The notes under the pieces were generated by a model. It saw nothing but the letters and a program-made list of their open reading frames with translations. It did no database searches and was not told the origin of the DNA. A program made the translations under genes and the position numbers. This document shows, piece after piece, positions 1-64,000 of a DNA stretch of 64,000 bases; position 1 is the first letter of the stretch, and each line of letters starts with the position of its first letter. This DNA comes from Alcanivorax sp. DG881 (GTDB lineage: Bacteria > Pseudomonadota > Gammaproteobacteria > Pseudomonadales > Alcanivoracaceae): assembly GCF_000155615.1 (NCBI RefSeq), contig NZ_DS989915.1, positions 1,296,002 through 1,360,001 on the forward strand. The letters are read 5' to 3'.

Positions 1-1
1 C

Positions 2-856
2 CTGGCCGGGGACGCCGACGCCGTGGATGCGGCCGGGGCCATTCTCAGCGAACTCTACGAACAAACCCGCGACGGCACCGAGCTGACACCGGAAATGGTG
101 CACCTGCATCTGCAACAGTCCAACGTGGCTGACCAGGCCGATAACGCCCGCGCAGACAACACCGTGCCGTTTCCCAGCGACGACATGCTGATCCGCACCA
201 AGCGGGTACGCATCAAGCCCCGCGGCACGCACCAGCGCGAGTACGTCAAACAGATCCGCAAGCACGACATCAATTTCGGCGTGGGCCCGGCAGGTACCGG
301 CAAGACCTGGCTGGCCGTGGCCTGCGCAGTGGATGCCCTGGAGAAAGCCGAGATTCAGCGCATTCTGCTGGTGCGCCCGGCGGTGGAAGCCGGTGAAAAA
401 CTGGGCTTTCTGCCCGGCGACCTGGCGGAAAAAATCGATCCCTATCTGCGCCCGCTTTACGATGCGCTTTACGAAATGATCGGTTTCGAAAAAGTGGCCA
501 AGCTGATGGACAGAATGGTCATCGAAGTCGCGCCGCTGGCGTACATGCGCGGGCGCACCCTGAACAACAGCTTCGTGATTCTGGATGAAGCCCAGAACAC
601 CACGCCGGAACAGATGAAAATGTTCCTCACCCGGATCGGTTTCGGCACGCGCGCAGTGATTACCGGCGACGTGACCCAGGTGGACCTGCCCCGCCATCAA
701 CGCTCCGGGCTGGTTAACACACTGGAAGTGCTGGACGGGGTCAACGGCATCGGGGTAACCCGATTCGATAGCCGCGACGTGGTCCGCCACCCGCTGGTTC
801 AACGCATTGTAGAGGCCTACGACCGTCATGAACGGGATACCGACACCGACCGTTGA
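2..856 (+). CDS. ybeZ: PhoH-like ATPase YbeZ (5' end outside window)
   Basis: The reading frame is open from base 2, so the gene begins upstream of the window; the first in-frame GTG at 23 is internal. Visible are a Walker A motif (GPAGTGKT) and a Walker B stretch (VILDEAQNT), followed by the [10 protein letters not shown] segment typical of the PhoH family. PhoH/YbeZ proteins are cytoplasmic ATPases linked to RNA metabolism and are usually encoded next to YbeY, as here. The 3' end overlaps ybeY by 29 bases, indicating translational coupling. Family assignment is secure; the exact cellular role of the family is poorly defined. Confidence 0.95.
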
Positions 857-1355
857 TATCCAGTGGGCCAGCGATGCCCCGGACGCCCCCGACGAACCCC
901 ATTTATGTGAATGGGTGCGCCATGCGGCCATTGCCGCCGGTGGCGTGGTGGGCGACATCACCCTGCGTATCGTCGATGAAGACGAGATTCGCACCCTCAA
1001 CCGCGACTACCGCGACAAGGACGCCACCACCAATGTGCTGTCCTTTCCTTTTGACATGCCCGAAGGGCTGCCGGAAGGCGCAGTAGAACCGCTGCTGGGG
1101 GATATCATTATCTGCGACGCGGTGGTGTGCCGCGAAGCCAGCGAACAACACAAACCACTGGATGCCCACTGGGCACACATGGTCACCCACGGTGTGCTGC
1201 ACCTGCTGGGTTATGATCATATTGACGATGACGATGCACTCGTCATGGAAACCCTGGAAATCCGCGCCCTTGGCGAGCTGGGTTTTCCTGATCCTTACAG
1301 CCCTGCCCACGACGAAGGCCAGGCGCCACCTGAAAACACGGAGTTTAACCCCTGA
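828..1355 (+). CDS. ybeY: Endoribonuclease YbeY
   Basis: A 175-residue protein with the UPF0054 signature [11 protein letters not shown] near residues 117-127, whose three histidines bind the catalytic metal. YbeY is a single-strand-specific endoribonuclease involved in 16S rRNA 3' maturation and 70S ribosome quality control. Its ATG lies inside the end of ybeZ and its TGA shares a base with the ATG of corC (TGATG), so ybeZ-ybeY-corC is one operon. Length is a little above the usual 150-160 residues because of a C-terminal tail rich in acidic residues and proline. Confidence 0.97.
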
Positions 1356-2242
1356 TGTCGGACGATTTTTCGGATAACGGTACCAGCCGAAGTTGGTTGG
1401 AGCGTGTCGGCCAGTTTTTCTCACCCACTCCGGGAGACCGGAGCGAACTACTGGAACTGATGCGCTCCATGCGCGACACCCACATCATCGACGGCGACAC
1501 CCTGGGCATCATCGAAGGCGCCATCTGCGTGGCAGACATGCAGGTGCGTGAGATCATGATTCCCCGTTCGCAAATGGTCAGCATCAAGGCCAGCTCCGAC
1601 CCACGGGATTTTTTGCCCACCATTATCGACTGCGCCCATTCCCGCTTTCCGGTACTCGGCGACGACCCGGATGAAGTCATTGGCATCCTGCTCGCCAAGG
1701 ATCTGCTACCGTTAATCCTTGATCCCGCCCGTATGGAGCGTTTTGCGATCAAAGATCACATCCGTTCGGCTATGGTAGTGCCAGAATCAAAACGTCTGGA
1801 TTCATTGCTGCGCGAATTTCGTATCAGCCGTAACCACATGGCCATCGTGGTCAACGAATACGGCGGCGTGGCCGGGCTGGTCACCATCGAAGACGTGCTG
1901 GAACAGATCGTCGGCGAAATCGAAGACGAACACGATATCGAAGAAGACGACTACCTGATCAAGGATCTGGACAACAACGAGTACACCGTCAAGGCACTGA
2001 CGCCCATCGACGACTTCAACGAACACTTCCACTGCCAGCTCAGTGATGAAGAATTCGACACCATCGGGGGACTGGTGATGCAGAAGTTCGGGCGCCTGCC
2101 AGGCCGTGATGAAAGCATCACCCTGGAAGGCTTCCGCGTCACCGTGCTCAGCGCTGACGGCCGCACGATACGACTGTTACGAGTGACACCGCCGGGGGAT
2201 AACGACAATGACCACACCGATCACGGAGCAGACAACACCTGA
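1355..2242 (+). CDS. corC: CorC/HlyC-type CBS-domain protein (Mg/Co efflux)
   Basis: A 295-residue cytoplasmic protein with two CBS domains (about residues 65-120 and 130-190) and a C-terminal CorC/HlyC domain. It has no membrane segment, so it is the soluble CorC type rather than the DUF21 membrane type. In enterobacteria CorC acts with CorA in magnesium/cobalt efflux and lies between ybeY and lnt. Here the following lnt is separated by two extra genes. It overlaps the preceding stop by one base and the next start by 35 bases. Confidence 0.93.
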   Translation: MSDDFSDNGTSRSWLERVGQFFSPTPGDRSELLELMRSMRDTHIIDGDTLGIIEGAICVADMQVREIMIPRSQMVSIKASSDPRDFLPTIIDCAHSRFPVLGDDPDEVIGILLAKDLLPLILDPARMERFAIKDHIRSAMVVPESKRLDSLLREFRISRNHMAIVVNEYGGVAGLVTIEDVLEQIVGEIEDEHDIEEDDYLIKDLDNNEYTVKALTPIDDFNEHFHCQLSDEEFDTIGGLVMQKFGRLPGRDESITLEGFRVTVLSADGRTIRLLRVTPPGDNDNDHTDHGADNT

Positions 2243-3596
2243 TCCCGCCCCGGCTGCCTGGCGCTCTGCGCCCTGGGTAATGGCCTGCCTGGCCATTGCC
2301 CTGCTCGCTGGCCCGTTACTCAATAGCGCCAACAACACCCAACCCGTTCTGAACTGGTATCAAAGCAGTGGCCTGAAAGCCCTGGAGTGGGACAACTACC
2401 TTTCCTGGCTTCGCTTCAATAACCAAAGTGCCCTGTCACAACGGCTGGAACAAAACGCTGACATGGACGCCCATGCCTACGGCGCCGCCCTGTTCGCCGA
2501 CGACTTCGTGACCGACAGCAAACGCCGCGCCCGGGATTTCTGGTCCGCTGCAGAAATCGAACAATGGAATCGCCTGCGCGAACAAATCCCCACACAGGTA
2601 ACGACCAGCAACCTGTATCGCTGGGGCCTGCCGGACAACTCGCCGCGCCCGGCCCGTTTCTTTACCGCCCCCTTCACCGGCGCTTCGCTCTGGCTGACCC
2701 TGGCCAGCCTGCTGTTATTGGTGCCGCTGGCCCCCACCCTGGAACACCGCCTCGGCCACGGCCGGGTATTCGCCCTGTGGATTCTCGGGTGCCTGCTCAG
2801 TGGTTTTGGTTACCTGTTGTTGGCGAGCCCAGGGCAGACTCCTTTCCACGGCGCCACGGCGCCCCTGCTGGTCTGGTTCGGTGCCTTCTTCGGCCTGCAG
2901 AGCGGTGCGCTATCGCTGCCGGTCTGGCATCCCAAACACAAACGCTGGCAGCGTCTGTCAGTGTCGCCCTACACCCTGCTGCCCCTGCCCGTGGCAGCCC
3001 TCGCTGCCCTTGCCCTGTTCAGCAATCCACTGCTCGCCAACCTCAGCGCCGGCCTCACAGCGTTTATCGGTGGCCTGTTGCTGGTCCAGATCATGCGCCC
3101 ACAACCTGTCGAGACAGAGCAGGAAAGGCATCACACCCGGGACCCGCAGCAACTGTCCTCGCTAACTCGGGGCTGGGACGCGTTGGGGCAACTGAACGGC
3201 GACGCCGCCAGCGCCGCCTTCGGGCAAGTCCTTGCCAGCGAGCCGGATCACTTCGACGCGCTCACCGGGCAATTCACCGCGCAACAATTGCTAAACGATA
3301 ACGTCGCCTGGACCGCCACCGCCCAGCAACTGTTCAGCCACCCGGCAACCGATAAAGGCCAGGCCACCCAGGTGGCACAATGCTGGCAGCAGTACCAGCA
3401 ACGCGGTGGTGCGCCGCTGCCTGCCGTCATCGGCTGGCCGCTCTTGCGCACATTGACGCGGGCGGGGGAGTTTCAGCAGGCAGAAAAGCTGGCGCGGGAA
3501 CTGGATGAGCATGCGCTCAAGGCAGACGCCATCGCTCAGCTGCGTGACGCCTTGATTCAGGAAGGACTGGCGCACCGGGCAAAGGCGCTGTCGTGA
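2208..3596 (+). CDS. Rhomboid-like membrane protein lacking catalytic serine
   Basis: A 462-residue protein with one N-terminal membrane segment, a soluble loop of about 110 residues, then about six membrane segments (roughly residues 155-300), then a soluble helical tail that looks TPR-like. The membrane part resembles rhomboids: an LEHRLGHGR segment after TM2 and a HGATAPLLVWFGAFFG segment where active rhomboids have GxSG(A). The serine position reads Thr, and the last membrane helix (LTAFIGGLLLVQIM) has no histidine at the usual place. It is probably a pseudoprotease or chaperone-type rhomboid. The start overlaps corC by 35 bases, so it is likely co-translated. Confidence 0.6.
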   Translation: MTTPITEQTTPDPAPAAWRSAPWVMACLAIALLAGPLLNSANNTQPVLNWYQSSGLKALEWDNYLSWLRFNNQSALSQRLEQNADMDAHAYGAALFADDFVTDSKRRARDFWSAAEIEQWNRLREQIPTQVTTSNLYRWGLPDNSPRPARFFTAPFTGASLWLTLASLLLLVPLAPTLEHRLGHGRVFALWILGCLLSGFGYLLLASPGQTPFHGATAPLLVWFGAFFGLQSGALSLPVWHPKHKRWQRLSVSPYTLLPLPVAALAALALFSNPLLANLSAGLTAFIGGLLLVQIMRPQPVETEQERHHTRDPQQLSSLTRGWDALGQLNGDAASAAFGQVLASEPDHFDALTGQFTAQQLLNDNVAWTATAQQLFSHPATDKGQATQVAQCWQQYQQRGGAPLPAVIGWPLLRTLTRAGEFQQAEKLARELDEHALKADAIAQLRDALIQEGLAHRAKALS

Positions 3597-3597
3597 T

Positions 3598-3646
3598 GAA
3601 CGCTGGACGCTAACGCCTTACCTCTTACCTCTTACCTCTTACGCCC
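3598..3646. repeat. Heptad-period array H1
   Basis: Seven consecutive 7-bp units without a break, starting just after the stop of the rhomboid-like gene and running into the stop codon of the convergent gene. Units include GAACGCT, GGACGCT, AACGCCT, three perfect TACCTCT copies and TACGCCC. Confidence 0.85.
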
Positions 3647-5015
3647 AGGCATCCCGGCACTCCGCCACTTTCTGGCGCAACCGGGCATCGCGGCAATGGC
3701 TTTCCACAAATCGCAGGTACTGCTCGGCCTTGCCAGCCAGCCCGAACTGTTCGGCCAGCACTTTCGCCAATAACAGGTAAGCCTCACCCAGATCGGCAAA
3801 ATCCGGGTGTTTGTCGTGCAGATCCTTCAGCAAACCCACCGCCAGCTTGGGCTCGCGTTCGTAGATGCCTTCCGCCAACGCCAGCCGTAACATCGGGGCG
3901 CCGGGCAACCATTGCGGGTCACGTTTTCGTTGCCGGGCAACCAGCGCCAGTGCCTCACTCCAGGCGTCTGCACGGATCAGCACGTCCAGATAGGGCTCCA
4001 CCAGGGCAGCCCGCTCTTCGTCCTTCCCCAGCACCGCCAGCAACCGGTCGTGATGATGCCAGTCACCCACTGTGGCTTTCTTCGTCTTGATAACTTTCGC
4101 CGTTGTCAGCAGCACCTTGTCGAACCGGCCCGCACACAGCTGCGTGCGTTGGCGGCGCTCGGCCAACGGCTGGGTGACACGCCGACCTCCCTGGTTCAGC
4201 CCCCACAACCGACCATGACGGGCAGCGATATCACCACACAGGCCCGCCAGCACCAGCCACCACCAGCCTGCCAGCAACCCGGCCAGTCCCTGCACCAGTG
4301 GCAACGGCAACACATCCATGGCCACGGCAATCAACACCACCACCAGCACACTGCCCAGCGACGCAAATCCGGCCGCCACCCCGTAATCGCGGGGCGCGGA
4401 AATCACATACGTCGGCGCCGCTGCATAGGCACCGGGGGCTGCCCCTTTTACCAATACCGCCAGCCACAGGGCGGGCACCAGCAACATGCCGAGCCCTCCC
4501 ACCAGCAAACCAGCGGGTATCGATACCGCCACCACCAGGAAGCCCGCCAGGCCGATGACCAGCAGCGCGGGTAACGCCTGCCACAGAGCACTTTGCCACG
4601 CCGTGCTCTCGCCCAGACAGTCCCAGCCAGGCAAGGCCACCCTGCGACTTTTGCGAGGACCGGCCCGCAATGCCATCAACGCGGCGGAAAATGCAAAGGT
4701 CGGCAACCCGGCAAGCAAAGCCACCGGCACCATCATCCACAATGGCGGCAACAGCGCCGCCAGCACCGCCCAGATCGCCAACAGGGGCAGTAACGGCAAG
4801 GCAAACGGCAGCTGCAAATAATGGTCCAGCCGTTGCCACAAGGGGCCGACCTGATCCTGCCCTATGGGGGCAAGATCGTGATTGCACAGCAAACAACGGG
4901 CCTCCATACGGTGGTCCTCATCGCCATCCACACATTGCTGACACAGATGCAGCCCATCATGGGCGCAATACCACAGCGCCTCCGTTCCCGGATGGTACTT
5001 GCATGGGTGTTTCAC
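3639..5015 (-). CDS. Membrane protein with N-terminal B-box-like zinc motif
   Basis: A 458-residue protein of unknown function. Residues 1-48 hold a Cys/His cluster (CKYHP, WYCAHDG, LCQQC, DEDHRMEARCLLC) with the spacing of a B-box-type zinc-binding domain. About six hydrophobic segments follow (roughly residues 75-260), then a soluble C-terminal region of about 170 residues with helical, TPR-like character. The start is a GTG at 5015 preceded by a G-rich stretch. It faces the rhomboid-like gene tail to tail; B-box-like zinc domains also occur on some bacterial rhomboids, so a functional pairing is possible but only inferred. Confidence 0.7.
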   Translation of the reverse strand: MKHPCKYHPGTEALWYCAHDGLHLCQQCVDGDEDHRMEARCLLCNHDLAPIGQDQVGPLWQRLDHYLQLPFALPLLPLLAIWAVLAALLPPLWMMVPVALLAGLPTFAFSAALMALRAGPRKSRRVALPGWDCLGESTAWQSALWQALPALLVIGLAGFLVVAVSIPAGLLVGGLGMLLVPALWLAVLVKGAAPGAYAAAPTYVISAPRDYGVAAGFASLGSVLVVVLIAVAMDVLPLPLVQGLAGLLAGWWWLVLAGLCGDIAARHGRLWGLNQGGRRVTQPLAERRQRTQLCAGRFDKVLLTTAKVIKTKKATVGDWHHHDRLLAVLGKDEERAALVEPYLDVLIRADAWSEALALVARQRKRDPQWLPGAPMLRLALAEGIYEREPKLAVGLLKDLHDKHPDFADLGEAYLLLAKVLAEQFGLAGKAEQYLRFVESHCRDARLRQKVAECRDAWA

Positions 5016-5039
5016 TATGATGCCCCCAGACTTGTCATT

Positions 5040-5052
5040 CCGGTTTAACCGG
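5040..5052. promoter_or_regulatory. 13-bp palindrome upstream of lnt
   Basis: CCGGTT-t-AACCGG is a perfect inverted repeat in the divergent gap between the B-box protein and lnt. It could be an operator for either gene; nothing else supports this. Confidence 0.3.
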
Positions 5053-5143
5053 TTATTTTGCCTGCTACTTTATTCGTATTATTGCATCGACTCTAGTCCA
5101 AACCGCCAGGCGGCCTGCTCGCCAGCATGAAACGAGGAACCCC

Positions 5144-6613
5144 ATGCGAGATCGTCTGTTGGCCTTGATTGCCGGCCTGCTTTTTCCCCTTGCCTTCGCT
5201 CCCTATGATCTCTGGCCACTGCTGTTTGTCAGCATCGGCGCCGGCTACTGGTGCCAGCAGCGAGCCGGTTCTGCCCGCGAAGCATTGTTGCGCGGCTGGC
5301 TGTACGGTCTCGGCATGTTCGCTTTCGGCATTTCCTGGGTGCATGTTTCCATGCACGACTACGGCTTTATGCCGCTGTGGATGGCCATCCCGTTCACCGG
5401 TATCTTCGCTGCCTTTCTGGCCCTGTTTTACGGGCTCACTTTTTATGCCAGCTGGCGGCTGGGGCGTTCGGCGCTGGCATTTGCCGGTAGCTGGCTGTTA
5501 CTGGACTGGGTACGCGGCGTTTTCCTCACCGGCTTCCCCTGGCTGTATGCGGGCTATGCCCTGATCGATACGCCCTTTGCTCCGCTGGCCCCCATCGGCG
5601 GGGTATGGCTGCTCACGCTCACCACCGTGCTGGTCAGCGCCAGCCTGGTTCGCCCGGCAAACGGCCGGCGGGCATGGCACACCAGCCTGGCCGCGGCCTG
5701 CGCCCTGCTGGTGCTCACCGCCGTCTCTCACACGCTCACGTTCACCCAAGCCAGTGGCCCGGCCCAGAAAGTCGCGCTGGTGCAGGGCAACATTCCCCAG
5801 GACATCAAATGGCAGCTGTCCATGCGTGAGCGGACCCAGCAGATCTATCAGGATCTGACTCAGGATATTCCTGCTGACACCCTGGTGATCTGGCCGGAAT
5901 CCGCACTCACCGATTTCTACCAGAACGTGTCCGGGTTCGTTGAGCAGGAAGGGCAACAGCTTGCCGAGCGGCACGGCGGGTTTATCACCGGTGTGCCCTG
6001 GCGCACGGTCAACGATAGTGGCGTGACCTACCACAACAGCATTGCCTCGATCCCGCTTGATGCCGGCGACGGCAACCCGCGCGTCTACCACAAACAGAAG
6101 CTGGTCCCGTTCGGCGAATATGTGCCCATGCAGTCGCTGATCCGCGGGCTGATTCCGTTCTTTGATTTGCCCATGTCCGGTTTTACGCCCGGCAGCCCAA
6201 CGCAACCGAATCTGACCGCCCTGGGCCACACCGTGGCGCCGTTCATTTGCTACGAAATTCTCTACCCGGAACAGGTGGCCACCCGCAGCCACGATGCCGA
6301 TGTGCTGCTGACCATCAGTAACGATGCCTGGTTCGGCACTTCCGCCGGCCCCCTGCAACACTTTCAGATGGCGCGCATGCGCGCCGCCGAAACCGGGCGC
6401 TGGCTGCTGCGGGGGACCAACAACGGCGTCACTGCAGTGATTGATCACCACGGCCAGGTCATCGATGCCCTGCCTCAGTTCACCCGTGACGTGCTCTACA
6501 GCGAATACCGTCCGCGCACCGGCATCACCCCATTCATGACCACCGGCGTGTGGCCCTGGCTGTTGTTGTCGGTGCTACTGATCGGCCTGGGGTTTATCTG
6601 CAGGAACAAGTAA
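5144..6613 (+). CDS. lnt: Apolipoprotein N-acyltransferase
   Basis: A 489-residue inner-membrane enzyme that transfers the third acyl chain from phospholipid to the N-terminal cysteine of lipoproteins. An N-terminal block of about six to seven membrane helices is followed by a periplasmic nitrilase-type domain and a final membrane helix. The Glu-Lys-Cys triad is visible: Glu in IWPESALTDF, Lys in KQKLVPFGEY and Cys in PFICYEILYPE. Length is normal for the family. It is usually placed directly after corC; two genes intervene here. Confidence 0.97.
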   Translation: MRDRLLALIAGLLFPLAFAPYDLWPLLFVSIGAGYWCQQRAGSAREALLRGWLYGLGMFAFGISWVHVSMHDYGFMPLWMAIPFTGIFAAFLALFYGLTFYASWRLGRSALAFAGSWLLLDWVRGVFLTGFPWLYAGYALIDTPFAPLAPIGGVWLLTLTTVLVSASLVRPANGRRAWHTSLAAACALLVLTAVSHTLTFTQASGPAQKVALVQGNIPQDIKWQLSMRERTQQIYQDLTQDIPADTLVIWPESALTDFYQNVSGFVEQEGQQLAERHGGFITGVPWRTVNDSGVTYHNSIASIPLDAGDGNPRVYHKQKLVPFGEYVPMQSLIRGLIPFFDLPMSGFTPGSPTQPNLTALGHTVAPFICYEILYPEQVATRSHDADVLLTISNDAWFGTSAGPLQHFQMARMRAAETGRWLLRGTNNGVTAVIDHHGQVIDALPQFTRDVLYSEYRPRTGITPFMTTGVWPWLLLSVLLIGLGFICRNK

Positions 6614-6653
6614 ACACTCATGTATTACTTTTTAGTATATGCTTATTCCAAAT

Positions 6654-6682
6654 TTGACATTCCATTGGGAGGCGCCTATAAC
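6654..6682 (+). promoter_or_regulatory. Sigma70-type promoter of the sulfur module
   Basis: TTGACA at 6654-6659, a 17-bp spacer, and TATAAC at 6677-6682 form a near-consensus promoter. The predicted transcript begins near 6689, leaving a leader of about 20 nt with a GGAGG at 6702. The 9-mer GGAGGCGCC occurs twice (6668-6676 and 6702-6710), the second copy containing the ribosome binding site. The promoter strength suggests that a repressor controls it; no repressor gene is seen nearby. Confidence 0.7.
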
Positions 6683-6710
6683 TGTGGTCTGACAACACCA
6701 CGGAGGCGCC

Positions 6711-7616
6711 ATGTCCCGCCCTCAAATCCAGGCCTTTTTCGACGCTGACACCAACACGGTGAGCTACATCGTCACCGATCCGGCTTCCCGCCACTGCGCC
6801 ATCATCGACCCGGTGCTGAACTACGCCGCCCAGTCCGGCCACACCCGCTATGATGGCGCTCAACGCATTGTCGATGCCGTTCGTGACCAGCAACTCACCG
6901 TGGACTGGTTACTGGAAACCCACGTGCATGCGGACCACCTGTCCGCCGCTCCCTGGATCCAGCAGCAACTGGGCGGCAAGCTGGCCATCGGCGAGCATAT
7001 CCGCACCGTACAGGACACCTTCGGCCGCATTTTCAATGCCGGCAGCGAGTTTGCCCGCGACGGCCGCCAGTTCGATCACCTGTTCCGTGATGGGGAAACC
7101 TATACCGTTGGCAACATGGAAGCCCGGGCGATTCATACCCCCGGTCACACTCCCGCCTGCATGAGCCATGTTATTCGCGATGCGGTGTTTGTCGGCGACA
7201 CCCTGTTCATGCCCGATTACGGCACCGCCCGCTGCGACTTCCCCGGTGGTGACGCCCGCACCCTGTATCGTTCAATCCAAAAGTTGCTGGCCCTGCCCGA
7301 TGCAACGCGCATGTTCCTGTGCCATGACTATCTGCCGGAGGGACGAGAGGAGCTTGTCTGGGAAACGACGGTGGCCGAACAGCGCAAACACAACATTCAT
7401 GTCCATGAAGGCACCAGCGAAGACACCTTTGTCAGCATGCGCGAAGCCCGTGATGCCACGCTGGATATGCCTCGCCTGATTCTCCCTTCGGTTCAGGTCA
7501 ATATGCGCGCGGGCCACCTGCCGCCGGCAGAGGACAATGGCGTCCGCTACCTGAAAATTCCGCTCAACACCCTCGGCGCTATCAGCTCCCGGGTCACAAC
7601 GGATGAGGAAAGATGA
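6711..7616 (+). CDS. MBL-fold persulfide dioxygenase-like protein
   Basis: A 301-residue metallo-beta-lactamase-fold protein with the metal motif THVHADH, a second HTPGHTPAC segment, a VGDTLF aspartate and a CHDY histidine. This pattern matches the ETHE1/persulfide dioxygenase and Blh group, which oxidises glutathione persulfide to sulfite in sulfide detoxification. The neighbours support this: a DUF442 protein and a SulP transporter follow on the same strand with tight spacing. Substrate is inferred from family and context, not shown. Confidence 0.85.
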   Translation: MSRPQIQAFFDADTNTVSYIVTDPASRHCAIIDPVLNYAAQSGHTRYDGAQRIVDAVRDQQLTVDWLLETHVHADHLSAAPWIQQQLGGKLAIGEHIRTVQDTFGRIFNAGSEFARDGRQFDHLFRDGETYTVGNMEARAIHTPGHTPACMSHVIRDAVFVGDTLFMPDYGTARCDFPGGDARTLYRSIQKLLALPDATRMFLCHDYLPEGREELVWETTVAEQRKHNIHVHEGTSEDTFVSMREARDATLDMPRLILPSVQVNMRAGHLPPAEDNGVRYLKIPLNTLGAISSRVTTDEER

Positions 7617-7680
7617 GGATGGAGGCACAAATGCGTAAGCTAACGCCCCATCGACCACCATTTCCGAAAAAGGCTGAATC

Positions 7681-8109
7681 ATGACTGACTTCAACAAGCT
7701 CAATGACGACCTGTCCGTGACTGCACAACTGCTGCCGGAAGACATGCCCGCCGTGGCCGCTGCCGGTTTCAAGATGGTGCTCAACAACCGCCCGGACGGG
7801 GAAGCTGCCGACCAGCCCAGCAGCAACGAAATGGCCGTGGCCGCTGAAGCCGCCGGGCTTGCCTACGCCCACCAACCGGTCGTGGCCAGCAACATTGCCG
7901 AAACCGATATCGACGGCTTCGACGCCATCGTTTCCCTGGCCGAAACGCCAGTACTGGCCTTCTGCCGCACCGGCACCCGCAGCACCACCCTGTGGGCACT
8001 GACCCAGGCCAGCGAACAGGACAATGCCAGCATTCTGTCCACCGCCGAACAGGCCGGCTACGACCTGAGCGGATTGGCGGATCGCCTCAACCAACGCCGG
8101 GAGTCATAG
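7681..8109 (+). CDS. DUF442/TIGR01244 family phosphatase- or sulfurtransferase-like protein
   Basis: A 142-residue protein with the CRTGTRS loop (Cx5R) typical of dual-specificity phosphatases and rhodanese-like enzymes. The family occurs as a separate protein or fused to the MBL domain of Blh/ETHE1-type proteins; here it is separate, 64 bases after that gene and one base before the SulP gene. A role in handling persulfide or thiosulfate sulfur is inferred from this arrangement. Confidence 0.85.
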   Translation: MTDFNKLNDDLSVTAQLLPEDMPAVAAAGFKMVLNNRPDGEAADQPSSNEMAVAAEAAGLAYAHQPVVASNIAETDIDGFDAIVSLAETPVLAFCRTGTRSTTLWALTQASEQDNASILSTAEQAGYDLSGLADRLNQRRES

Positions 8110-8110
8110 C

Positions 8111-9841
8111 ATGCCGCGAGCCCTCCGATTTCTACACTGGCTACCCGCCAGCGACTGGTTGGCTCGCTACAACAAGGATGAAGCGACCGGCGACGGTATC
8201 GCCGCCGTCATCGTCACCTTGCTACTGGTTCCCCAGGGGCTTGCCTACGCATTACTGGCCGGCATGCCTCCGGAAACCGGGCTCTATGCCAGCATCGTGC
8301 CGCTGATCATTTACGGTCTCTTCGGCACCAGCCGCGCACTCTCCGTGGGGCCGGCAGCACTCACCTCGCTAATGACAGCCTCTGCCGCCGGCGCCATTGC
8401 CGGTGGCAACCCGCAACTGTTTATTCAGGCCGCCATCGCCATGGCGTTATTGTCCGGGGCCATCCTGCTGGTAATGGCCGCCCTGCGCATGGGCTGGCTC
8501 ACCAATTTGCTCAGCCATCCGGTGATCCTGGGGTTTGTCAGCGGCTGTGCCATCATTATTGCCGCAAGCCAGCTCAGCCACCTGCTCGGTGTTGACGCCA
8601 GTGGCGAGAACATTCTCGAACTGGGGCGCAATCTGCTGCCCCGTCTTGGGGAAATACACTGGATCACCGTGGCCATGGGTGCCCTGGCCATTGCCTGCCT
8701 GATCATCCCGAAGAAAATGGCCGGCCCACTCAAACGCTCCGCCCTGCCGGGCTGGCTCAGTGCCTTTCTGGGAAAATCGGGCCCGGTGCTGGCCGTACTG
8801 GTCACCACCCTGGTGAATATCGGCCTGGGGCTGGATCAGCAAGGCCTTGCCGTGGTCGGCGCCATTCCCGACGGCCTGCCACAGCCGGTGTGGCCGAGCC
8901 TGCAAGCCGCGCAATGGCATCAGGTTCTGGTCCCTGCCCTGCTGCTGGCGCTGATCGGCTTCGTGGAATCCATTTCTCTGGCTCAGGCTTTGGCCGCAAA
9001 ACGCCGCGAACGCATCAACGCCAACCGTGAGTTACTGGGCCTGGGGCTGGCCAATGTGACCAGCGGCCTGTCCGGCAGCTTTGCCGTCACCGGCAGTTTT
9101 TCCCGCACCACCGTCAGCTTCGAAGCCGGCGCCCGCACCCCCATGACCGGCCTGCTCGCCGGGCTGGCCATGGGGGTCGTGGCCCTGTGGTTTACCGGGC
9201 TGTTCACTCGCGTCCCACAGGCCGCTCTCGGCGCAATTATCGTCATGGGCGTGCTCTCACTGATCGAGCTGCGGGAACTGAAAAACCTGTGGCACTCCAG
9301 CCGCCCGGACAGCCTGGCCATGGCCGCCACCCTGGCCGGTGTGCTGTTAGTGAATGTGCAAACCGGCTTGCTGATCGGCGTAGTACTGTCACTGGTTCTG
9401 TTTCTGTGGCGCGCCAGCCAGCCCCATGTGGCTGAAGTGGGCCTGGTCCCCGGCACCCACCATTTCCGGAACATAGACCGCCACGACGTTGTCGTGGAAA
9501 ACGCCGTGTTGTCCATTCGCGTGGACGAGTCGCTGTGGTTTGGTAATGCCCGCCCCATGGAAGACCTGCTCTACGACCGGGCCATGGCCCGCCCCGAGGT
9601 GCGTCATCTGGTGTTGATGTGTTCCGCTATCAACCATCTTGATGCCAGCGCGGTGGAAAGCCTGGAAAGCCTTAACGAACGGCTGGACGCGGCCGGCGTC
9701 CAACTGCATCTGTCTGAAGTGAAGGGTCCCGTGATGGATCGCTTGAAGAAAAATCACTTACTGAGCGTGCTGAGCGGCCAGGTTTTCCTTAGCCAATACC
9801 AAGCGGTGGAAACACTCGGGGGAAGCACTCACAACGCGTGA
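8111..9841 (+). CDS. SulP family anion transporter with STAS domain
   Basis: A 576-residue inner-membrane protein. The N-terminal part has the SulP signature (LLLVPQGLAYALLAGMPP) followed by about ten to twelve membrane helices. The C-terminal STAS domain (about residues 450-560) contains the INHLDASAVESL phosphorylation-type loop. SulP proteins carry sulfate, bicarbonate or related anions. Position after persulfide oxidation genes suggests export of sulfite or sulfate, which is inference. It ends in a heptad repeat array. Confidence 0.92.
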   Translation: MPRALRFLHWLPASDWLARYNKDEATGDGIAAVIVTLLLVPQGLAYALLAGMPPETGLYASIVPLIIYGLFGTSRALSVGPAALTSLMTASAAGAIAGGNPQLFIQAAIAMALLSGAILLVMAALRMGWLTNLLSHPVILGFVSGCAIIIAASQLSHLLGVDASGENILELGRNLLPRLGEIHWITVAMGALAIACLIIPKKMAGPLKRSALPGWLSAFLGKSGPVLAVLVTTLVNIGLGLDQQGLAVVGAIPDGLPQPVWPSLQAAQWHQVLVPALLLALIGFVESISLAQALAAKRRERINANRELLGLGLANVTSGLSGSFAVTGSFSRTTVSFEAGARTPMTGLLAGLAMGVVALWFTGLFTRVPQAALGAIIVMGVLSLIELRELKNLWHSSRPDSLAMAATLAGVLLVNVQTGLLIGVVLSLVLFLWRASQPHVAEVGLVPGTHHFRNIDRHDVVVENAVLSIRVDESLWFGNARPMEDLLYDRAMARPEVRHLVLMCSAINHLDASAVESLESLNERLDAAGVQLHLSEVKGPVMDRLKKNHLLSVLSGQVFLSQYQAVETLGGSTHNA

Positions 9842-9874
9842 GGCGTGGGACGTGGGACGTGAGGCGTGAGACGT
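9840..9874. repeat. Heptad-period array H2
   Basis: Five 7-bp units in phase: GAGGCGT, two copies of GGGACGT, GAGGCGT and GAGACGT. The array begins in the SulP stop codon and ends just before the stop of the convergent gene. Confidence 0.85.
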
Positions 9875-9882
9875 CCAGCCTT

Positions 9883-10497
9883 TCACAAATAGCGAACGTG
9901 GTACCAGACCAACGCCAGCCACTCGTACCAGATCTCCGGCACCATGGATAACGCCCCCGCCGACGGCACCCACTCCTGCTTCGGCAATCGCTTGCTCCAG
10001 GCTGCCTGTGCCAACACGCCCTGGCTTTGAAAACACAGCAGGGCTCTGGGCAGGTGGGCCCGGTCGCTGATCAGCATCACCTCATCCATGCCTCGCTCGG
10101 CCAGCAATTCACTGCTGAAACAGGCGTTTTCCCAGGTATTGCGGCTGCGAGCTTCCTTGATCACATTCAGCGTCGGCCAGCGGCGCAAGGCCTGCTCGGC
10201 CATCAAGTCCGCCTCGCTGGGCTCATTATCATGCATGGGCGTCTGGCTGATACCGCCACTCACCAGCAGCGGCAAGCCGTGCTCGTGGGCCAGTTCCGCC
10301 GCCAGTTTCAATCGGCGCAGGCCACGGGTGGTCAACGAGAAACGTCCGTTTCGCTGGCGCCGGCCCGCTCCCAGCACCACCACCGCCTGGGGCGTAATGC
10401 CGGTAATCCGGCGCGGCAAGGGCGGCAGAAAACTGCGCACCACCGCCGGCAGGCTGGCCCCCACCAGCACCAATAACGTCAGGTAGGTCAGCACCAT
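9883..10497 (-). CDS. YdcF/SanA-type DUF218 protein
   Basis: A 204-residue protein with one N-terminal membrane segment and a DUF218 domain: VVVLGAGRR near residue 40, LLVSGG near 80, a conserved acidic ADLM segment, and the NTWENA and SDRAHLPRA motifs. The family (YdcF, SanA, ElyC) affects envelope integrity; the biochemical activity is not established. The gene stands alone, convergent with SulP and divergent from leuS. Confidence 0.88.
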   Translation of the reverse strand: MVLTYLTLLVLVGASLPAVVRSFLPPLPRRITGITPQAVVVLGAGRRQRNGRFSLTTRGLRRLKLAAELAHEHGLPLLVSGGISQTPMHDNEPSEADLMAEQALRRWPTLNVIKEARSRNTWENACFSSELLAERGMDEVMLISDRAHLPRALLCFQSQGVLAQAAWSKRLPKQEWVPSAGALSMVPEIWYEWLALVWYHVRYL

Positions 10498-10601
10498 GGG
10501 CGGGGCCCCACCACATCCACACCCGGCAGGCGCCCCCGCCCACGGTATTTATCGCTGAGATTGCGCATATGGACACCCGCGCATTGAGAAATCCGGGCTA
10601 A

Positions 10602-13139
<2,538 letters not shown>

Positions 13140-13228
13140 GCGCACTGCAACGCAGCGGATACCGTAGGGCGGAATGGCCGCAGGTCATCTCCGCCAGCCC
13201 GCCAGACAACCGAGAGAGCACGCGTCCC

Positions 13229-13726
13229 ATGAGGGTTACCGTTAACGCCATTACCACCCTGCTTCTCACCCTGCTGATCACGGCCTGCGGCTGGCAGCTA
13301 CGCGGCGCCACCAGCGTGCCCACCATGGAAAGCCTGACTCTCATTGGCGCCAGCACGGAGCTGAAATACAGCCTGGAAGACGAACTGGAAAACCAGGGCG
13401 TACTGGTTCACAACGAATCCCCCTACGAGTTGATCATTGATGATGAAGAGTGGATGCGCCGCACCTCCGCGGTGGATGATCAGGGCCGGCAGGCGGAAAT
13501 CGAATTGCGCTACACCCTCTACTGGCACCTGCGCGATGTGAAAACCGGCGCCCTGCTGACCACCCCCAAGCGCATGATGGCGCTGCGCAGCCTGCCCTGG
13601 TACCCGGAAAACGCCACCGCCTCTTCCGACGAAGAACAGCTGGTCCGCGATGACCTGTATGAAGACATGACTTTCCGGCTGATCAACCAGATCGCTGTGG
13701 CATCCAAGGGGTGGGAGACCTACTGA
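13229..13726 (+). CDS. lptE: LPS-assembly lipoprotein LptE
   Basis: A 165-residue outer-membrane lipoprotein that plugs the LptD barrel during lipopolysaccharide export. The signal peptide ends in the lipobox LITAC, and the next residues GWQLRG are characteristic of LptE. It lies between leuS and holA as usual, and its stop overlaps the holA start (TGATG). Confidence 0.95.
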   Translation: MRVTVNAITTLLLTLLITACGWQLRGATSVPTMESLTLIGASTELKYSLEDELENQGVLVHNESPYELIIDDEEWMRRTSAVDDQGRQAEIELRYTLYWHLRDVKTGALLTTPKRMMALRSLPWYPENATASSDEEQLVRDDLYEDMTFRLINQIAVASKGWETY

Positions 13727-14739
13727 TGCGCCTGCGCCCCGAGCAGCTTGGCAAGCACCTGTCCGCGACACTGTTGCCTGTCTACCTGGTGGCTGGCGAT
13801 GAGCCGCTGCAGCAAGGCGAGCTGATCGACGATTTGCGCCGGGCGGCCCGTGACCAGGGCTTTGACGAACGCCAGCGTTTTTCCAGTGATACCGGTATCG
13901 ACTGGAACGCCCTGCTCAATGAATCGCAAAGCATGAGTCTGTTCGGCGGTCGCCGCATTCTCGAGCTGGTGCTCAACGATAAACGTCCGGACAAGACCGG
14001 CAGCCAGATTCTTCGCGATGTTCTCGCCGGCCTGAAAGGCGGAGCCAGTAGTGACACCCTGCTATTGATCCGCTGCTCGCGACTGGATCGCCGCAAGGAC
14101 TGGAACAGCGCCTGGGTCAAAGCCGTGGATGAAATGGGTGCCGTGATCGAAGTCTGGCCTGTGGAAGGCAAGGGGCTGCGCAACTGGCTACAGGAGCGCC
14201 TCACCAGCCGTGGCCTGCGCGCCAACGAAGATGCTCTGGCCCTGCTGATTGAGCGCAGCGAAGGCAACCTGCTGGCCGCCGCCCAGGAAGTGGACAAGCT
14301 CGCCCTGCTGGTGGAGAACGGCCAGGTTGGCCCGGAAGACGTACAACAGGCAGTGGGTGATTCCAGTCGCTACTCGCCCTTCGACCTTACCGAGGCCACC
14401 GCGCAGGGTGACAGCCAGCGCGTCATGCACATTATCCAGACCCTGCGCGCCGAAGGCGTGGAGCCACCGGTGCTGCTGTGGGCCCTGAGCCGCGACATCC
14501 GCCTGCTCGACGGCATGCTCGGCGGCGGGCCGCCCCCGCGCCTGCCCCCGCAACGGGTACGCGCCATGCAGAACCAGGCCCAACGGCTCAACCCACAGCA
14601 GCTGCGCATTGCCCAGGCCTGCGCCATCCGCGCCGACCAGTGCGTCAAAGGCATGGCCAAGGGCGACCCCTGGAAACACATCACCTCCCTGGCCCTGCGC
14701 CTGGCCGGCCACCCGCTACCGCGCAGCATGGAACGGTAA
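13726..14739 (+). CDS. holA: DNA polymerase III subunit delta
   Basis: The delta subunit opens the sliding clamp within the clamp-loader complex. The 337-residue protein shows the family pattern: an N-terminal LVAGDEPL segment, a central AAA-like region and the SPFDLTEA element near residue 218. I choose the ATG at 13726, which overlaps the lptE stop, rather than a GTG at 13711 inside lptE. Confidence 0.96.
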   Translation: MRLRPEQLGKHLSATLLPVYLVAGDEPLQQGELIDDLRRAARDQGFDERQRFSSDTGIDWNALLNESQSMSLFGGRRILELVLNDKRPDKTGSQILRDVLAGLKGGASSDTLLLIRCSRLDRRKDWNSAWVKAVDEMGAVIEVWPVEGKGLRNWLQERLTSRGLRANEDALALLIERSEGNLLAAAQEVDKLALLVENGQVGPEDVQQAVGDSSRYSPFDLTEATAQGDSQRVMHIIQTLRAEGVEPPVLLWALSRDIRLLDGMLGGGPPPRLPPQRVRAMQNQAQRLNPQQLRIAQACAIRADQCVKGMAKGDPWKHITSLALRLAGHPLPRSMER

Positions 14740-14746
14740 AAAAGAC

Positions 14747-14781
14747 AGCTGCAAGCGACAAGCTTCAAGCTGCAACGCGAA
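14747..14781. repeat. Heptad-period array H3
   Basis: Five in-phase 7-bp units: AGCTGCA, AGCGACA, AGCTTCA, AGCTGCA and ACGCGAA. It starts seven bases after the holA stop codon. Confidence 0.85.
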
Positions 14782-15116
14782 GAAGGCCCTGTGCCTCATG
14801 AATCCCACAGGACGCCGCGCTGCCAGGCTGAATGCCTATCTGCAGGCGTTCCTCTTGAGGGACGAACCGAGCGTAGCGAGGCAAGAGACAGGGGTTACGG
14901 CATTCTTTTCTGAAACCTGTCGAGCCCTGACATTCCTGATCGCCCTCCGGTCGCTTTCCGCGCAAGCGCGGTTCGCGGCTCAAGCGGTATTATTCGCTTC
15001 GCTCACCCTTCGGGCCGCACGGAACTACGTGCGTTACTCCGCTACGCTCCGTTCCTACAGCGGCTTCATGGAAAACACCGGGGTTGAGGAACGTTTCAGC
15101 CTTACCCCATCCAACC

Positions 15117-15137
15117 AAGCGTAGCTTGTAGCTCGTA
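15117..15137. repeat. Heptad-period array H4
   Basis: Three in-phase units, AAGCGTA, GCTTGTA and GCTCGTA, roughly the reverse complement of the H3 type. It lies upstream of the methyltransferase gene. Confidence 0.7.
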
Positions 15138-15224
15138 ATCCCCCAATTTGGCACAAATTGCCACCCACCAATGGCAACATTCTGCTAGCCTGTTCGTCTT
15201 CTTTTTTGTCGGGCCAGAACAACA

Positions 15225-16076
15225 ATGAGCGAACCACGGGACACGTCATCCATCAGCTTTACCGCCCTCTATACGGGGCATGTCTGGGCGAAAGACGGAC
15301 TCTCAGCCCCCTTCTTCCGCACTCGCGGTGGCGCTTTCCTGTATGGCGCCCTGGCCCCGTTCGAATATGTGGGCCGGAAGATTGCAGGCGGCAACATTCG
15401 CACCTTTCTGCTGCAGCGCCACCTGCTGATCGATCATCGTCTGCATCAACTGATCGACGATGGCGTCACCCAGGTCGTTGAGATTGCCTGCGGCCTGTCC
15501 CCCCGTGGCCACCGTTTCTGCCAGCAATACCCACAGCTGACCTACATCGAAACCGACCTGCCGGACATGGCCCAGCGCAAGCAACAACTGCTCACCGAAC
15601 ACCATGTTCTCAGCGAACGTCACAAGGTCATGCCGATCAACATTTTTGCTGACGACGGCGATCTGAGTCTGGCCCACGTACTCGGGCAACTGGATACCCG
15701 CAAGCCGGTGGTAGTGATCACCGAAGGGCTGGTGAATTATTTTCCATTAGCCGTGATTTCCGAGTTCTGGCGCAAACTGGCCACCGCCCTGCAACACTTC
15801 CCGCAAGGCACGTACCTGACCGACAATTACCCGCTCTACCATGGCATGCCGTTCTACCACACCCTCAAAAACCTGGGGCGTCTGCTCGGCGCCATATCGC
15901 GCAGCCAGGTGGGTTTTCATTTTCATTCCGATGAGCAAACCGTCAGCCACTTCCTGCAGCAGGGCTTCGACGATCTCACCGTACACAACCCCGCTGATTT
16001 CTATAGCCAGCTTCCCATCCCGCAAACCCGGGGCAATCCCATGGTCCGGATTCTGGAAGGCGTCGTATCGGCTTGA
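15225..16076 (+). CDS. Leucine-carboxyl-methyltransferase-like SAM methyltransferase
   Basis: A 283-residue class I methyltransferase of the LCM/PPM-like family. The SAM-binding motif I is VVEIACGLSPRGHRF, followed by an acidic post-I residue in YIETDLP; a VVITEGLVNYF segment (motif post-II of the family) is also visible. Substrate is unknown; bacterial members act on small molecules or in secondary metabolism. The start is ATG 15225. A strong terminator follows. Confidence 0.85.
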   Translation: MSEPRDTSSISFTALYTGHVWAKDGLSAPFFRTRGGAFLYGALAPFEYVGRKIAGGNIRTFLLQRHLLIDHRLHQLIDDGVTQVVEIACGLSPRGHRFCQQYPQLTYIETDLPDMAQRKQQLLTEHHVLSERHKVMPINIFADDGDLSLAHVLGQLDTRKPVVVITEGLVNYFPLAVISEFWRKLATALQHFPQGTYLTDNYPLYHGMPFYHTLKNLGRLLGAISRSQVGFHFHSDEQTVSHFLQQGFDDLTVHNPADFYSQLPIPQTRGNPMVRILEGVVSA

Positions 16077-16094
16077 GACGCACAGCGCCTCCAT

Positions 16095-16126
16095 AAAAAA
16101 ACCGGCGTTAAATGCCGGTTTTTTTA
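16095..16126. terminator. Bidirectional rho-independent terminator
   Basis: ACCGGC, a 7-nt loop and GCCGGT form the stem, flanked by a run of A on the left and T on the right. It serves both the methyltransferase gene and the convergent hydrolase gene. Confidence 0.9.
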
Positions 16127-16150
16127 TGGGTGCAGCTAACGTTTTAAGAA

Positions 16151-17440
16151 CTACCCATAGATACGCCGCACTTTTTCATCCTTGTCCCGGCGCAAAAAAT
16201 ATTCACCCTGCTTCAGTAACTGGGTAAACCGCTCCGCCGCCTGAATGTTGCCGTGTTTGAACAGGCAACGCAGGTAACCCTCGCCGTCGTAATCGAACAC
16301 CAGCAACTCCAGCTTCAGCTCCGGGCTGTCCATATACAGGGTGCAATCACGGGCGTGATCCGCCAGGGAAAAACCCGGCTCATCCAGTTTCAACAGGCAG
16401 CCGAAGAAATTGATATCCACGACAGTCACTGGCTTGTTGAACCGAAACCGGTCACCCACCCGGGATTCGCTAGTGACATGCCCATGGTTGTTACAGGGCA
16501 CCAGGCGCTCGGCCCGGCGTCGCTCGATCTGGCCGTACTCCCCTTTGCTGAAACGGCGAATACCCTCCACGTTTTCCAGGGTTTCTCCGCGCAGGAAGGT
16601 CGAAAACAGGTCGAGGGACACTTCACGCTTCTCCAGCTGCGGCAGGTGATCTGCCCCCTTGATCAAGGTGAACTGGGCATTGGGACAATTTTCCGCAAAG
16701 GAGGCGTTTTCCCAGGGCAACGTAAAACTGTCGAACTCACCGGTGGTAACCAGGGTGTCGCATTCCGGGTAACCAAGCAGCCCTTCCACTGACAGCAAAC
16801 GCCGACCGTTGATTTTGTAACGCTCGCACTCATTATCCGACAAGCGCTTCATCTGCCGGTAGAACAACTTGCGGGCCGTGGGGCTGATGCCGGTGTCGTC
16901 CATGCGGTCGTAGTTAACCAGATACAGCACCACCGCCTGGCTAAACTCATCCATGCGCCCCTGCTCCAGAACCCGCACGGATTCTTCCACCAGCATTCGC
17001 CAACTCTTGCGCGGGCGAGTCACGATCCCCGCCACGATCAGCTTGTCGGTGGCTTGCGGGTATTTGTAGGCAAAAGTACTGGCAATCGCGGAGCCCAGCG
17101 ACAACCCCATCAGATGGACCTTTTTCAGGCCGGATTGCAGGCTGAACTCATAGAGCAGATCGGCCAGATCCTCCATGCTCAAATCCGGCGCGATCTGGCT
17201 GTTGTTACCCAGCGACGGCAAGTCCACCAGAATGACGGGAAAGTCTTCGTAGATGCGCTCTACGCAATACTTGTAGGAAGTGAAGTTCTGAAAGGCCCCA
17301 CCTACCACCAACAATGGCGGCTTATGTGCGTTGGCAGGACTGGAGAATGCCAGGTAATCGATGCGCCACTTGCCGACCCACAGCTGGATAGCATCGGCCT
17401 TGATCGCAGAACGGGTATATTCCTGATACTGAAAGCCCAT
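16151..17440 (-). CDS. Alpha/beta hydrolase with C-terminal PilZ-like domain
   Basis: A 429-residue protein in two parts. Residues 1-290 form an alpha/beta hydrolase: nucleophile elbow GLSLGS (Ser114), acid candidate in TGEFDSF (about 236) and His265 in GADHL. The layout recalls RhlA-type acyltransferases, although sequence similarity is only general. Residues 300-429 look PilZ-like, with an Arg cluster RRRAER (307-312) and DINFFG (342-347), close to the DxSxxG c-di-GMP motif but with Asn for Ser. I choose the ATG at 17440 after a GGAG; an ATG at 17455 and a GTG at 17464 are alternatives. No operon partners. Confidence 0.75.
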   Translation of the reverse strand: MGFQYQEYTRSAIKADAIQLWVGKWRIDYLAFSSPANAHKPPLLVVGGAFQNFTSYKYCVERIYEDFPVILVDLPSLGNNSQIAPDLSMEDLADLLYEFSLQSGLKKVHLMGLSLGSAIASTFAYKYPQATDKLIVAGIVTRPRKSWRMLVEESVRVLEQGRMDEFSQAVVLYLVNYDRMDDTGISPTARKLFYRQMKRLSDNECERYKINGRRLLSVEGLLGYPECDTLVTTGEFDSFTLPWENASFAENCPNAQFTLIKGADHLPQLEKREVSLDLFSTFLRGETLENVEGIRRFSKGEYGQIERRRAERLVPCNNHGHVTSESRVGDRFRFNKPVTVVDINFFGCLLKLDEPGFSLADHARDCTLYMDSPELKLELLVFDYDGEGYLRCLFKHGNIQAAERFTQLLKQGEYFLRRDKDEKVRRIYG

Positions 17441-17854
17441 AGTGATTGGCTCCATTTGGCCCACGTTGTTCTTGTTTTATGTAGCGTCCGTACCCGGCGC
17501 TGGTCTTTCTTTTTACTTATGACAATATTATTTCTGTCATCAACTGCACTACATCAAATGGCACAAACGTACCAATAAAATCAGCCATTTAACGGCGTTT
17601 GTGTAGCAAAGGATTTCAATTCTTCACCATTTGTGAGCAAGCGTAAAGCACCAGTTATCGCTATAATGCCGCCTTTCGCGGGCGGAAAGATCAGTCCAGG
17701 CTGGCCGCTGATCCAGCCGGTGAGGCCGGTGGCCCCCTGATCACCGGATTTCCCCTACCTGCCGGGCGGGGTTATGCCGCACAATGGCCAGGTAACGCTT
17801 CACCGCTCGCAAGACACCAACAGATCGAACGCAGAGAACTGACCGCAGACAATT
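17441..17854. other. Gap between hydrolase gene and proA
   Basis: About 410 bases without a gene. A TATAAT at 17662-17667 is a possible -10 element for proA but I see no good -35 at 16-18 bp. A GC-rich hairpin (GCCGCC...GGGCGG, about 17668-17685) and further GC-rich inverted repeats (about 17700-17750) follow, so the proA leader, about 180 nt if that -10 is used, is probably structured. No recognised riboswitch. Confidence 0.4.
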
Positions 17855-19126
17855 ATGGATATCCAGCAATACATGCAACGCCTGGGCGAGCAGGCCCGCC
17901 AAGCTTCCCGAGCCATGGCCCGCGCCAGCTCCGGCGACAAAGACAAGGCGCTAGCCGCCATTGCCAACGCCCTGCGCGACCACCGCGACGCTATTTTGCG
18001 CGCCAACGAAAAAGACCTGGACGCCGGCCGCAGCAACGGCCTGGACGCCGCCCTGCTGGACCGCCTGGCCCTGACCGCAGACCGTTTCGACGGCATGGTG
18101 GAAGGCCTGGAACAAATTATCGGCCTGGCGGACCCAATCGGCGTGATCACCGACCTGGCCTACCGCCCGTCAGGCATTCAGGTCGGCAAAATGCGTGTAC
18201 CGCTGGGTGTCATCGGCATCATTTACGAGTCTCGCCCGAATGTGACCATTGATGCCGCCGCGCTGTGCCTGAAATCCGGCAATGCAGCCATCCTGCGGGG
18301 CGGCTCCGAAGCCATCAATGCCAACCAGGCCATTGCTGAGTGCATCCGCGAGGGCCTGCGCGCCGCCGGCCTGCCGGAAGCCGCCGTCCAGGTGGTGGAG
18401 ACCACCGACCGCGCCGCCGTTGGCGAGCTGATCAGCCACCCCGAATATGTGGACGTCATTGTGCCACGGGGCGGCAAGGGCCTGATCGAGCGCATCAGCA
18501 ACGACGCCCGCGTGCCGGTCATCAAACACCTGGATGGCAACTGCCACACCTACATTGATGAGCAGGCGGATATCGCCAAGGCGATCAGCGTGGCCTTTAA
18601 TGCCAAAACCCAGCGTTATGGCACCTGCAACACCACCGAAACCCTGCTGGTGGCCAATGCCATCGCCCAGCAGGTTCTCCCCGAGCTGGCCGCCCAATAC
18701 CGGCAGGCAGGCGTGGAGCTCCGTGGTTGCGAGCAGGCCCGTGATCTTCTGGAAAGCGTGGGCGTGACCGATATCCAGGCGGCCACGGAAGCCGACTGGG
18801 AAGAGGAATACCTGGCACCGGTGCTGGCGGTGAAAATCGTCAAGGATATTGATGAAGCCATCGAGCACATCAACCGCTACAGCTCGGGCCATACCGAAGC
18901 CATCATCACCGAGAACTACACCCTGGCCCGCCGCTTCCTCACCGAAGTGGACTCCAGCTCGGTGATGGTGAACGCCTCCACCCGTTTCGCCGACGGCTTC
19001 GAATACGGCCTGGGTGCGGAAATCGGTATTTCCACCGACAAGATCCACGCCCGCGGCCCAGTGGGCCTGGAAGGGCTGACCAGCCAGAAGTGGGTGGTGC
19101 TGGGTGATGGGCATATACGGTTGTAA
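17855..19126 (+). CDS. proA: Gamma-glutamyl phosphate reductase
   Basis: Reduces gamma-glutamyl phosphate to glutamate semialdehyde in proline synthesis. The 423-residue protein carries the aldehyde-dehydrogenase-like fold with the catalytic-cysteine segment [14 protein letters not shown] and the HLDGNCHTY motif. The companion kinase gene proB is not adjacent. The gene ends in a heptad repeat array that leads directly into nadD. Confidence 0.98.
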
Positions 19127-19168
19127 ACGCCAGACGCCGGATGCCAGACGCCTAACGTCAAACACGGA
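19127..19168. repeat. Heptad-period array H5a
   Basis: Six in-phase units starting at the base after the proA stop, including ACGCCAG, ACGCCGG, ATGCCAG, ACGCCTA and ACGTCAA. The last unit contributes to the GGAGG ribosome binding site of nadD. Confidence 0.85.
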
Positions 19169-19176
19169 GGCGTGTT

Positions 19177-19854
19177 TTGCATAACGTCGGGCATCCGGCA
19201 TCTGGCGTCCGGCCTCTGGTTCTCTTCGGCGGCACCTTTGATCCGGTTCACCGGGCGCATATCAGTGCCGCCCGGGCTGTGTCCAGGGTGCTTGATGGCG
19301 CCCCTGTGCACCTGCTTCCCAATGCAGTGCCGCCGCACCGGCCGCAACCGCTGGCCAGCGGCGAGCAGCGTCTGCGCATGCTGGAGCTGGCCTGTGCCGA
19401 GCACCCGCACCTGCACCCGGATGGCTGGGAACTGGCCCAGCCAGGCCCCAGCTACAGCCTGGCCACCTTGCAGCATTTTCGCCAACAACACCCCCAGCGG
19501 CCGCTGGTCTTCATGATTGGCGCCGACAGTTTTGCCAGCCTGCACCAATGGCACCAGTGGCGCGACTACACCACCCTGTGTCACCTGGCCGTGGTGCCCC
19601 GTCCGGACAGCCCGCTGGCGGACGATGCCGTCCTGGAAGCTTTTCCAGAAACCGATGCCCAGGGTCTGGCGCAACAGCCCTGCGGCTTGCGTCTGATGCT
19701 CAAGCGCCCCTTTCTGGACGTCTCCGCCACCGCCATTCGTCAGGCCCTGGCGGAAAAAGGACGCTGCCCGGCACTGGATGACGCCGTGATTACGCATATT
19801 CATCGCCACGACCTGTATAATGTGGCGAAACTCACCCCCTTTAACCCATCATGA
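19177..19854 (+). CDS. nadD: Nicotinate-nucleotide adenylyltransferase
   Basis: Adenylylates nicotinate mononucleotide in NAD synthesis. Motifs are FGGTFDPVHRAH (the usual HxGH has Ala for Gly) and VSATAIRQAL near the C-terminus. There is no ATG near the conserved N-terminus; I choose the TTG at 19177, six bases after a perfect GGAGG at 19166. Codons 2-14 are read from heptad array H5b, so the first residues (HNVGHPASGV) derive from repeat DNA. Length is 225 residues, normal for the family. It is followed after six bases by rsfS. Confidence 0.93.
   Translation: MHNVGHPASGVRPLVLFGGTFDPVHRAHISAARAVSRVLDGAPVHLLPNAVPPHRPQPLASGEQRLRMLELACAEHPHLHPDGWELAQPGPSYSLATLQHFRQQHPQRPLVFMIGADSFASLHQWHQWRDYTTLCHLAVVPRPDSPLADDAVLEAFPETDAQGLAQQPCGLRLMLKRPFLDVSATAIRQALAEKGRCPALDDAVITHIHRHDLYNVAKLTPFNPS
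19181..19222. repeat. Heptad-period array H5b (inside nadD start)
   Basis: In-phase units ATAACGT, CGGGCAT, CCGGCAT, CTGGCGT, CCGGCCT and CTGGTTC. It is the approximate reverse complement of H5a and with it can form a long hairpin around the nadD initiation region. Confidence 0.8.
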
Positions 19855-19860
19855 GGCCCC

Positions 19861-20223
19861 ATGAGCGCTGACACTCCGCTACTGCAACTGGTCATCGACG
19901 CCCTGGAAGAAGTCAAAGCCCAAAACATCACCCCGCTGGATGTGCGTGAAATCACCAGTGTCGCGGACAACATGGTTATCGCCAGTGGCACCTCCAACCG
20001 CCATGTGAAAGCCCTGGCCGACAGCGTGGCCGATGCCGCCAAGAGCGCCGGCTTCCCGCCGATTGGTACAGAAGGTGAAAACACCGGCGAATGGATTCTG
20101 GTGGACCTCGGCGATGTGATTGTTCATCTGATGCTGCCCGCCACCCGGGAGTTCTACGACCTGGAACGGCTGTGGAAGAATCCCCAGCACCACCCGGACC
20201 GCGACCAACAACAAGACCCGTAA
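19861..20223 (+). CDS. rsfS: Ribosomal silencing factor RsfS
   Basis: A 120-residue Iojap-family protein that binds ribosomal protein L14 and blocks subunit joining in nutrient limitation. Conserved features include the DxxEVKAQNI start, the [14 protein letters not shown] segment and the [14 protein letters not shown] core. The nadD-rsfS-rlmH spacing is 6 and 3 bases, indicating one operon. Confidence 0.97.
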
Positions 20224-20226
20224 TCC

Positions 20227-20697
20227 ATGCGCATTATTCTGCTGGCCATCGGCACCCGCATGCCTGCCTGGGTGACCGAGGGCTTCAGTGAATATCAGAA
20301 GCGCATGCCCCCGGAAATGCGCCTGACGCTGGAAGAAATCCCCATGCCCAAACGCGGCAAGGGCGACAGCGTCAGCCAGATCCGTGCGGAAGCGGAGGCC
20401 CTGCGCAAACGCCTGGAAAAAAGCCCCGGCGCCAAAACCGTGGCACTGGAAGTCAACGGCCGGGCGCTGGACACTCCGGCACTCAGCCGTAAACTGGGCG
20501 AGCTGAAAGACGTGGGCCAGGATCTGGTGCTGCTGGTAGGTGGCCCCGACGGCCTGTGCCCGCAGTTATCGGCCAGCGCCCATGAGCGCTGGAGCCTGTC
20601 GAACCTGACACTGCCCCACCCTCTCGTCCGGGTATTGCTTGCCGAGCAGCTATACCGGGGCTGGACGCTACTGACCGGGCACCCCTATCATCGCTGA
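20227..20697 (+). CDS. rlmH: 23S rRNA pseudouridine1915 N3-methyltransferase
   Basis: A 156-residue SPOUT methyltransferase acting on the 23S rRNA helix 69 pseudouridine. The SAM-knot motif LLVGGPDGL and the C-terminal RVLLAEQLYRGWTLLTGHPYHR end are diagnostic. Length matches the family exactly. Confidence 0.98.
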   Translation: MRIILLAIGTRMPAWVTEGFSEYQKRMPPEMRLTLEEIPMPKRGKGDSVSQIRAEAEALRKRLEKSPGAKTVALEVNGRALDTPALSRKLGELKDVGQDLVLLVGGPDGLCPQLSASAHERWSLSNLTLPHPLVRVLLAEQLYRGWTLLTGHPYHR

Positions 20698-20724
20698 TCG
20701 TTATCGCCTCACACAGACGCCAAC

Positions 20725-22641
20725 ATGCGCCGACCATTAACGCTGAAAGACCATCACCACGAGCAGCGCATTTTCAGCGTTCGTCTTGTCGTGGGCGTTT
20801 TTCTGGTGTTACTGCTGACCGGCGTGCTGATCGGCCGCATGATCTGGCTACAGGTTATTGAGCACAACCGCTACACCACGCTCAGTGACAACAATCGGGT
20901 TCAAACCCAGGCCGTGGCCCCGCCCCGCGGGCTGATCACGGACCGCCACGGCGAGATCCTTGCCGATAACCGCCCTGACTTTTCGCTGGAAATCATCATT
21001 GAGCAGGCCGGCGATCTGGACCAGCTACTCCTCGAGTTGGGTGAGCTGATCGAGCTGGATGAAGGTGACCGGGAGCGCTTCGAAAAACGCCGCCGCACCG
21101 CCCGCCGCCCCTGGGAGCCGGTGCCGCTGCGTGGCCGACTCACGGAAGAGGAAATCGCCCGCCTGGTGGTCAATCAGCACCGGCTGGCTGGCATCCGCAT
21201 CTCGGCTGACCCGATTCGCCACTACCCCCACGGCATTCTGTTCTCCCACGTGCTGGGTTACGTGAACCGAATCAACGTCCAGGATCTGGACGCCATGACG
21301 CTGGATCAGCAACGCAACTACGCCGGCACCCACTTCTACGGACGCAGCGGCATCGAGCGTTTCTATGAAGACACCCTGCACGGTGAAGTCGGCTATCGAC
21401 AGGTGGAAACCAATGCCCGCGGGCGGATTCTGCGCGTACTGGAAGAGCAGGCACCGGTGCCGGGCAAGCCCTTGCGGCTGCACCTGTCCATGCGGGTGCA
21501 ACAGGCCGCCTACGATGCCCTCGGCGAGCGCCGTGGTGCCGTAGTCGCCATTGATCCCCGCGATGGCAGCGTGCTGGCGTTCGTCAGCCGCCCGGGCTTC
21601 AACCCCAACCTGTTCGTCACCGGGATCTCTTACAAGGATTACTCCGCCTACCGCAACGACCACGACAATCCGTTGTTCAACCGGGCCTTGCAGGGGCGCT
21701 ATCCCCCCGGTTCCACCATCAAGCCCATGTACGGTCTCGCCGGGCTGGATGCTGGAGTCACCAACTGGGAACGCACCATTTTCGACCCCGGCTACTATCA
21801 ACTGGAAAACGATCCGCACCGCTACCGGGACTGGAAACGCTGGGGCCACGGCCGGGTGGATCTGCGCCTGGCGGTGGTGCAGTCCTGTGACACTTATTTC
21901 TACGACATGGGTTTCAAGCTGGGCATCGAGCGCATGCACCGCTACATGAACCAGTTTTCCCTGGGCCAACCCACCGGTATCGATCTGTACAACGAATCCA
22001 GTGGCATCATGCCGTCCAAACAATGGAAAAAGGCGGCCCGCGGCCGTCCCTGGTTCCACGGCGACACCATCAACGCCAGTATCGGTCAGGGGTTTGTCCT
22101 GGCGACGCCGCTGCAACTGGCCAACGCCACGGCGATCATGGCCAGCCACGGCAAGCAGGTCATTCCTACTCTGGCGGGCGAACACCAGCCGGTGGAGCGA
22201 ACCGATATCATTCTGAATGATCAGGATAACTGGGAAAAAATGACCGAAGCCATGGTCGGTGTCACCCAGCTCGGCGGCACCGCACGTGCCATGGCCTCAG
22301 GGGCGAAATACGACATTGCGGCAAAATCCGGCACCGCCCAGGTCTTCTCGGTAGGCCAGGACGAAACCTATAACGAGGACGAGCTGGCAGAGCGTCTGCT
22401 GGACCACGCCTTGCTGGTATCGTTTGCGCCCGCGGAAAAGCCGGCCATTGCCGTGGCCGTGCTGGTGGAAAATGGGCGCCACGGCGGCTCTACCGCCGGG
22501 CCAGTGGCTCGCCAAGTCATGGACGCCTGGCTGCTCGATAAAGAGGGAGAACTGAAGGTGCCGCCAGTGTTCGCCAACACCCCGGCCACCCCACCCTCCA
22601 ATACTGCCGACGACGATTCGGATCAAGAGGATCGCCCATGA
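20725..22641 (+). CDS. mrdA: Penicillin-binding protein 2 (elongasome transpeptidase)
   Basis: Peptidoglycan D,D-transpeptidase of the rod-shape complex. The 638-residue protein has one N-terminal membrane helix (about residues 20-42), a dimerisation region beginning PPRGLITDRHGEILADN, and a transpeptidase domain with the active-site STIK (in YPPGSTIKPM), SCD (in VVQSCDTYFY) and KSGT motifs. The TGA overlaps the rodA ATG (ATGA). Confidence 0.98.
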   Translation: MRRPLTLKDHHHEQRIFSVRLVVGVFLVLLLTGVLIGRMIWLQVIEHNRYTTLSDNNRVQTQAVAPPRGLITDRHGEILADNRPDFSLEIIIEQAGDLDQLLLELGELIELDEGDRERFEKRRRTARRPWEPVPLRGRLTEEEIARLVVNQHRLAGIRISADPIRHYPHGILFSHVLGYVNRINVQDLDAMTLDQQRNYAGTHFYGRSGIERFYEDTLHGEVGYRQVETNARGRILRVLEEQAPVPGKPLRLHLSMRVQQAAYDALGERRGAVVAIDPRDGSVLAFVSRPGFNPNLFVTGISYKDYSAYRNDHDNPLFNRALQGRYPPGSTIKPMYGLAGLDAGVTNWERTIFDPGYYQLENDPHRYRDWKRWGHGRVDLRLAVVQSCDTYFYDMGFKLGIERMHRYMNQFSLGQPTGIDLYNESSGIMPSKQWKKAARGRPWFHGDTINASIGQGFVLATPLQLANATAIMASHGKQVIPTLAGEHQPVERTDIILNDQDNWEKMTEAMVGVTQLGGTARAMASGAKYDIAAKSGTAQVFSVGQDETYNEDELAERLLDHALLVSFAPAEKPAIAVAVLVENGRHGGSTAGPVARQVMDAWLLDKEGELKVPPVFANTPATPPSNTADDDSDQEDRP

Positions 22642-23783
22642 GCCAGCGCGAATTTATCCGCCAGATGCCCGGCCAGACCGGCGCCTCCCTGTCTCCAGGG
22701 CTGGCGGTCCGCCTGCATCTGGACCCGCCGCTACTGGTCGGCCTGTTGCTGCTCATGTTCGGCGGGCTCACCGTCCTTTACAGCGCCGGCGGCGAAAACA
22801 TGGACCTGGTGGTGCGTCAGTGCATCCGTTTTGGTGCCGGCCTTACCGTGCTGTTCCTGTTGGCCCAGATCCCCCCCCGCAGTTACCGGTTCTGGGCCCC
22901 GGTGATTTACTCCATCGGCCTGGTGCTGCTGGTACTGGTGCTGGTCATCGGTACCGAGGCAAAAGGCGCCCAGCGCTGGCTTTCCATTCCCGGCGCAGGT
23001 CGCTTTCAGCCGGCGGAAGTCATGAAACTGGCCGTGCCCGCCATGGTCGCGTGGTATTTCACTGAACGCACCCTGCCCCCCAAACTCACGGACGTAATTG
23101 CCGCCCTGCTGTTGCTCGGGGTGCCTGCCATGCTGATTGGCCTGCAACCGGACCTGGGCACCGCCATTCTCATCGCGGCCAGCGGGCTGGTGGTGCTGTT
23201 CATGGCCGGGCTCTCGTGGCGGCTGATCGCCGTGGCGGTCATCATTGTGGTCACCGCAGCACCGCTGATGTATTTCTTCGTGATGCACGATTACCAGCGG
23301 AACCGGGTCGATACCTTCCTCAACCCGGAAGCCGACCCCCGTGGCACCGGCTGGAACATCATCCAGTCGAAAACCGCCATCGGCTCCGGCGGCGTCAACG
23401 GCAAGGGCTGGCTCGACGGCACCCAGTCGCGGCTGGATTTCCTGCCGGAATCGTCCACCGACTTCATTCTCGCGGTTCTCAGTGAGGAATTCGGTCTGGT
23501 TGGTGTCAGCATCCTGTTGATGATGTACCTGGTGATTGTCGGTCGCGGCTTCTTTATCAGCTGGCAAGCCCAGGACACCTTCGCCCGACTCCTTGCCGCC
23601 AGCCTGGTGATGACATTTTTTATTTATGTTTTCGTGAACATTGGGATGGTGTCAGGACTCTTACCTGTCGTAGGGGTGCCTTTGCCCCTGATCAGCTATG
23701 GCGGCACCTCGGTTGTGACGCTGCTGGCCAGTTTCGGCATGCTGATGTCGATTCACACCCATCGGCGGCTGATGAGTTACTGA
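22638..23783 (+). CDS. rodA: SEDS glycosyltransferase RodA
   Basis: The 381-residue polytopic membrane protein is the peptidoglycan polymerase partner of PBP2. SEDS signatures are present: GAQRWL near residue 112, LQPDLGTAILI, the ESSTDFILAVLSEEFG loop and the C-terminal GVPLPLISYGGTS motif. An unusually long N-terminal tail of about 25 residues precedes the first helix. Start overlaps the mrdA stop. Confidence 0.98.
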   Translation: MSQREFIRQMPGQTGASLSPGLAVRLHLDPPLLVGLLLLMFGGLTVLYSAGGENMDLVVRQCIRFGAGLTVLFLLAQIPPRSYRFWAPVIYSIGLVLLVLVLVIGTEAKGAQRWLSIPGAGRFQPAEVMKLAVPAMVAWYFTERTLPPKLTDVIAALLLLGVPAMLIGLQPDLGTAILIAASGLVVLFMAGLSWRLIAVAVIIVVTAAPLMYFFVMHDYQRNRVDTFLNPEADPRGTGWNIIQSKTAIGSGGVNGKGWLDGTQSRLDFLPESSTDFILAVLSEEFGLVGVSILLMMYLVIVGRGFFISWQAQDTFARLLAASLVMTFFIYVFVNIGMVSGLLPVVGVPLPLISYGGTSVVTLLASFGMLMSIHTHRRLMSY

Positions 23784-23868
23784 ACGCGTGGCGAGAAAAG
23801 CCCATTGTTGCGGGCACCTCACCGCAACAACGCGGTCCATGGAAATAATGAAAACAGGAGATACCCCT

Positions 23869-24954
23869 TTGCGTCGTTTCTATCCGTGCATTCCAGGCAT
23901 TGTTTGCTCCGGCACTCTTTACTCAACCCTTGTGGCCGCCGCTCTGACCTTCACCTCCCTGCCGGCCCAGGCTGAACACACCTGCCCGGAAAACAACGAC
24001 TACCTGCAGCGTGAACAGGCGAAAACCCTGATTGCAGAACTGGTTTCCCAGGGGCAGGACGAAACGCGAGTGCGAGACGTTCTGGGGGGCGCGCAATGCC
24101 AACCCAAGATCCTCAAGTCCATCGCTCGCCCGGCGGAGCACACCCATACCTGGGCCACCTACCAGAAAATTTTCCTGCAGGAGAGCCGGGTACAGAAAGG
24201 CGTGGAATTCGCTCACACCCACGCCGACACCCTGACCCGTGCAGAGCAGACCTACGGCATCCCCCGGGAAATCATCCTCGCCATCATTGGTGTGGAAACC
24301 CGCTATGGGGATCACATGGGCACCTACCGCGTGGTCGATGCCCTGACCACCCTGGGCTACGATTATCCGCCCCGGGGCAGCTTCTTCCGCAAGCAGCTCA
24401 AAGCCTTGTTCGAACTGGAACATAACGCCCACATTGATGCCGAAAGCATCACCGGGTCCTACGCCGGCGCCATGGGCTACGGCCAGTTCATCCCTACCAG
24501 CTATCAAGCTTACGCGGTGGACTTCGACAACGACGGCGTTACCGATCTGGTCAACAACCCGGTGGATGCCATCGGCTCCGTGGCCAACTATTTCAGCGAG
24601 CACAACTGGAAACCCGGGTTGCCCGTAGCCGCCAGAGCACACCTGGATGGCGCCGGTTACGTACCCCTCGCCAAAAAAGGGTACAAGCCATCCTTTACCC
24701 TGGCACAGGCCAACAACGCCGGCGTCTCCGCGCTCAGCTGCAACGATGATCGACTGGTCAGTGAATACTGCTTTGACCTGCCCGCCAGCACCCGGGTCGC
24801 CCTGCTCGACCTGACCGGCACCGACGGCGCGGAATTCTGGCTGGCCACCGACAACTTCTATGTGATCACCCGCTACAATCACAGTCGCCTGTACGCCATG
24901 GCCGTGCTACAACTATCGCGACAACTGGCCGCCGCCCTGGAGGATAATCAATGA
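23869..24954 (+). CDS. mltB: Membrane-bound lytic transglycosylase B
   Basis: Cleaves glycan strands to 1,6-anhydro products. The protein has the catalytic Glu in IIGVETRYGDHMGTYRV and the SYAGAMGYGQFIPTSY motif of MltB. I select a TTG start at 23869, eight bases after AGGAG, which gives a clean signal peptide (RRFYP, hydrophobic core, PAQA cleavage) and 361 residues; ATG codons at 23839 and 23848 or a GTG at 23788 would extend the signal. No lipobox is seen, so it is probably secreted rather than a lipoprotein. Overlaps rlpA by four bases. Confidence 0.92.
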   Translation: MRRFYPCIPGIVCSGTLYSTLVAAALTFTSLPAQAEHTCPENNDYLQREQAKTLIAELVSQGQDETRVRDVLGGAQCQPKILKSIARPAEHTHTWATYQKIFLQESRVQKGVEFAHTHADTLTRAEQTYGIPREIILAIIGVETRYGDHMGTYRVVDALTTLGYDYPPRGSFFRKQLKALFELEHNAHIDAESITGSYAGAMGYGQFIPTSYQAYAVDFDNDGVTDLVNNPVDAIGSVANYFSEHNWKPGLPVAARAHLDGAGYVPLAKKGYKPSFTLAQANNAGVSALSCNDDRLVSEYCFDLPASTRVALLDLTGTDGAEFWLATDNFYVITRYNHSRLYAMAVLQLSRQLAAALEDNQ

Positions 24955-25883
24955 AACGTCTGGCTTGTGCCGTGATTACCTCAGCCTTCCTCAGCGCTTG
25001 TGCCACGGCACCCGGACCCGCTGGCGACAGCGAAACGCCTGCTGCCAATAATGGCGCACCAGGGTCGGATCGCTACAGCATCCACCAGGACACCGCGCCA
25101 GAAGAGCGTCGGGATATCTCCCAGCTGCCGGAACCGGTACCCAAAAAAGAACCCCGCAGCCGCTACGGTAATCCAGAGTCCTACAGCGTTTGGGGCAAGA
25201 CTTATCAAGTATTGCCCCAAGCGGACGGCTACGTGGCAGAAGGCAAGGCCTCCTGGTATGGCCAGAAATTCCATGGCCACCGCACCTCCAGTGGCGAGTC
25301 GTTCGACATGTACCAGTTCACCGCCGCCCACCGCAGCCTGCCCTTGCCCACCTATGCCCGGGTCACCAATCTGGATAACGGCAAAAGCCTGGTAGTACGT
25401 GTCAACGATCGCGGCCCCTTCCATGAAGATCGCATCATCGATCTGTCCTGGGCCGCCGCTGTGCGCCTGGGCATCGAGCAGGCTGGCACCGGGCGGGTGC
25501 GGGTCGAAGCGATCAGCAGCCAGCAACAGCCGGACGGCCCCAGCAGCACCGTGCCCACCGCCGTGCGCGCCGCTGTGGACAGCCCGCCCCCTGCAGACGC
25601 GAACAGCAACGCCAGCACCCAAACAGACACTGCCGACAATAACGGGGCCAGCAAAGGCGGCAATCTGTTCCTGCAGGCCGGCGCTTTTTCGGACCAAACC
25701 AGCGCACAACAACTGCAACAGGAACTGATCAACCAGCTGGGCGTCGACACCCGGATACAGCACTCGGAGGGTGACCTGTTCCGGGTCTGGATCGGCCCCT
25801 ACGAGAGCAACCAGCAGCGCCAGCAAGTGCGCGAGACGGTGGCCAATGCCGGTTTTGACCGGCCCATGCCCGTCAGCCCCTGA
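24951..25883 (+). CDS. rlpA: Septal-ring lipoprotein RlpA with SPOR domain
   Basis: A 310-residue outer-membrane lipoprotein (lipobox LSAC after MKRLACAVITSAF). The double-psi beta-barrel domain (about residues 90-185) has GKASWYGQKFHGHRTSSGE and VVRVNDRGPF, typical of RlpA lytic transglycosylases acting on denuded glycans. A Ser/Ala/Asn-rich linker precedes a C-terminal SPOR domain (about residues 235-308) that binds septal peptidoglycan. Confidence 0.96.
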   Translation: MKRLACAVITSAFLSACATAPGPAGDSETPAANNGAPGSDRYSIHQDTAPEERRDISQLPEPVPKKEPRSRYGNPESYSVWGKTYQVLPQADGYVAEGKASWYGQKFHGHRTSSGESFDMYQFTAAHRSLPLPTYARVTNLDNGKSLVVRVNDRGPFHEDRIIDLSWAAAVRLGIEQAGTGRVRVEAISSQQQPDGPSSTVPTAVRAAVDSPPPADANSNASTQTDTADNNGASKGGNLFLQAGAFSDQTSAQQLQQELINQLGVDTRIQHSEGDLFRVWIGPYESNQQRQQVRETVANAGFDRPMPVSP

Positions 25884-26106
25884 AAACGCCCATATCAGCC
25901 GTTTCTCCGGTTAACAGACCTGCGCCAGTCCTCTAGAATGCAGCCATCAAGTAATGGCACAACGCATCTTTATGGTCTTTATGGAATTTTTTGCCTTTTT
26001 CGTGTCCAACTACCCCTTCGGGCTCTTTCCCGGGCGGCGCCATGACACGACCGGCGCATTACTGATTCCCTGAACCATCCAAGGACAACCAACAGGCAGG
26101 ATACCC

Positions 26107-27267
26107 ATGCGTCCCCAGTCTTTCCGCTTTACCGTTTTTGCTCTCTGTGCCTTGCTCGGCACCGCCCTTTCCTTGCAAGCCCAGGCACAAATGGTCCCCC
26201 GTGCGCCGCAGATCGAAGCCAAGGGGTACCTGCTGATGGATGCCGCCAGCGGCCAGGTCATCGTCGAACACAATGCGGAACAGCGCCTGCCCCCGGCCAG
26301 CCTGACCAAAATGATGACCGCCTACATCGTCGAAGAAGAACTGCAGAAAGGCAACATCTCCGAAAAGGATATGGCACCGATCAGTGTTCAAGCCTGGCAA
26401 ATGGGCGGCTCGCGCATGTTTGTCCGCGAAGGCACCCGTGTCCCGGTAGGCGACTTGCTTCGCGGCATCATCATCCAGTCCGGTAACGATGCCAGTGTGG
26501 CCATGGCCGAATACATTGCCGGCTCTGAAGATGCCTTCGCCGACCTCATGAACCAGCACGCCAATCGCCTGGGCATGGACAGCAGCCACTTCATGAATGC
26601 CACCGGCTGGCCGGCCGAAAACCATTTCACCACTGCCAAGGACATGGCAATCCTGGCCCGGGCCATCGTGCGGGATTTTCCTGACCACTACGACCTGTAC
26701 GCCAAAAAGGAATTCACCTACAACGGTATCACCCAGCAGAACCGCAACCTGCTGCTGTGGCGCGACCCGACCGTAGATGGCCTGAAAACCGGCCACACCG
26801 ACGAAGCCGGTTACTGTCTGGTGTCCTCCGCCAAGAAAGACAACATGCGGCTCATCGCCGTTGTCATGGGCACCGCCTCAGAAAGCGCCCGCGCCCGCGA
26901 ATCCCAGAAACTGCTGACCTACGGTTTCCGTTTCTTCGAAACCTACAAGGCATACAGCGCCGGTGACGTACTCGACACCGTGGATGTGTGGATGGGCAAA
27001 CAGGATCAGCTGCGTTTGGGCCTGGCGGAAGACCTGGTACTGACCATTCCCCGCGAAAGCCATGAAAACCTGAAAGCGGAAATCAGTGTCACCCCGCAAC
27101 TGGAAGCCCCTATTCTGGAAGGCCAGCAGTACGGCACCCTGACCGTGCGCATGGACAACGATGTCCTGGTCAAGAAACCCCTGGTCGCGCTGGAACCCGT
27201 CGAGGAAGCCGGCCTTTTCACCAAACTCTGGCACCACCTGCTGCTGTTCTTCAAAGGCCTGTTCTGA
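26107..27267 (+). CDS. dacA: D-alanyl-D-alanine carboxypeptidase (PBP5/6 type)
   Basis: Trims the terminal D-Ala from peptidoglycan stem peptides. After a cleavable signal peptide, the active-site SLTK (Ser65, Lys68), SGNDAS and KTG (in LKTGHTDEAGYC) motifs follow in order. The C-terminal beta domain and a final amphipathic/hydrophobic helix for membrane attachment are present. Length of 386 residues is standard. Gene order rlpA-dacA is conserved among gammaproteobacteria. Confidence 0.98.
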   Translation: MRPQSFRFTVFALCALLGTALSLQAQAQMVPRAPQIEAKGYLLMDAASGQVIVEHNAEQRLPPASLTKMMTAYIVEEELQKGNISEKDMAPISVQAWQMGGSRMFVREGTRVPVGDLLRGIIIQSGNDASVAMAEYIAGSEDAFADLMNQHANRLGMDSSHFMNATGWPAENHFTTAKDMAILARAIVRDFPDHYDLYAKKEFTYNGITQQNRNLLLWRDPTVDGLKTGHTDEAGYCLVSSAKKDNMRLIAVVMGTASESARARESQKLLTYGFRFFETYKAYSAGDVLDTVDVWMGKQDQLRLGLAEDLVLTIPRESHENLKAEISVTPQLEAPILEGQQYGTLTVRMDNDVLVKKPLVALEPVEEAGLFTKLWHHLLLFFKGLF

Positions 27268-27272
27268 TCGCA

Positions 27273-27300
27273 GGACGCTTGACGCCAGTAGCCTGACGGC
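27273..27300. repeat. Heptad-period array H6
   Basis: Four in-phase units: GGACGCT, TGACGCC, AGTAGCC and TGACGGC, beginning six bases after the dacA stop. Confidence 0.7.
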
Positions 27301-27415
27301 AGAGAAAACCGTCGCAGCCCGTATGGTACATACCACCCGCGCTGCGCCGGTTTTGCATCTGGGCCTGGCAGGTGCGCTAAACTGGTGCCGTCACTGTTAC
27401 GTCGAGCCCTCTCAC

Positions 27416-28300
27416 ATGCCTCAGGTTTATCTCAACGGCCGCTTCATGGCCCCCGAAGCCGCACAGATCTCCCCAATGGATCGGGGTTTCCTGTTTGCGG
27501 ACGGAATTTACGAGGTCATTCCTGCCTATAACGGCGTGTTGTTTCGTTTCGAGGAGCACCTGGCTCGCCTGGAACGCTCACTGACCGAGGTGGACATCCA
27601 CAACCCCCATAGCCGCGAACACTGGCAGACCTTGTGTGATGAGCTATTGCAGCATAATGGCGGCGGCAATCTCTCGGTGTACCTGCAAATCACTCGTGGG
27701 GCCGCCGAAAAACGCGACCATGCATTTCCCTCCCCCGCCGTGACGCCCACCGTCTTCATGATGACCAGCCCAATCGCCGTACCTGCCGCCGACAGCCCGG
27801 ATACCGCCGTCGGCGCCAAAGCCATCACGCTGGACGATATTCGCTGGGCCCGTTGCGACATCAAATCCGTTTCCCTGTTGGCCAACAGCCTGCTCCGCCA
27901 GCAGGCCGTGGCCGCCGGCGCGGCCGAAGCCATTCTGCTACGCGACGGCTTTGTCACCGAAGGCTCGGCCAGCAATGTCTTTGTAGTCAAAGACGGCAGC
28001 ATTGCCACCCCGCCGAAAAGCCACGCCATTCTCGGCGGCATCACCCGGGACCTGGTGGTAGAGCTATGCCAGCAACACGGACTCGCACTGCAGGAACGGG
28101 AAATTACCGAGATGCAGCTGCGCCAGGCGGATGAAATCTGGATCACCAGTTCCACCAAGGAAGTGGTACCTGTGACCCACCTTAACGACGCTATAATAGG
28201 CAACGGCCAGCCAGGCCCTCAGTGGAGAATCCTGGCCCGGCACTATGTTCAGCACAAACGCCGGCTTTGCGGCCTTGATACCCCCGAAACACGAGACTGA
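27416..28300 (+). CDS. D-amino acid aminotransferase-like PLP enzyme
   Basis: A 294-residue fold-type IV PLP aminotransferase. The N-terminal MDRGFLFADGIYEVIPAYNG segment, the catalytic lysine in DIKSVSLLANSLLRQQA and the EGSASNVFVVKDG phosphate-binding loop match D-alanine aminotransferases (dat), which supply D-Glu or D-Ala. Upstream in-frame codons are not used: the ATG at 27416 begins the conserved MPQVYLNGRF. The location between dacA and ybeD agrees with other gammaproteobacteria. Confidence 0.9.
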   Translation: MPQVYLNGRFMAPEAAQISPMDRGFLFADGIYEVIPAYNGVLFRFEEHLARLERSLTEVDIHNPHSREHWQTLCDELLQHNGGGNLSVYLQITRGAAEKRDHAFPSPAVTPTVFMMTSPIAVPAADSPDTAVGAKAITLDDIRWARCDIKSVSLLANSLLRQQAVAAGAAEAILLRDGFVTEGSASNVFVVKDGSIATPPKSHAILGGITRDLVVELCQQHGLALQEREITEMQLRQADEIWITSSTKEVVPVTHLNDAIIGNGQPGPQWRILARHYVQHKRRLCGLDTPETRD

Positions 28301-28312
28301 CAGGAGCAGCCC

Positions 28313-28582
28313 ATGGCTATTCAGGAACACCTGTGGGAATTTCCCCATGACATGCAGTTAAAGGTCATGGGCGCCGTTGACGCCCCGCTCGAGGACGCCC
28401 TGATCGAGATTCTGACCACACATCTGGATGATTTTGACGCGGACAAACACCTGAGCAGCAAGCCCAGCAGCAAGGGCACCTTCATCTCCTTTACCGCACA
28501 GGTGACCATGCGCAACCGGGAGCAGGTGGAAGCCATCTACAAGGCGCTCAACGATTCACCCCACGTGAAAATCACCCTGTAG
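28313..28582 (+). CDS. ybeD: YbeD-like DUF493 protein
   Basis: An 89-residue protein of the DUF493 family, normally located between dacA and lipB. It shows the YbeD pattern LWEFPHDMQLKVMG and the C-terminal YKALNDSPHVKITL. The fold is related to ACT-like regulatory domains; its role, possibly linked to lipoate metabolism, is not established. Confidence 0.95.
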   Translation: MAIQEHLWEFPHDMQLKVMGAVDAPLEDALIEILTTHLDDFDADKHLSSKPSSKGTFISFTAQVTMRNREQVEAIYKALNDSPHVKITL

Positions 28583-28731
28583 CCAAAGCGCCCGGCCGAA
28601 TACCAAAACCACAAGCTACCAGCGCACAAAATCATTGTGCACTGGATCGCATATTGGCATTACACTGCGTTACTCACCGTCACAGCCCGACACTGAAGCA
28701 CCACCAAGCCACAATAGGTTTGGAACGAACG

Positions 28732-28768
28732 TCCCCGTAATGTTGACCGCATAACAACAACACGGGGA
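28732..28768 (+). promoter_or_regulatory. Inverted repeat in the leader of the small secreted protein
   Basis: TCCCCGT at 28732-28738 pairs with ACGGGGA at 28762-28768 across a 23-nt loop. The right arm contains the GGGGA that is the likely ribosome binding site for the gene at 28777, so the hairpin could limit its translation. A structural guess only. Confidence 0.35.
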
Positions 28769-28776
28769 TAACCGCC

Positions 28777-29082
28777 ATGAAAACACTGTCACTGCTATGT
28801 CTGTGCAGCTGCCTGCTGGTACTCACCGCTGTTGAAGTACAGACCACCACCCCGAATCACGTCAGCGCCCGCACGACCAGCGCCCTGCCAGCCTCAAAAA
28901 ACATCATTCCAGCCATGCCCCGCAACCCGGGTATTCTGCAAAGCGTTCACGGCACCCCTGTGCATTTCGACGCCTTCCAGACCATCAATCTCAACGATGA
29001 TGACGGCATTGAGTTCGGCATCAGCGTCAAGGAACTGAATCTTCATCTTGTTAACCAGCGGACAGGGAATCGTCTCATTTAA
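28777..29082 (+). CDS. Small secreted protein of unknown function
   Basis: I do not recognise this 101-residue product. It starts with a signal peptide (MKTLSLLCLCSCLLVLTAV) that might be processed at a Cys or after the Val-Glu region. The remainder is short and polar, with a DDDGIEFGISVKELNLHLVN segment. It has its own leader and a strong terminator, and it sits between ybeD and lipB, which are normally adjacent. Confidence 0.6.
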   Translation: MKTLSLLCLCSCLLVLTAVEVQTTTPNHVSARTTSALPASKNIIPAMPRNPGILQSVHGTPVHFDAFQTINLNDDDGIEFGISVKELNLHLVNQRTGNRLI

Positions 29083-29133
29083 GTCAGGATACTTCTGGTT
29101 CAATTGTTGTTACCCCGTGAGGGGTCTGCCTTC

Positions 29134-29159
29134 AGCCCGGCATTTTGCCGGGCTTTTTT
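29134..29159 (+). terminator. Rho-independent terminator
   Basis: AGCCCGGC, a short loop and GCCGGGCT followed by six T. It ends the transcript of the small secreted protein gene. Confidence 0.92.
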
Positions 29160-29161
29160 AT

Positions 29162-29182
29162 GCCGCTCTGCGGCCGCAACAC
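29162..29182. repeat. Palindromic 21-mer, copy 1
   Basis: GCCGC-TCT-GCGGC followed by CGCAACAC. The same 21-mer with a single change is found at 46263-46283. Confidence 0.65.
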
Positions 29183-29192
29183 AAATGCAAAA

Positions 29193-29359
29193 TGTAGGAG
29201 TTCCCTTCCAGGGGACTAACCACCCTGCAAAGTGGCAAAGCGCTCGATTCGCCTTTTAACCGGTGATCATTAATCGCTCCGCTCATACTCCAGCCCCTAC
29301 GGGGCTACGTGCGTATCCTCGCTTCGTTCGGTTCGTCCCCTGGAAGGGAACTCCTGCAG
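29193..29359. repeat. REP-like inverted doublet
   Basis: A REP-like unit at 29193-29221 (head TGTAGGAG, stem TTCCCT/AGGGGA, tail ACTAACC) faces an inverted unit at 29330-29359 (GGTTCGTCC to CTGCAG), about 110 bp apart. The layout resembles bacterial interspersed mosaic elements. No gene is present in 29083-29449, which also holds a terminator, the 21-mer palindrome and heptad array H11. Confidence 0.85.
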
Positions 29360-29394
29360 CGTCTTCGTAGACAGGTCGATGTTTTAGTTCCATC

Positions 29395-29429
29395 AAGCGT
29401 AGCTCGTCGCTTCTGGTGTGTAGCGTGCA
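29395..29429. repeat. Heptad-period array H11
   Basis: Five in-phase units beginning AAGCGTA and GCTCGTC, ending 20 bases before the lipB start. Confidence 0.6.
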
Positions 29430-29449
29430 CCAAGCCTTATACTTTCCCC

Positions 29450-30163
29450 ATGGACGCATTGATTCGCTACTTTCCCCAGGTTGACTACGACCCCTGCTGG
29501 CAGGCCATGCGGGATCTCACTGATCACCGTAACGCCCAACAGAACGACGAACTATGGGTGCTGGAACACCCCCCGGTCTTTACCCTGGGGCAGGCAGGCA
29601 AGCCTGAGCATGTGCTCAATGCGGGGGACATTCCGGTGGTAAACAGTGACCGTGGCGGGCAGGTCACCTACCACGGCCCCGGCCAGACAGTGATTTACCT
29701 GATGCTGGATATCAAACGCCTGGGCCTGGGCAGCCGCGGCCTGGTAACCGCCATTGAGGAAGGCATTATCGATTTCCTTGCCAGCCTGGGCATTGAGGCC
29801 GTGAACCGGGATGACGCCCCCGGGGTCTACGTGAACGGGGCCAAGATCGCGTCCCTGGGGCTGCGCATCCGCCGTGGCGCGACCTACCACGGGCTGGCCA
29901 TCAACCGGGACATGGATCTGGCACCCTGGCAGCGCATCAATCCCTGCGGCCACGTGGGCCAGCCCATGACCACCTTGCAGGCACAGGGAATCAACCTGGA
30001 TCGCCCTGCCCTGGAGCAACAACTGGTGACGTTATTAACCAAACGTCTGGGGCTGACACCCCGGACAGCGCCCCCACCAGACTGGTACAATGCCCCTCAG
30101 GAGAACGTCACCACTGGCAGCGATCCTGACAGTGCCCTGACACCGCAGTCCAAGAGACTGTAG
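29450..30163 (+). CDS. lipB: Octanoyl-ACP:protein octanoyltransferase
   Basis: Transfers octanoyl from ACP to lipoyl domains. Motifs are HPPVFTLGQAGKPEH, SDRGGQVTYHGPGQ and the C-terminal PCGHVGQPMT (catalytic Cys) with VYVNGAKIASLGLRI (catalytic Lys). The ATG at 29450 begins the conserved MDALIRYFP; an upstream in-frame start at 29309 would translate REP and heptad repeat DNA and is rejected. 237 residues. Confidence 0.97.
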   Translation: MDALIRYFPQVDYDPCWQAMRDLTDHRNAQQNDELWVLEHPPVFTLGQAGKPEHVLNAGDIPVVNSDRGGQVTYHGPGQTVIYLMLDIKRLGLGSRGLVTAIEEGIIDFLASLGIEAVNRDDAPGVYVNGAKIASLGLRIRRGATYHGLAINRDMDLAPWQRINPCGHVGQPMTTLQAQGINLDRPALEQQLVTLLTKRLGLTPRTAPPPDWYNAPQENVTTGSDPDSALTPQSKRL

Positions 30164-30223
30164 CCCACAGACACAGATGCCTGCCCCACCCTTTCGGCAG
30201 CACCCGACGGCAATGGAAACCCC

Positions 30224-31201
30224 ATGAGCGAACAGGCCCAAGCCAAACGCAAAGTGCAAATCGGTGACAAACTGCGCGGCGCCGACAAGGTCCGCACCAT
30301 CCCCATGGTCAACGAAGAAAGCGGCTATCAACGCAAGCCGGACTGGATTCGTGTGCGCGTTCCCGCCAACGGGGAGATCCAGCGCATCAAGTCGCTGCTG
30401 CGCAAGCAGAAACTGCACACCGTTTGCGAAGAAGCCGCCTGCCCCAACCTGCCGGAATGCTTCGGCGGCGGCACCGCCACCTTCATGATCATGGGCGACA
30501 TCTGCACTCGCCGCTGCGCATTTTGCGACGTAGGCTTTGGCCGCCCCAATGCCCTGGACGCGGAAGAGCCCCTGCATCTGGCAGAATCGGTGGAAAACCT
30601 GGGCCTGAACTATGTGGTCATCACTTCCGTGGACCGGGATGATCTGGCCGACGGCGGCGCAGAACATTTTGCCGAATGCATCCGCCAGGTACGCACGCGC
30701 ACGCCAGACACCCGCATCGAGATTCTCACTCCGGACTTCCGCCCCTGCCTGGATACCGCCGTGGAGATTCTCAGCGAGACCGCACCGGACGTGTTCAACC
30801 ACAACATTGAAACCGTCCCGGAACTGTACAAGCACATCCGCCCCGGTGCCCGATACCAGCACTCACTGGATCTGCTCAAGCGCTACAAGGCGCTGCGCCC
30901 GGACGTGAGCACCAAAAGCGGCATCATGGTGGGGCTGGGCGAGACCTTTGAACAGGTCATCAACACCATCAAGGATCTGCGCGCCCACGACGTGAACATG
31001 ATCACCATTGGCCAGTACCTGCAGCCGAGCAAGCATCACGCCCCGGTGGAACGCTTTGTGCACCCGGACGAGTTCCGCGAATACGCCCGCGTAGCCAACG
31101 AGCTGGGCTTTACCTCAGTGGCTTCCGGCCCCATGGTGCGCAGCTCCTATCATGCTGATTTACAACATAAAGGCGTCGATGTGGGGCTGCACAAGCCCTG
31201 A
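30224..31201 (+). CDS. lipA: Lipoyl synthase (radical SAM)
   Basis: Inserts two sulfurs into the octanoyl chain. The auxiliary cluster cysteines are in [13 protein letters not shown] and the radical-SAM CxxxCxxC in [11 protein letters not shown]; the C-terminal RSSYHAD motif is present. 325 residues, 60 bases after lipB, so likely co-transcribed. Confidence 0.98.
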
Positions 31202-31206
31202 GCCTG

Positions 31207-31233
31207 CGGCCACGCCACCGGGCGTGGCCGTTT
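31207..31233 (+). terminator. Terminator after lipA
   Basis: A perfect 10-bp stem (CGGCCACGCC / GGCGTGGCCG) with a 4-nt loop, followed by TTT. Confidence 0.75.
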
Positions 31234-31358
31234 AAATTTACATTTCCCACACTGTCGGTCCACTGACCCGGCCGCGGCTTTGCATTACGCTAGCGTTCAG
31301 TTCAACCCGCGTTTACCCCGGCGGTTGTTGCCGTTACGATTTTGAAGGTCCCCGTGTC

Positions 31359-32855
31359 ATGCCGAGAAGTGCAGTCCGCAGACAATCCCCCGCGTTTTTC
31401 TTGTTGGCCATGTCCCTGGTCAGCACCCTGCTTGCTCGCCCCCTACAGGCGGAAGTACCTGCACCGGTGATGGCCCCCGTGCTGGATGTGGCAAAAGAGC
31501 TGCAACTGCCCGAAACCGATCTGGCCGTGGCCTCGATTCCACTGGATGGCCCCGGAAAGGCCCGCTTCATGAACGCCGATATGCCATTGAACCCCGGCTC
31601 CATCATGAAGGTCATCACCACCTACGCCGCCCTGGAATTGCTCGGCCCCACCTTTCAGTGGCACACCCGCCTGTATACCGATGGCACCATTGAAGGCGAA
31701 ACGCTGAACGGCAACCTGTATTTTGTCGGCAGCGGCGACCCCAAACTCACCGAGGAACGGCTGTGGCTGTTACTGCGGGAATTGCGCGCCATGGGCGTCA
31801 CCCACATTGCCGGCGACCTGATTCTCGATGGCAGCGTTTTCAACCTGCCCAACGGCATTGCCGACTTCAACGATGACGGCGACAACCCCAATGCGCCCTT
31901 TCTGGTGGAGCCCAACGGCCTGCTCACCAACCTGAATGTACTGCGCATTCGTGCCCGTGCAGACAACCGGGGCATCCACACCTGGACCGAGCCCGCGCTG
32001 GACGGCATCGCCATCGACAACCAGCTGGTGTTCCGCGACTACGGCCGCTGCCCGCGACGCTATCAATTCGACTATGAACCCGTTGTGGCAGAAAACGGCA
32101 CCACCACGATTACCGTCACCGGCGTACTGCCCAAAGGCTGCAGCACCAGCAGCTACCTGTCCGTGCTCAGCCAGCAGGACTATACCGGTGCCCTGCTGAC
32201 CAGCCTGTGGCAACAGCTGGGCGGCACCCTGGCCGGCACTACCCGGGAAGGCCTGCGCCCCCGGGAGGACACCGAACTGCTGGTGACCACCTCCTCGCGG
32301 GATCTGGTCACCATGGTCCGCGATATCAACAAGTGGAGTAACAACGTGATGGTGCGTCAGGTGTTCCTGACCTTGGGCGCCAAACGTCGCCAGCCCGGAG
32401 ACAAGGATGATCTGGCCGCTGCAGAACGGGAAATCCGTGCCTGGCTGGCCAGCAAAGGCATCGACAACCGGACCATGGTGTTTGAAAACGGCGCTGGCCT
32501 GTCACGCATCGAACGCATCACCGCCCGACAAATGGCGCTGTTGTTGCAGCATGCCTGGGAAAGCCGCTTTGCCGCAGAACTGATCGCCTCCCTGCCACTG
32601 GTGGCCATGGATGGCACCATGCGCCGCAGGCTGGGCAACGCCGATATGGCCGGCATGGGCCACATCAAAACCGGCTCGCTGCGTAATGTCCGTTCCATTG
32701 CCGGCTTTACCCGTGATGAGGACAACACCACCTGGGCGGTGGTCGCCATGGTCAACAACCCCCGCGCGTGGCAAACCGAACCGGTACTGGACGCCTTTAT
32801 TGAACAGGTGCACCTGTCGACCCGTCCACCCAGCATCAGTACCGCCAGCCAATAA
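31359..32855 (+). CDS. dacB: D-Ala-D-Ala carboxypeptidase/endopeptidase (PBP4 type)
   Basis: A 498-residue periplasmic class C PBP. After a signal peptide ending near LQA, the active-site SIMK (NPGSIMKVITTY), the SNN (KWSNNVMVRQ) and the KTG (HIKTGSLRNVRSIAGF) motifs appear, separated by the long insertion domain typical of DacB. It cuts stem peptides and cross-links. Monocistronic, with its own upstream gap. Confidence 0.96.
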   Translation: MPRSAVRRQSPAFFLLAMSLVSTLLARPLQAEVPAPVMAPVLDVAKELQLPETDLAVASIPLDGPGKARFMNADMPLNPGSIMKVITTYAALELLGPTFQWHTRLYTDGTIEGETLNGNLYFVGSGDPKLTEERLWLLLRELRAMGVTHIAGDLILDGSVFNLPNGIADFNDDGDNPNAPFLVEPNGLLTNLNVLRIRARADNRGIHTWTEPALDGIAIDNQLVFRDYGRCPRRYQFDYEPVVAENGTTTITVTGVLPKGCSTSSYLSVLSQQDYTGALLTSLWQQLGGTLAGTTREGLRPREDTELLVTTSSRDLVTMVRDINKWSNNVMVRQVFLTLGAKRRQPGDKDDLAAAEREIRAWLASKGIDNRTMVFENGAGLSRIERITARQMALLLQHAWESRFAAELIASLPLVAMDGTMRRRLGNADMAGMGHIKTGSLRNVRSIAGFTRDEDNTTWAVVAMVNNPRAWQTEPVLDAFIEQVHLSTRPPSISTASQ

Positions 32856-32995
32856 AGGCACCGCCCCGTCTTGCCATGATGGTCACGGGGTTCTCTGCTA
32901 TGCTCCCGACACACTGATACGTCTTGCCGCGCACCACTCAACGCAGCTCGAATTCACATCGACAACATGTGTTGGGACATGACAGAGAGCTTCTT

Positions 32996-33664
32996 ATGAT
33001 TACTGTGCATCACCTGGAAAACTCCCGTTCCCTGCGTATCGTCTGGTTGCTGGAGGAACTGGGACTGGACTACGAGATCAAGCATTACGCCCGCAACCCG
33101 AAGACCATGCTGGCCCCGGCCGAATTGCGCGAGATTCATCCTTTGGGCAAGTCCCCGGTCATCACTAACGGCGACACCGTCATTGCCGAATCCGGCACCA
33201 TTATCGAATACCTGGTGCAGCGTTATGGCAACGGCCAATGGCAACCCGCCCCCGATGATGACCAGTGGCTGAACTACCGCTACTGGCTGCATTATGCCGA
33301 AGGCTCATTGATGCCCCTGCTGGTCATGAAGCTGATCTTCAGCCATATCGCCAAAGCCCCCATGCCTTTTTTTGCCAAACCCATCGCCAAAAAAATCAGC
33401 GGCAAGGTCACCGGCACCATGCTGGACCCGCAGCTGAAAAATCACCTGGCCGTCATTGAACAGCACCTGGCAACGCAGACCTGGTTTGCCGGCGACAGCC
33501 CGTCCGGGGCCGACATCCTGATGAGCTTTCCCCTGCAGGCGGCTTCTGCCCGTGCGGACCTGAGCCAGCTGCCTTCGATCCAGCGCTTTGTGGCACAGAT
33601 GGAAGCACGCCCGGCCTACCAGAAAGCGGTGGAACGGGCCGGCCCGCTGACGCCCATGCGTTAA
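32996..33664 (+). CDS. Glutathione S-transferase family protein
   Basis: A 222-residue GST. The N-terminal thioredoxin-like domain has SRSLRIVWLLEELGL and the cis-Pro motif HPLGKSPVI followed by AESGTIIEYL; a helical C-terminal domain follows. Start chosen at ATG 32996 after AGAGAG. Substrate unknown. The stop codon is directly followed by the ATG of the methyltransferase gene. Confidence 0.92.
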   Translation: MITVHHLENSRSLRIVWLLEELGLDYEIKHYARNPKTMLAPAELREIHPLGKSPVITNGDTVIAESGTIIEYLVQRYGNGQWQPAPDDDQWLNYRYWLHYAEGSLMPLLVMKLIFSHIAKAPMPFFAKPIAKKISGKVTGTMLDPQLKNHLAVIEQHLATQTWFAGDSPSGADILMSFPLQAASARADLSQLPSIQRFVAQMEARPAYQKAVERAGPLTPMR

Positions 33665-34345
33665 ATGCCACAACCACCGGAAGATGCGATTCTGACCAGC
33701 TGGGCGGCGAATGCCGCCCCCTGGATTGCCCTGCTGCAAGGCAGTGGCATCGCCAGCCGCCAGACCACCAATCCGGCAATCATCAATGCCATTAGTCGCT
33801 ACCAGCCAGACTCGGTGCTGGATGTGGGCTGCGGCGAAGGGTGGCTCTGCCGGGCACTGGCCGCAAAAGAAAGCGCCCCGCCCCCTGTGATCACCGGCGT
33901 GGATGCCATTCCGGCACTGGTGGAAAACGCCCGGGCACAACACTCCGACGGCACCTACCTGTGCAGCGACTACACGCAATTACCCAACGCACTGAGGGGC
34001 CAGACATTTGCCGTCATCGTGTGCAATTTTTCACTCTTCGGCGAGGATTCCGTTGCGCAGTTACTGGCAACGCTAAAACACCACCTGCGCGCGGGCGGCA
34101 CCCTGCTGATACAAACCCTGCATCCCCTCATGGCCTGCAACGGAGACTACCGTTCAGGCTGGCGGGCCGGTAGCTGGGCCGGATGCAGCGACACCTTCCA
34201 GAGCGCCCCACCCTGGTATTTCCGCACGTTGTCGGACTGGCTGGCGCTTCTTCAGCAACAGGGTTGGCACGTTCATATGGAAGAACCCCTGGATCCGCAA
34301 ACGCACACGCCATTGTCTGTCATCTTCCACGCCCGCAGGCCATAA
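33665..34345 (+). CDS. Class I SAM-dependent methyltransferase
   Basis: A 226-residue methyltransferase with motif I VLDVGCGEGWLCRAL, the acidic residue in VDAIPALVE and the HLRAGGTLLIQTLHP strand. It begins at the base after the GST stop, so the two are co-transcribed. Substrate is not predictable from sequence. Confidence 0.88.
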   Translation: MPQPPEDAILTSWAANAAPWIALLQGSGIASRQTTNPAIINAISRYQPDSVLDVGCGEGWLCRALAAKESAPPPVITGVDAIPALVENARAQHSDGTYLCSDYTQLPNALRGQTFAVIVCNFSLFGEDSVAQLLATLKHHLRAGGTLLIQTLHPLMACNGDYRSGWRAGSWAGCSDTFQSAPPWYFRTLSDWLALLQQQGWHVHMEEPLDPQTHTPLSVIFHARRP

Positions 34346-34476
34346 CCCTCCCGCTCCGACCTGCTACAGTAATCCCACAAGCCATAACAAAGTCACGATG
34401 GTTAACCTTGCCCGTGCTTTATAGGATTGCCACAGAATCGTTCGCACTCCAACAATAATCACAGTGTGGCTGCCCC

Positions 34477-34689
34477 ATGATACTGCTCTATTTTGCTGTC
34501 AGTTTTCTTCTCGGCCTGTTGCTTCTGCAAGGCCTGAACCGGCTCCTGCGCATCCCTTTTTCAACCACAAAGACTCCGTCGGCCATTAGCGTTCAGCAAC
34601 CTGCCGATCGGGCCGCCGACGTTGATAACACCCTTCCCGCACTGAACCTGGCGCTGTTCTCCACCCGGCAACCCGCACAACACCGTTAA
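34477..34689 (+). CDS. Putative small membrane protein
   Basis: A 70-residue frame with a single N-terminal membrane helix (LLYFAVSFLLGLLLLQ) and a polar tail. No family recognised and no clear ribosome binding site, so it may not be a gene. Confidence 0.35.
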   Translation: MILLYFAVSFLLGLLLLQGLNRLLRIPFSTTKTPSAISVQQPADRAADVDNTLPALNLALFSTRQPAQHR

Positions 34690-34813
34690 TCGCCGCCCCC
34701 TGAAGATGGCGAGCCAACACAAATATTCAAAAACTGTTAAACCAGCGAACCAAACGGCAAAAGCGTATTCTAAGCAGTAATACAGAAGGGAAACCTGCAA
34801 GGGAGTGATGTTC

Positions 34814-35251
34814 ATGAAGACTTATTTCGCCGCCGCCGTTCTCGGCTGCACCGTCGCGTTTTCCGGCTGCCAGAGCCAGCCCGAAACGCCGATCAACCCC
34901 ACGGCCCAAAAAGAGATCTACAGCGGGATGCTCCCCTGTGCGGACTGCTCCGGCATCCGTACCACTCTGACCCTGTACCGGGATCAGTACGACAGTCCCA
35001 CCCGCTTCGAGCTGCGAGAAGAGTACATGAGCGGCTCCACCGTGAAACTGAATGCCGTGGAACGGGGTGACTGGGCATCGCGCAAATACCAGGAAGGCGT
35101 TACCCAGGAAGATGTCTACACTATCAACCCCGAGGCCGATGACGACGCCCAACGCCAATATCTCAAGGACGCGGTCAACGCCATTGAACAACTGGACCAG
35201 TCCGGCAACCGGATCGAATCGAACCTGAATTACCGTTTGCTCAGCAAATAA
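34814..35251 (+). CDS. NlpE-like copper-resistance/stress lipoprotein
   Basis: A 145-residue outer-membrane lipoprotein (lipobox FSGC). The YSGMLPCADCSGIRTTLTLY segment with its CxxC matches the N-terminal domain of NlpE, which signals to the Cpx system in enterobacteria. The C-terminal OB-fold domain of E. coli NlpE is missing. ATG 34814 is preferred because GGGAG lies eight bases upstream; alternatives are at 34805 and 34808. Confidence 0.85.
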   Translation: MKTYFAAAVLGCTVAFSGCQSQPETPINPTAQKEIYSGMLPCADCSGIRTTLTLYRDQYDSPTRFELREEYMSGSTVKLNAVERGDWASRKYQEGVTQEDVYTINPEADDDAQRQYLKDAVNAIEQLDQSGNRIESNLNYRLLSK

Positions 35252-35267
35252 TCCGTATCGGTGAAAC

Positions 35268-35291
35268 AAAAAGGCGCTTCGGCGCCTTTTT
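35268..35291. terminator. Terminator after the NlpE-like gene
   Basis: AAAAAGGCGC-ttcg-GCGCCTTTTT, a UUCG-loop hairpin with a T run. Confidence 0.95.
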
Positions 35292-35362
35292 CGTGCCCGG
35301 CTCCCTTGTCAGCCTTTTACCTGCGGCATTTTGCCGCTACCTGTGAATACATCCCAAATAGG

Positions 35363-35397
35363 AATGACTTGCATTAAGAGGGTGAAACTCTTAGTAT
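35363..35397 (+). promoter_or_regulatory. Promoter of exbB-exbD-exbD-tonB with possible Fur site
   Basis: TTGCAT at 35369, a 17-bp spacer and TAGTAT at 35392 form a good sigma70 promoter. AATGACTTGCATT (35363-35375), which overlaps the -35, has matching half-sites AATG/CATT and a partial match to the Fur box. Iron control of TonB systems is common, so a Fur site is plausible but weak. The leader to exbB is about 150 nt. Confidence 0.5.
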
Positions 35398-35552
35398 TAC
35401 GAACCCTATTCAACCCTTGACGCTAATGTAATTGCCGCGCGCTACCCTGTGGCTCCCTGTCACCAGGCTTCCATTATTACGCGGTAGACTACATAAGCCT
35501 TTGTGCACCCAAGACCGGGCACCTGATCATTTGCCCATAGCTGGAGTTTTCC

Positions 35553-36227
35553 ATGCCCCCAATTTCCCTGCACTTGCCGGAATGGTTTGTCAGTGGCGGC
35601 GCCACCATGTGGGTCCTCGCCCTGTTGTCCGTGATTGCCCTGGCCACGCTGATTTCCAAGATCCTGCAATTTGCCCGTATCCGCCCCGGCAACAGCCGCC
35701 AGGCGGACCAGCTGCTCAATGCTCTGCGTCAGGGCAAGCAACCCGGCGAGCCGGCTGGCAAACTGAACAGCCCCATCGACCGGGTTCTCTGGCAGTGCTG
35801 GCAAAACCGTAATCTGGACGAAGCGGCCTGGCAGGAAGAAAGCCTGCGCCTGGCGCGCAGCGGCCTGGATGAGTTGCGCGGCGGCCTGCGGGTGCTGGAA
35901 GTGATCAGCGCCATCGCCCCGTTGCTGGGCCTGCTGGGTACCGTATTCGGCATGATCGGCGCTTTCCAGGCATTGGAAACCGCCGGCTCACAGGTGGATC
36001 CGTCCATTCTTTCCGGCGGTATCTGGGAAGCCCTGCTCACCACCGCCGCCGGCCTCACCGTGGCCATCCCGACTCTGGCCGCATTCCACTGGGCCGACCG
36101 CAGCATTGAGCAATGCCGCGAAAAAATGCAGGACCGCTTGTCCCGCCTGAAAGTACTGCGCAACAACCACACGGCTCCCGAACCTCTGGAAGAGGATCGC
36201 GACCCGTCGGTGTCGCATGCATATTGA
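35553..36227 (+). CDS. exbB: MotA/TolQ/ExbB proton-channel protein
   Basis: A 224-residue inner-membrane protein with three membrane segments (about residues 18-38, 120-145, 155-180). The GLLGTVFGMIGAFQAL and GIWEALLTTAAGLTVAIPTLAAFHW motifs define ExbB/TolQ. With ExbD and TonB it converts proton motive force into work on outer-membrane receptors. The tonB context favours ExbB over TolQ. Confidence 0.94.
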   Translation: MPPISLHLPEWFVSGGATMWVLALLSVIALATLISKILQFARIRPGNSRQADQLLNALRQGKQPGEPAGKLNSPIDRVLWQCWQNRNLDEAAWQEESLRLARSGLDELRGGLRVLEVISAIAPLLGLLGTVFGMIGAFQALETAGSQVDPSILSGGIWEALLTTAAGLTVAIPTLAAFHWADRSIEQCREKMQDRLSRLKVLRNNHTAPEPLEEDRDPSVSHAY

Positions 36228-36597
36228 ACCGGAGCGTCATCGCACGCCCTTTATCAGCCTGACACCCCTGATTGATGTGGTGTTCATCCTGCTGGTGTTC
36301 TTTATGCTTGCCACCCGTTTCGGGCAGTACCATGACTTGCCCGTGAACGTGCAGCCGGCGGACAGCACCGAGCAGCCGGATGAACACTGGCTGGTGATTG
36401 AAGTGCAGGCCAGCGGCATGCTGACCCTCAACGGGGTCAGCTTTACCCCGGCGGCCGTAGCCGACCGCCTGGACACCAGCAAGACCAAGGTGTGGGTCAC
36501 CGTGAATCCGGACGCCACCCTGCAACAGGCACTGACCGCCGTGGATGCCATGAAGGCCGCCGGCGTTCGCGATGTCCAACTGGAGCTGTTGCCATGA
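36217..36597 (+). CDS. exbD: ExbD-type biopolymer transport protein 1
   Basis: A 126-residue protein with one membrane helix holding the functional Asp (LTPLIDVVFILLVFFML) and a periplasmic domain. It overlaps exbB by 11 bases and the second exbD by four. Confidence 0.94.
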   Translation: MHIEPERHRTPFISLTPLIDVVFILLVFFMLATRFGQYHDLPVNVQPADSTEQPDEHWLVIEVQASGMLTLNGVSFTPAAVADRLDTSKTKVWVTVNPDATLQQALTAVDAMKAAGVRDVQLELLP

Positions 36598-37028
36598 TGA
36601 TCATGGAAACCTCATCACGCAGACCGCCCCTGGAGCCGGTACTGCCACTGATCAATGTGGTCTTCCTGCTGTTGATCTTCTTCATGCTGGCCGGGCAATT
36701 GGCCAAGCGCCCCACCGTGGCAGTCGAAGCCCCCATGAGCCAGACCGCCAACGGCGAAGAAGCCCGGGACAAGCTGCTGCTGGTAATGCAGAACGATGGC
36801 CAATGGTTTGCCGAAGACAGCGCCGAGCCGCTCAGCGACGAGGCACTGCTGGCCCTGCTCGGTGACAAACCCGAAGAAGCGGAAGTGCGCCTGCTGGCCG
36901 ACGCCGGGGTCACCATGCAGGCCCTGCGTGGCCGCCTGGAAACCCTGCAGGGCATGGGTGTAGAACAGGTTCGTCTGGTCACCCAGAGTGACGCAGCCGC
37001 TGAAAGCGCAAGCGAGGAGGCACCATGA
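36594..37028 (+). CDS. exbD: ExbD-type biopolymer transport protein 2
   Basis: A second, 144-residue ExbD homologue. The membrane helix reads PVLPLINVVFLLLIFFML: the essential Asp of ExbD is replaced by Asn (LIN instead of LID). The start is ATG 36594, eight bases after GGAG. It may form a mixed ExbD pair with the first copy in which only one carries the proton-relay Asp. Confidence 0.9.
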   Translation: MMIMETSSRRPPLEPVLPLINVVFLLLIFFMLAGQLAKRPTVAVEAPMSQTANGEEARDKLLLVMQNDGQWFAEDSAEPLSDEALLALLGDKPEEAEVRLLADAGVTMQALRGRLETLQGMGVEQVRLVTQSDAAAESASEEAP

Positions 37029-37786
37029 AACCTCGCATTTTTTCCGCCTGGGTTCTCCCTTCCGCCTGGATTGTCTCCATTCTGGTTCACGTCAGTGTAC
37101 TGTTTACTGTGGGCGCCATGACCCTGGCCGGCGGCCGTCCGGCCAAGCCCGGCGTGAGCGAAATTGCCATCAACCTGTCGGCACCACCGGCCCCGAAAGC
37201 GGCCGCGCCAGCGCCACAGCCCAAGGCCCAGCCTGCGCCGCAGCCCAAACCGAAGCCCAAACCCAAAGCAAAGCCGAAACCCAAGCCCAAACCGGTAGCG
37301 AAGCCCAAACCGAAACCGGAACCCAAGCCTGAGCCGACGCCCGAACCGCAGGTAGCAGAAACCAAGCCGACGGAAACCCCGGATGAGAGTGTCAACGAAG
37401 AGGCCTCCACCCAGCCGCTGACCCAGGGCGCCAAGGGTATGGCAGGCGACCCGGGCAAAGGGGTCCATCAATCCGGCGATACGGAAAACGCGCTCAACAA
37501 GTACCTGGCCAAAGTCCGCGATACGATTGACTACAACAAGCAGTATCCGCACCGCGCCAAGATGCGCCGCCAGCAAGGAACCGTGAAAGTGTCCTTCGTG
37601 ATCAACGCCTCCGGCCGCGCCGAGCAGGTGGAGATCACCGAGAGCTCCGGTAGCCGCATCCTCGACCGGGCCACCAAGGAACTGGTGTCACGCCTGCGCT
37701 TTGATGCCCCGCCCAAGGAGCTGGATAGCAGCAGCGTTCCCGTGCATGTCATCGCACCGGTAGACTACGACCTGAGCAACAGCTGA
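37025..37786 (+). CDS. tonB: TonB energy transducer
   Basis: A 253-residue protein: N-terminal membrane anchor (about residues 12-38), a Pro/Lys-rich spacer (about residues 58-115, mostly PKPKPKP-type repeats) and a C-terminal TonB domain with YPHRAKMRRQQGTVKVSFVI. It spans the periplasm and energises TonB-dependent receptors. Overlaps the second exbD by four bases. Confidence 0.95.
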   Translation: MKPRIFSAWVLPSAWIVSILVHVSVLFTVGAMTLAGGRPAKPGVSEIAINLSAPPAPKAAAPAPQPKAQPAPQPKPKPKPKAKPKPKPKPVAKPKPKPEPKPEPTPEPQVAETKPTETPDESVNEEASTQPLTQGAKGMAGDPGKGVHQSGDTENALNKYLAKVRDTIDYNKQYPHRAKMRRQQGTVKVSFVINASGRAEQVEITESSGSRILDRATKELVSRLRFDAPPKELDSSSVPVHVIAPVDYDLSNS

Positions 37787-37788
37787 AT

Positions 37789-37814
37789 CGGGCGGTGACC
37801 CACTTCACCGCCCG
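37789..37814. terminator. Hairpin after tonB
   Basis: A perfect 10-bp stem (CGGGCGGTGA / TCACCGCCCG) directly after the stop. No T run, so it may stabilise the 3' end or pause polymerase rather than fully terminate. Confidence 0.55.
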
Positions 37815-37926
37815 CAGTTGATCCCCTTCCCGCCAGTCATTACTGTTTAAAGCGGTAACGTGAAACCGCTGGCGGATCCGCATACAGTCAGCGTCACGTT
37901 TTCTGTCGGATTACCAAGGAAGGTCT

Positions 37927-38646
37927 GTGAGCCCATTAACTCTGGCATTACTTCTCAGCCTGGCCGCCGGCCTCAGCATGGCGGTTGGCGCGCTGATCGG
38001 CGTGCAGCAGCATATCGCCAGAAGCTGGCTGGAGCAGGAAGTCCGCCACGGCGTAATTGCCTTCGGCGGCGGCGCCTTGCTGGCAGCCGTGGCACTGGTA
38101 CTGGTCCCGGAAGCGGTGAAACACCACAGCCCGTTTTCCGCCACCGTGTTGTTTGTCAGTGGCGGGCTGGTGTTCATGCTGATCGACCGGGCGCTGGCAA
38201 AACGCGGCGGCGCCATGTCACAGCTGCTCGCCATGCTGCTGGACTTTGTGCCCGAAGCCATCGCCCTGGGCGCCGCGCTGGCCAGCGGCGGCAGCCAGGC
38301 CTACCTGCTCGCCTTCCTGATCGGCATGCAGAACATGCCCGAAGGGTTCAACGCCTACCGGGAAATCTACAACAGTGATGGCAATACGCTGTCCAAAAGC
38401 CGCATCGTGCTGGCCTTTGCCGGCATGGCACTGCTGGGGCCACTAAGCGCCTGGTTAGGCTTCGAGGTGTTGGTGGAACAACCCTTTATTCTCGGCGGCA
38501 TCATGCTGTTTGCCAGTGGCGGGATTCTTTACCTGACCTTTCAGGATATTGCCCCGCAAGTGCCACTGGAAAAACACTGGATGCCCGCTCAAGGCGCCGT
38601 CGCCGGCTTTGCATTAGGGTTGGTGGGGCATCTGTTGGTGCAATAA
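37927..38646 (+). CDS. ZIP family metal transporter
   Basis: A 239-residue membrane protein with about eight helices. The HxxxE-type metal site of TM4-TM5 is altered to LDFVPEAIALGAAL and IGMQNMPEGFNAYREI, the latter a typical NMPEG ZIP motif. Probably imports divalent metal such as zinc. GTG start at 37927 after AAGGAAGG. Confidence 0.85.
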   Translation: MSPLTLALLLSLAAGLSMAVGALIGVQQHIARSWLEQEVRHGVIAFGGGALLAAVALVLVPEAVKHHSPFSATVLFVSGGLVFMLIDRALAKRGGAMSQLLAMLLDFVPEAIALGAALASGGSQAYLLAFLIGMQNMPEGFNAYREIYNSDGNTLSKSRIVLAFAGMALLGPLSAWLGFEVLVEQPFILGGIMLFASGGILYLTFQDIAPQVPLEKHWMPAQGAVAGFALGLVGHLLVQ

Positions 38647-38649
38647 AAG

Positions 38650-38719
38650 CAGCGACCAGCACTGAGCTACTAGCTTCGAATGCCGTACGGACTGGAAGCT
38701 CATGGCTCATAGCTCGATG
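38650..38719. repeat. Heptad-period array H7
   Basis: Ten in-phase 7-bp units, the longest array seen, filling the gap between the ZIP gene and ubiX. Left units are of GAGCTAC/TAGCTTC type, right units CTCATGG/CTCATAG, and the arms AGCTTC and GAAGCT pair around the middle. Confidence 0.8.
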
Positions 38720-38724
38720 CTGAT

Positions 38725-39327
38725 TTACTCCCCCCAGCGTTTCACCAGGGTCTGCTCCAGGCCGAGGTGATCAAGCAACCGTGCGACCATAAAATCCACC
38801 AGATCGTCCACGCTTTGTGGCTGATGATAGAAACCCGGCGCCGCAGGCATGATAGTGACACCGAGGCGGGAAAGTTTGAGCATGTTTTCCAGGTGAATGG
38901 CGGAAAACGGTGATTCGCGGGGCACCAGAATCAACTTGCGCCCTTCCTTGATCGCCACATCCGCAGCGCGCTCAATCAGGTTATCACTGGCGCCCGTGGC
39001 AATGGCAGACAGGGTGCCGGTGGAACAGGGACACACCACCATCGCCGCAGGCGCACCACTGCCGGAGGCAACCGGAGCAGTCCATTGTTCCAGCCCGCAG
39101 ACGACCAGCCGGCCCTTGTCGGTCTTTACCCACTCACGCAGAGCCTGCTCGGCCTGCCCGGTGCCAGCCGGCAGCTTCAGTTCGGTTTCCGTCCCAATGA
39201 CCACCCGTGCAGCCTTGGACAGCAGCACAAACACCTCGCATTCCGCCTCCAGCAGGCACTGCAGCAAACGCAGCCCGTAGGGCGCCCCGGAAGCGCCGGT
39301 GAAAGCAAGCGTAACCCGTTGCGTCAT
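38725..39327 (-). CDS. ubiX: Flavin prenyltransferase UbiX
   Basis: Makes prenylated FMN, the cofactor of the UbiD decarboxylase in ubiquinone synthesis. The 200-residue protein has the [13 protein letters not shown] nucleotide-binding start, [19 protein letters not shown] and [18 protein letters not shown]. The start overlaps the preceding DUF2214 gene by four bases. Confidence 0.96.
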
Positions 39328-39782
39328 GAACCCATCCCGACACCTCTGGCCATCATCGCGGCCAGAATCGGCATCAATATCACCAAATGAATTTCCGCCA
39401 CCAGCACGCCGCGCAGGTTGCGTTGCAGCTTGTCATCAATTTCCGGCACGTGGCCGGCTTTTACCGATTTACGCCACCCCAGCAGCACCTTGGTGGGATA
39501 CAGGCTTAGCAAGGCGATCAGCACAAACAGCGTGACCTTGCCATGGAACCAGGGGTTCGCCAGATAAAAATCCCAGCCTTTTTCTGTCCAGCCGGCCCGG
39601 GCCAGACCACTGATCAACACCACCAATGCCGACAGGCCATAGCCGATATCCAGCCACAAGAGCGTACGAATATTGCGTTCATTGATGCCGGTACGCCACA
39701 GCAACAGCTCACCATACAGACAAGCAAACAACATCAGAATGCTGAGGTAATGGACCGAAGCCCAGAGTACAGACCAGAACAT
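39324..39782 (-). CDS. DUF2214/CopD-like membrane protein
   Basis: A 152-residue protein with four membrane helices. It resembles the DUF2214 family, which has no assigned function. A GGAGG ribosome binding site precedes the ATG. It lies between mpl and ubiX on the same strand and overlaps ubiX. Confidence 0.75.
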
Positions 39783-39813
39783 GGCAACCTCCTTGAAACC
39801 GCATCACGCCGCA

Positions 39814-39834
39814 TGCTTCAAGCTACAACGCGTA
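39814..39834. repeat. Heptad-period array H8
   Basis: Three in-phase units, TGCTTCA, AGCTACA and ACGCGTA, upstream of the DUF2214 gene. Confidence 0.55.
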
Positions 39835-39944
39835 TTCGCTTGTACTGTTCACAAACCTGGCCCCCGCGAATAAAGTGAGGGCGCGGACATGGCCATTCAT
39901 AACATGAACAGCCAGAACGCGTTGCCGCTTGTGGCGTGCAGCGT

Positions 39945-41297
39945 TTATTCAGCCAGCGCATCCAGCAGCTTCTGGTGAATACCACCAAACCCGCCGTTGC
40001 TCATCACCACCACATTCAACGGCTCACCTTTGTGGCTCACTACTTTGGCCACAATTTCATCCAGCGACTCACTGACCGATGCGGGCACTGGCGACTCGCT
40101 CAGTACCGAATCCAGCGACCAGTCCAGGCCCGGCGGTTGATACCAGATTACCTCATCGGCACAGCCTGTGCTGCCTGCCAATGCCGCCTTGTGATTTCCC
40201 AGACGCATGGTGTTGGAGCGAGGCTCAATGATGGCGAGAATTTTGCCGTCGCCTACCTTGCGCCGCAGCCCATCCAGGGTCGTCGCGATGGCCGTGGGAT
40301 GGTGGGCAAAGTCGTCGTAAACCCGCACCCCGGCTACCTCGCCGCGCAGCTCCATGCGCCGCTTCACACCCACAAATTCCGATAGCGCCGCCGCGCCATC
40401 AGCCAGGGTCACTCCTACATGGCGTGCTGCCAACAGCGCTGCCATGCCATTGTTCACACTGTGACGGCCAGTCTGGTCCCAGTGCACCTGCGCCACCGGC
40501 TGGCCATTTCCCAGGACAGTGAAGACCGAACCATCGTCCTGATCCAGCCGATAGCCCAGCGCTTCGTCTTCGCCGAAACGCTCCACTTCACTCCAGCATC
40601 CCCGATCCAGCGTCTCCTCCAGTGCGGTTTCACCGTGGGGCAGAATCAACCGCCCGGTGGACGGGACGGTGCGAATCAGGTGATGGAACTGGGTCTGGAT
40701 TGCCGCCAGATCCGCAAAGATATCCGCGTGATCAAATTCCAGATTATTGAGAATCACGGTACGCGGGCGGTAGTGAACAAACTTGCTGCGCTTATCAAAG
40801 AAGGCGGTGTCGTATTCATCCGCTTCCACCACAAAAAAAGGCGTCTCCCCCAGTCGCGCCGACACCCCGAAATTGCCGGGCACACCGCCAATCAGATAAC
40901 CGGGATTCAGGCCCGCATATTCCAGGATCCAGGCCAGCATGGAACTGGTGGTGGTCTTGCCATGGGTGCCGGACACCGCCAACACCCAGCGCCCGGGAAG
41001 CACCACTTCTTCCAGCAACTGCGCCCCGGAGGTATACGGCAAGCCACGATCCAGCACCGCTTCCACCGCCGGATTCCCCCGACTCAAGGCATTACCCACT
41101 ACCACCAGATCCGGCGCCGGCTCCAGCTGGGCCGGATCGTATCCCTGGGTGAGGGTGATACCGGCCGCCTCCAGCTGATCACTCATGGGCGGATAAACAT
41201 TCTGGTCACTGCCGGTGACGTGGTGCCCCTGGGCCTTGGCCAGCTGCGCCAGCGACCCCATGAAGGTGCCGCAAATACCGAGAATATGAATATGCAT
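39945..41297 (-). CDS. mpl: Murein tripeptide ligase Mpl
   Basis: Recycles the murein tripeptide by attaching it to UDP-MurNAc. The 450-residue protein starts MHIHILGICGTFMGSLA, with Walker-type AVSGTHGKTTTSSML, the VEADEYDTAFFDKR motif and the DDFAHHPTAI motif typical of Mpl. I start at 41297; an upstream in-frame extension of 15 codons is not family-like. Confidence 0.97.
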   Translation of the reverse strand: MHIHILGICGTFMGSLAQLAKAQGHHVTGSDQNVYPPMSDQLEAAGITLTQGYDPAQLEPAPDLVVVGNALSRGNPAVEAVLDRGLPYTSGAQLLEEVVLPGRWVLAVSGTHGKTTTSSMLAWILEYAGLNPGYLIGGVPGNFGVSARLGETPFFVVEADEYDTAFFDKRSKFVHYRPRTVILNNLEFDHADIFADLAAIQTQFHHLIRTVPSTGRLILPHGETALEETLDRGCWSEVERFGEDEALGYRLDQDDGSVFTVLGNGQPVAQVHWDQTGRHSVNNGMAALLAARHVGVTLADGAAALSEFVGVKRRMELRGEVAGVRVYDDFAHHPTAIATTLDGLRRKVGDGKILAIIEPRSNTMRLGNHKAALAGSTGCADEVIWYQPPGLDWSLDSVLSESPVPASVSESLDEIVAKVVSHKGEPLNVVVMSNGGFGGIHQKLLDALAE

Positions 41298-41379
41298 GGG
41301 AAGGGACTGCCAACATTTAAATTCCCTGCACCATAACGGCAAGGGCCCCCAAGGTGAAGTGCCTGCTCACCGGAATAAG

Positions 41380-42207
41380 CTATTCCCCCGGCTCCCCGGC
41401 ACCGACCAGCACCCGGTTTTGCCGCGAATGGCTGAGCATGGCGGACGGCGGCATACCCAGCATGCTCTGAAAGACATGGGACAAATGCGACGAATCGGAA
41501 AACCCCGCCGTCAGTGCCGCATCCGTGAGCGAGCTGCCCGTGGACATCATCGTCGAGGTCACAAACAAGCGGTGCCAAAGGCGATAACGGCGAATGGGAA
41601 TCCCCGTGGCCTCCTTGAACACGCGCTGCAGGCGTGCTCCTGACAACCCCACCTGGCGAGCAAGATCCTCATTGGAATAATTCTGCGCCGGGTCCGAACG
41701 GATCAGCTCGATAATGCGGGCAATGCGCGCATCCGGCATGAATCCCTCTACAGTCGTATCCGCTGCGGGGAAAAGCAGATCCGCCAGCAATGCATACACC
41801 TGATCTGCCTCCAGGCTATCGCGATACGCCTGCGTTAATACCGACAACTGCTTGTCCTGCAGCGCAGAAGCAAAGTAAGAACCGGATTCGTGCCGCTGCA
41901 TCAGGCGCTGATGAAACAAATAATCCCGGCCCAGCGGATCCAGAAAACAGCAGCCAATCTGTTTTCCCTGCGAATCGGCAGAAAACGAAATACCGGCAGG
42001 CAACAGCAGCGTTCGTGCACGAAATGTCTCGCCGTTCACCTCTAACAACACATCATCTTCCAAACCGAACAAAAGGGTATGTGCCCCGGCGGAAAAGGTA
42101 ATGCGTCGCTCGAGATAACCAACGTAGAGCGTCCTCAAACGCCATAGATACAGCGTGGAAGGCGGCATTACGTCTTGCCCGTTCGCGTTATTATTTTTGT
42201 CGTTCAT
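41380..42207 (-). CDS. AraC family transcriptional regulator
   Basis: A regulator of about 275 residues with an N-terminal cupin-like sensing region and a C-terminal double HTH: NYSNEDLARQVGLSGARLQRVFKEATG and DAALTAGFSDSSHLSHVFQSMLGMPP. ATG 42207 is chosen; a TTG at 42264 would add 19 residues. It is divergent from the lipase gene with a 210-bp gap, so it may control the lipase-foldase pair. Confidence 0.88.
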   Translation of the reverse strand: MNDKNNNANGQDVMPPSTLYLWRLRTLYVGYLERRITFSAGAHTLLFGLEDDVLLEVNGETFRARTLLLPAGISFSADSQGKQIGCCFLDPLGRDYLFHQRLMQRHESGSYFASALQDKQLSVLTQAYRDSLEADQVYALLADLLFPAADTTVEGFMPDARIARIIELIRSDPAQNYSNEDLARQVGLSGARLQRVFKEATGIPIRRYRLWHRLFVTSTMMSTGSSLTDAALTAGFSDSSHLSHVFQSMLGMPPSAMLSHSRQNRVLVGAGEPGE

Positions 42208-42417
42208 ATTGTTATTCTCGACCGAAAAAGCAGCCTTCCAGGACAGACTGCGTCGAAAAAGCACCGCCTGTGAATCCCGTCACAGGGCGAGAAAATCCAG
42301 ATTCAACCACGCCCCATTCCTACAAGTCAGTATCACCAAACCTTCATATAGTCCAGTCGTCGACACAAAAACCCGCAGCCATGGCGCCGGCTGCCATCTA
42401 ATAAATAGGAGAAAATC

Positions 42418-43374
42418 ATGTCGATCATCGCCCGTGGCCTGCTCATGGTCACCGCTCTGATATTGAGCACCAGCCAGGCCCATGCCTGGTCCTGGTTCGG
42501 AAAAGACACACGCTACGCCGACACCCGCTACCCCATCGTTCTGGTGGGCGGCATCATCGCGTTCGATGACATTGCCGGTATCGATTATTTCTACGGTATC
42601 GCCGATGACATGCGCGACTACGGTGCGGATGTGTACGAAAGCAACGTCAGTGCCCTGCAAAGCAATGAATACCGTGGTGAAGAACTGATTACCCAGATCG
42701 AAAACTACCTTGCCGTCACCGGCGCGCAGAAAGCCAACCTGATCGCTCACTCACAGGGCGCCCCCACCGCCCGCTATGTGGCAGCAGTGCGCCCGGATCT
42801 GGTGGCGTCGGTTACCTCCGTGCACGGTGAGAACCGCGGCACCCGGGTTGCCGATATCGTTCGTGGAGTACTGCCCGAAGGCAGCGTATCGGAAGGGCTG
42901 GCCGACATGATCGCCGGCGGTTTTGGCGCCCTGTGGGAAATGGCATCCGGCGGCCCCAATGCCAATGACCAGTCCGCCACGGCAGTACTCGCCGATTCCA
43001 CCACCGCAGGCATGGCCGCGTTCAATCAGCGCTACCCCCAGGCCATGCCCAGCTCCGCCTGTGGCACCAGCGGCCAGCATTCCGTCAATGGTGTGCGCTA
43101 CTGGTCCTGGGGCGGTACCGGCGTACACACCAACCTGTTCGACCCCTTCGACAGCCTGCTGGTCACCGTCACCCAGTTTGCCTTCCCCTCCGGCGTCAAA
43201 CATGACGGCGTATTGCCCCTGTGCGGCATGTACCTGGGCAAACCCATCCGCCATAACTATCGCCACAACCACGCGGATGCCATCCGCCAGCTGTTCGGCC
43301 TGATGGGCTGGGAAACCGACCCGAAGACGTTATACCGCAATCAGGCCAACCGCCTGAAAAACGCTGGCCTGTAA
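42418..43374 (+). CDS. Secreted family I lipase (foldase-dependent)
   Basis: A 318-residue lipase of the Pseudomonas/Burkholderia type with signal peptide ending AHA (residue 23). The triad is Ser112, Asp263 (VKHDGVLPL) and His285 (RHNHADAI). The nucleophile elbow is AHSQG, with Ala replacing the first Gly of GxSxG. Cysteines in SACGTSG and LPLCG could form the conserved disulfide. It is followed by its foldase gene, so it is probably folded in the periplasm and exported by the type II system. Confidence 0.92.
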   Translation: MSIIARGLLMVTALILSTSQAHAWSWFGKDTRYADTRYPIVLVGGIIAFDDIAGIDYFYGIADDMRDYGADVYESNVSALQSNEYRGEELITQIENYLAVTGAQKANLIAHSQGAPTARYVAAVRPDLVASVTSVHGENRGTRVADIVRGVLPEGSVSEGLADMIAGGFGALWEMASGGPNANDQSATAVLADSTTAGMAAFNQRYPQAMPSSACGTSGQHSVNGVRYWSWGGTGVHTNLFDPFDSLLVTVTQFAFPSGVKHDGVLPLCGMYLGKPIRHNYRHNHADAIRQLFGLMGWETDPKTLYRNQANRLKNAGL

Positions 43375-43383
43375 CGCAACCAT

Positions 43384-43411
43384 CCCCGCAGGGACCTGCT
43401 TCCCTGTGGGG
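43384..43411 (+). promoter_or_regulatory. Stem-loop between lipase and foldase genes
   Basis: CCCCGCAGGGA pairs with TCCCTGTGGGG around a 6-nt loop (one G-U pair in RNA). It lies ten bases after the lipase stop and has no T run, so it could set the ratio of lipase to foldase by protecting the 3' end or attenuating. Confidence 0.6.
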
Positions 43412-43433
43412 CAACCCGGATCGAGACAAGACC

Positions 43434-44441
43434 ATGACACGCACACTTGCACTTCTGGCCACCGTCGTTGTATTGGCCACCGGGGTATTCTGGGGGCTCA
43501 AACGTATTCCTGTGCCCCAGCACCACGCAGAGCCGATACCGCATCAAACCGATACGCAAACGAACACTTCCCGCGGGCCCGACATAGCAACAGCGCGTAT
43601 CACCAAACCAACACTGGCCGACACGCTGGCCAATACATCGCTGGCCGGCACACAGGTGCCCGGCAACCTGATGACCGACGCCCGGGGGCACCTGATCGTA
43701 GACAGCAACAGCAAGGCCATCATGGATTATTTTCTTGCCTTGAATGGGGAAATGCCGGACGCGGCAATCCGAAAAGCGCTGGCACAATGGGCAGAACAAA
43801 ACGCGGGGACCATCGCCGCGGCCGACTTGCTGGCCTTGCTCGATCGTTATCAGCATTACCGCAGCGAGTTCGCCAGCGGCGATTACGCCGCCCGCTATGC
43901 CGGTCATGGCGACGACGACATCCGCCACAAGCTGCAACTGCGCCAGCAACTGCGCGCCGATACCCTGGGCGCCGATACCGCCAATGCCCTGTTCGCGGAT
44001 GAAGACCGTTATGACCAATTCAGCCTGAATCGACACGACATCATGACGTCAGACCGTTCCGATGAGGAAAAGGCGGCAGCCCTGAGAGCCCTTCGCAACA
44101 CCCTTCCGGAGACGCTGGCAAAGCAATACCAGCAGCAGTATGACCTGCAGCACCTTCCGGCCCGGGAGCAATCCATGAAACAGCAGGGCGCCAACGCCGC
44201 CGAGCTGTATGCGTTTCGCCAACAACAGTTCGGCGAAGCTGCAGCGATGCGCCTGCAGAAACTGGAGGAACAACGTCTGGCCTGGCAAAACCGTTATCAG
44301 AATTACACACAGCAGCGAGACCGGATCCATAACGCTGCCCTGAGCAGCGACGACAAACAAAAGCAACTGGATGCCCTGCGGCGCCGGCTCTTTTCCGCCA
44401 GCGAACAACAACGAGCCGCCGCGCTGGATCGCTTGCAGTAA
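43434..44441 (+). CDS. lifO: Lipase-specific foldase
   Basis: A 335-residue steric chaperone anchored by one N-terminal membrane helix (about residues 3-23). After a variable linker, the conserved region has MDYFLALNGE, corresponding to the Lif motif RxxFDY(F/C)L, but with SKAIM in place of RxxF. A long helical C-terminal part rich in Gln and Arg follows, as expected of the clamp around the lipase. It accompanies the lipase gene 59 bases upstream. Confidence 0.9.
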   Translation: MTRTLALLATVVVLATGVFWGLKRIPVPQHHAEPIPHQTDTQTNTSRGPDIATARITKPTLADTLANTSLAGTQVPGNLMTDARGHLIVDSNSKAIMDYFLALNGEMPDAAIRKALAQWAEQNAGTIAAADLLALLDRYQHYRSEFASGDYAARYAGHGDDDIRHKLQLRQQLRADTLGADTANALFADEDRYDQFSLNRHDIMTSDRSDEEKAAALRALRNTLPETLAKQYQQQYDLQHLPAREQSMKQQGANAAELYAFRQQQFGEAAAMRLQKLEEQRLAWQNRYQNYTQQRDRIHNAALSSDDKQKQLDALRRRLFSASEQQRAAALDRLQ

Positions 44442-44479
44442 CCAGAAAGGCGCTCACCACTAAATGCTGCGATGAACCA

Positions 44480-44506
44480 TAAAAAAAGGGCCGCTCCATG
44501 CGACCC
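44480..44506 (-). terminator. Terminator after fmdB
   Basis: On the minus strand GGGTCGC-atgga-GCGGCCC followed by seven T. It ends the fmdAB transcript. Confidence 0.8.
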
Positions 44507-44544
44507 CGCAAGGGAAGTTTACTGCCGTAGCAAACCTTGAAACG

Positions 44545-44874
44545 TTAGTGGCTGATCATCCAGGGCCGTGCCGACGGGAACATCTTGTTGCCTTCCGCCG
44601 TGTAGAACAGCTTGGATTTGCGCTTGTGATGACAACACCCCTGTTCTTTCTCTGAGCGCTCATTACCCTGGCGCGGTTCATGGACGGCCTTCTCATTGCG
44701 CTCAAAGGCCTGGCGTCTTTCCGGTGCCATATCCAGCACCTCTGGTGCCACCATGATCACCCGAGCTGAGAGCGCACCACAGGTGGGACAAGGAGCACAT
44801 TCACCCGACGCCTGCATGGGTACCAGATCGTGAAACAGGCCGTGCTCGGAACACTTGTAGTCATAAAGCGGCAT
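44545..44874 (-). CDS. fmdB: FmdB family zinc-ribbon protein
   Basis: A 109-residue protein with an N-terminal zinc ribbon (MPLYDYKCSEHG ... CAPCPTCGAL). FmdB proteins accompany formamidase genes and were proposed to be regulatory. It starts 15 bases after fmdA. The basic His/Cys/Lys tail (CCHHKRKSK) is unusual. Confidence 0.88.
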   Translation of the reverse strand: MPLYDYKCSEHGLFHDLVPMQASGECAPCPTCGALSARVIMVAPEVLDMAPERRQAFERNEKAVHEPRQGNERSEKEQGCCHHKRKSKLFYTAEGNKMFPSARPWMISH

Positions 44875-44889
44875 GATCAGCTCTCCTGT

Positions 44890-46119
44890 TTATTTATCTT
44901 TGGACAGCGGCACATCTGTACTGCCGGCAACACTGTGCTGCGGACCATCCATCCCCGGCTTGATATCGAAGTCGAAGATATCCGTTGGCAGCCAGAGGGT
45001 GGCACAGGCATTGGGCACATCCACCACGCCACTGATATGCCCCTGTACCGGCGCGCAGCCGAGCAAGGCATAAGCCTGGGCCCCGGTGTAGCCGAATTTC
45101 TTCAGATACTCGATGGCGTTCAGGCAGGCCTGACGGTAAGCCACATGCACATCCAGATAGTGCTGCTTGCCTTCCTCGTCCACAGAGATCCCTTCGAAGA
45201 TCAAGTAGTCGTCATATTTCGGTGCAATGGGACTGGGCTTGAAGATTGGATTCTTGATTCCGTACTTCTCCATACCACCCTTGATGATGTTCACTCGCAA
45301 GTGAATCCAGCCGGCCATTTCAATGGCACCACAGAAGGTAATTTCACCGTCGCCCTGGCTGAAGTGCAGGTCCCCCACTGACAAGCCGGCATCTTTCACA
45401 TAAACCGGGAAGTACACCTGGGAACCCCGGGAGAGATCCTTGATGTCACAGTTACCGCCGTGCTCGCGGGGCGGCACGGTACGGGCGCCCTCTGCTGCCG
45501 CCTTGGCTTTTGCTTCGCCGGTCAGTTTGCCCATGTGGGCGGTCTCGGCATAGGGCAGGTTCGCCAGGCCCGGCACCCTATCGGGCTCGGTGTCATAGAG
45601 TTCTTTCTCTCGGGTGTTCCACTCATCCAGCATTTCCTTGGACGGCAGACACCCGATCAGCCCCGGGTGAATCAGTCCGGCAAATTCCACATTGGGAATA
45701 TGACGGGACTTGGTGAACATGCCGTTGAAATCCCAGATGGATTTCTGCGCTTCCGGAAAGTGCTCCGTCAGGAAGCCGCCGCCATTTTGTTTGGAGAAAA
45801 AACCATTGAAGCCCCACTGGCTTTCTTCAAAAGTACCGATATCGAGGATATCCACGACCAGCAGATCGCCCGGTTCAGCCCCTTCCACACCCACTGGGCC
45901 AGTCAGGAAGTGCACCTGAGTCAGATCCACATCACGCACGTCGTCAGCGCAGTCATTATTCTCGATCTGGCCGCCAGTCCAGTCATGACATTCGAGGATA
46001 AAGTCATCACCCGGCTTCACCATTTTTGCCATGGGAATATCCGGGTGCCAGCGGTTATGAATGTTCTCGTTTTCGTGGGGCGATTGGTTCAGGTCAATCT
46101 TGATAATGGTTTCAGCCAT
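44890..46119 (-). CDS. fmdA: Formamidase FmdA
   Basis: Hydrolyses formamide to formate and ammonia. The 409-residue protein matches the FmdA/AmdA acetamidase-formamidase family from the NQSPHENENIHNRWHPDIP start through LSVGDLHFSQGDGEITFCGAIE and ALLGCAPVQGHISGVVDVPNACATLWLP. A GGAGGAGAG ribosome binding site precedes the ATG. It has its own promoter that shares its operator with the urt promoter. Confidence 0.96.
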   Translation of the reverse strand: MAETIIKIDLNQSPHENENIHNRWHPDIPMAKMVKPGDDFILECHDWTGGQIENNDCADDVRDVDLTQVHFLTGPVGVEGAEPGDLLVVDILDIGTFEESQWGFNGFFSKQNGGGFLTEHFPEAQKSIWDFNGMFTKSRHIPNVEFAGLIHPGLIGCLPSKEMLDEWNTREKELYDTEPDRVPGLANLPYAETAHMGKLTGEAKAKAAAEGARTVPPREHGGNCDIKDLSRGSQVYFPVYVKDAGLSVGDLHFSQGDGEITFCGAIEMAGWIHLRVNIIKGGMEKYGIKNPIFKPSPIAPKYDDYLIFEGISVDEEGKQHYLDVHVAYRQACLNAIEYLKKFGYTGAQAYALLGCAPVQGHISGVVDVPNACATLWLPTDIFDFDIKPGMDGPQHSVAGSTDVPLSKDK

Positions 46120-46188
46120 GGTCAGCTCTCCTCCGGGTTAGCCACAGGAATCGCCCGTCTTTGCAGGCAATCCCGTCGTTGCGAAACC

Positions 46189-46255
46189 ACTATCGGTAAT
46201 TCCCGAAACGCCCACCATTCGCCAATGCCCTGCAGCGTGTACGTCATTTGACGTA
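46189..46255 (-). promoter_or_regulatory. fmdAB promoter with 7-2-7 operator
   Basis: Read on the minus strand: TACGTCA-aa-TGACGTA (46240-46255), 18 nt, CGAATGG (46215-46221), 20 nt, GATAGT (46189-46194) as the -10. The same elements with identical spacing stand before urtA. The palindrome centre would be near -66, the position of a class I-type activator site. No good -35 is present, as expected of an activated promoter. Confidence 0.75.
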
Positions 46256-46262
46256 TTGATGG

Positions 46263-46283
46263 GCCGCTCTGCGGCTGCAACAC
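46263..46283. repeat. Palindromic 21-mer, copy 2
   Basis: GCCGC-TCT-GCGGC followed by TGCAACAC, one base different from the copy at 29162-29182. It lies upstream of the fmdA promoter in the 290-bp gap to amiB. Confidence 0.65.
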
Positions 46284-46363
46284 GCTTCATGCATCACAAA
46301 ACACGCGAAAGGAGGGACGACGGAGTAACGCTGCAGGAACTCTAGCGAGTGTTTTATCCACAC

Positions 46364-46400
46364 AAAAAGGCCCGCCCGGATTTCCAGGCAGGCCTTTTTT
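46364..46400 (-). terminator. Terminator of the urt-ami operon
   Basis: AAAAAGGCC and GGCCTTTTTT arms with a short inner loop, just after the amiB stop on the minus strand. Confidence 0.85.
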
Positions 46401-46412
46401 CATCAGGCATCT

Positions 46413-47456
46413 CTATACCGGAATCACGATCAGCGAACCGCTTTCCATCCGCGCTTCGAAGGTGTCTGCCCCGGGATAGTCCAACATCACCCGGGCCAGC
46501 GGTGGCGACAGTTCATTGCGAATGCGGCGGCCCATTTCCCGGGCACCGAAGCGGGCGTCCAGAGAACGACAAAGATGACGCCGGGCGCCCTCCCCCAGAC
46601 TCAGCACCACCTTGCGTTTCTGCAGCTGGTGGTTAAACCGGACCAGTTCGATATCCAGCAGCTGCACAGCTAGATCCTTGTCGAGAGGATTGAAGGTAAT
46701 GATGTCATCGATACGGTTGAGGAATTCAGGATCAAAGCGCTGATGCAGCGCCTGGTCCACCACATCATGGATCTGACGCCGCGCATTGCCCCAGCTCCAC
46801 CAACGCCGTTGTTGCTGGCGACTCAACATGGACACTTGTGACGCCCCCACGTTACTGGTCATGAAGATCATGCTGTTGCGAAAGTCGATTTCACGGTTAC
46901 CGGCACTGAGCCGCAAGCGCCCTCGCTCCAGCACATTAAGCAGCGTCCTGATTACTTCCGGACTGGCTTTCTCCAACTCGTCAAACAACACAATGCCGGG
47001 TTTGCTGAAACTGCCCTTTATGGCATCTTCATCAAACAGTGTCTGCCCTTCCTTGCTGCCCACATACCCCGGCGGCGCACCGGTGAGTGAGGCGGCATAG
47101 TGCTCCTGGGCCAGAGTGTTCATATCGATACGGCACACAGCATCAGGGCTGCCGTGTATGGCTTGCGCCAGCAGTCGCACGGTTTCGGTTTTGCCTACGC
47201 CAGTGGGCCCGACAAACAGCTGCACCGATAGCGGCCGGTCTTGCGCAACAATGTCGGCCTTGAGCACCTGCAGCAGATTCTCAAGGTTTGCCAGCACATG
47301 GGGCTGGCCGACAATGCGTTCACGCAGATGCGTCATCACCGTTGCCGGATCGAACACGAAACGACTCATGCGACCTACGCCATCAGGATTGACTGACCAG
47401 CGCTGCCGGTCCGCCTCATCCTGATTGGCCGCCAGTTGCTCATTGATAAATGGCAT
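46413..47456 (-). CDS. amiB: AmiB-like AAA+ ATPase (ClpB-type C-terminal core)
   Basis: A 347-residue single AAA+ module resembling the second ATPase domain of ClpA/ClpB: Walker A FVGPTGVGKTE, Walker B IVLFDELEKA, the GAPPGYVGSKEGQTLFD pore-loop region, FLNRIDDIITF and a C-terminal ARFGAREMGRRI sensor-2. Pseudomonas AmiB, encoded after amiE, has the same Clp-like character. It overlaps amiE by one base. No N-terminal substrate domain and no ClpP-binding loop are seen. Its client is unknown. Confidence 0.85.
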   Translation of the reverse strand: MPFINEQLAANQDEADRQRWSVNPDGVGRMSRFVFDPATVMTHLRERIVGQPHVLANLENLLQVLKADIVAQDRPLSVQLFVGPTGVGKTETVRLLAQAIHGSPDAVCRIDMNTLAQEHYAASLTGAPPGYVGSKEGQTLFDEDAIKGSFSKPGIVLFDELEKASPEVIRTLLNVLERGRLRLSAGNREIDFRNSMIFMTSNVGASQVSMLSRQQQRRWWSWGNARRQIHDVVDQALHQRFDPEFLNRIDDIITFNPLDKDLAVQLLDIELVRFNHQLQKRKVVLSLGEGARRHLCRSLDARFGAREMGRRIRNELSPPLARVMLDYPGADTFEARMESGSLIVIPV

Positions 47457-48502
47457 CAGCCACCCGCCGTTTTCTCTTTCCCGTCCACTGGCAATTCACC
47501 CACCGGACACTCGGCCACGCCCACCGTCTTGCGGGTCATGGCTTCCACATTCTCCTGTGCCTTCTGCGCATCCATAACCCAGGTGCGATAGAAATCAAAT
47601 GGGCAGTCTGCCACCCCTTTGTCACCATCCCCGGACGCATGCATGCCGGTGTAGCCACGATGCAGCAACTTGAAAAGATGATTCTGGGACTGGTCATTGG
47701 CACGGGCATCGCGAATCTGGCTGACCGACAGCTGGGCATACTGCACACCCATGTCTTCCTCGCCACATTCTCCCAGTGTGCGACCATCGAAACCGATAAT
47801 GGCGGAGTGGCCAAAGTAGGAATACACGCCGTCGAAACCGCTGGCGTTGGCCACCGCCACATAGCAGTTGTTGGCCCAGGCCATGGATTTGGCCATCATC
47901 ACCTGCTGCTCTTTTGCCGGGTACATGTAGCCCTGACAACGGACGATCAACTCGGCTCCCTTCATGGCGCAGTCACGCCAGATTTCCGGGTAGTTGCCAT
48001 CATCGCAGATGATCAGGCTGATCTTCATGCCCTTGGGACCTTCGGTGACATAGGTAGTGTCACCGGGGTACCAGCCCTCGATGGGGCACCAGGGAATACA
48101 CTTGCGGTATTTCTGGACGACGTCCCCTTCGTTATTAATCAACACCAGAGTGTTATAGGGCGCCTTGTTGGGGTGCTCTTCATGTCGCTCCCCGGTGAGG
48201 GAAAACACCCCCCAGGTGTTTGCCTCGCGGCAGGCCGCGGAAAAAATGGCCGTCTCGTCACCGGGCACGGTGGCCGCGGTGTCCATCATTTCATCATTGT
48301 CATACATGATGCCCATGGTGCTGTATTCGGGAAACACCACCAGATCCATGCCCGGTAGCCCCTGCTTTATGCCCTTGATCATGTCGGCAATCTTGCGGGC
48401 GTTATCCAGCACCTCGGCCTTGCTGTGCAGCCGCGGCATCTTGTAATTCACAACGGCTACACCAACGGTATCGTTGCTACTGGAAATATCCCCGTGTCGC
48501 AT
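47456..48502 (-). CDS. amiE: Aliphatic amidase AmiE
   Basis: Hydrolyses short-chain aliphatic amides to acid and ammonia. The 348-residue nitrilase-superfamily protein is very close to Pseudomonas AmiE ([20 protein letters not shown] start). The triad is Glu in [10 protein letters not shown], Lys in [12 protein letters not shown] and Cys in [18 protein letters not shown] 48502 follows GGAGAG; upstream MVKERV is not native to the family. It is the sixth gene of a seven-gene operon. Confidence 0.97.
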
Positions 48503-48546
48503 TACTCTCTCCTTTACCACTTAAAATTTATCGGCAACCAGCCCCA

Positions 48547-49236
48547 TCAAACCGCAAGATATGCCGCGATTTTTTCCTGATTCATGCTTTCACCGTTTTC
48601 TTCATGCACGATCTCGCCTTTCTCGATGACTAAAATTCGATCAGCCACATCCATGACAAAACTCAACACTTGCTCAGACACCACAATGGATAATCCTCGT
48701 TCATCGCGAATACGCTTCAACGTGCGAGCCATATCCTTGATGATGGAGGGTTGAATCCCTTCAGTGGGCTCATCCAGCAACAACACCCTGGGCCGCGTGG
48801 CCAGTGCACGGGCAATTGCCAACTGTTGCTGTTGACCACCGGATAAGTTTCCGCCACGACGGCTCTGCATTTCCTTCAGCACCGGAAACAATTCATAAAG
48901 ATCTTCCGGCACTTTATTTTCCCCAACCGCTGCCAGACCGGTTTCGATGTTTTCCTTAACAGTGAGCGTAGGAAAAATCATTCTTCCCTGCGGCACAAAA
49001 CCCAGGCCGGCCTTTACTCTCTGAAAACTTTTCATGCCCGTCAGGTCCTGACCAGCCAGTTCGGTCTTGCCGCCGCGCATTTTTTCCATCCCGATCAGGG
49101 ATTTCATCAACGTGGTCTTGCCCATGCCATTACGACCGACCACCGCAACAATTTCGTTTTCGGTGATATTCAGATTCATGTCACTGATGATAGTGCTCTG
49201 GCCGTAAGCCACCTGAAGATTTGATACGTTCAACAT
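48547..49236 (-). CDS. urtE: Urea/amide ABC transporter ATPase UrtE
   Basis: A 229-residue LivF-type ATPase: Walker A GRNGMGKTTL, signature NLSGGQQQQLAIARAL, Walker B VLLLDEPTEGIQPS. It pairs with UrtD. The transported compound in characterised Urt systems is urea; here the amidase and formamidase neighbours suggest short amides as well. Confidence 0.93.
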   Translation of the reverse strand: MLNVSNLQVAYGQSTIISDMNLNITENEIVAVVGRNGMGKTTLMKSLIGMEKMRGGKTELAGQDLTGMKSFQRVKAGLGFVPQGRMIFPTLTVKENIETGLAAVGENKVPEDLYELFPVLKEMQSRRGGNLSGGQQQQLAIARALATRPRVLLLDEPTEGIQPSIIKDMARTLKRIRDERGLSIVVSEQVLSFVMDVADRILVIEKGEIVHEENGESMNQEKIAAYLAV

Positions 49237-49257
49237 AGTCAGTACCCCGCGTTAGCG

Positions 49258-50007
49258 TCAGTGTCCCAGATAGACTTCGATGACTTTTGGATCCTGCTTG
49301 ACGTGATCAATGGATCCCTCGGACAACACCTGCCCCTGGTGCATGACTGTCACCCGGTCAGCAATATCGCCAACAAACTGCATGTCATGCTCGATCACCA
49401 ACACCGTGTGATTCTCGGTAATCACCCGCAGCAGTTCGGCGGTTTTCTTTCGCTCTGCCACGGACATGCCCGCCACCGGCTCATCCAGCATCAGCAAATC
49501 CGGCTTCTGGATCAGCAGCATGCCAATCTCCAGCCACTGTTTCTGACCGTGACTGAGCAACGCAGCTTCCTGATGCAGCATGTCGGAGAGGAAGATGGTT
49601 TTCGCTACCTCCTCCACCGCCTCTATCACTTCGGCATCACGCTTGAAGGCCAGCGCCCCGATCACCGAACGCCCGGCGGGATAGGACACTTCCAGGTTTT
49701 CGAACACGGTCAGATCTTCATAGATAGACGGGTTCTGGAACTTGCGCCCCACTCCTGAACGAACAATGTTGTGCTCGCTCATTCTTGTCAGTTCCTTGCC
49801 CCGAAACTTGATGGAGCCTTCGGTGGCCCTGGTCTTGCCACAAATAAGGTCCAACACCGTGGTCTTGCCGGCCCCGTTGGGGCCGATGATCACGCGGATT
49901 TCCTTTGGTTCCAGATAGAGGGACAGATCATTGACCGCCTTGAAACCATCGAAGGAAACGGTCAGGCCTTCCACGGCCAGAATGAAATCGTTATTGCTCG
50001 GGCTCAT
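49258..50007 (-). CDS. urtD: Urea/amide ABC transporter ATPase UrtD
   Basis: A 249-residue LivG-type ATPase with Walker A GPNGAGKTTVLDLICGKT, signature LLSHGQKQWLEIGMLL (SHGQ in place of SGGQ, as in other UrtD proteins) and LMLDEPVAGMS. Overlaps urtC by four bases. Confidence 0.93.
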   Translation of the reverse strand: MSPSNNDFILAVEGLTVSFDGFKAVNDLSLYLEPKEIRVIIGPNGAGKTTVLDLICGKTRATEGSIKFRGKELTRMSEHNIVRSGVGRKFQNPSIYEDLTVFENLEVSYPAGRSVIGALAFKRDAEVIEAVEEVAKTIFLSDMLHQEAALLSHGQKQWLEIGMLLIQKPDLLMLDEPVAGMSVAERKKTAELLRVITENHTVLVIEHDMQFVGDIADRVTVMHQGQVLSEGSIDHVKQDPKVIEVYLGH

Positions 50008-51146
50008 TTGGTTTCCTCCACAGGCAGGGTTGGCGCATTACCGCCATTACGACGCAGCAGCGCAGGCAGTTTGCTTTCCAGCGGCATCACATAACGGCGG
50101 TAGAGACCCGCCAGACCATCCGGGAAGGCCAGCACCACAGCGATAAACAGCACGCCGAGGCCATACAGCCACAGCTCCGGGAAGGACTCGGAGAAGAAGG
50201 TCTTCGCCGCATTCACGATCAGCGCACCGTAGATGGCACCCAGCAGGGAGTTACGGCCGCCGACCGCGCACAGGATCACCATCTCGATGGAAGGCACGAT
50301 GCCCACAAACGACGGCGACATGAAGCCCACCTGCAGGGTGAACATGGCACCACCGATACCGGCAAACATGGCCGCCAGACAGAACACAAAGATCTTGAAC
50401 GAGGCCACGTCGTAGCCGGAGAAACGCACTCGGTCTTCCTGGTCACGCATGGCCAGAAGAATGCGCCCCAGCTTACTGCGCATTACCCAGGCACCGATGA
50501 TCAGGCACAGGAACAACATGCCAACGCACACGAAGTAGAGCGCGGTTTTGGCTTCATCGGTGCGGATATCCCAACCCATCAGGGTGCGCAAGTCGGTGAT
50601 GCCGTTAACGCCCCCGGTAAAGCCCTGCTGACCGATGATCAGAATAGTCAGGATGGCAGCGATAGCCTGGGTAATGATGGCGAAGTACACGCCACCCACC
50701 CGGCGCTTGAACATGGCTACCGCGATGATTAGGGCCAACAAAGCCGGTACCGCCACCACGGCAATCAGGGTGAATGAAAAGCTGTGGAAGGGTTCCCAGA
50801 ACCACGGCAGCGCGGTGAGCTGGTTCCAGTCCATGAAGTCGGGAATCCCGGGGGTGGACTGAATGGCCGTGTTCTCCGGGCTGGAGGCTTCCAGCTTGAG
50901 GAACATGGCCATGCAGTAACCGCCCAGGCCGAAGAAGATTCCCTGCCCCAGGCTGAGGATGCCACTGCGGCCCCAGCACAATACCAGCCCCAGTGCCGCG
51001 AAGGCGTAGGTCAGGTATTTGCCGATCATGTTGAGGCGAAAGGCATCCAGCGCCAGCGGGAAAATGACAACCAGCAGAAATGCCAGCAACACGTAGTAGA
51101 TGCCCTCGCGGGACATCAACCAGTCAAAAAAACGATTCGCTTTCAT
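50004..51146 (-). CDS. urtC: Urea/amide ABC transporter permease UrtC
   Basis: A 380-residue LivM-type permease with about nine membrane helices. Signatures are GLGLVLCWGRSGILSLGQGIFFGLGGYCMAM-like segments near residue 50-80 (here LVLCWGRSGILSLGQ) and the RDQEDRVRFSGYD loop. UrtC-type features include the long insertion before the third helix. Confidence 0.93.
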   Translation of the reverse strand: MKANRFFDWLMSREGIYYVLLAFLLVVIFPLALDAFRLNMIGKYLTYAFAALGLVLCWGRSGILSLGQGIFFGLGGYCMAMFLKLEASSPENTAIQSTPGIPDFMDWNQLTALPWFWEPFHSFSFTLIAVVAVPALLALIIAVAMFKRRVGGVYFAIITQAIAAILTILIIGQQGFTGGVNGITDLRTLMGWDIRTDEAKTALYFVCVGMLFLCLIIGAWVMRSKLGRILLAMRDQEDRVRFSGYDVASFKIFVFCLAAMFAGIGGAMFTLQVGFMSPSFVGIVPSIEMVILCAVGGRNSLLGAIYGALIVNAAKTFFSESFPELWLYGLGVLFIAVVLAFPDGLAGLYRRYVMPLESKLPALLRRNGGNAPTLPVEETK

Positions 51147-51155
51147 GGCAGCCTC

Positions 51156-52082
51156 CTAGCGACGAACTTTCATGGCAAACAGACCTTGCGGGCGCAGCAT
51201 GAGAATGCCGACAACAACCAGCAGGGTAAGTACCTTGGCCATGGAACCACTCAGGAAGAACTCCATGGTGGACTGGGCCTGGGAAATGGTGAATGCGGAA
51301 GCAATAGTGCCGAGCAGACTTTGGGCGCCACCGAATACCACCACCAAGAAGGTATCGACAATGTACAACTGGCCGGAGGTCGGCCCGGTGGAACCGATCA
51401 TGGTAAAGGCGCTACCCGCCACACCGGCGATGCCACAACCCAGCGCGAAGGTCACCCGGTCAACACGACCGCTGTCGATACCCACCGCCTCTGCCATTGG
51501 CCGGTTCTGTACCACCGCGCGTACCTTGCGGCCCCAACCGGAGCGGTACATGAGCAGATAAACGGCAAAGGCAATCAGCAAGGCCAGCACCATCACGAAA
51601 ATCCCGTTGATTGGGATTTCCACAAGATCGGTGACGGCGATGGATCCCATCATCCAGTCCGGCAGGCTGACGCCCACCTCACGGGCACCGAAAACGGAGC
51701 GATAGGTTTGCTGCAGAATCAGGCTCAGCCCCCAGGTCGCCAGTAGCGTATCCAGTGGGCGGTGATAGAGATGTCGTATCATTAACCATTCCACCAATGC
51801 CCCAAGTGCAAAGGTGACGACAAAGGCCAGGAACATGGCCACGAAAAAATACCCCCCGTATAAACCGGGCATAAGACTTTCAAAAACCTGGGCCGTCAGA
51901 TACGTGGTGTAGGCACCAAGAATCATGAACTCACCATGGGCCATATTGATCACGCCCATTTGCCCAAAAATAATCGCCAGCCCCAACGCCATCAGCACAA
52001 AGATGGAAAACAGCGACAGGCCGGCAAACCCCTGCATGGCGAAGATAGAGGTCAACTCCGTCATGGTGTAGTCAGCGAACAT
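51156..52082 (-). CDS. urtB: Urea/amide ABC transporter permease UrtB
   Basis: A 308-residue LivH-type permease with about eight helices; GQMGVINMAHGEFMILGAY near residue 40 and VVFGGAQSLLGTIASAFTI near the end are diagnostic of UrtB. It starts after two hairpins that separate it from urtA. Confidence 0.93.
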   Translation of the reverse strand: MFADYTMTELTSIFAMQGFAGLSLFSIFVLMALGLAIIFGQMGVINMAHGEFMILGAYTTYLTAQVFESLMPGLYGGYFFVAMFLAFVVTFALGALVEWLMIRHLYHRPLDTLLATWGLSLILQQTYRSVFGAREVGVSLPDWMMGSIAVTDLVEIPINGIFVMVLALLIAFAVYLLMYRSGWGRKVRAVVQNRPMAEAVGIDSGRVDRVTFALGCGIAGVAGSAFTMIGSTGPTSGQLYIVDTFLVVVFGGAQSLLGTIASAFTISQAQSTMEFFLSGSMAKVLTLLVVVGILMLRPQGLFAMKVRR

Positions 52083-52165
52083 GGCAGGTACTCCCGAACA
52101 GTGATTGGCGTACTGTGATTAGGAAATGCGGCAAGACAAAAAACAGAACTCAGGAAGGAAAAGCC

Positions 52166-52227
52166 GACGCCCGATGTTCAGGGCGTCGAGGGAGCCAGTG
52201 CACAACTCATTGAGTGCTCTGGCTCCC
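52166..52227 (-). promoter_or_regulatory. Twin stem-loops between urtA and urtB
   Basis: On the minus strand, a GGGAGCCAG/CTGGCTCCC hairpin (52190-52227, with an inner GCAC/GTGC extension) is followed after two bases by GACGCCC/GGGCGTC (52166-52187) and a short T run. The second may act as a leaky terminator and the first as a 3' stabiliser, giving more urtA than urtBCDE. Confidence 0.7.
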
Positions 52228-52238
52228 TACGCAAGTGC

Positions 52239-53507
52239 TTACTGGTAGCCTTTAGGGAACGGGTCCGGTTCCATCAGCTCTTCGGTTTCGTAGATCAGCT
52301 TGTACTGACCGTCAGCCTGAGCCTGGCCGATACGGGCCTTGGACCACAGGTGATGGTTCTCGTGGATGCGCACATACCCTTCAGGAGCAGTGGTCAGCTC
52401 GATACCGGGAGACGCAGCCTGGACTTTTTCGATATCGAAAGAGCCAGCTTTCTCTACCGCAGCTTTCCACAACCAGGGACCAAGGTAAGCGGCCTGGGTT
52501 ACGTCACCGATCACGATGTCGTCGCCCCAACGTTCCTTGAACGCTTTCACGAAAGCCTGGTTATTGTCGTTGCCAAGGCTCTGGAAGTACTTCATGGAGG
52601 CGTAGGCACCTTCCACGTTCTCGCCGCCAATACCCAGGATTTCATCCTCGGTCACGGAGATGGTCAGCAGCAGGGGCTTCTCTTGGGTCAGATCGATACC
52701 GGCCGCTTTCATTTGCTTGTAGAAGGCCACATTGGAACCGCCCACCACAGACGCGAAGATCACATCCGGCTTCTTCAGCTTGATCTTGTTGATCACGGAG
52801 TTGAACTGGGTGTGGCCCAGCGGGTAATACTCTTCACCCACCACTTTCAGGCCCAACTTGTCGATGTGCTTGCGGGCGATCTTGTTGGAGGTACGCGGCC
52901 AGATGTAATCAGAGCCGAGCAGGTAGAAGGTCTTGGCGCCCTTCTCTTCTGCCAGCCAGTCGATGCTCGCCAGAATCTGCTGGGTCGCTTCCTGACCGGT
53001 GTAGATCACATTGGGAGACTGCTCCAGACCCTCGTAGAAAGTCGGGTAGTAGAGCATGCCGTTGTGCTGCTCGAAGACCGGCAGCACCGCTTTACGGGAC
53101 GCTGAGGTCCAGCAGCCGAATACGGCAGCCACTTTATCTCTCACCAGCAGCTTGCGGGATTTTTCCGCGAAGGTCGGCCAGTCACTGGCCCCGTCTTCCT
53201 GGATGTATTCAATCTGACGACCGAGCACACCGCCGGCGGCATTGATTTGTTCAATGGCCAGCTTCTCGGCCTGCACAGAACCGGTCTCACTGATTGCCAT
53301 GGTGCCGGTGATGGAGTGAAGGATGCCCACCTTCACGGTGTCATCGGTCACTGCCAGCCCGGTGGTATTGGCCGCATCCGCCAGCGCAGTATTGGACAGG
53401 GCGAACAGCGCCGGCAGCGCCATCAAGCCCCCCAGCAAATGCCGGCGCGTCCAGGACGACCGGCGCGATGTTCGGTGCGTGGAAGGTTGGGTTTTGCTCA
53501 ATTTCAT
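52239..53507 (-). CDS. urtA: Urea/amide ABC transporter binding protein UrtA
   Basis: A 422-residue periplasmic type I binding protein. The N-terminus has a twin-arginine signal (TRRHLLGGLMALPALFAL, cleavage near ALA). TVKVGILHSITGTMAISE, AVFGCWTSASRKAVLPVFE and YTGQEATQQILASIDWL match UrtA. AmiC and FmdD are related binding proteins, but AmiC is cytoplasmic, so this one is the transport component. First gene of the operon. Confidence 0.95.
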   Translation of the reverse strand: MKLSKTQPSTHRTSRRSSWTRRHLLGGLMALPALFALSNTALADAANTTGLAVTDDTVKVGILHSITGTMAISETGSVQAEKLAIEQINAAGGVLGRQIEYIQEDGASDWPTFAEKSRKLLVRDKVAAVFGCWTSASRKAVLPVFEQHNGMLYYPTFYEGLEQSPNVIYTGQEATQQILASIDWLAEEKGAKTFYLLGSDYIWPRTSNKIARKHIDKLGLKVVGEEYYPLGHTQFNSVINKIKLKKPDVIFASVVGGSNVAFYKQMKAAGIDLTQEKPLLLTISVTEDEILGIGGENVEGAYASMKYFQSLGNDNNQAFVKAFKERWGDDIVIGDVTQAAYLGPWLWKAAVEKAGSFDIEKVQAASPGIELTTAPEGYVRIHENHHLWSKARIGQAQADGQYKLIYETEELMEPDPFPKGYQ

Positions 53508-53562
53508 GGTTTACCCCTCATCAGCGAAATTCACGGGAAGCACGTCGTGTCCCTCGCTAACG

Positions 53563-53629
53563 AGTATGGAAATCTGCCTGCCCCCGGCCCATTCGGTGAT
53601 TGCGCCATCGCACTACGTCATTTGACGCA
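53563..53629 (-). promoter_or_regulatory. urtABCDE-amiEB promoter with 7-2-7 operator
   Basis: Read on the minus strand: TGCGTCA-aa-TGACGTA (53614-53629), 18 nt, CGAATGG (53589-53595), 20 nt, CATACT (53563-53568). This is the same architecture and spacing as the fmdAB promoter. The 278-bp gap to the divergent sensor kinase gene contains no other strong element that I can see, so the operator could also act on that gene. Confidence 0.75.
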
Positions 53630-53785
53630 TTTCCGGTTTGTCCAATCAGACATAAAGTAATGCGCGTACACGGGTGGGCACGTTTTGTGCATTACTCCCT
53701 GCATCAACATGGAGCGACCGTAAACGCCCAGCATTCGACCCGGCATCCGCGAAATGGATCTCCTGCTGCCGACAACGGAAACGTT

Positions 53786-56700
53786 ATGCCTATCGAGCAG
53801 CGCATCTTCCGCGTGCGACGCAGTTACAACCAGTGGGTTGCCAACCAGACCCTGGAGGACTTCTCCCTGCGTTTTACCGGCAAGGGGGCCCGCCGCTGGT
53901 CTGCCGGCCGGGTTGCCGGCACCGCGATTGGCGCCATTACGTTTCTGGCTCTGGAGGCCATCGGCGGCGCCATCACACTGAATTACGGCTTTTCCAATGC
54001 CGTGGCCGCCGTCTGCGCCGTCATGGGGCTTATCTTTTTGCTCAGCCTGCCGGTGAGTTATTACGCGGCCCGCTACGGGGTGGATATCGACCTGCTTACC
54101 CGGGGGGCGGGGTTCGGCTATTTGGGCTCCACCATTACCTCGCTGATATACGCCTCATTCACCTTTATTTTCTTCGCCCTGGAAGCGGCCATCATGGCCA
54201 TGGCGCTGGAAATCCTGTTTGGCATCCCACCCACTATCGGCTATCTACTCAGCTCCCTGGTCGCTATCCCGCTGGTGATTCACGGCATCACCACCCTCAC
54301 CCGCTTCCAGCTCTGGACCCAGCCCGTCTGGGTGTTCCTGCAGTTGCTGCCGTTTGTTTTCATCCTCCTGCAGGACCCCTCCACCCTGCCCCGCTGGGCG
54401 TCCTTTGAAGGCCTGGACAACGATGGCGGCGGCTTCAACCTGATCATGTTCGGCGCCGGCGCCACCGTGCTGTTTTCCCTGGTGGCGCAGATCGGCGAGC
54501 AAGTGGATTTCCTGCGCTTTATGCCGGAAGCCCAGAAGGGCAAACGGATTCGCTGGTGGCTGGCATTGCTCTGTGGCGGGCCCGGCTGGACCGTAATCGG
54601 TGCCCTGAAAGTACTGGCCGGCTCCTTCCTGGCTGTGCTGGCGTTTTATCACGGCCTGCCTCTGGAGCAGGCCCAGGAACCCATGCACATGTATCTGGTG
54701 GCCTTCAGTCACATCACCACCAACCCCACCATGCTGCTGGCGTTGGCAGGCATCTTTGTGATCCTCTCGCAGCTCAAGATCAACGTCACCAACGCCTATG
54801 CCGGCTCCATTGCCTGGTCCAACTTTTTTTCCCGTCTCACCCACAGCCATCCGGGACGAGTGGTGTGGCTGGTGTTCAATGTCGTGATCGCGCTGGTGCT
54901 GATGGAAATCGGTATCTACCGGGCGTTTGAATCCATTCTTGGCAGTTATGCCATGGTCGCTGTGGGCTGGATGGGTGCACTGGTGGCGGATCTGGTGGTC
55001 AACAAACCACTGGGCCTTAGCCCGAAACATATTGAGTTCAAAAGGGCCTACCTCTACGACCTCAACCCGGTTGGCTTCGGCTCCATGCTGATTGCCACCG
55101 GCATCGGCCTCAGCGCCATGACCGGCCTGTGGGGAGACACCGTCCATGCCCTGGCCTCCTTCATCGCCCTGGCCAGCACCTTCATCACCACGCCATTGCT
55201 GGCCCTGCTCACCCGTAGCCGCTACTACATCGCCCGTACTCCGGACTCCACCCGGGAACTGGAAGGGCACGCCTGCTGTATCTGCGAGCACACCTTCGAC
55301 CGCGAGGACATGGCTTTCTGCCCGGCCTACAACGGACCGATCTGTTCCCTGTGTTGTTCGCTGGATGCCCGCTGCAACGATAGCTGCAAGACCAACGCCC
55401 GCTTCTCCGAACAAATGATGGACTGGGTCGGCGGCTTTCTGCCTGCCGCCCTGATCAGCCAACTTCGCTCCCGGCTGGGACATTTCCTCGGGCTGCTGAT
55501 CACCATCACCCTGATCATGAGCGGGTTGCTGGCCCTGGTTTACTACCAGATCCCGGTAAGCGATGCCTTTGTTCAGACGCTGATGGCCGACACCCTGACC
55601 AAGGTATTTGCGATCCTGATCATCATCAGTGGCGTGATTGCCTGGCTGTTTGTACTGGCCCACGAAAGCCGGGTGGTGGCCCAGGAAGAAAGCCGCCGGC
55701 AAACCCGTATGCTGATGGAGGAGATCAAGGCCCACGAAAAAACCGACCTGGCACTGCAGGCAGCCAAGGAACTGGCGGAAGCCGCTAACCAGGCAAAAAG
55801 CCGCTACCTCACCGGGCTAAGCCACGAACTGCGCTCCCCCCTCAACGCGGCCTTCGGGTACGCCCAGCTGCTGGAACAAGACCCGAGCATCCCGGAGAAC
55901 CGGCGCGATGCCATTGGCGCCATCCGGCGCAGCACTGAGCACCTGTCGGATTTGATTGAGGGGTTACTGGAAATTTCCAAGATCGAAGCCGGCCGACTGG
56001 AGCTGTATCGCAACCAGGTATGCGTGCCTGAACTGATCGACGAGCTGGTTACCATGTTTCAGTTGCAGGCCGCAGAAAAAGGTATCGGCTTTGAATTTCG
56101 CAGTAAGAGCCAGATGCCCACCTGGGTGACCACCGATGAAAAACGGCTACGACAGATCCTGATCAACCTGCTTTCCAATGCCATCAAGTTCACCCGGGAA
56201 GGCCTGGTCACACTGACCTTTCGATACCGTAATCAGGTGGCTGAATTCGTTATCGCGGATACCGGCGTCGGCATTGATGAAGAAGACCTGAAACGCATCT
56301 TCCGGCCCTTCGAGCGGGTGCGAAAACCCGGCATACCCAGCGTCCATGGCACCGGCCTGGGGCTCACTATTACCCAGCTGTTAGCAGACATTATGGGCGG
56401 AGATATCCAGGTAAGCAGCGTGCCCGGCCAGGGTAGCGAATTTCGCCTGTCCGTCATGCTGTCCAGGCTTAGCAGCCCCGCCCCGGCCCGCCAGGAGCGC
56501 CAGCCCGTTGCCGGTTATGCCGGTGCGCGTAAAACCCTGCTGATTATCGACGATGACCCGTCACACCGCGGCCTCATCAGTGATCTTCTCACCCCATTGG
56601 GCTTCATCATCAATGAAGCCCAGGATGGGGAAACCGGCATGCAGCTGGCGCGGCACATTGCCCCGGACCTGGTACTACTGGACATTGCCATGCCCGGCCT

Positions 56701-57142
56701 CACCGGTTGGGAAACCGCCCAGCACATGCGCCGCCAGGGCTACCGCGGGCCGGTGGTTATGCTTTCCGCCAACGCCCGCGAAAACAACCCGGACATGGCC
56801 GATGGCCTGCATAACGACTACCTGACCAAACCACTGAAGCTTAATAGCCTGCTGGACAGCCTGGCCCGCCACCTGTCCCTCACCTGGCTACATCGACAGG
56901 ACGCACCACAAAGGCGCATCGACATAGTGCAGCAGACAAGCCCGGTGCAAACACTGGACCCTGCGCTGCGCGACGAACTTCTCGCCCTGGCCGAAATCGG
57001 CCACCTCACCGGCCTGCGCGACCGCATCGTGCAGGCCCGTGATGGCGGTCAACTGGATCATAAACTGGCTGAAAACATGCACTCACTACTCAAGGTATTC
57101 GATTTTCAGGCCGCAATCCGATTACTGGAGACCACCCCATGA
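53786..57142 (+). CDS. NCS1/APC permease-fused hybrid histidine kinase
   Basis: A 1118-residue sensor. Residues 1-475 form about twelve membrane helices that look like an APC/NCS1-type permease (NYGFSNAVAAV, YGVDIDLLTRGAGFGYLGS, FSLVAQIGEQVDF). Residues 497-534 hold ten or more cysteines (CCICEH, FCPAYNGPICSLCC, CNDSC), probably a metal site. Two further helices (about 560-640) and a coil lead to the kinase: His680 in SHELRSPLN, N-box INLLSNAIKF, DTGVGI and GTGLGL. A receiver (Asp966 in LLDIAMPG) ends the protein. Start ATG 53786 is chosen over weaker upstream codons. It overlaps the response-regulator gene by four bases. Confidence 0.85.
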   Translation: MPIEQRIFRVRRSYNQWVANQTLEDFSLRFTGKGARRWSAGRVAGTAIGAITFLALEAIGGAITLNYGFSNAVAAVCAVMGLIFLLSLPVSYYAARYGVDIDLLTRGAGFGYLGSTITSLIYASFTFIFFALEAAIMAMALEILFGIPPTIGYLLSSLVAIPLVIHGITTLTRFQLWTQPVWVFLQLLPFVFILLQDPSTLPRWASFEGLDNDGGGFNLIMFGAGATVLFSLVAQIGEQVDFLRFMPEAQKGKRIRWWLALLCGGPGWTVIGALKVLAGSFLAVLAFYHGLPLEQAQEPMHMYLVAFSHITTNPTMLLALAGIFVILSQLKINVTNAYAGSIAWSNFFSRLTHSHPGRVVWLVFNVVIALVLMEIGIYRAFESILGSYAMVAVGWMGALVADLVVNKPLGLSPKHIEFKRAYLYDLNPVGFGSMLIATGIGLSAMTGLWGDTVHALASFIALASTFITTPLLALLTRSRYYIARTPDSTRELEGHACCICEHTFDREDMAFCPAYNGPICSLCCSLDARCNDSCKTNARFSEQMMDWVGGFLPAALISQLRSRLGHFLGLLITITLIMSGLLALVYYQIPVSDAFVQTLMADTLTKVFAILIIISGVIAWLFVLAHESRVVAQEESRRQTRMLMEEIKAHEKTDLALQAAKELAEAANQAKSRYLTGLSHELRSPLNAAFGYAQLLEQDPSIPENRRDAIGAIRRSTEHLSDLIEGLLEISKIEAGRLELYRNQVCVPELIDELVTMFQLQAAEKGIGFEFRSKSQMPTWVTTDEKRLRQILINLLSNAIKFTREGLVTLTFRYRNQVAEFVIADTGVGIDEEDLKRIFRPFERVRKPGIPSVHGTGLGLTITQLLADIMGGDIQVSSVPGQGSEFRLSVMLSRLSSPAPARQERQPVAGYAGARKTLLIIDDDPSHRGLISDLLTPLGFIINEAQDGETGMQLARHIAPDLVLLDIAMPGLTGWETAQHMRRQGYRGPVVMLSANARENNPDMADGLHNDYLTKPLKLNSLLDSLARHLSLTWLHRQDAPQRRIDIVQQTSPVQTLDPALRDELLALAEIGHLTGLRDRIVQARDGGQLDHKLAENMHSLLKVFDFQAAIRLLETTP

Positions 57143-58044
57143 CAGCCGTACAACGTAAGGACCTGATACTGGTCGTGGACGATTCCCCGGATTCCCTCGG
57201 CATGATTCATCAAGCGCTGGACCAGGCCGGGCTCACCGCACTGATTGCCCTGGAAGGTCTGCAAGCGCTGAGTATTGCCGAAAAGATGACACCGGACCTG
57301 ATCCTGATGGATGCGATCATGCCCACCCTGGATGGTTTCGAGACCTGCCGTCGCCTGAAAAAACATCCCGGCCTGGCCTCGGTCCCGGTGATCTTCATGA
57401 CCGGGCTCACCGAAAGTGAGGACGTGGTGCGGGGGCTTGAAGCCGGTGGCGTGGACTACATTACCAAGCCGGTGCGGCCCAACGAGCTGATAGCCCGGAT
57501 TCGCGTACATCTGAACAATGCCCGCATGACCCAAAGCGCCCACACCACCCTGGACCGACTAGGCCAGACCAGCTTTTCCACCAACTCGGCCGGGCAGTGG
57601 CGCTGGGCAACCCCACAGGCCGACCTGTTACTGGAAAAGGCCAACGTGGACCGCCGCGCCCTGGCCGAGCCGATACAACGCTGGCTGAAGCATCAGCCCG
57701 AGCGAGGCCAGCAACTCAACCAACTCCCGGGCAATCTGGGGTTACGCTATCTGGGCCATTCGGCAAGTGGTGAAGAAAACGGCGAACACCTGTTCCGGCT
57801 GCTCCATCACGACAGCGATGCGGAGCTGGAACTACTGAAAAACGCACTACATGTGACGCACCGCGAGGCCCAGGTGCTGGTGTGGATTGCCCACGGTAAA
57901 ACCAACCGGGAAATTGCCCAGATTCTTGAGCTCAGCCCCCGCACCGTGAACAAACACCTGGAACAAATCTTCCGCAAACTGGGCGTGGAAAACCGCACCG
58001 CCGCGGCGGCCATGGTCATTCAATACCTTACCCAGATTCACTGA
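57139..58044 (+). CDS. NarL/FixJ-type response regulator
   Basis: A 301-residue regulator: receiver domain (Asp58 in LILMDAIMPT, Lys in ITKPVRPNE), a linker of about 100 residues, and a C-terminal LuxR-type HTH (about 238-301: THREAQVLVWIAHGKTNREIA, LSPRTVNKHLEQIF). It is translationally coupled to the transporter-kinase gene and is the best candidate to bind the 7-2-7 operators at urtA and fmdA. CrbS/CrbR (MxtR/ErdR) pairs have a comparable design with an SSS-type sensor. Confidence 0.92.
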   Translation: MTAVQRKDLILVVDDSPDSLGMIHQALDQAGLTALIALEGLQALSIAEKMTPDLILMDAIMPTLDGFETCRRLKKHPGLASVPVIFMTGLTESEDVVRGLEAGGVDYITKPVRPNELIARIRVHLNNARMTQSAHTTLDRLGQTSFSTNSAGQWRWATPQADLLLEKANVDRRALAEPIQRWLKHQPERGQQLNQLPGNLGLRYLGHSASGEENGEHLFRLLHHDSDAELELLKNALHVTHREAQVLVWIAHGKTNREIAQILELSPRTVNKHLEQIFRKLGVENRTAAAAMVIQYLTQIH

Positions 58045-58562
58045 GCCCCAGTCACCACCTCAGGCAACAACAGCACCACCCCCGCATAACTGGCTACCAG
58101 CAACGCCATGGCGACCCCGAGCCCAAGGAAGGGGCCCACGTTCAGGGAACGGTGGTAGATAAAACTCTGCGCCGCCAACTGCCAGCTCACCAGCACCAGA
58201 TAGAGCAGTTCGATAGCACTCAGCGACTGCTCCATGCTGGCATTCAGCGCCAGCAACGGCAGGCTCATGAGGGTCAGAATCACATCCACCCCTACCAGCG
58301 ACAGGGCGGTCTGCAACCAGCGCCCCTGCAGGCCCTTGAACGATAGCAACAGGCCAGTACCCGCCAGCACCACCGTCAACGACAGCAACTGGCTGCTTAC
58401 CAACACCCCAATGGGCAATGCGGTCTGCAGGCTGCCCACCAGTAGCTGCAACACAAACCAGCCGGCCAGCACCAGAGCCAGCAACGATGGGGAATACGGG
58501 GCATTCTCCGGGCTGGCACGAAATATGGCCAACCGCCAAAACAGGGTCATCAATACAGTCAT
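58038..58562 (-). CDS. Membrane protein of unknown function
   Basis: A 174-residue protein with about five hydrophobic segments and few charged residues. No family recognised. GGAGG lies five bases before the ATG, supporting the start. Its 3' end overlaps that of the response-regulator gene by seven bases. Confidence 0.65.
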   Translation of the reverse strand: MTVLMTLFWRLAIFRASPENAPYSPSLLALVLAGWFVLQLLVGSLQTALPIGVLVSSQLLSLTVVLAGTGLLLSFKGLQGRWLQTALSLVGVDVILTLMSLPLLALNASMEQSLSAIELLYLVLVSWQLAAQSFIYHRSLNVGPFLGLGVAMALLVASYAGVVLLLPEVVTGAQ

Positions 58563-58603
58563 GGATCCTCCGGGCCGCTATTCTTTCAGAGCCGGGGAGA
58601 AAC

Positions 58604-58631
58604 AGCTACTAGCTGCGAGCGTCTAGCTACG
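58604..58631. repeat. Heptad-period array H9
   Basis: Four in-phase units: AGCTACT, AGCTGCG, AGCGTCT and AGCTACG. Confidence 0.8.
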
Positions 58632-58716
58632 AGAAAACATAAAACCACTGCCGCTATTCCTCCTCCCCCCGCTTAGTATCGCGGGCACAGCGCAACACGC
58701 AGGCACCTACCCATCC

Positions 58717-58744
58717 CGCGTCTCGCAGCTGGAAGCTCGTAGCT
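58717..58744. repeat. Heptad-period array H10
   Basis: Four in-phase units: CGCGTCT, CGCAGCT, GGAAGCT and CGTAGCT. It is an approximate inverted copy of H9, 85 bp away, upstream of the phosphofructokinase gene. Confidence 0.8.
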
Positions 58745-58827
58745 TGTCTTTGTTTCGTCCGACAACTGCGGGTGTGTTTCATGGTCTCCTTCGCTAGAAT
58801 GCACGCAAATTGAATAAGGGGTCTCAC

Positions 58828-60090
58828 ATGGCGCGTAAAAACGCTTTCTACGCTCAGTCCGGCGGTGTCACCGCCGTCATCAATGCTTCCGCTGCCGGCG
58901 TCATCGAAGCCGCCCGGGAAAACAAGGATGTGATCGGCAAGGTCTACGCCGGCCGGAACGGCATCATCGGCGCACTCACTGAAGAGCTGATCGATACCAG
59001 CAAAGAAAGCAAAAGCGCCATTGAAGCGCTCAAGCACACCCCCGGCGGCGCCTTCGGCTCCTGCCGCTACAAACTGAAAGACCTGAAGACCTCCCAGCGC
59101 GAATACGAGCGCCTGATCGAAGTCTTCAAGGCACACAACATCGGCTACTTCTTCTACAACGGTGGTGGCGACTCCGCCGACACCTGCCTGAAAGTCTCCC
59201 AGCTGTCCGAGAAGATGGGCTACCCGATCCAGGCCATCCACGTACCCAAGACCGTGGACAACGACCTGCCCTTCACCGACGTAAGCCCCGGCTTCGGCTC
59301 GGTCGCCAAATACACCGCCGTGAGCTGCCGCGAAGCCGCCCTGGACGTGGCCAGCATGTGCGCCACCTCCACCAAGGTGTTCGTGATGGAAGTCATGGGC
59401 CGCCACGCGGGCTGGATTGCCGCGTCCGCCGGTCTTGCCAAGGAAGACGCCGATGATGCGCCGCACCTGATCCTGTTCCCGGAAATTGCTTTCGACAAGG
59501 CCGCCTTCATGAAGAAGGTGGACGCCACCGTCAAGAAAGCCGGCTACTGTGTGATCGTGGTATCCGAAGGCGCCCGCTACGAAGACGGCACCTTCCTGGC
59601 CGATGCCGGCAACACCGACGCCTTCGGCCACAAGCAGCTGGGCGGCGTGGCGCCGGTGATTGCACAGATGGTGAAAGACGAACTGGGCTACAAATACCAC
59701 TGGGCGGTGAGCGACTACCTGCAGCGGGCAGCGCGCCACATTGCCTCCGCCACCGACGTGGAGCAGGCCTACGCCGTGGGCCGTGCCGCAGTGGAATTCG
59801 CCGTGGCCGGCAAGAATGCGGTCATGCCCACCGTGGTTCGCAAGGACACCAAAAAGTACAGCTGGACCATCGGCGAAGCCCCACTGAAGAAAGTCGCCAA
59901 CGTGGAAAAGAAAATGCCGCGCAAGTACATCAGCAAGGATGGCTTCGGCATCACCCCCGCCGGCCGCGCCTACCTGGAACCGCTGATTGGTGGCGAGTCC
60001 TACCCGCCTTTCAAAAACGGCCTGCCGCAGTTCGCCAAGCTGAAACTGGCCCCGGTGGCCAAGAAGCTGAACGACGCCTTCGAGGTGTAA
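58828..60090 (+). CDS. pfp: 6-phosphofructokinase, probably PPi-dependent
   Basis: A 420-residue group II phosphofructokinase. The nucleotide/PPi region reads NGGGDSADTC (residues 111-120) and the catalytic motif PKTVDND (140-146), where Lys before TxDND is typical of PPi-dependent enzymes; the MGRHAGWIA and SEGA segments follow. It can work in glycolysis or gluconeogenesis. ATG 58828 follows AAGGGG; an in-frame ATG at 58810 is less likely. Monocistronic with a strong terminator. Confidence 0.93.
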   Translation: MARKNAFYAQSGGVTAVINASAAGVIEAARENKDVIGKVYAGRNGIIGALTEELIDTSKESKSAIEALKHTPGGAFGSCRYKLKDLKTSQREYERLIEVFKAHNIGYFFYNGGGDSADTCLKVSQLSEKMGYPIQAIHVPKTVDNDLPFTDVSPGFGSVAKYTAVSCREAALDVASMCATSTKVFVMEVMGRHAGWIAASAGLAKEDADDAPHLILFPEIAFDKAAFMKKVDATVKKAGYCVIVVSEGARYEDGTFLADAGNTDAFGHKQLGGVAPVIAQMVKDELGYKYHWAVSDYLQRAARHIASATDVEQAYAVGRAAVEFAVAGKNAVMPTVVRKDTKKYSWTIGEAPLKKVANVEKKMPRKYISKDGFGITPAGRAYLEPLIGGESYPPFKNGLPQFAKLKLAPVAKKLNDAFEV

Positions 60091-60120
60091 GCCACACCTA
60101 AGCCACACCCCGAAACGACA

Positions 60121-60150
60121 AACGCCCCGCATCGCGGGGCGTTTTTATTT
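60121..60150 (+). terminator. Terminator after phosphofructokinase gene
   Basis: A 10-bp perfect stem (AACGCCCCGC / GCGGGGCGTT) with a 3-nt loop and T-rich tail. Confidence 0.95.
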
Positions 60151-60221
60151 TAACTCCGGACTCACGCCTTCAACTCCACTAATGCCCCCTGTAGGAGATT
60201 CTATGTTGTCCACCCCTGTCT

Positions 60222-61160
60222 TCATGAGGCAGGGGCCGGCTGATAGTCGGTGCCATTTTTCATAAGCGCGAAGGCGATACGAACCAGTTTGCGCGCCAGA
60301 ATGACCAGCGCTTGGGTGGTTGCCAGCCCACGGTCCAGATAAGCCTGATAGACCCCTGCCCAACGCTTGCTCCGGCGAGCGGCCATGGCCGCGCAGTAAA
60401 GCAGCCTACGAGTTTCTGAGTCGCCTTTCTTGGTCAGTTTTCGCTTGCCGGTCTTGGTGCCTGAGTCTTTCACGTGAACGTCCATTCCCAGGAAGGCCAC
60501 GAACGCATCACTGTTCCTGAAGTCGCCTCGCAGGAAGGCCATGACAAGGGCATAGGCTGTCAGATCGCCCACGCCCTCCAGGGCTTTGCAACGCTTCACC
60601 TGATCACAGAGCCCTGCCTCTCTGACCGCGTCGCGAAGGTGCTTCTGGATCTGTGCATCCAGCGTGTTGATCTGAGAGATCAGCCTCTTTAAGCCGGCTT
60701 TGAGTAGCGGCTCTGCACCCAGGCTTTGCTGGATAATGGTCCGCGCCTTGACCAGTGCAGCCCGGCGACGCAGCAGGATCTGCAGCGTCCGATACGCCTT
60801 GGGTGGCGGGCTCCAGCGGCGCAACGCCTCTTTTTCATGTTGCAGATGGCGGGCAAGTAGCTGTGCGTCAGAGGCGTCCGTTTTGGCACGACCACCTGTG
60901 CCCTTGCGGTAATGGTGGAGGCGAGAACCATCAATCACGTAGATGTGATGGCCTTTACGGTGGGCCAGCTCGATGGCATCCATGTGATAAGTGCCAGTGG
61001 CCTCGATGGCTATCTCACAGTGGGCAGGCAGACCCTTGAGCCAAGCCCGAATGGCTTGGGGTGTGTTCTCAATGGAATAGGTCTGGCCCAGGAAATAGAT
61101 GACCAACTCGGCCTTGGCCACGTCGATGCCGATAATGGAGGGTTCTACTTGCATTGCCAC
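60222..61160 (-). CDS. IS110 family transposase (DEDD recombinase)
   Basis: A 312-residue transposase. The RuvC-like DEDD residues are in GIDVAKAEL (Asp), IEATGTYH (Glu) and KTDASDAQLLA (two Asp); the C-terminal Tnp_20 domain holds LEGVGDLTAYALV and a conserved Ser-containing region (VKDSGTKTGKR). Full length with no frameshift, so the element may be active. Confidence 0.95.
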   Translation of the reverse strand: MAMQVEPSIIGIDVAKAELVIYFLGQTYSIENTPQAIRAWLKGLPAHCEIAIEATGTYHMDAIELAHRKGHHIYVIDGSRLHHYRKGTGGRAKTDASDAQLLARHLQHEKEALRRWSPPPKAYRTLQILLRRRAALVKARTIIQQSLGAEPLLKAGLKRLISQINTLDAQIQKHLRDAVREAGLCDQVKRCKALEGVGDLTAYALVMAFLRGDFRNSDAFVAFLGMDVHVKDSGTKTGKRKLTKKGDSETRRLLYCAAMAARRSKRWAGVYQAYLDRGLATTQALVILARKLVRIAFALMKNGTDYQPAPAS

Positions 61161-61392
61161 TGAACAGCCCCTTGCGCTAGGTTACACATGCTTGTCGGTG
61201 CGCACCTGAACGCTGGCTTGCTAGGTATCGTCGGTCTGAGGTGCAACTCAGCCGATGGATTCTTTATCGGCGTATGAATAGGTGCGAGGTGGGGCCAAAT
61301 CTCCTACCGTCTGTACCTTAGGTCAGATGCCCCTTTGGTCCCTCCACCCCGGCAAGTCCTGCATGGTTGCAGGAGGAGCATTCAAACATACA
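61161..61392 (-). ncRNA. Candidate bridge RNA of the IS110 element
   Basis: The non-coding leader upstream of the transposase. On the minus strand it contains GGTAGGAG (61300-61308), which is complementary to CTCCTAC of the target half-site and includes the core CT. That is what a right target guide would look like. Inverted repeats such as TGAGTTGCACCTCA (61235-61248) indicate folding. Inference by analogy with IS621-type elements. Confidence 0.5.
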
Positions 61393-61567
61393 AGTTCCCT
61401 TCCAGGGGACGAACCGTACGAAATCGACCGAAGGTCGGTCAGGAATTTCAGGTTTCGACAAACTGAATGAAGGCATGAGGTGAACGTCAACTGTTTCCCT
61501 CGCCCAAGCTCGGGTTCGTCCCCTGGAAGGGAACTCCTACAGGCGGACTGGAATCGGGCAGCCAGCG

Positions 61568-61972
61568 CTACTTCTCCATCGCCGCCATGTCCATCCACAT
61601 CATTTCCCACACATGCCCGTCCGGGTCCGCCAGGTTGCGGTTATACATAAACCCCAGATCCTGAACCGGGTTGATATCGGCGGTGCCGCCGTTCTCGGCA
61701 GCGGCCGCATTCACGGCATCCACCGCATCGCGGCTGTCAAAGGAAAGAGCCAGCATCACTTCACTGGAAGAGGAAGGCGGGATCGGCCGGTCCGTAAAGG
61801 TCCGCCACTTGTCGTGGGTCAGCAGCATCACATGGATCGCCTCGCTCCACACCATGCAGGCGGCCGTCTCGTCGGTGAATTGCGGATTGTTCTCAAACCC
61901 CAGTGCAGAGTAAAAATTCATGGCTACCGTCAAATCCGCCACGGGCAGGTTCACAAAGATCATTCGAGTCAT
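61568..61972 (-). CDS. VOC (glyoxalase/bleomycin-resistance) family protein
   Basis: A 134-residue protein with the VOC fold: MIFVNLPVADLTVAMNFYSALGF at the N-terminus and DPDGHVWEMMWMD at the C-terminus (metal Glu). Start ATG 61972 has AGGAGA eight bases upstream. Substrate unknown; related proteins are often called glyoxalase-like or extradiol-dioxygenase-like. Confidence 0.9.
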   Translation of the reverse strand: MTRMIFVNLPVADLTVAMNFYSALGFENNPQFTDETAACMVWSEAIHVMLLTHDKWRTFTDRPIPPSSSSEVMLALSFDSRDAVDAVNAAAAENGGTADINPVQDLGFMYNRNLADPDGHVWEMMWMDMAAMEK

Positions 61973-62097
61973 GGTGCTGTCTCCTTGATTATTCATTTGG
62001 GAATCCCTGGCACAATGTGCCGTCATGATCTAATCGATTGGACCAGTACGATTTCGACAGCCTGATGACTATTTTTTCATGCTCAGCCATTTGCCCA

Positions 62098-62868
62098 TCA
62101 ACATTCATAGTCATACTGCCCGAACACCGCGTTATGGCTAAACCGGTAGTCTTCCCCCGCCTTGATGGCTTTCAAAAAAGCGACCTCCTGCTTCAGCGTC
62201 ACAGGCGCAAGCAACTGATCCGCACCCCCTCCGCGATACTGCTTCTTGCCCACTGTTTCCGTATCAATCACAAACCGGGACATATTGCTCCAGTTATGTA
62301 ACGCGAAGTCGAAGTCATGCCAGCTGATGGAGCAATTACCCGCCATGGTCTTCTTCAAGGCCACTTCGGCACTTTCAAAACGCGGGGCCTCCGCGAACAC
62401 GAACGCCAGCATTTTAAGTATTTTCTGCTGCTGAATTTCCTCCTCCACGTCCTGGTAAGTCCGGGTTACACCCTCCGCGTAAAACTTCAGGAAATCCTGG
62501 TCAGCGATCAAACTGAGGGAGTGCTCGAAATTGGCCTTGTTGAGCGTCAGTGGCAAGCGGTTGTTATAGCGAACGATATGGTCCGGCAACGGCAGTTTGT
62601 TGATGGTGAGCAGGTAGAGGTTTTTTGTGTTCATGCCGAGGGTGTTTACCACTGGCTGCTTGCCCGGGCAGCGCTCGGTAATATGGACATCCAGGATGGT
62701 ATTGTCATTGCCCAGCCTCGGCCGGATCTCTCCGGTGACAAAAGCCACAATGTGGTCAAGTGAGTAGGCTTCTCCCCCTTCGGCAGTAAAATCATAGTGG
62801 CAAGTGTTGGCACTGGCCGTGGCAGACATCCCCAAGGCGAATACCACCGCCATAATGCGTTTCAACAT
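62098..62868 (-). CDS. Secreted protein resembling ribosome-inactivating A-chains
   Basis: A 256-residue protein with a signal peptide (residues 1-20, cleavage after SANA or ASA). Several segments match the order and spacing of Shiga toxin and ricin A-chains: YDFTAEGGEAYSLDHIVAFV (24-43), HSLSLI (116-121), FVFAEAPRF (156-164, candidate catalytic Glu160 and Arg163) and DFDFALHNWSNMSRF (185-199, candidate Trp193). Glu-to-Trp spacing is 33, against about 34-36 in known members. No B-chain gene is adjacent. ATG 62868 follows GGAGG. The gene looks poorer in GC than its neighbours. Fold and activity are inferred by eye. Confidence 0.55.
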   Translation of the reverse strand: MLKRIMAVVFALGMSATASANTCHYDFTAEGGEAYSLDHIVAFVTGEIRPRLGNDNTILDVHITERCPGKQPVVNTLGMNTKNLYLLTINKLPLPDHIVRYNNRLPLTLNKANFEHSLSLIADQDFLKFYAEGVTRTYQDVEEEIQQQKILKMLAFVFAEAPRFESAEVALKKTMAGNCSISWHDFDFALHNWSNMSRFVIDTETVGKKQYRGGGADQLLAPVTLKQEVAFLKAIKAGEDYRFSHNAVFGQYDYEC

Positions 62869-62958
62869 GATCCCTCCGGTTTTATTGGCTTCCCTTCCCG
62901 TGGCGGCGAGGCGCAAGACCGCCCACCAATGCCACGTTTTTCATAAGCCAATTAACCA

Positions 62959-62988
62959 GAAAAGCCCCGCCTTCACAAATGGCGGGGC
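62959..62988 (-). terminator. Terminator after the DUF1090 gene
   Basis: GCCCCGCC / GGCGGGGC stem with a 9-nt loop and T-rich end on the minus strand. Confidence 0.88.
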
Positions 62989-63004
62989 CTTGGCACGCAA
63001 TTAC

Positions 63005-63424
63005 TCAAAATTCGGACAAGGCCTTCTGCAAGGCCTCCAGCTCTGTTATCTCATCCGCGATTTTTTTCTGGTACTTGGCGACCTTTTCCCCGTCACCATC
63101 AGCCCGGGCCTCGTCGAGGTCTTTCTGATAGTCCAACAGATCACTTCGCGATTCTTCAATATCGTCTTTTAATTCCTGGCGCAGGGAGTCATCCGTGCAA
63201 TGATCCCGGGCTTCGGCAAGGGCTTTTTCCAACCCAGCGACCTTATCTGCATTGGCCTGCTTCTCGGCGTTATCTATCTGCGTTTCAATCTCACAGAACT
63301 TCCGCTCACAGCCGACCAACCCATCGCAACGGGAGGAGGCCGTCACAGGTGCGGAAAGTGAGCCAACCACTAGCGCGGTTAACGCGGGTACCGTGAATGC
63401 AAATCTGGTTTTCGATCTGTCCAT
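63005..63424 (-). CDS. DUF1090 (YqjC-like) periplasmic protein
   Basis: A 139-residue protein with a signal peptide ending near VTASS and a long coiled-coil region. Cysteines in SRCDGLVGCERKFCEIETQI and ARDHCTDDSLRQEL, and the C-terminal KIADEITELEALQKAL, match DUF1090. Function unknown. ATG 63424 is preceded by GGGAGAGAAG. Confidence 0.85.
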   Translation of the reverse strand: MDRSKTRFAFTVPALTALVVGSLSAPVTASSRCDGLVGCERKFCEIETQIDNAEKQANADKVAGLEKALAEARDHCTDDSLRQELKDDIEESRSDLLDYQKDLDEARADGDGEKVAKYQKKIADEITELEALQKALSEF

Positions 63425-63503
63425 TATCTTCTCTCCCTGAATGGCCCGTGGGTAGCGGTTGATTCCAGTCCGGTCTTGCCGCGGGCAGGTATTGACCATG
63501 CCG

Positions 63504-63524
63504 AACCCGGCTTCGCCGGGTTTA
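63504..63524 (+). terminator. Orphan terminator-like hairpin
   Basis: AACCCGGC-ttc-GCCGGGTT followed by TATT, lying between two divergent genes where no upstream transcript is annotated. Confidence 0.55.
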
Positions 63525-63590
63525 TTGACGTTACAAGATCACGCCCCGCTTGCACATGATCGCCATCAGATCACCGGCTACACTGGGGCC

Positions 63591-64000
63591 ATGATACGTT
63601 TTGCTGTAGTGATGCTTGCTGCGCTCTTGTCGTTACCGGGCGGGAGCCCGGCCGATGACAGCAAGGTGACCGTACTGGTAGTACGCCATCGCTGGCATAC
63701 GGGTATTGCCTTCCCTGCGGAGCAGCTCGATCCTGCACTGCAGTTTCTCCCTGCCTATTTTTCGAAACCCGCCTACTATGAAATGGGTTGGGGTGATGAT
63801 GCCTTCTACCGCCAGGACAACAGCACCTGGCGACTGGTCCGCGCCATGTTGTGGCCAACGAACAGCGTACTGCATGTGGTCGCACTGGACCGGCACCCCG
63901 AAACGCTCCCCCACGGGGACATTCAGCCGCTGTGCGTCAGCAGCACGCAACTGGCGGCACTGCAACGGGCAATCGCCAGCGACTTCGTGCTGGACGATAA
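63591..64000 (+). CDS. DUF2459 (TIGR02117) family protein, 3' end outside window
   Basis: The frame is open to the window edge (136 codons visible). A signal peptide (MIRFAVVMLAALLSLPGGSPA) precedes HRWHTGIAFPAEQL and YYEMGWGDDAFYR, which are the DUF2459 hallmarks. The family is predicted to be periplasmic, of unknown function. Confidence 0.82.
   Translation, partial: MIRFAVVMLAALLSLPGGSPADDSKVTVLVVRHRWHTGIAFPAEQLDPALQFLPAYFSKPAYYEMGWGDDAFYRQDNSTWRLVRAMLWPTNSVLHVVALDRHPETLPHGDIQPLCVSSTQLAALQRAIASDFVLDD

Follow-up and report, generated by a model that had tools for sequence, protein, structure and literature searches.

The hybrid histidine kinase encoded at 53786..57142 of the window (the whole 64,000-nucleotide stretch of Alcanivorax sp. 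DG881 analysed here) joins a permease-like membrane region to a signalling output and lies beside genes for the uptake and hydrolysis of urea and amides, which raises the question of what this protein senses and which genes it serves.

Kinase architecture and the membrane sensor domain

The coding sequence is read from the ATG at 53786, close to which the alignment of relatives begins; a TTG further upstream would extend the protein to 1180 aa. The features of the kinase–regulator pair are as follows.

53786..57142, + strand: hybrid sensor histidine kinase, 1118 aa
53891..55219, + strand: predicted NCS1-fold membrane sensor domain, residues ~36-478
55274..55387, + strand: Cys-rich module, residues 497-534, in no Pfam family
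55472..55660, + strand: two further predicted membrane helices, residues ~563-625, continuing into the kinase coiled coil
55793..55993, + strand: HisKA (Pfam), residues 670-736, candidate phospho-site H680
56132..56458, + strand: HATPase_c (Pfam), residues 783-891
56540..56863, + strand: receiver (Response_reg, Pfam), residues 919-1026, candidate phospho-site D966
57139..58044, + strand: NarL/LuxR-type response regulator (Pfam), 301 aa, candidate phospho-site D58

HisKA, HATPase_c and Response_reg were all matched in Pfam, in agreement with the histidine kinase and receiver originally predicted, and the presence of these domains with their His and Asp identifies a hybrid histidine kinase; residues 1-640 gave no Pfam match above cut-off. 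A complete transporter fold was predicted for the membrane part (mean pLDDT 82.5, pTM 0.83); for this model, Foldseek and VIA-align returned CodB, aligning to kinase residues 23-478, and Mhp1 as top structural matches, with SSS chains of the same superfamily at Z values below those of NCS1 (SiaT, 21.1; DUR3, 22.5). Judged by the model, the domain would have the NCS1 version of the fold. PF02133 (cut-off 23.5 bits) matched neither the window kinase nor anything else in its own genome (0 matches), nor the stand-alone relative P0004; it was passed by two other stand-alone relatives, P0003 (31.9 bits) and L241 of genome G386 (26% identical, 36.5 bits). No SSS family was among the 16 Pfam families matched (E ≤ 1) by 42 members, residues 1-505 retrieved nothing from the PDB at E ≤ 10, and a PDB search with the 42-row profile matched no transporter. 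The original prediction had proposed an NCS1-type permease domain, to be checked by HMM search and structure prediction and to be given up for the SSS-CrbS class if the search placed it there; placement with SSS/CrbS is rejected because no SSS model was matched, and the predicted complete transporter fold has NCS1 proteins as its best matches. The assignment of the membrane domain as NCS1-like rather than SSS is supported by model and profile evidence.

Pocket residues E133, Q235, E238, Q239, D241, R244, Q329, K331, N333, N336 and Y338 are invariant in 84/84 kinases, and first-helix Glu57 is present in 83/84 (one gap), with both stand-alone relatives of the tree featuring Asp at position 56 in its stead. 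Ser312 and Thr313 supply the Na2-site hydroxyls of Mhp1; in the alignment through CodB-like rows and Mhp1 (MAFFT, a gap in one row, L237), these positions are K331 and I332 in the kinase, which does not keep the hydroxyls, and K331 is found in both stand-alone relatives of the tree as well as in every kinase.

Nucleobases, hydantoin and allantoin are NCS1-type ligands, and this, with the fold match to NCS1 transporters, would suit a sensor for a compound of that kind which is broken down to urea or amides. The substitution of the Mhp1 ligand residues Q121 and W117 by E133 and F129 in the window kinase argues against such a ligand, as do the recurrent urea/amide neighbours described below (counted among chosen reference genes), and the reading is highly improbable.

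The cysteine-rich module

Nine cysteines (497, 498, 500, 512, 520, 523, 524, 530 and 534) form the module, fewer than the 'ten or more' first counted, and eight of them are invariant across 84/84 kinase relatives. Nor does the module prove to be an insert in the permease, as had been proposed, since it sits between the transporter domain and two further hydrophobic helices (~563-588 and 594-625, from DSSP on the model, with hydrophobicity judged by eye), and together with these occupies the place corresponding to the STAC four-helix bundle of CbrA and CrbS. Across 185 genomes the module was seen in this gene family only (12 genomes, every match being a known sensor gene). Several matches were taken as Cys-pattern noise: zinc-finger matches that the 42-row profile gave in the PDB for the cysteine-rich stretch (RING-like, E 1.9), a best whole-sequence zinc-finger match at E 1.2e-4 in which no single stretch passed alone, and tetraheme-cytochrome matches of P0003 (E 0.0014).

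Such invariance and confinement to one gene family would also be expected if the cysteines were the real sensor, of zinc, redox state or NO via a metal centre, with the NCS1-like domain serving as a membrane anchor or relic and the kinase making nitrogen scavenging depend on redox or metal status. This is unlikely: the transporter pocket is equally conserved (84/84), which would not be expected of a relic; P0004, a stand-alone protein without a kinase, keeps the module intact; and the recurrent neighbours that were counted are amide and urea genes.

Genomic linkage, regulator and inverted repeat

The kinase is divergent from urtABCDE and amiE, as anticipated in the original prediction, and from an AAA gene, all on the opposite strand, and fmdA lies beyond.

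52239..53507, − strand: urtA-type binding protein of a urea/amide ABC transporter (TIGR03407, 565 bits)
51156..52082, − strand: urtB-type permease (named by position and by eye; served as UrtB query)
50004..51146, − strand: urtC-type permease (named by position and by eye)
49258..50007, − strand: urtD-type ATPase (named by position and by eye)
48547..49236, − strand: urtE-type ATPase (named by position and by eye)
47456..48520, − strand: amiE, aliphatic amidase (NF009802, 718 bits)
46413..47456, − strand: single-ring AAA protein, ClpB D2-like, which we take to be AmiB-like
44890..46119, − strand: fmdA, formamidase (NF045496, 788 bits)

Linkage to urtA exceeds chance, as 77 of the best 80 of 346 relatives from the genome scan are divergent from urtA, and the window kinase is the only one of 35 HATPase places in its own genome to lie within 10 kb of UrtA above cut-off. 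The sensor was found in 55 of 398 genomes drawn evenly from the phylum, a few of these being fragments or distant relatives. The draw gave 62 match rows, 57 of which were judged sensor kinases and 54 newly fetched and counted, the other three being the window (fmdA), G386 = L051 (fmdA) and G107 = L141 (urease); a 94-aa fragment (G638), a partial sequence (L235) and a locus with no reference gene (L236) fell outside the count. Urea/amide genes adjoin 52 of the 54 loci, the remaining two being cut contigs, with 36 assigned to fmdA (label FMD, an fmdA match or UrtA at least 60% identical) and 16 to urea transport or urease (label URE, ureC/G/D or urease-type UrtA), including five with a urease-type UrtA and no urease gene within the stretch (L222-L224, L226, L228). 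Nine named loci were labelled by hand (eight FMD; L098, AMI). These neighbour counts covered chosen reference genes, such that other recurrent neighbours could be missed. Against a general urea/amide association, 6/19 stretches of the class sample (L127, L130, L132, L135, L139, L140) were without any reference gene, and genome G137, with two sensors, had no ureC or urtA match. The class search also gave three weak matches (L019-L021, E about 1e-4), of which L021 resembles, by eye, a sodium:alanine symporter.

That 77 of the best 80 of 346 loci are closely linked to urtA could alternatively reflect a kinase that responds to import by UrtABCDE, or to UrtA with bound ligand, and not to the amide itself. 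This is decidedly improbable, with sensors found alongside fmdA or urease and no urt genes within the stretch (L133, L231, L232, L210, L220, L234), and with L133 encoding a sensor-domain homologue that stands alone and is a likely importer.

Stand-alone relatives also occur in a formamidase-amidase (fmdA-amiE) operon and a urease operon. Their basal place in the sequence tree is tentative, because the tree was a quick one with no mixture model in which long branches meet (L142 and the outgroup); the partial sequences L125_2, L143 and L235 were dropped from it. The context of the 52/54 loci, the operons of the stand-alone relatives and a repeat common to urtA and fmdA point to the urea/amide signal of the original prediction.

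The regulator start overlaps the kinase stop by ATGA at 57139, and its Pfam domains, Response_reg (10-122) and a GerE/LuxR HTH (240-293), with no ANTAR match in Pfam, identify the NarL/FixJ type, confirming the coupled NarL-type regulator predicted. That the pair takes the place of AmiC/AmiR, as was also put forward, is at most plausible: the cluster does hold amiE together with an AAA gene of AmiB-like type, and the genome's sole ANTAR-domain gene, which may be AmiR or NasT, lies at least 1.5 Mb away.

Inverted repeats of 7-2-7 spacing are the operator architecture of NarL, and two proposed regulator sites of this form were located.

53614..53629, unstranded: inverted repeat TACGTCATTTGACGCA, in the urtA–kinase intergenic region
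46240..46255, unstranded: perfect inverted repeat TACGTCATTTGACGTA, ~120 bp before the start of fmdA

The repeat, TACGTCA-NN-TGACGYA, has exactly these two copies in the 3.8-Mb genome, and 24/25 exact repeats in 57 relatives fall between urtA and the kinase or before fmdA; the single exact repeat away from fmdA and sensor, near an integrase-like gene (L285, G419), was taken as chance. Several observations count against a general operator: 30/78 intergenic regions, mostly of Bradyrhizobium, Afipia and Roseibium, are at least three mismatches from the repeat; promoters within two mismatches number 20/42 in fmd contexts and 7/19 in urea contexts of the wider sample; at two mismatches, the own genome holds 12 matches versus 11 for a reversed control; amiE has no repeat of its own (0/52); and G400, a genome without the sensor, has the repeat before fmdA. 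At up to three mismatches, no copy of the repeat is seen at L267, where the own genome has a second UrtA cluster, and a promoter/terminator scan ahead of fmdA found nothing.

Proposed system and comparison with known regulators

Drawing directly on domain order, fold match, linkage, the invariant pocket and cysteines and the repeat at both promoters, the pair is probably a two-component system of transceptor type that senses urea and short-chain amides and drives urtABCDE-amiE and fmdA. For the ligand, the direction of regulation, phosphotransfer, the role of the cysteines and the binding of regulator to repeat, we infer the following course. In its transporter pocket, the NCS1-derived domain would bind a small amide, which the neighbouring genes suggest to be formamide, acetamide or urea. 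The kinase would register the resulting conformational change by way of the cytoplasmic Cys-rich module and then the final pair of membrane helices. Phosphate would next reach the NarL-type regulator, directly or via the receiver and an HPt, and the phosphorylated regulator would bind TACGTCA-NN-TGACGYA sites, activating the urtABCDE-amiE operon and, independently, fmdA, and possibly also the gene that encodes it.

Sensors of this kind seem widespread and little studied. They could, as a tentative joint reading held at slightly less than even confidence, constitute a new proteobacteria-wide transceptor class of NCS1-derived urea/amide sensors, in which a lysine stands in for the coupling sodium, the state of the transporter is coupled to output by a metal site of eight cysteines, outputs vary (hybrid kinase, plain kinase, PAS-GGDEF-EAL), and the ancestors were stand-alone urea/amide transporters also bearing the Cys module. 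To our knowledge, known regulators of urea/amide use act intracellularly or through general nitrogen control. The sensor is a concrete candidate membrane receptor for urea/amides with a predicted operator; it has natural stand-alone counterparts, its paralogues are divided between urea and formamide operons, and the exchange of kinase Glu57 for stand-alone Asp56 offers a handle on how a transporter becomes a receptor. If the proposal is true, transporter-derived kinases extend past the SSS and Amt folds.

Amide-responsive control of the amiE operon in Pseudomonas aeruginosa is exerted by soluble AmiC and the ANTAR antiterminator AmiR, whereas the window system, with its putatively similar target, pairs a kinase in the membrane with a regulator of GerE type. 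Mhp1 and CodB share the fold of the sensor domain but have no kinase, and differ from the window kinase, itself below the sequence model, in sodium-site residues and two ligand residues. The Amt fold of the Kuenenia stuttgartiensis ammonium-transporter histidine kinase is unrelated to NCS1. That kinase is alike in joining a nutrient transporter domain to a kinase for a nitrogen signal (PMC5764959).

Methylophilus methylotrophus fmdCABDEF similarly combines formamidase with a binding-protein transporter for amides/urea; in the available review text covering it, formamide and urea are inducers and a putative positive regulator is named, and the terms 'histidine kinase' and 'two-component' are absent from that text (PMC10781810). 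The literature search found no study of the sensor, and a similar neighbourhood has been annotated in print: in the accessible part of the report on Ectopseudomonas guguanensis G3, urtABCDE operon III lies near fmdA with an HK/LuxR pair, apparently the same neighbourhood as likened by annotation (hybrid kinase and LuxR regulator) (PMC13296017). CbrA and CrbS, described as SLC5/SSS-STAC histidine kinases (PMC13022988, PMC5715377), likewise join a transporter fold to a kinase and have a partner regulator for the corresponding genes. Their SSS/SLC5 domain and STAC bundle contrast with the NCS1-like domain, Cys module and two extra helices of the window kinase, and their ligand, histidine or acetate, with its putative urea or amide, while the lysine K196 in the Na2 site of CbrA (PMC13022988) is to be set beside K331 at the Mhp1 Ser312 position.

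Architecture and gene neighbourhood of the hybrid kinase

The kinase and its regulator are encoded as an overlapping pair:

53786-57142, + strand: hybrid kinase gene, 1118 aa
57139-58044, + strand: response-regulator gene, with an ATGA overlap with the kinase gene

Pfam searches identified HisKA, HATPase_c and receiver domains in the kinase, and receiver and LuxR-type HTH domains in the regulator; kinase residues 1-640 gave no Pfam match above the cut-off, and in all of the best 25 of 153 NCBIfam families matching the kinase the best stretch lay at residue 599 or beyond. The cysteine module following the NCS1-fold membrane domain likewise matched no Pfam family and, searched alone, gave matches in 12/185 genomes, all within the sensor gene family only. 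Cysteines 497, 500, 512, 520, 523, 524, 530 and 534 are invariant in 84/84 kinases, with all eight kept in the kinase-less relative P0004 and four in a second, P0003.

Divergent from the kinase lie urtABCDE, amiE and a ClpB-D2-like AAA gene, then fmdA; an apparently identical neighbourhood is annotated in a 2026 genome paper (PMC13296017). The single-ring AAA protein (46413-47456, -), between amiE and fmdA, recurs in 32/80 loci (best 80 of 346), and near the cluster a gene at 60222-61160 (-) appears by eye to be IS110-family transposase-like. Among the matches listed in the open-licence literature searched, none dealt with a histidine kinase of NCS1 type; one may have been published outside that scope.

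Operon contexts and related proteins

A small amide or urea molecule is the factor common to the fmdA and urease contexts of the sensor. A genome scan found 346 relatives, the best 80 being kept for locus counts, with Alcanivorax as the closest named relatives; among these 80 loci, 77 are divergent from urtA, with the regulator in 78, fmdA in 72 and amiE in 52, and the three without urtA comprise two contig ends (L071, L097) and one locus with amiE in the urtA place (L098). The sensor domain was matched in 21/57 relatives, 21/369 genomes of the class (three by weak matches only, one by a fragment) and 55/398 of the phylum. For the phylum draw, stretches were fetched for 54 sensor loci; urtA points away from the sensor in 42 of them, and the regulator is present in 52. 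There, fmdA adjoins the sensor in 36, urea-transport or urease genes in 16 (urease gene in the stretch for 11/16), and the remaining two are cut contigs (L191, L233).

Urea/amide context is present in 11/19 class-sample stretches (L125-L143) and absent in eight: one second copy ∼9.5 kb from an fmdA-linked copy (L126), one 5.7-kb contig (L129) and six without reference genes in their stretches (L127, L130, L132, L135, L139, L140). Six genomes lie behind the latter seven, five with urease elsewhere; G137, the genome of L139, alone had none, and no urtA or ureC match.

Five sampled genomes carry two full sensors each, four of which genomes (G562, G627, G648, G780) have one sensor by fmdA and one by urease or a urease-type transporter; in G500 both lie near fmdA. 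Operon context switches at least five times on the tree (73 of 88 rows carrying either label), where the 84 kinases fall on one side of a branch (SH-aLRT 99) and two stand-alone forms outside, in a tree that gave a long-branch warning. The window's own genome holds a second UrtA-type cluster (L267:8163-13300, -), urease-type with a long UrtB, lacking the repeat described below; no urease gene was seen in that stretch.

In G263 (L133), a kinase-less protein, 53% identical, is encoded divergently to the kinase pair, with fmdA and amiE after it; many other loci have urtABCDE in this place. Another stand-alone protein (L142:8080-12825, -; G279), NCS1-like and with part of the cysteine module, belongs to a urease operon, where it is flanked by ureG and a nickel transporter, and is a candidate new urea transporter; both proteins likely transport the sensor's ligands. 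A distant stand-alone NCS1 relative (L144:9045-13341; 26% identical) lacks the cysteine module, has Arg at the K331 place, and precedes segments that weakly resemble amidase and UrtA sequences. Other outputs include PAS-GGDEF-EAL, of the c-di-GMP type, joined to a sensor with its cysteine module (L139:6849-10520, -), a sensor fused to PAS-PAS-kinase-receiver (L140), and a sensor on a plain kinase overlapping a receiver-kinase protein and adjoining fmdA (L232).

A candidate operator

Two copies of an inverted repeat, TACGTCA-NN-TGACGYA (7-2-7), are candidate regulator sites:

53614: TACGTCATTTGACGCA, urtA-kinase intergenic region
46240: perfect copy, ∼120 bp before fmdA

These are the only matches within one mismatch of TACGTCANNTGACGCA in the 3.8-Mb genome; at two mismatches, 12 strand matches compare with 11 for a reversed control, and therefore only the closest matches are informative. 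Of 78 urtA-kinase regions (77 from named loci and that of the window), 48 come within two mismatches of the perfect palindrome. At the same tolerance, a copy precedes fmdA in 38/72 loci that have this gene and amiE in 0/52. Exact matches were found in 15/21 relatives with the sensor vs 2/36 of those lacking it (57 relatives in all; Fisher p 2.5e-7, a significance exaggerated by kinship), and the reversed pattern in none; 24/25 unique exact sites precede fmdA or the kinase, 20 of the 25 having been inspected as loci and five located from coordinates. In the wider sample, 20/42 fmd-context and 7/19 urea-context promoters carry the repeat (≤2 mismatches), the seven including five related urea clusters (L222-L224, L226, L228); alphaproteobacterial regions are often divergent from it, e.g. 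TACGCAA-GA-TCGCGTA in Bradyrhizobium.

Pocket, proposed mechanism and sodium site

It is proposed that an amide or urea would bind the transporter-like pocket, with the signal relayed via the cysteine module, possibly with a metal, and the last two helices; putative phosphotransfer to the NarL-type regulator would then activate the urt-ami operon and fmdA, activation being the candidate sign of control.

Pocket positions E133, Q235, E238, Q239, D241, R244, Q329, K331, N333, N336 and Y338 are invariant in 84 kinase relatives, with the same letters in both stand-alone relatives of the tree. Aligned via other NCS1 rows and Mhp1, K331 and I332 occupy the places of Mhp1 Ser312 and Thr313, which we take to be sodium ligands. 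By the same alignment, E133 and F129 correspond to Mhp1 Gln121 and Trp117, described as ligand contacts in PMC4195764. For the SSS-type kinase CbrA, PMC13022988 describes a lysine in the sodium site, as alignment places K331 in the window kinase; the substitutions at both sodium-ligand places, together with the CbrA lysine, therefore suggest that the sensor may be sodium-independent.
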